Shown in pieces: positions 1-8,905 of a DNA stretch of 8,905 nucleotides (positions within the stretch are counted from its first letter, which is position 1; each line of letters starts with the position of its first letter). Source of the stretch: Clostridia bacterium (GTDB lineage: Bacteria; Bacillota_E; RBS10-35; JAJYVN01); the NCBI GenBank assembly GCA_027335515.1, contig DAHWHT010000103.1:1-8905 (forward strand). The letters run 5' to 3'. Below the pieces are notes generated by a model that was given only the letters and a program-made list of their open reading frames with translations, was not told the origin of the DNA and ran no database searches. Both the position numbers and the translations under genes were made by a program.

Positions 1-1940
1 GACAGGGCATCCAGCACCCAGTTACGCAGGTCCTGGGTGTGGGCGCCCGGGAAGAGGGCCGCGAAGTGGGCGGCCGCGGCCGTCTGTTCCAGCGGCGCGT
101 CGTCGCGAAGGGCTTCCAGAACCTCTTTGGCCGCCGTGGCGCGCTCCTGCACTCCAACCGGTTCGCGCGGCGGGACCGCAACCAGCGACGAGAGCCACTG
201 GGCGTATGCGGTGCCGCCGAGATCGAGCAGGTAGGTGTGGGCCTCCGGGGTGGAACTACCCGGCAGCGTGGTGCTCCATCCGTCCACCCGGCGGAAATTC
301 AGCAACTTCAGCATATGGGCCAGTTCCGGGATGCCGGTGCAGGCGACCACGCGGTCGTAGCGGCCGAAATCGGCGCAGACCTCGCGCAGCAGGGCACCGC
401 TCAGTCGCGCGTCCGGATGGAGCAGGCACAGGTGCATACAGGCGAGCAGGCGCCCGTCCCATTCGGTCCGTTCCCGGTCGCTGAGGGTCAACAGCCATTG
501 ACCGAGCAGGGGATGGCCAAGGAGGAACGGCGCGGTGGCCTGTGTCCAGGCCAAGCTGGCGCAGTACCCAAGGATCTCCCCCGACGTGCCGCGCGCCAGC
601 AGCAGAGCCGCCGGATGGGCGGACACCAAGCGTTCGCCCCAGGAAAACACATCCGGCGGCACGCCCTCCAGGCGTCCCTCGTAAAAGACGCCGCTGAGGG
701 TGGCACGCAGGCACGCCAGCACACCGGGCAGATCCTCCCGCGTGGCGCCGCGCTCGAAATGCCACCCGATGCGCCCCTCGGCGGCCGGGTGCAACCATGT
801 GTGCCAGAGCGTGTGGGCCGCGAGGTCGGTGATCGCGTCCCAACAGGACCCGTCGTCTTCTCCCCGTTCCATCCCGGCCGCCCGCCGCAGACAGTAGGCG
901 ATGGCGCGGGTCCGGCAGCGGTGCACGGTCCACGGCCGATTGCGGCGGGAAACGTCGCGGATGGGTTCGCGCACCGCGTCGTGGAGCGCATAGCGACCGC
1001 CCACCTGGGTGGTCGCCGGCAATTCGGCGAGCGCGTCCCAGGCACGCGCGACGGTCGCCTCGCTCAGCATGGCTTCGAGCAACGGCCGATCAAAGCTGCG
1101 CACTTGAGCCGCCGCCGCGAGGACGGCGCCGACCTCCGGCACGGTGTGGTCGGACACCCACTGCTCGATCATCTCCGCCGCCAGGGTGGCCCTGGTCGTA
1201 CGGCCCACTTGGCGCAGCACGCGCGATCCGTCATCGGCGGACCCCTGCCGAATACAGATGTCCGCGGCCAGATGCAGCAGCAGCGGTTGGCCGGCCGCCA
1301 ACGCCAGGATCTCCTCGGATGTGCTGCGACTGCGAATGCCGCGCAACCGCAAGAGCTCCAGCGCGTCCTCGCGTCCCAGCTGCTTCAGGGCGACGCGCCG
1401 GACCGCCTCCTGCCAGGCCGGTTCTCCCGGCCAGGCTTCGGATGGGGCCAGCCGGCTCGCCAGGATCAGGCATGTCCCGGGGCCGAGCCTGGTCAGAAGG
1501 ATACTGCGCAGCCAGCGCTCACAGCTTCGCAGCTTCTCATAGGCGTCAATTTCCAGGACCAGCCCGCCGGCGCCCGCGGCGGCGTTGAACGCGGCAATGA
1601 TCGCGGGGGCCGCCGCCGGTACGGGTGGGGACGCGGGGTTCAGGCCGGAGGCGGCCTGCGCCAGACCGCGCAGCAATCCCTCGGGGCTGTGCTCCATGAG
1701 CCCACCGTCCATGGCCACGACCGCCATGCCCAGGGCACGCGCCGCAAGGTGGTAGGCGCGCAGCAGGGCGGACTTGCCGATACCGGACGGTCCATACACA
1801 TACGCGAGCCCGGGATGGTCACGGGTCCCGGCCAGCAGGTCCGGTAACAGCCTCAGCTCATCCCGCCGGCCGACAAAGAGCCGGGCCTCCGCTGCGGCCA
1901 CGAAAGCGGCCAGATCCTCGGAAGCCGCTGGGCGTTGCAT
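1..1940 (-). CDS. AAA_16/STAND-type ATPase with GNAT-like C-terminal region (3' end cut by window edge)
   Basis: The open frame starts at ATG 1940 and is still open at base 1, giving 646 visible residues. An 'LFVGRRDEL' motif (21-29) and a Walker A 'GPSGIGKS' (50-57) mark an AAA_16/STAND-type NTPase. 'GLVLEIDAYEKL' (126-137) fits a Walker B. Residues 185-330 read like the helical/winged part of such ATPases, ending in 'YALHDAVREPIRDV'. Around 390-560 the pattern changes: 'LLARGTSGEILGYCASL' and later 'LLREVCADFGRYDRVVA...LLNFRRV' look like the strands and acetyl-CoA-binding helix of a GNAT acetyltransferase. Residues 600-646 may begin a further helical or winged-helix domain. By family knowledge such proteins are signal-sensing or regulatory NTPases; the ligand and output are unknown. 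No signal peptide or membrane segment is visible, so it is probably cytoplasmic. It follows the DUF916-like gene on the same strand. The ATPase call is firm; the GNAT call is inference from pattern. Confidence 0.85.
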   Translation of the reverse strand, partial: MQRPAASEDLAAFVAAAEARLFVGRRDELRLLPDLLAGTRDHPGLAYVYGPSGIGKSALLRAYHLAARALGMAVVAMDGGLMEHSPEGLLRGLAQAASGLNPASPPVPAAAPAIIAAFNAAAGAGGLVLEIDAYEKLRSCERWLRSILLTRLGPGTCLILASRLAPSEAWPGEPAWQEAVRRVALKQLGREDALELLRLRGIRSRSTSEEILALAAGQPLLLHLAADICIRQGSADDGSRVLRQVGRTTRATLAAEMIEQWVSDHTVPEVGAVLAAAAQVRSFDRPLLEAMLSEATVARAWDALAELPATTQVGGRYALHDAVREPIRDVSRRNRPWTVHRCRTRAIAYCLRRAAGMERGEDDGSCWDAITDLAAHTLWHTWLHPAAEGRIGWHFERGATREDLPGVLACLRATLSGVFYEGRLEGVPPDVFSWGERLVSAHPAALLLARGTSGEILGYCASLAWTQATAPFLLGHPLLGQWLLTLSDRERTEWDGRLLACMHLCLLHPDARLSGALLREVCADFGRYDRVVACTGIPELAHMLKLLNFRRVDGWSTTLPGSSTPEAHTYLLDLGGTAYAQWLSSLVAVPPREPVGVQERATAAKEVLEALRDDAPLEQTAAAAHFAALFPGAHTQDLRNWVLDAL

Positions 1941-1941
1941 C

Positions 1942-2289
1942 CTAACTGTCCTCCGCAGAGAGCGAGTTGCCGCCACGAGTAGTCCGAAGCGCGCGGATCG
2001 GCCGCCGGAGGCCCACCTCGTTGCGCGCCGGCCGGTGGGGACGCGTCCGCCGTCGGTGTGTCCGCCCGCCTAGCCTGGGGCCGCGTCGTTCCCGCCCGAT
2101 CGGCACGGCTTGGGGCGGGCCCGCGTCCTGCACCCAACCAGGAACGGCCCGATCCGGGCGCGCCCACCGCGCATCCCTCGACCCTGCACGACGCCGACGC
2201 CGAGGGCGCGGGGCCGCGGCTGAGATCGGCGGAAGCGGCGGCCGGGGTGGCGGAGCGATCCCAGAAACCAAACCGCCGGCTCCGTTCAT
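1942..2289 (-). CDS. Doubtful Arg/Pro-rich ORF filling the gap between two genes (115 codons)
   Basis: This is the only content found in the 345-base gap between the DUF916-like gene and the ATPase gene. Its ATG overlaps the upstream stop as ATGA, and its TAG ends one base before the ATPase ATG, so the spacing is that of a translationally coupled operon gene. Against it: there is no Shine-Dalgarno sequence, the product is mostly Arg, Pro and Gly with no hydrophobic core, signal peptide or known motif, and G/C at third codon positions is only about 73%, no better than the base composition. A second frame stays open across the same stretch with similar figures. I recognise no family. The most likely reading is non-coding or poorly conserved spacer DNA that happens to be open. 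Confidence 0.22.
   Translation of the reverse strand: MNGAGGLVSGIAPPPRPPLPPISAAAPRPRRRRRAGSRDARWARPDRAVPGWVQDAGPPQAVPIGRERRGPRLGGRTHRRRTRPHRPARNEVGLRRPIRALRTTRGGNSLSAEDS
1949..1954 (-). promoter_or_regulatory. Shine-Dalgarno site of the ATPase gene
   Basis: On the minus strand GGAGGA lies 8 bases before ATG 1940. It fixes this ATG as the start over the in-frame GTG further upstream, at roughly -36. No convincing -10/-35 promoter is visible just upstream, so the gene may be read through from the DUF916-like gene. Confidence 0.7.
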
Positions 2290-3338
2290 GGGTCGCCGTC
2301 CGACGCCCCGGGGTCGACGCCGTCCGAAGGATGCGGTGTGATCTTCCCGCGCCGCCGGCCGACCAGCCACCAGACCGCCGCGATCCCCGCCGCCGTGCCC
2401 GCGCCACGCATCAGGGCCCACCAAAGGGACGCACGGTGCGGTATCGCCACCTGCGGGCCACGGTAGGTCGGGCCCGCGGTACCGCCGATGTCCGTGGCGA
2501 CCAGCGGTGCGGCAGCCAGGCGACCCCATGCCTGTGGAGGGGTCCATACCGCGTGAAGCAGCGCGTGGCCGCCGGGTACCACATACAGGTTCGCCGGGCC
2601 CGTGGTCGCGACCGCGATCTCGCGCCCGCGCGCGTCCAGGATACGCACCCTGCCGTGAAGCGAGAGGCTGACGTTCCCACGGTTTTCAACGGGCAGGCTG
2701 AATGCGACCACACCCCGCCGATCGTCGGCACGCAGCCGGTGGACGATCAGGCGCGGCCGGGCGCTGCGCACGACATCCAAATCGACGATCAGGGCGGTGC
2801 GGAAGGCCACGGCCAGTCCGTGGGTGGAGGCTCCCGTCAGCCCGGCGGCCACCACGGCCCCGCTATACCTGCCGGGCTGAACCTCCGGCGGCACGGCCAG
2901 CCGGAAGGGGACGACCACCCGGCCTACGGCGGGCACGGTGGCGGCGGCGTGGAGGCGAAGCCAGGCACCGACCGTTCGCATGCGGGCGCCCTGCTGCAGC
3001 GGCGCCACCCCGCCGCCGGGAACGGGCGCCAGATCCGCGCCGTAGAGGCGGATGCGCACCCCTCGCCCGCGCGCGTCCTGCACGGCCACGGCGTCTGAGA
3101 TCTCTGCGCCGGCCGGCAGCGCGTACGTGAAATGGCCGTTGGGAAGGGACGTTTCGCCCACAAGTGCCGGTCGGATGCTCCAACCGACCTGGCCAGCCGT
3201 CGACGGGGCCGGATGGTGCGCGGCCGCCATGGCGACACCGGAGGGGACGTACAGACCGAGTACGAGCGCGCACACCGCACAGGCAAGGAGGGCCGGGGCA
3301 TGGCTGCCGAATGCCGGCCGGTCGCGGACACCGTCCAC
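2286..3338 (-). CDS. Secreted membrane-anchored protein with DUF916/WxL-interacting-like ectodomain
   Basis: 350 residues from GTG 3338, chosen for its strong Shine-Dalgarno sequence and because the signal peptide then sits at the N terminus. The frame is open further upstream, but that part is arginine-rich and not signal-like. Residues 13-40 form a hydrophobic signal peptide ending 'GVAMAAAHH'. Residues 65-170 carry the pattern of the DUF916 (WxL-interacting, peptidoglycan-binding) fold: 'FTYALPAGAEISDAV', 'RIRLYGADLAPVPGGG', 'VGAWLRL', 'VVPFRLAVPPEVQPGRYSGAVVA'. Residues 190-285 look like a second Ig-like beta domain ('VENRGNVSLSLHGRVRI'). A transmembrane helix at about 305-326 ('LWWALM...AAVWWLV') is followed by 'GRRRGK' and a short hydrophilic cytoplasmic tail. 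The expected topology is an outside ectodomain with a single membrane anchor. In Gram-positive relatives such proteins bind peptidoglycan or partner surface proteins; no WxL partner is visible here. Family assignment is from motif pattern only. Confidence 0.85.
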   Translation of the reverse strand: MDGVRDRPAFGSHAPALLACAVCALVLGLYVPSGVAMAAAHHPAPSTAGQVGWSIRPALVGETSLPNGHFTYALPAGAEISDAVAVQDARGRGVRIRLYGADLAPVPGGGVAPLQQGARMRTVGAWLRLHAAATVPAVGRVVVPFRLAVPPEVQPGRYSGAVVAAGLTGASTHGLAVAFRTALIVDLDVVRSARPRLIVHRLRADDRRGVVAFSLPVENRGNVSLSLHGRVRILDARGREIAVATTGPANLYVVPGGHALLHAVWTPPQAWGRLAAAPLVATDIGGTAGPTYRGPQVAIPHRASLWWALMRGAGTAAGIAAVWWLVGRRRGKITPHPSDGVDPGASDGDP

Positions 3339-3344
3339 GGCGGT

Positions 3345-3352
3345 CTCCCTCC
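3345..3352 (-). promoter_or_regulatory. Shine-Dalgarno site of the DUF916-like gene
   Basis: GGAGGGAG on the minus strand ends 6 bases before GTG 3338. It decides the start over the longer open frame, which would add 70 arginine-rich residues and bury the signal peptide. Confidence 0.7.
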
Positions 3353-3467
3353 GCTGCCAACGTCCCCTCAAATGACTCGGGCCCGCAGATCCACTGGCCA
3401 CGGCACTATTCTCGCCCGGACTGGATGTTCCTGCCGTTTCACCACGCTCTTCAGACTTGGCGCAGGA

Positions 3468-3484
3468 GGCGGCGGTCCGCCGCC
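3468..3484 (-). promoter_or_regulatory. Perfect 8-base inverted repeat (hairpin) in the 5' leader
   Basis: The arms 3468-3475 and 3477-3484 are exact reverse complements around one central base. As RNA this folds as a very stable 7-bp G/C stem with a 3-base loop. It lies 130 bases before the GTG of the DUF916-like gene on the transcribed side. No U-run follows, so it is not a classical terminator. It may be a leader element, a protein-binding palindrome or a chance G/C repeat. Confidence 0.4.
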
Positions 3485-3643
3485 GAGCGTCACCCACGAA
3501 CAGGGACGTCCGGCCGGATAGCCACAACCGCGGCCGTCTGGTAGCCATAGGCAGACATCGCGCCGATCACCCAGCCAAACAACGACTTCACCGCGCACCG
3601 CAACGACCGAGCGAACGGGCCGTGCTCCGTTCTGGAAAACCGC

Positions 3644-3662
3644 GGGGCGGCCTACCCGCCCC
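3644..3662 (-). terminator. Terminator-like hairpin downstream of the glycosyltransferase gene
   Basis: On the minus strand GGGGCGG (3662-3656), a 5-base loop and CCGCCCC (3650-3644) form a perfect 7-bp stem. After three bases it is followed by a short GTTTT run (3640-3636 region). It lies about 150 bases past the stop at 3809. Stem and position suit an intrinsic terminator separating the glycosyltransferase operon from the DUF916-like gene, but the U-tract is short and displaced. Confidence 0.4.
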
Positions 3663-3808
3663 TGAGCACTCCCCAGTCCAGCACCCAAGTCCCAGCCCGA
3701 TGTCTGCCACAGGAAGGGTGGGAGTGGTTTGGCCGAGACGCGGTCGCCGCCCTTACACCCGCACCCCGGAATCGCGGTCGCACCCGTGGTTGCAGAGCAA
3801 CGGAGGGC

Positions 3809-5008
3809 TCACCCCGCCGTTCCCTTCACAGCCCGCCCCCCTCCACCCCACAGTTCCAGCGCGGCCGCCTCCACGGCCTGCGCCAGGTGTCGGCTGTCAA
3901 ACGCCATGGCGCGCGCCCGGGCAGCCACGGCCAACGCCTGATTCCGCTCCGGTTGCGCCAGCAGTCGCTGGAGCACGGAGGCGAGCCCGGCCGCCGTTCC
4001 ATCGTGGTAGTGGCCGGAGACGCCGTCTTCGACGGCCTCCGCCGGGCCGTCCCGGCCAGGCACCACCACGACCTTCCCCAAAGCCATCGCCTCGACCACG
4101 ACCATGCCAAACGGCTCACCCGTTGAGGCGTTGACGCAGATATCGCACGCCTGCATCCACAGCGGCACGTTCTCCTGGTGGCCCACCAGGGAAAACGACG
4201 CCGCAATCCCCGCCCGGCGCGCCTGTGCCAGGAGCTCCTCGCGGTAGCCGACCGCCCCAAAGTGATCCCCGCCCACCAGCACGAACTGGGCATCGGGCTG
4301 GGTGTGCAGCACCTCGACCGCGGCTTCCAGGAAGATGTGACAACCCTTCCACCGCTCCAACCGCGCCACCATGCCGACGCACGGCCGCAGCGGGTCAAGC
4401 CCGAGTTGGCGCCTGGCGTCAGGGGGCGTCGGCAGCCGCTGCGGATCGAACGCGTCCGTATCCACCGCGGGATAGATGATGCGGGTGGGACACGGCCGCG
4501 CGGCCGCCACACGGTAGGCGCGCTCGGCCGCCTGGGAGCAGCACCAGACCTCGCGGCAGGGCAGGGTGAAGATGGCGCGATCCAGAATGTCGCTGCGCGG
4601 CGCAGAGATGCCGTGCAGAAACCACGCGGTCCGGTCAGCGCAACCCCCGAGCAGGGCGGCCGGACCCGCATAGAGGTGGGCCTTGGCCATCCAGCCCACG
4701 ACGGCGTCCAGGGACCGGGCCCGGCGCCAGGCGGCCAGGCGCAGCGAGGTGGCGAGCGTCCGTCCCACCTGCCGCAGATGGCCGGCAGGCAGGATGGTCA
4801 GCGACGCCGCCTTGGATCCGAGGTCGGCCGCAAAAGGCCCGTCTTCCAGGAGGGCGAGGTGGTATTCGACCCGGCCGCTGGTCGCACCCGTCAACAGCCG
4901 CAGCAGCATGGTCTCCGCACCGCCGAGCCGCGTCGCCAGGGGCATGACCACCCCCAGGCGCAACGGCCCCCCGGCCGATTCGCTCCGTGCCCGCGCCACG
5001 TCCGCCAC
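3809..5008 (-). CDS. GT4-family (GT-B fold) glycosyltransferase
   Basis: 399 residues from GTG 5008. This is the first usable start after the OsmC stop; its Shine-Dalgarno (an AAGAAG-like stretch) is weak, and GTG 4999 is an alternative. The N-terminal acceptor half begins 'LRLGVVMPLATRLGGAETM', with the Gly-Gly-Ala-Glu loop of GT4 enzymes at 29-32. The C-terminal donor half has 'VGMVARLERWKG' with R216 and K221, which bind the nucleotide-sugar phosphates, 'FVLVGG' (242-247), and the E-x7-E signature 'EPFGMVVVE' (E298, E306). This is the retaining GT4 type that moves a sugar from an activated donor to a lipid, glycan or protein. Donor and acceptor cannot be read from sequence. Length is normal for the family and there is no membrane helix, so it is likely cytoplasmic or peripheral. 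It lies 49 bases after the OsmC gene and is probably co-transcribed with it. Confidence 0.93.
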   Translation of the reverse strand: MADVARARSESAGGPLRLGVVMPLATRLGGAETMLLRLLTGATSGRVEYHLALLEDGPFAADLGSKAASLTILPAGHLRQVGRTLATSLRLAAWRRARSLDAVVGWMAKAHLYAGPAALLGGCADRTAWFLHGISAPRSDILDRAIFTLPCREVWCCSQAAERAYRVAAARPCPTRIIYPAVDTDAFDPQRLPTPPDARRQLGLDPLRPCVGMVARLERWKGCHIFLEAAVEVLHTQPDAQFVLVGGDHFGAVGYREELLAQARRAGIAASFSLVGHQENVPLWMQACDICVNASTGEPFGMVVVEAMALGKVVVVPGRDGPAEAVEDGVSGHYHDGTAAGLASVLQRLLAQPERNQALAVAARARAMAFDSRHLAQAVEAAALELWGGGGRAVKGTAG

Positions 5009-5057
5009 CAGCCCATCTTCTTTCCGCAGGCGGTGCGGGGCCGACGGCTCCGCGGAG

Positions 5058-5507
5058 TCAGTCGCTTCGAATGTCCGGTTCGACGAGGATCTCGACGTTG
5101 CCGCGCAGGGCCCGCGAGACCAGACAATACTCCTCGGCCTGCACCGCCGCGCGGCGGGCCCGCTCGACATCCGCCCCGCGGGCGAGGCGCACGGTGGGTC
5201 GGTGCACCAGACGCACGACCCGCAGCGGCGGGCCGACGTCGACCGTGAGTTGCGAACGCAGTGCGACGTCGGCGGCGAGCGGCAGGCGCATCCGCTCCAG
5301 CAGGGCCGCCAGGGTGATGGCGTAGCAGGTGGCAGCGGCGCTGGCCAGCAACTCCTCGGGGTTGGTGCCGCTGCCCGGCCCCCCAATGCTGGCCGGCACG
5401 CTCACCGCGGTCTGCATCCCCCCGGCACGGACCGTGCCCGCGCCGAGCCTGCCACCCTGCCACTCCAGATCAATATCAAATCTATGTTCGCGCTCCGGTT
5501 CCGGCAT
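5058..5507 (-). CDS. OsmC/Ohr-family peroxiredoxin
   Basis: 149 residues from ATG 5507, a normal family length. The family signature is clear: 'GTNPEELLASAAATCYAITL' (48-66 region) places the first redox cysteine at C61, and 'AEEYCLVSRAL' (124-134) places the second at C128. The pair is expected to reduce organic hydroperoxides by a cysteine cycle in the cytoplasm. The C-terminal 'NVEILVEPDI' is also typical. The 'EEYCLVSRAL' motif resembles the OsmC/YhfA side of the family more than Ohr, which usually has Cys-Pro at this place. The start is preceded by a run of seven Gs that can pair with the CCCC just before the ATG, so the ribosome site may be partly masked. It is middle gene of a probable operon, 43 bases after the phosphodiesterase gene. 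The substrate is unknown. Confidence 0.93.
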   Translation of the reverse strand: MPEPEREHRFDIDLEWQGGRLGAGTVRAGGMQTAVSVPASIGGPGSGTNPEELLASAAATCYAITLAALLERMRLPLAADVALRSQLTVDVGPPLRVVRLVHRPTVRLARGADVERARRAAVQAEEYCLVSRALRGNVEILVEPDIRSD

Positions 5508-5550
5508 CGGGGCAGCCCCCCCTGTGCGCGCGATCCGTCCGCCAGCGCCC

Positions 5551-6249
5551 TCAAGCGCCCCCGGTGTCGGGCTCGACGCGGCCCAGCAGGCCTAAGAGCA
5601 GGTCGGGGCGATCGCTCGCAATGCCGTCCGGCCGCAGCGCGAGGCAGCGACGCTGATCGACAACCGTATTGGGGGTCCAGAGCCACAACCCCAGACCGGC
5701 CGCCCGCGCCTGGGCGCGCAACTCCGGCGTGCAGGCGGCGAAATAGACGCCAAGTTCCTGGATTTCCGCCGCCTTGCAGCGTTCCACGGCGTCGGCCGGC
5801 AACTGATGAAACAACGCGGACGTCTGCATGCCGATCGTCGCGGCGGGGGCGAGACATTCCAGGTGAAAGCTGATGAAGGAGACGTGCGGACGCAGGCCGA
5901 GGGCGGTGACCTCGCGCAGGGCGGGTTCGGCGCACGCATCCTCCTTGAGCTCGATGAGGAGCGGTACCGTGCCACCGACGGCCTCCAGCACCTCCCCCAG
6001 CAAAGGGATGCGCGCGCCACCGCCGGCTTCCAGCCGCTGCAACTCCGCGAAGGTCAGGTCCGCCACATTGCCATGCCCGTCGGTGGTACGGTCGACCGCC
6101 GCATCGTGGATGACGACCAGCCGGCCGTCCCGGGTGCGGCGCACGTCGCATTCCAGGGCATCGACGCCGAGGGCGAGGGCACGGTGGAAAGCCTGAAGCG
6201 TGTTCTCCGGTTCGAGTCCGGCGCAGCCACGATGGCCGATGACCTGCAT
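5551..6249 (-). CDS. Glycerophosphodiester phosphodiesterase (GDPD family, UgpQ-like)
   Basis: 232 residues from ATG 6249. The enzyme hydrolyses glycerophosphodiesters from phospholipid head groups to glycerol-3-phosphate and an alcohol, with a divalent metal in a TIM barrel. The active-site set is complete: 'IGHRG' (H6, R7) and 'PENT' (14-17), 'ECDV' (E33, D35), 'VIHD' (H48), 'LIELKED' (E100), and the C-terminal 'DGIASDRPDLLL'. There is no signal peptide, so it is a cytoplasmic UgpQ-type and not a periplasmic GlpQ-type enzyme. The start was chosen because the family normally begins with 'xxIGHRG'. In-frame ATGs at 6285 and 6333 would add 12 or 28 basic residues, and 6333 has a better Shine-Dalgarno sequence (GGAAGG), so the N terminus is uncertain. 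It is the first gene of the GDPD-OsmC-GT4 run and diverges from the amidase-like gene. Confidence 0.93.
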   Translation of the reverse strand: MQVIGHRGCAGLEPENTLQAFHRALALGVDALECDVRRTRDGRLVVIHDAAVDRTTDGHGNVADLTFAELQRLEAGGGARIPLLGEVLEAVGGTVPLLIELKEDACAEPALREVTALGLRPHVSFISFHLECLAPAATIGMQTSALFHQLPADAVERCKAAEIQELGVYFAACTPELRAQARAAGLGLWLWTPNTVVDQRRCLALRPDGIASDRPDLLLGLLGRVEPDTGGA

Positions 6250-6442
6250 GGTGTGTTTGTACCATGGGGACGCGCGCGGCGCCATGGCTTCGTGTATGGG
6301 GCGCCTCGCCGCCTGCCGCCTCCTGCCGGCCATGGACGCCCTTCCGATCAGGGCCGCGGCAGGACGATGCCCACCGTCGCGGAAAGGGTCGGGCGACGAC
6401 CCGGGAAAAACGGCGGCGGACCGTCCGAGGGGAGAGATCCCG
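6250..6442. promoter_or_regulatory. Divergent intergenic region with a 6-base inverted repeat (6386-6402)
   Basis: These 193 bases separate the divergent GDPD and amidase-like genes and should hold both promoters. No good -35/-10 pair is visible on either strand. The clearest element is the inverted repeat GGGTCG (6386-6391), a 5-base spacer, CGACCC (6397-6402), 40 bases before the amidase-like ATG. It could be an operator or leader hairpin; no regulator is assigned. The space would shrink to 109 bases if the GDPD gene starts at 6333. Confidence 0.35.
6427..6434 (+). promoter_or_regulatory. Shine-Dalgarno site of the amidase-like gene
   Basis: GAGGGGAG ends 8 bases before ATG 6443. It supports this start over an upstream in-frame extension of 81 codons that overlaps the divergent GDPD gene and has no family similarity. 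Confidence 0.65.
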
Positions 6443-7036
6443 ATGGCAACCCAGCGACCGCGCATCCTGCTCAACCCGTCATGCCAATACGGCAACCGCA
6501 TCCTCGGTCCCGAAGGCGAGGAGTGGTACAACGAGGGCATCGAGATGTATCGTCTGGCGTTGCGCGTGGGGCACCACCTGACCGCCGACGGTCGCTGCGA
6601 GGTCGCCATGACACGCCAGGGGGAAGCGAGCCCGTCGCTGCTGGCCGATGAGATGGCGATGGCGCGCGCCTCCCAGGCCGACATCATGCTGGCGATCCAC
6701 TCCAACGCACCGGGCCCGAGCAACCCCGAGGGGCGGGGTCAGATCACCTTCTTCCGAAACGACGACGCGGAAAGCAAGCGGCTGGCGACGGCCGTGCACG
6801 AGGCCCTGCTCGCGGCCACCCGCGAGGTCTACCCCCAGGTTCTGGACCGTGGGGTCGCCACCCATCCCAAGCGCCTGACCGCCCTCTGGGACCCGGGGAT
6901 GACGAGCACCCTGGTGGAGGTCCTCTACCACACCCACCCGCTGGAACGCCCCCTGCTGCGCGATCCTTCTTTCCAGGACCGCGCCGGCAAGGCCCTTGCC
7001 GTCGGCCTCCTCCACTACCTGCTGCCGGTCGGCTGA
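6443..7036 (+). CDS. Amidase_3-type N-acetylmuramoyl-L-alanine amidase homologue with altered zinc site
   Basis: 197 residues, starting at ATG 6443. The fold signature is that of Amidase_3: 'VAMTRQGEASPSLLADEMAMA' region (54-74), 'QADIMLAIHSNA' (78-89) with zinc histidine H86, 'GQITFF', and 'STLVEVLYHTHP' (155-166) with the catalytic glutamate E159. A glutamate in 'GEEWYNE' (E27 most likely) fits the second zinc ligand. The first ligand motif, normally Asp-Pro-Gly-His-Gly-Gly, reads 'NPSCQYGN' (11-18), so the usual histidine is missing. I recall a related Pro-Ser-Asn-Gln variant in other Amidase_3-like proteins, which suggests a subfamily rather than a damaged gene. There is no signal peptide, cell-wall-binding domain or membrane segment, so it would remain in the cytoplasm unless released by lysis or another route. 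The true substrate is uncertain. It is the only plus-strand gene in the window. Confidence 0.85.
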   Translation: MATQRPRILLNPSCQYGNRILGPEGEEWYNEGIEMYRLALRVGHHLTADGRCEVAMTRQGEASPSLLADEMAMARASQADIMLAIHSNAPGPSNPEGRGQITFFRNDDAESKRLATAVHEALLAATREVYPQVLDRGVATHPKRLTALWDPGMTSTLVEVLYHTHPLERPLLRDPSFQDRAGKALAVGLLHYLLPVG

Positions 7037-8304
7037 GCACCGACGCCCGCTTCGCCCAGAAGACCGCGGTCGCGCACGGCCCGCATGTGAGCCAGACGGA
7101 CGGCGTAGGGCAGCGTGCTGCGCGCCGAGGGATTGGGCGCCGCGAACTCGGCAATCCCGGCCACCGTCTGGCGGATCTGGAACCCAAAATCCACCGGCGC
7201 CGAGGGACGCAACCCGGCGTAGGCCCGATAGACCCGCTTTCCGAGCAGGACGACGAGGCGCGGCCGCAGCCGGGCCACCTTGGCACGCAGGGCCGCGCCG
7301 CCCGCCGCGAACTCGGCCGGGTCCAGGTCCTGCTCCCCCCGAGTGGCACGGGTAACGACGTTGGTGATGCCGATTCCGAACCGAGGCAGCCGGCCGTCCT
7401 GCGCCGGATCGAGCCGCCGCGGGGTCAGCCCGCCGTCGTGCAGCAACGACCAAAAGTGGTTGCCGGGACCGGCGAAATGGTGGCCCGCCACCGCACTTGC
7501 CCGGCCGGGATTGATGCCCACGAACAACCAGACGAGCCCGGGCGCGACCACATCCGGGAGGGTGAGGTCGAGCCATTCGCCCCGCCGCAACTCGGCCAGC
7601 GCGGGCATCTCCAGGGCCCGCGCCCCCAGGAGCGCCCAATCGACCACGGCCGGCTGCGGGCGCCCATTCCGCGTCCGGTGCACGCCCTGGGGCGTCGCAA
7701 TCCAATCGACCCGCAGGTCGTGCGCCTGGTCCAACAGGGAGGGCAGCACCTGGGAAGGATGTACCGTGGTGACCACGGGAACCGGGGGCAGGCCGAGCCG
7801 GCGTAGCGCCGCATACTCCAGGTCCGCAAACCCCTCCCCCTTGCCCGCCCGTGTCCCGTCCATCCCGACGGCCACCGAACCGACCACGACGAGTTCCGGC
7901 GGCGGTGCTCCGCGGCCCTGGGCCACCGCGGCGAGGTCCACGCAGCGGCCAAACTGGCCCCGCGTGCCCAACCGGGCCGCTGCGGCCTCCTGGCCGGCCG
8001 GCACGTCTGCGGGGTCGATGCGCAGAAACGGACCGGACAGGCGAGCGGCGGCAAGATACAGCGTCTTGCCGTCGCGCAACGCCATCGCGCGCACGGGCGC
8101 CTGGGCGGCGTCCGGGTTCACCTTCAGGGCGCGGGCCCGTTGGTAGACGTCCAAGGATCGCAGTTGTTCGGCCGCCGCCTGCGCTCCGCTGAAGTTCGGG
8201 ATGCGGCCCTCGGGCGGAAACGGGAAGCGGGCCGCCTTGGCCTCGCGCAGCCGGCGGTAGGCCAAGGCGCGCGCCTCGTCCTTGGACGGGCGCCCTTGGC
8301 CCAC
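7015..8304 (-). CDS. Fusion: MTHFSD-like 5-formyl-THF cyclo-ligase (COG0212) domain + TDG/Mug DNA glycosylase
   Basis: 429 residues from GTG 8304. Residues 15-215 match the COG0212/MTHFSD-like family: 'RFPFPPEGRIPNFSGAQAA', 'VNPDAAQAPVR', 'VVVGSVAVGMDGTRAGKGEG' with 'ADLEYAALRRLG', 'TTVHPSQV', 'HDLRVDWIATP'. True cyclo-ligases make 5,10-methenyl-THF from 5-formyl-THF with ATP; paralogues of this type may lack that activity. Residues 257-415 are a full-length TDG/Mug glycosylase, which removes U or T from G mismatches: 'VGINPG' with catalytic Asn N265, 'GHHFAGPGNHFW' (274-285), 'FGIGITNVVTRAT' (309-321), 'LLGKRVY' and the insertion loop 'NPSARS' (391-396). A 40-residue linker (216-256) joins them. 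The open frame is continuous, with no frameshift. It follows the oxidoreductase gene by 51 bases and overlaps the convergent amidase-like gene by 22 bases. Both domain calls are strong; a joint function is inference. Confidence 0.93.
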   Translation of the reverse strand: MGQGRPSKDEARALAYRRLREAKAARFPFPPEGRIPNFSGAQAAAEQLRSLDVYQRARALKVNPDAAQAPVRAMALRDGKTLYLAAARLSGPFLRIDPADVPAGQEAAAARLGTRGQFGRCVDLAAVAQGRGAPPPELVVVGSVAVGMDGTRAGKGEGFADLEYAALRRLGLPPVPVVTTVHPSQVLPSLLDQAHDLRVDWIATPQGVHRTRNGRPQPAVVDWALLGARALEMPALAELRRGEWLDLTLPDVVAPGLVWLFVGINPGRASAVAGHHFAGPGNHFWSLLHDGGLTPRRLDPAQDGRLPRFGIGITNVVTRATRGEQDLDPAEFAAGGAALRAKVARLRPRLVVLLGKRVYRAYAGLRPSAPVDFGFQIRQTVAGIAEFAAPNPSARSTLPYAVRLAHMRAVRDRGLLGEAGVGAQPTGSR

Positions 8305-8311
8305 CGGTCGT

Positions 8312-8319
8312 CCCCCTCC
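8312..8319 (-). promoter_or_regulatory. Shine-Dalgarno site of the fusion gene
   Basis: GGAGGGGG on the minus strand ends 7 bases before GTG 8304 and supports the GTG start. It lies in the 51-base gap after the oxidoreductase stop, consistent with co-transcription. Confidence 0.6.
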
Positions 8320-8355
8320 CCCGCCAGTCCGCCCGGCCGGCCCGCCCGCCTCAGA

Positions 8356-8905
8356 TCAGAGGGGGAGCGACACGGGCGCACCCGTCTCCAGGGCACGGTT
8401 CACCGCCAGGGAGAGTTCCAGCGCGTCAACCCCCGCGGCATAGGAGCAGCGCACGGACTGCGGGTCGCGCGCCCGAACGGCGCGCAGGAAGTCGGTCAAC
8501 ATGGCCGTCTCGGAATCGTTGGCCGTCGTCCAGGTCTCGCTGCCGGCTGCGGTGGCGACGGTCAGCGAACGCCTGCGCACATAACGAATGTTCGCGTCCC
8601 GGCAAAAGACCTCGAGTCCACCCGGCACCAGTTCCCGCACCTGCAGGTAGCAGGCCGACGTGATCACCGCGACCACGCCGCTGGCGAACTCCACGGTGGC
8701 CGCCGACGCGTCTTCGATATCCCGACCGCCGTCCGGGGGCAGAATGCCGCGCACCCCGGAGGCAAAGACGCGTCGGGCCGGACCGAACAGGTGGCGCGCC
8801 AAATCGAAGACATGGGTCGTCTGCTCGACGGCCTGACCGCCGGATCGGTCGCGACGAACCCACCACCCCCCCGGGCTGCCCCCCATCCATTGCCCGAAGA
8901 CGACG
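8356..8905 (-). CDS. Gfo/Idh/MocA-family oxidoreductase, C-terminal part (5' end cut by window edge)
   Basis: The frame is open from the right edge to TGA at 8356-8358, giving 183 residues; the N-terminal Rossmann domain lies outside the window. The visible start 'GGSPGGWWVRRDRSGGQAVEQTTHVFDLARHLFG' (in two motifs: Trp-Trp followed by Ser-Gly-Gly, then Glu-Gln-Thr-Thr-His-x-x-Asp) is the substrate-side catalytic region of the C-terminal domain, where the His and Asp act in NAD(P)-dependent oxidation or reduction of a sugar or cyclitol. 'DIEDASAATVEFASGVVAVI' and 'TAMLTDFLRAVRARDPQSVRCSYAAG' are the normal closing elements of the family. The substrate cannot be told from this part. An ATG at 8886 is only an internal methionine. 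It is upstream partner of the fusion gene on the same strand. Confidence 0.9.
   Translation of the reverse strand, partial: VVFGQWMGGSPGGWWVRRDRSGGQAVEQTTHVFDLARHLFGPARRVFASGVRGILPPDGGRDIEDASAATVEFASGVVAVITSACYLQVRELVPGGLEVFCRDANIRYVRRRSLTVATAAGSETWTTANDSETAMLTDFLRAVRARDPQSVRCSYAAGVDALELSLAVNRALETGAPVSLPL

Follow-up and report, generated by a model that had tools for sequence, protein, structure and literature searches.

The 5-FCL paralogue group is said to have been found in all domains of life and linked to thiamin by Pribat et al. in 2011, and clustering with thiamin genes has been reported for part of it. The usual 5-FCL of B. subtilis is presumably the protein YqgN. The paralogue group is labelled "Not a 5-FCL enzyme; involved in thiamine salvage" in an excerpt of PMC3223725; its separation from 5-FCL and its link to thiamin also appear in excerpts of PMC4120688 and PMC5041015, and the former, a paper from 2014, calls its specific biochemical function unknown. 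For the family 2 (Mug/TDG) uracil-DNA glycosylases, an excerpt of PMC5387724 assigns to an Asn the positioning of water. Here we describe a protein in which members of these known families are joined, a new architecture that apparently has not been discussed in the literature: as the first-pass annotation had supposed, literature searches for the pairing or for the host yielded no description of it, and excerpts of PMC5167688, PMC5906474 and PMC3877243 contained no mention of the fusion. The architecture is visible in databases, since the fused proteins are public and both domains have been precomputed on them.

The window, i.e. the whole stretch of 8,905 nucleotides that was analysed, encodes this protein in a single uninterrupted frame. 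Both domains are complete, carry their motifs and exceed their Pfam cut-offs, in agreement with the first-pass annotation. The features of the locus are the following:

8356..8904, minus strand: C-terminal part of a GFO/IDH/MocA oxidoreductase gene, upstream neighbour, cut by the window edge
7015..8304, minus strand: whole fused gene, 429 aa plus stop, GTG start
7690..8256, minus strand: 5-FCL-like domain, residues 17-205 (Pfam PF01812, 5-FTHF_cyc-lig)
8185..8208, minus strand: GRIPNFSG, residues 33-40 (alignment of 88 fused proteins)
8101..8124, minus strand: KVNPDAAQ, residues 61-68 (alignment of 88 fused proteins)
7813..7845, minus strand: GKGEGFADLEY, residues 154-164, counterpart of the canonical GxGxGYYD nucleotide site
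7555..7689, minus strand: junction, residues 206-250 (alignment of 88 fused proteins)
7087..7554, minus strand: Mug/TDG-type (family 2) glycosylase domain, residues 251-406 (Pfam PF03167)
7504..7518, minus strand: motif 1 GINPG, residues 263-267, with the catalytic-type Asn N265
7111..7137, minus strand: motif 2 region PNPSARSTL, residues 390-398
6323..7036, plus strand: Amidase_3 N-acetylmuramoyl-L-alanine amidase, convergent with the fused gene

The G-rich GGGGGAGGGGG sits seven bases ahead of the GTG start of the fused gene, and the closest relative among the matches listed (P0001, 95% identical) has the same start as the window protein. GC by codon position followed one pattern across the N-terminal half, the junction and the C-terminal half. 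The end of the fused gene overlaps that of the Amidase_3 gene, tail to tail, by 22 bases; on the other side 51 bases separate it from the GFO/IDH/MocA oxidoreductase gene, which lies on the same strand and is a possible operon partner. No thiamin gene was found among the eight proteins of this short window that were scanned with Pfam and NCBIfam.

Some other frames of the window deserve mention; they are on the minus strand unless stated otherwise. An OsmC-type protein is encoded at 5058-5507, its nearest model being the SACOL1771 peroxiredoxin subfamily (125.5 bits vs a cut-off of 166.15). The 390-aa frame at 5551-6723 has a glycerophosphodiester phosphodiesterase domain at residues 164-375, and its true start is probably further in, since the first ~150 residues have no family match. 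The 420-aa frame at 2286-3548 had no Pfam or NCBIfam match at E 0.01; by eye its product has a hydrophobic segment near the C-terminus and looks exported and membrane-anchored. The beginning of a long AAA_16/STAND-type ATPase protein, which continues past the window edge, occupies 3-1976, and antisense to it, on the plus strand at 3-1847, lies a 614-aa open frame that is probably a by-product of the ~71% GC, so that frame length alone is weak evidence here.

The C-terminal half is a predicted family 2 (Mug/TDG) uracil-DNA glycosylase. PF03167 (UDG) matched the complete domain at residues 251-406 (E 9.1e-21, 74.9 bits vs a cut-off of 24.3), and in the predicted model the fold was that of Mug/TDG, closer to it than to the other UDG families compared. 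In an alignment made of the window protein and 87 of the 120 rows listed, N265 occupied the water-positioning place of motif 1 in 88/88 fused proteins, and N391, P392, S393 and R395 of motif 2 (NPSxR) were each present in all 88. Motif 2 is unlike both references, as it reads NPSARST vs NPSGLSR in Mug and MPSSSAR in TDG. The half scored below the cut-offs of TIGR00584 (106.1 vs 402.6 bits) and NF007570 (95.7 vs 144 bits), which are curated models narrower than the family; the former has 328 positions and was matched over 115-237.

PF01812 matched the complete N-terminal domain at residues 17-205 (E 5.4e-15, 56.2 bits vs a cut-off of 27), and comparison of the predicted model with known structures returned the 5-FCL fold. 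TIGR02727, the canonical 5-FCL equivalog, gave 16.1 bits, below its cut-off of 84.9, and in place of the canonical GxGxGYYD and the Glu of EIxT the window has GKGEGFAD and PDAAQ, with D65. On sequence grounds this half is classed as a non-canonical 5-FCL-like protein. Its own motifs are well kept among the 88 fused proteins: R34 and N37 of GRIPNFSG in 86/88, P36 in 87/88 and G40 in 88/88; G154, G156 and G158 of the nucleotide site in 88/88, with K155 and D161 in 87/88; and R72, Q185, D196 and D200, each invariant. Residue 65 is Asp in all 88, aligned by means of a 23-row stand-alone profile to the Glu of the canonical EIET/EIPT, which we take to be E61 in the numbering of the human enzyme. Position 67 is A in the window protein and P in 82/88.

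Nearly all of these signatures are shared by 28 stand-alone relatives (P0102, P0115, P0120 and P0241-P0265, of which P0246 and P0261 fell outside the main stand-alone group of the N-half tree), the exceptions being T204-P205, which is TE in 23/28, and H182, which is N in 7/28. The N-terminal half groups with stand-alone 5-FCL-like proteins, apart from the YqgN type (stand-alone rows are 47-54% identical to the fused P0086, whereas the window model is 15-18% identical to 1ydm; the trees were built from fused and 5-FCL-like rows and contain no canonical 5-FCL). Twelve stand-alone rows have an organism name, e.g. Caldalkalibacillus, Pontibacillus and Rossellomorea, which we take to be Bacilli, and their source name is 5-formyltetrahydrofolate cyclo-ligase. 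We placed the N-terminal half in the COG0212/MTHFSD-like paralogue group; its equation with the experimentally tested At1g76730 and archaeal members is tentative and builds on a likeness to the At1g76730-type motifs.

The two halves meet at a nearly fixed distance. The span from M233 to N265 is 33 residues long in 86/88 fused proteins, and W223, M233 and P234 are present in 88/88 and W244 in 87/88; for comparison, the loop G119-G142 of the N-terminal half ranges from 17 to 53 residues. The wider span T204-N265 varies between 58 and 78 residues and has 63 in 79/88, the window lying one residue below most. The MPxL helix recurs in stand-alone N-type proteins, which stop shortly past it; stand-alone glycosylases have a short lead-in followed by the same core as in the fused proteins. 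This implies that the fusion joined end to start with little added. The predicted model of the fused protein had a mean pLDDT of 91.6 (80-86 over residues 211-250) and a pTM of 0.79; helix 234-242 continues into the glycosylase, and in many structural alignments with TDG the match extends back to residue 232-236. Such a pTM with two domains of similar size suggests that the halves have a defined relative placement in the model, from which we infer a rigid join.

The first-pass annotation had named two findings that would speak against a genuine fusion, namely relatives that always carry the halves as separate genes and a single-strain oddity with one domain decayed. Neither is the case: at least 87 relatives (P0001-P0087; P0083 is flagged partial by its source) carry both Pfam domains on one chain, cover 86% or more of the query and are 48-95% identical to it, and the window shows no decay of either half. 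These 87 come from the 120 rows listed among 241 matches with E <= 1e-10, and a search from the divergent member P0086 gave two extra fused proteins, P0239 and P0240; both searches scored about 8,000 candidates sharing most words. Seven fused rows have an organism name and all are Bacillota, the phylum in which the NCBI taxonomy places Thermaerobacter and Limnochordales: Thermaerobacter marianensis DSM 12885, Thermaerobacter sp. PB12/4term, a Thermaerobacter MAG (P0088, partial), two Limnochordales MAGs and two Bacillota MAGs. The fusion is real and conserved, and is characteristic of a bacterial group to which Thermaerobacter is related.

Across the 88 fused proteins both halves evolve at the same pace, the median pairwise identity being 0.656 for the N-terminal and 0.644 for the C-terminal half (3,828 pairs). 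Between the window and the other fused proteins the medians were 0.56 and 0.62, respectively, the former indicating that the N-terminal half of the window is somewhat more diverged than usual. Among the matches listed, ten fused rows have a source name; one is a hypothetical protein and nine (P0003, P0007, P0020, P0024, P0028, P0046, P0055, P0079 and P0088) are called 5-formyltetrahydrofolate cyclo-ligase. This is a naming problem, as the cyclo-ligase label hides the glycosylase.

Three further alignments were built: A1 (58 rows, the window and 57 of the 87), A2 (23 stand-alone N-type rows) and A3 (27 glycosylase rows). Viral contigs searched with P0024 and with A1 gave no relative. Among plasmids 108 records matched, 0/108 with one place covering 80% of the query, and each of the best 10 of the 108 matched one half. 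A pattern search of genome contigs returned, from 120 pattern matches, the Kiloniellales stand-alone N-type locus L001 (query 7-240) alone, a result that is probably explained by narrow single-protein patterns. In the phylum of genome G001, A1 matched in 137/299 genomes, many of the matches being weak cross-matches to 5-FCL or UDG; with up to six candidates scored per genome, none of the 299 had a match spanning both halves, nor an N-type and a C-type match on the same contig at most 100 kb apart. A UDG-superfamily match at G001:C95:12796-13248 (L002) lies within a 735-aa open frame, and another UDG fusion may exist there.

Trees were computed for each half. The glycosylase tree comprised 83 rows, 32 fused (the window, 30 of the 87 and P0146) and 51 chosen short ones; all 32 fused rows formed one group with 13 short rows (support 87/64), nested with stand-alone glycosylases in a 62-row group (99/96). 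For the N-terminal half, 76 of 77 rows were used, F_P0240 being dropped as the cut marker was absent in it. The 31/31 fused rows formed one group with three short rows (90/84), which adjoins stand-alone proteins that are Bacilli wherever named, and the AU test did not reject one clade of the fused rows plus P0092 and P0095 (p-AU 0.361). The outgroup did not fall on one side of a branch in the glycosylase tree or in this 76-row tree; a further N-half tree held 31 fused and 29 stand-alone rows. Short proteins nested inside keep the fused label from forming a clean clade, and it needs at least eight changes on the starred branches of the glycosylase tree and two in the N-half tree. With node support being moderate, one fusion followed by later splits or losses would be the simplest reading.

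The nested short proteins are of several kinds. In P0093 the N-terminal half is internally deleted; P0127 and P0128 keep a linker remnant at most; P0123 and P0130 have unrelated leaders in its place, and P0124 and P0129 keep the junction behind unrelated leaders. P0246 is an N-terminal half alone. P0092 (N-terminal half only) and P0122 (glycosylase only) are each sister to the fused P0020 and each listed on an 11055-base contig, and are probably one split gene. For P0090, P0121, P0125, P0126, P0134 and P0095 the explanation may lie in a contig edge, a frameshift or the calling of the start, and P0091 and P0095 look frameshifted. As evidence of loss we discarded P0091, P0095, P0090, P0125, P0126, P0134 and P0146, which are edge-cut or frameshifted.

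Our preferred explanation, which we hold with moderate confidence, is a gene fusion made, most simply, once in one Bacillota-related lineage and inherited since, that would keep a working glycosylase loosely linked to a working ATP-using 5-FCL paralogue. The protein most likely unites for good an active mismatch glycosylase with a distinct enzyme of salvage or repair that depends on ATP. From DNA, the C-terminal half would excise U or T paired with G, or damaged pyrimidines of a related kind; the Asn of motif 1 would position water, and the NPSxR loop would fill the space vacated by the flipped base. The N-terminal half would bind ATP at GKGEG..D and use it on a small, probably non-folate heterocycle, which it would phosphorylate or close. 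Its last helix may have turned into the lead-in helix of the glycosylase, holding both halves as one unit, and the functional link might lie in joint expression, in joint localisation or in the common theme of repairing and salvaging damaged heterocycles. The chemistry of cytosine deamination is established and Thermaerobacter has a high growth temperature; such temperatures, together with a high GC content, raise the need for this excision. Against this explanation count the moderate support of the fusion nodes and the unclean fused label, the relatives with a missing or short N-terminal half (P0093, P0123/P0130, P0124/P0129 and P0127/P0128), in which the glycosylase needs no fusion, and also the variable T204-N265 span, the diverged N-terminal half of the window, the odd motif 2 and the scores below the NCBIfam Mug models.

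Several other explanations were weighed. That an error of assembly or sequencing has put two genes together is almost certainly not the answer: two relatives (P0091 and P0095) do look frameshifted and nothing of the kind was seen for the window itself, while the same junction recurs in 87 separate protein clusters, the gene lies on contigs of 2.84 Mb in T. marianensis and 2.82 Mb in Thermaerobacter sp. PB12/4term, codon-position GC is even over the junction and the available isolate assemblies also tell against an artefact. Both an assembly error and a one-strain oddity are thereby set aside. It is unlikely that the N-terminal half is non-catalytic, a scaffold or a DNA- or partner-binding extension of the glycosylase; the near-fixed junction and the continuing helix 234-242 would suit such a role, but most signature residues of this half are as invariant as in the 28 stand-alone relatives and it evolves no faster than the glycosylase. 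Direct coupling, with the N-terminal half acting on the released base or nucleotide, or on ring-opened (formamide-bearing) bases through an ATP-driven ring closing like that of 5-FCL, seems to us a rather slim prospect, although the chemical analogy makes it attractive. The near-constant 33-residue span, the retained nucleotide-site motif and the tie of the paralogue group to the salvage of another heterocycle, thiamin, as given in the excerpts cited above, would fit with it; yet in several relatives the glycosylase is not accompanied by a whole N-terminal half, P0092/P0122 is a probable split pair and separate N-type proteins are common. The loss or splitting off of the N-terminal half in several close relatives argues against tight coupling, and the apparent persistence of the glycosylase without it argues against an obligatory functional link.

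The first-pass annotation had imagined a folate rationale, in which one-carbon status controls dTMP synthesis and thereby uracil in DNA. A sensor of this kind, tuning uracil repair when dTMP is short, is consistent with the retained 5-FCL fold and nucleotide site; nevertheless we regard it as highly improbable, given the 16.1 vs 84.9 bits of TIGR02727 and the paralogue group without detectable 5-FCL activity according to an excerpt of PMC3223725. Of that earlier reading, the two-domain architecture, its motifs, the apparent novelty of the pairing and the doubt about cyclo-ligase activity have stood, the last on the same TIGR02727 score and on literature excerpts that term the group non-5-FCL; the folate/dTMP rationale was weakened by this missed model and by a group described there as non-5-FCL and as linked to thiamine salvage. 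An equally improbable variant is that the glycosylase half is now a small-molecule N-glycosidase or base-binding domain serving a thiamin-related role of the N-terminal half, for which the thiamin connection in those excerpts and the unusual motif 2 loop could be adduced. Beyond these readings, it is a long shot that 5-FCL paralogues at large use ATP to close or sanitise ring-opened heterocycles that bear a formamide, an activity here built into a base-excision repair enzyme. If this were true, the substrates would be thiamin breakdown pieces or ring-opened bases or nucleotides, the fusion would be a Rosetta-stone clue to the job of the paralogues, and damaged bases would be repaired or recycled where they are excised.

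The fusion makes the long-obscure role of the 5-FCL paralogues testable, in a protein from thermophiles among others, and their stable union with a DNA repair enzyme that is well understood hints at heterocycle damage rather than folate as the theme of that role.

In summary, the fused protein can be set against four described systems. It differs from canonical 5-FCL/MTHFS (YqgN 1ydm, human 3hxt, B. anthracis 2jcb) in that the window model is 15-18% identical to 1ydm, the canonical GYYD is GFAD here and the Glu of EIET/EIPT is an Asp. With the COG0212 paralogue group (At1g76730), where its N-terminal half was placed, it would share the non-5-FCL character described in excerpts of PMC3223725, PMC4120688 and PMC5041015. 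Stand-alone 5-FCL-like proteins are 47-54% identical to the N-terminal half of the fused P0086 and have the same RIPNF.GA, NPD..Q, GKGEG..D.EY, closing W and MP.L, but finish shortly past the MPxL helix without a glycosylase. With Mug/TDG (E. coli Mug 1mug, human TDG) the fused protein has in common the fold, GINPG and the catalytic-type Asn, the GPGN-FW segment and the position of motif 2; at 30-34% identity, it departs from them in its motif 2 loop NPSxRST and in the addition of a whole N-terminal enzyme domain.
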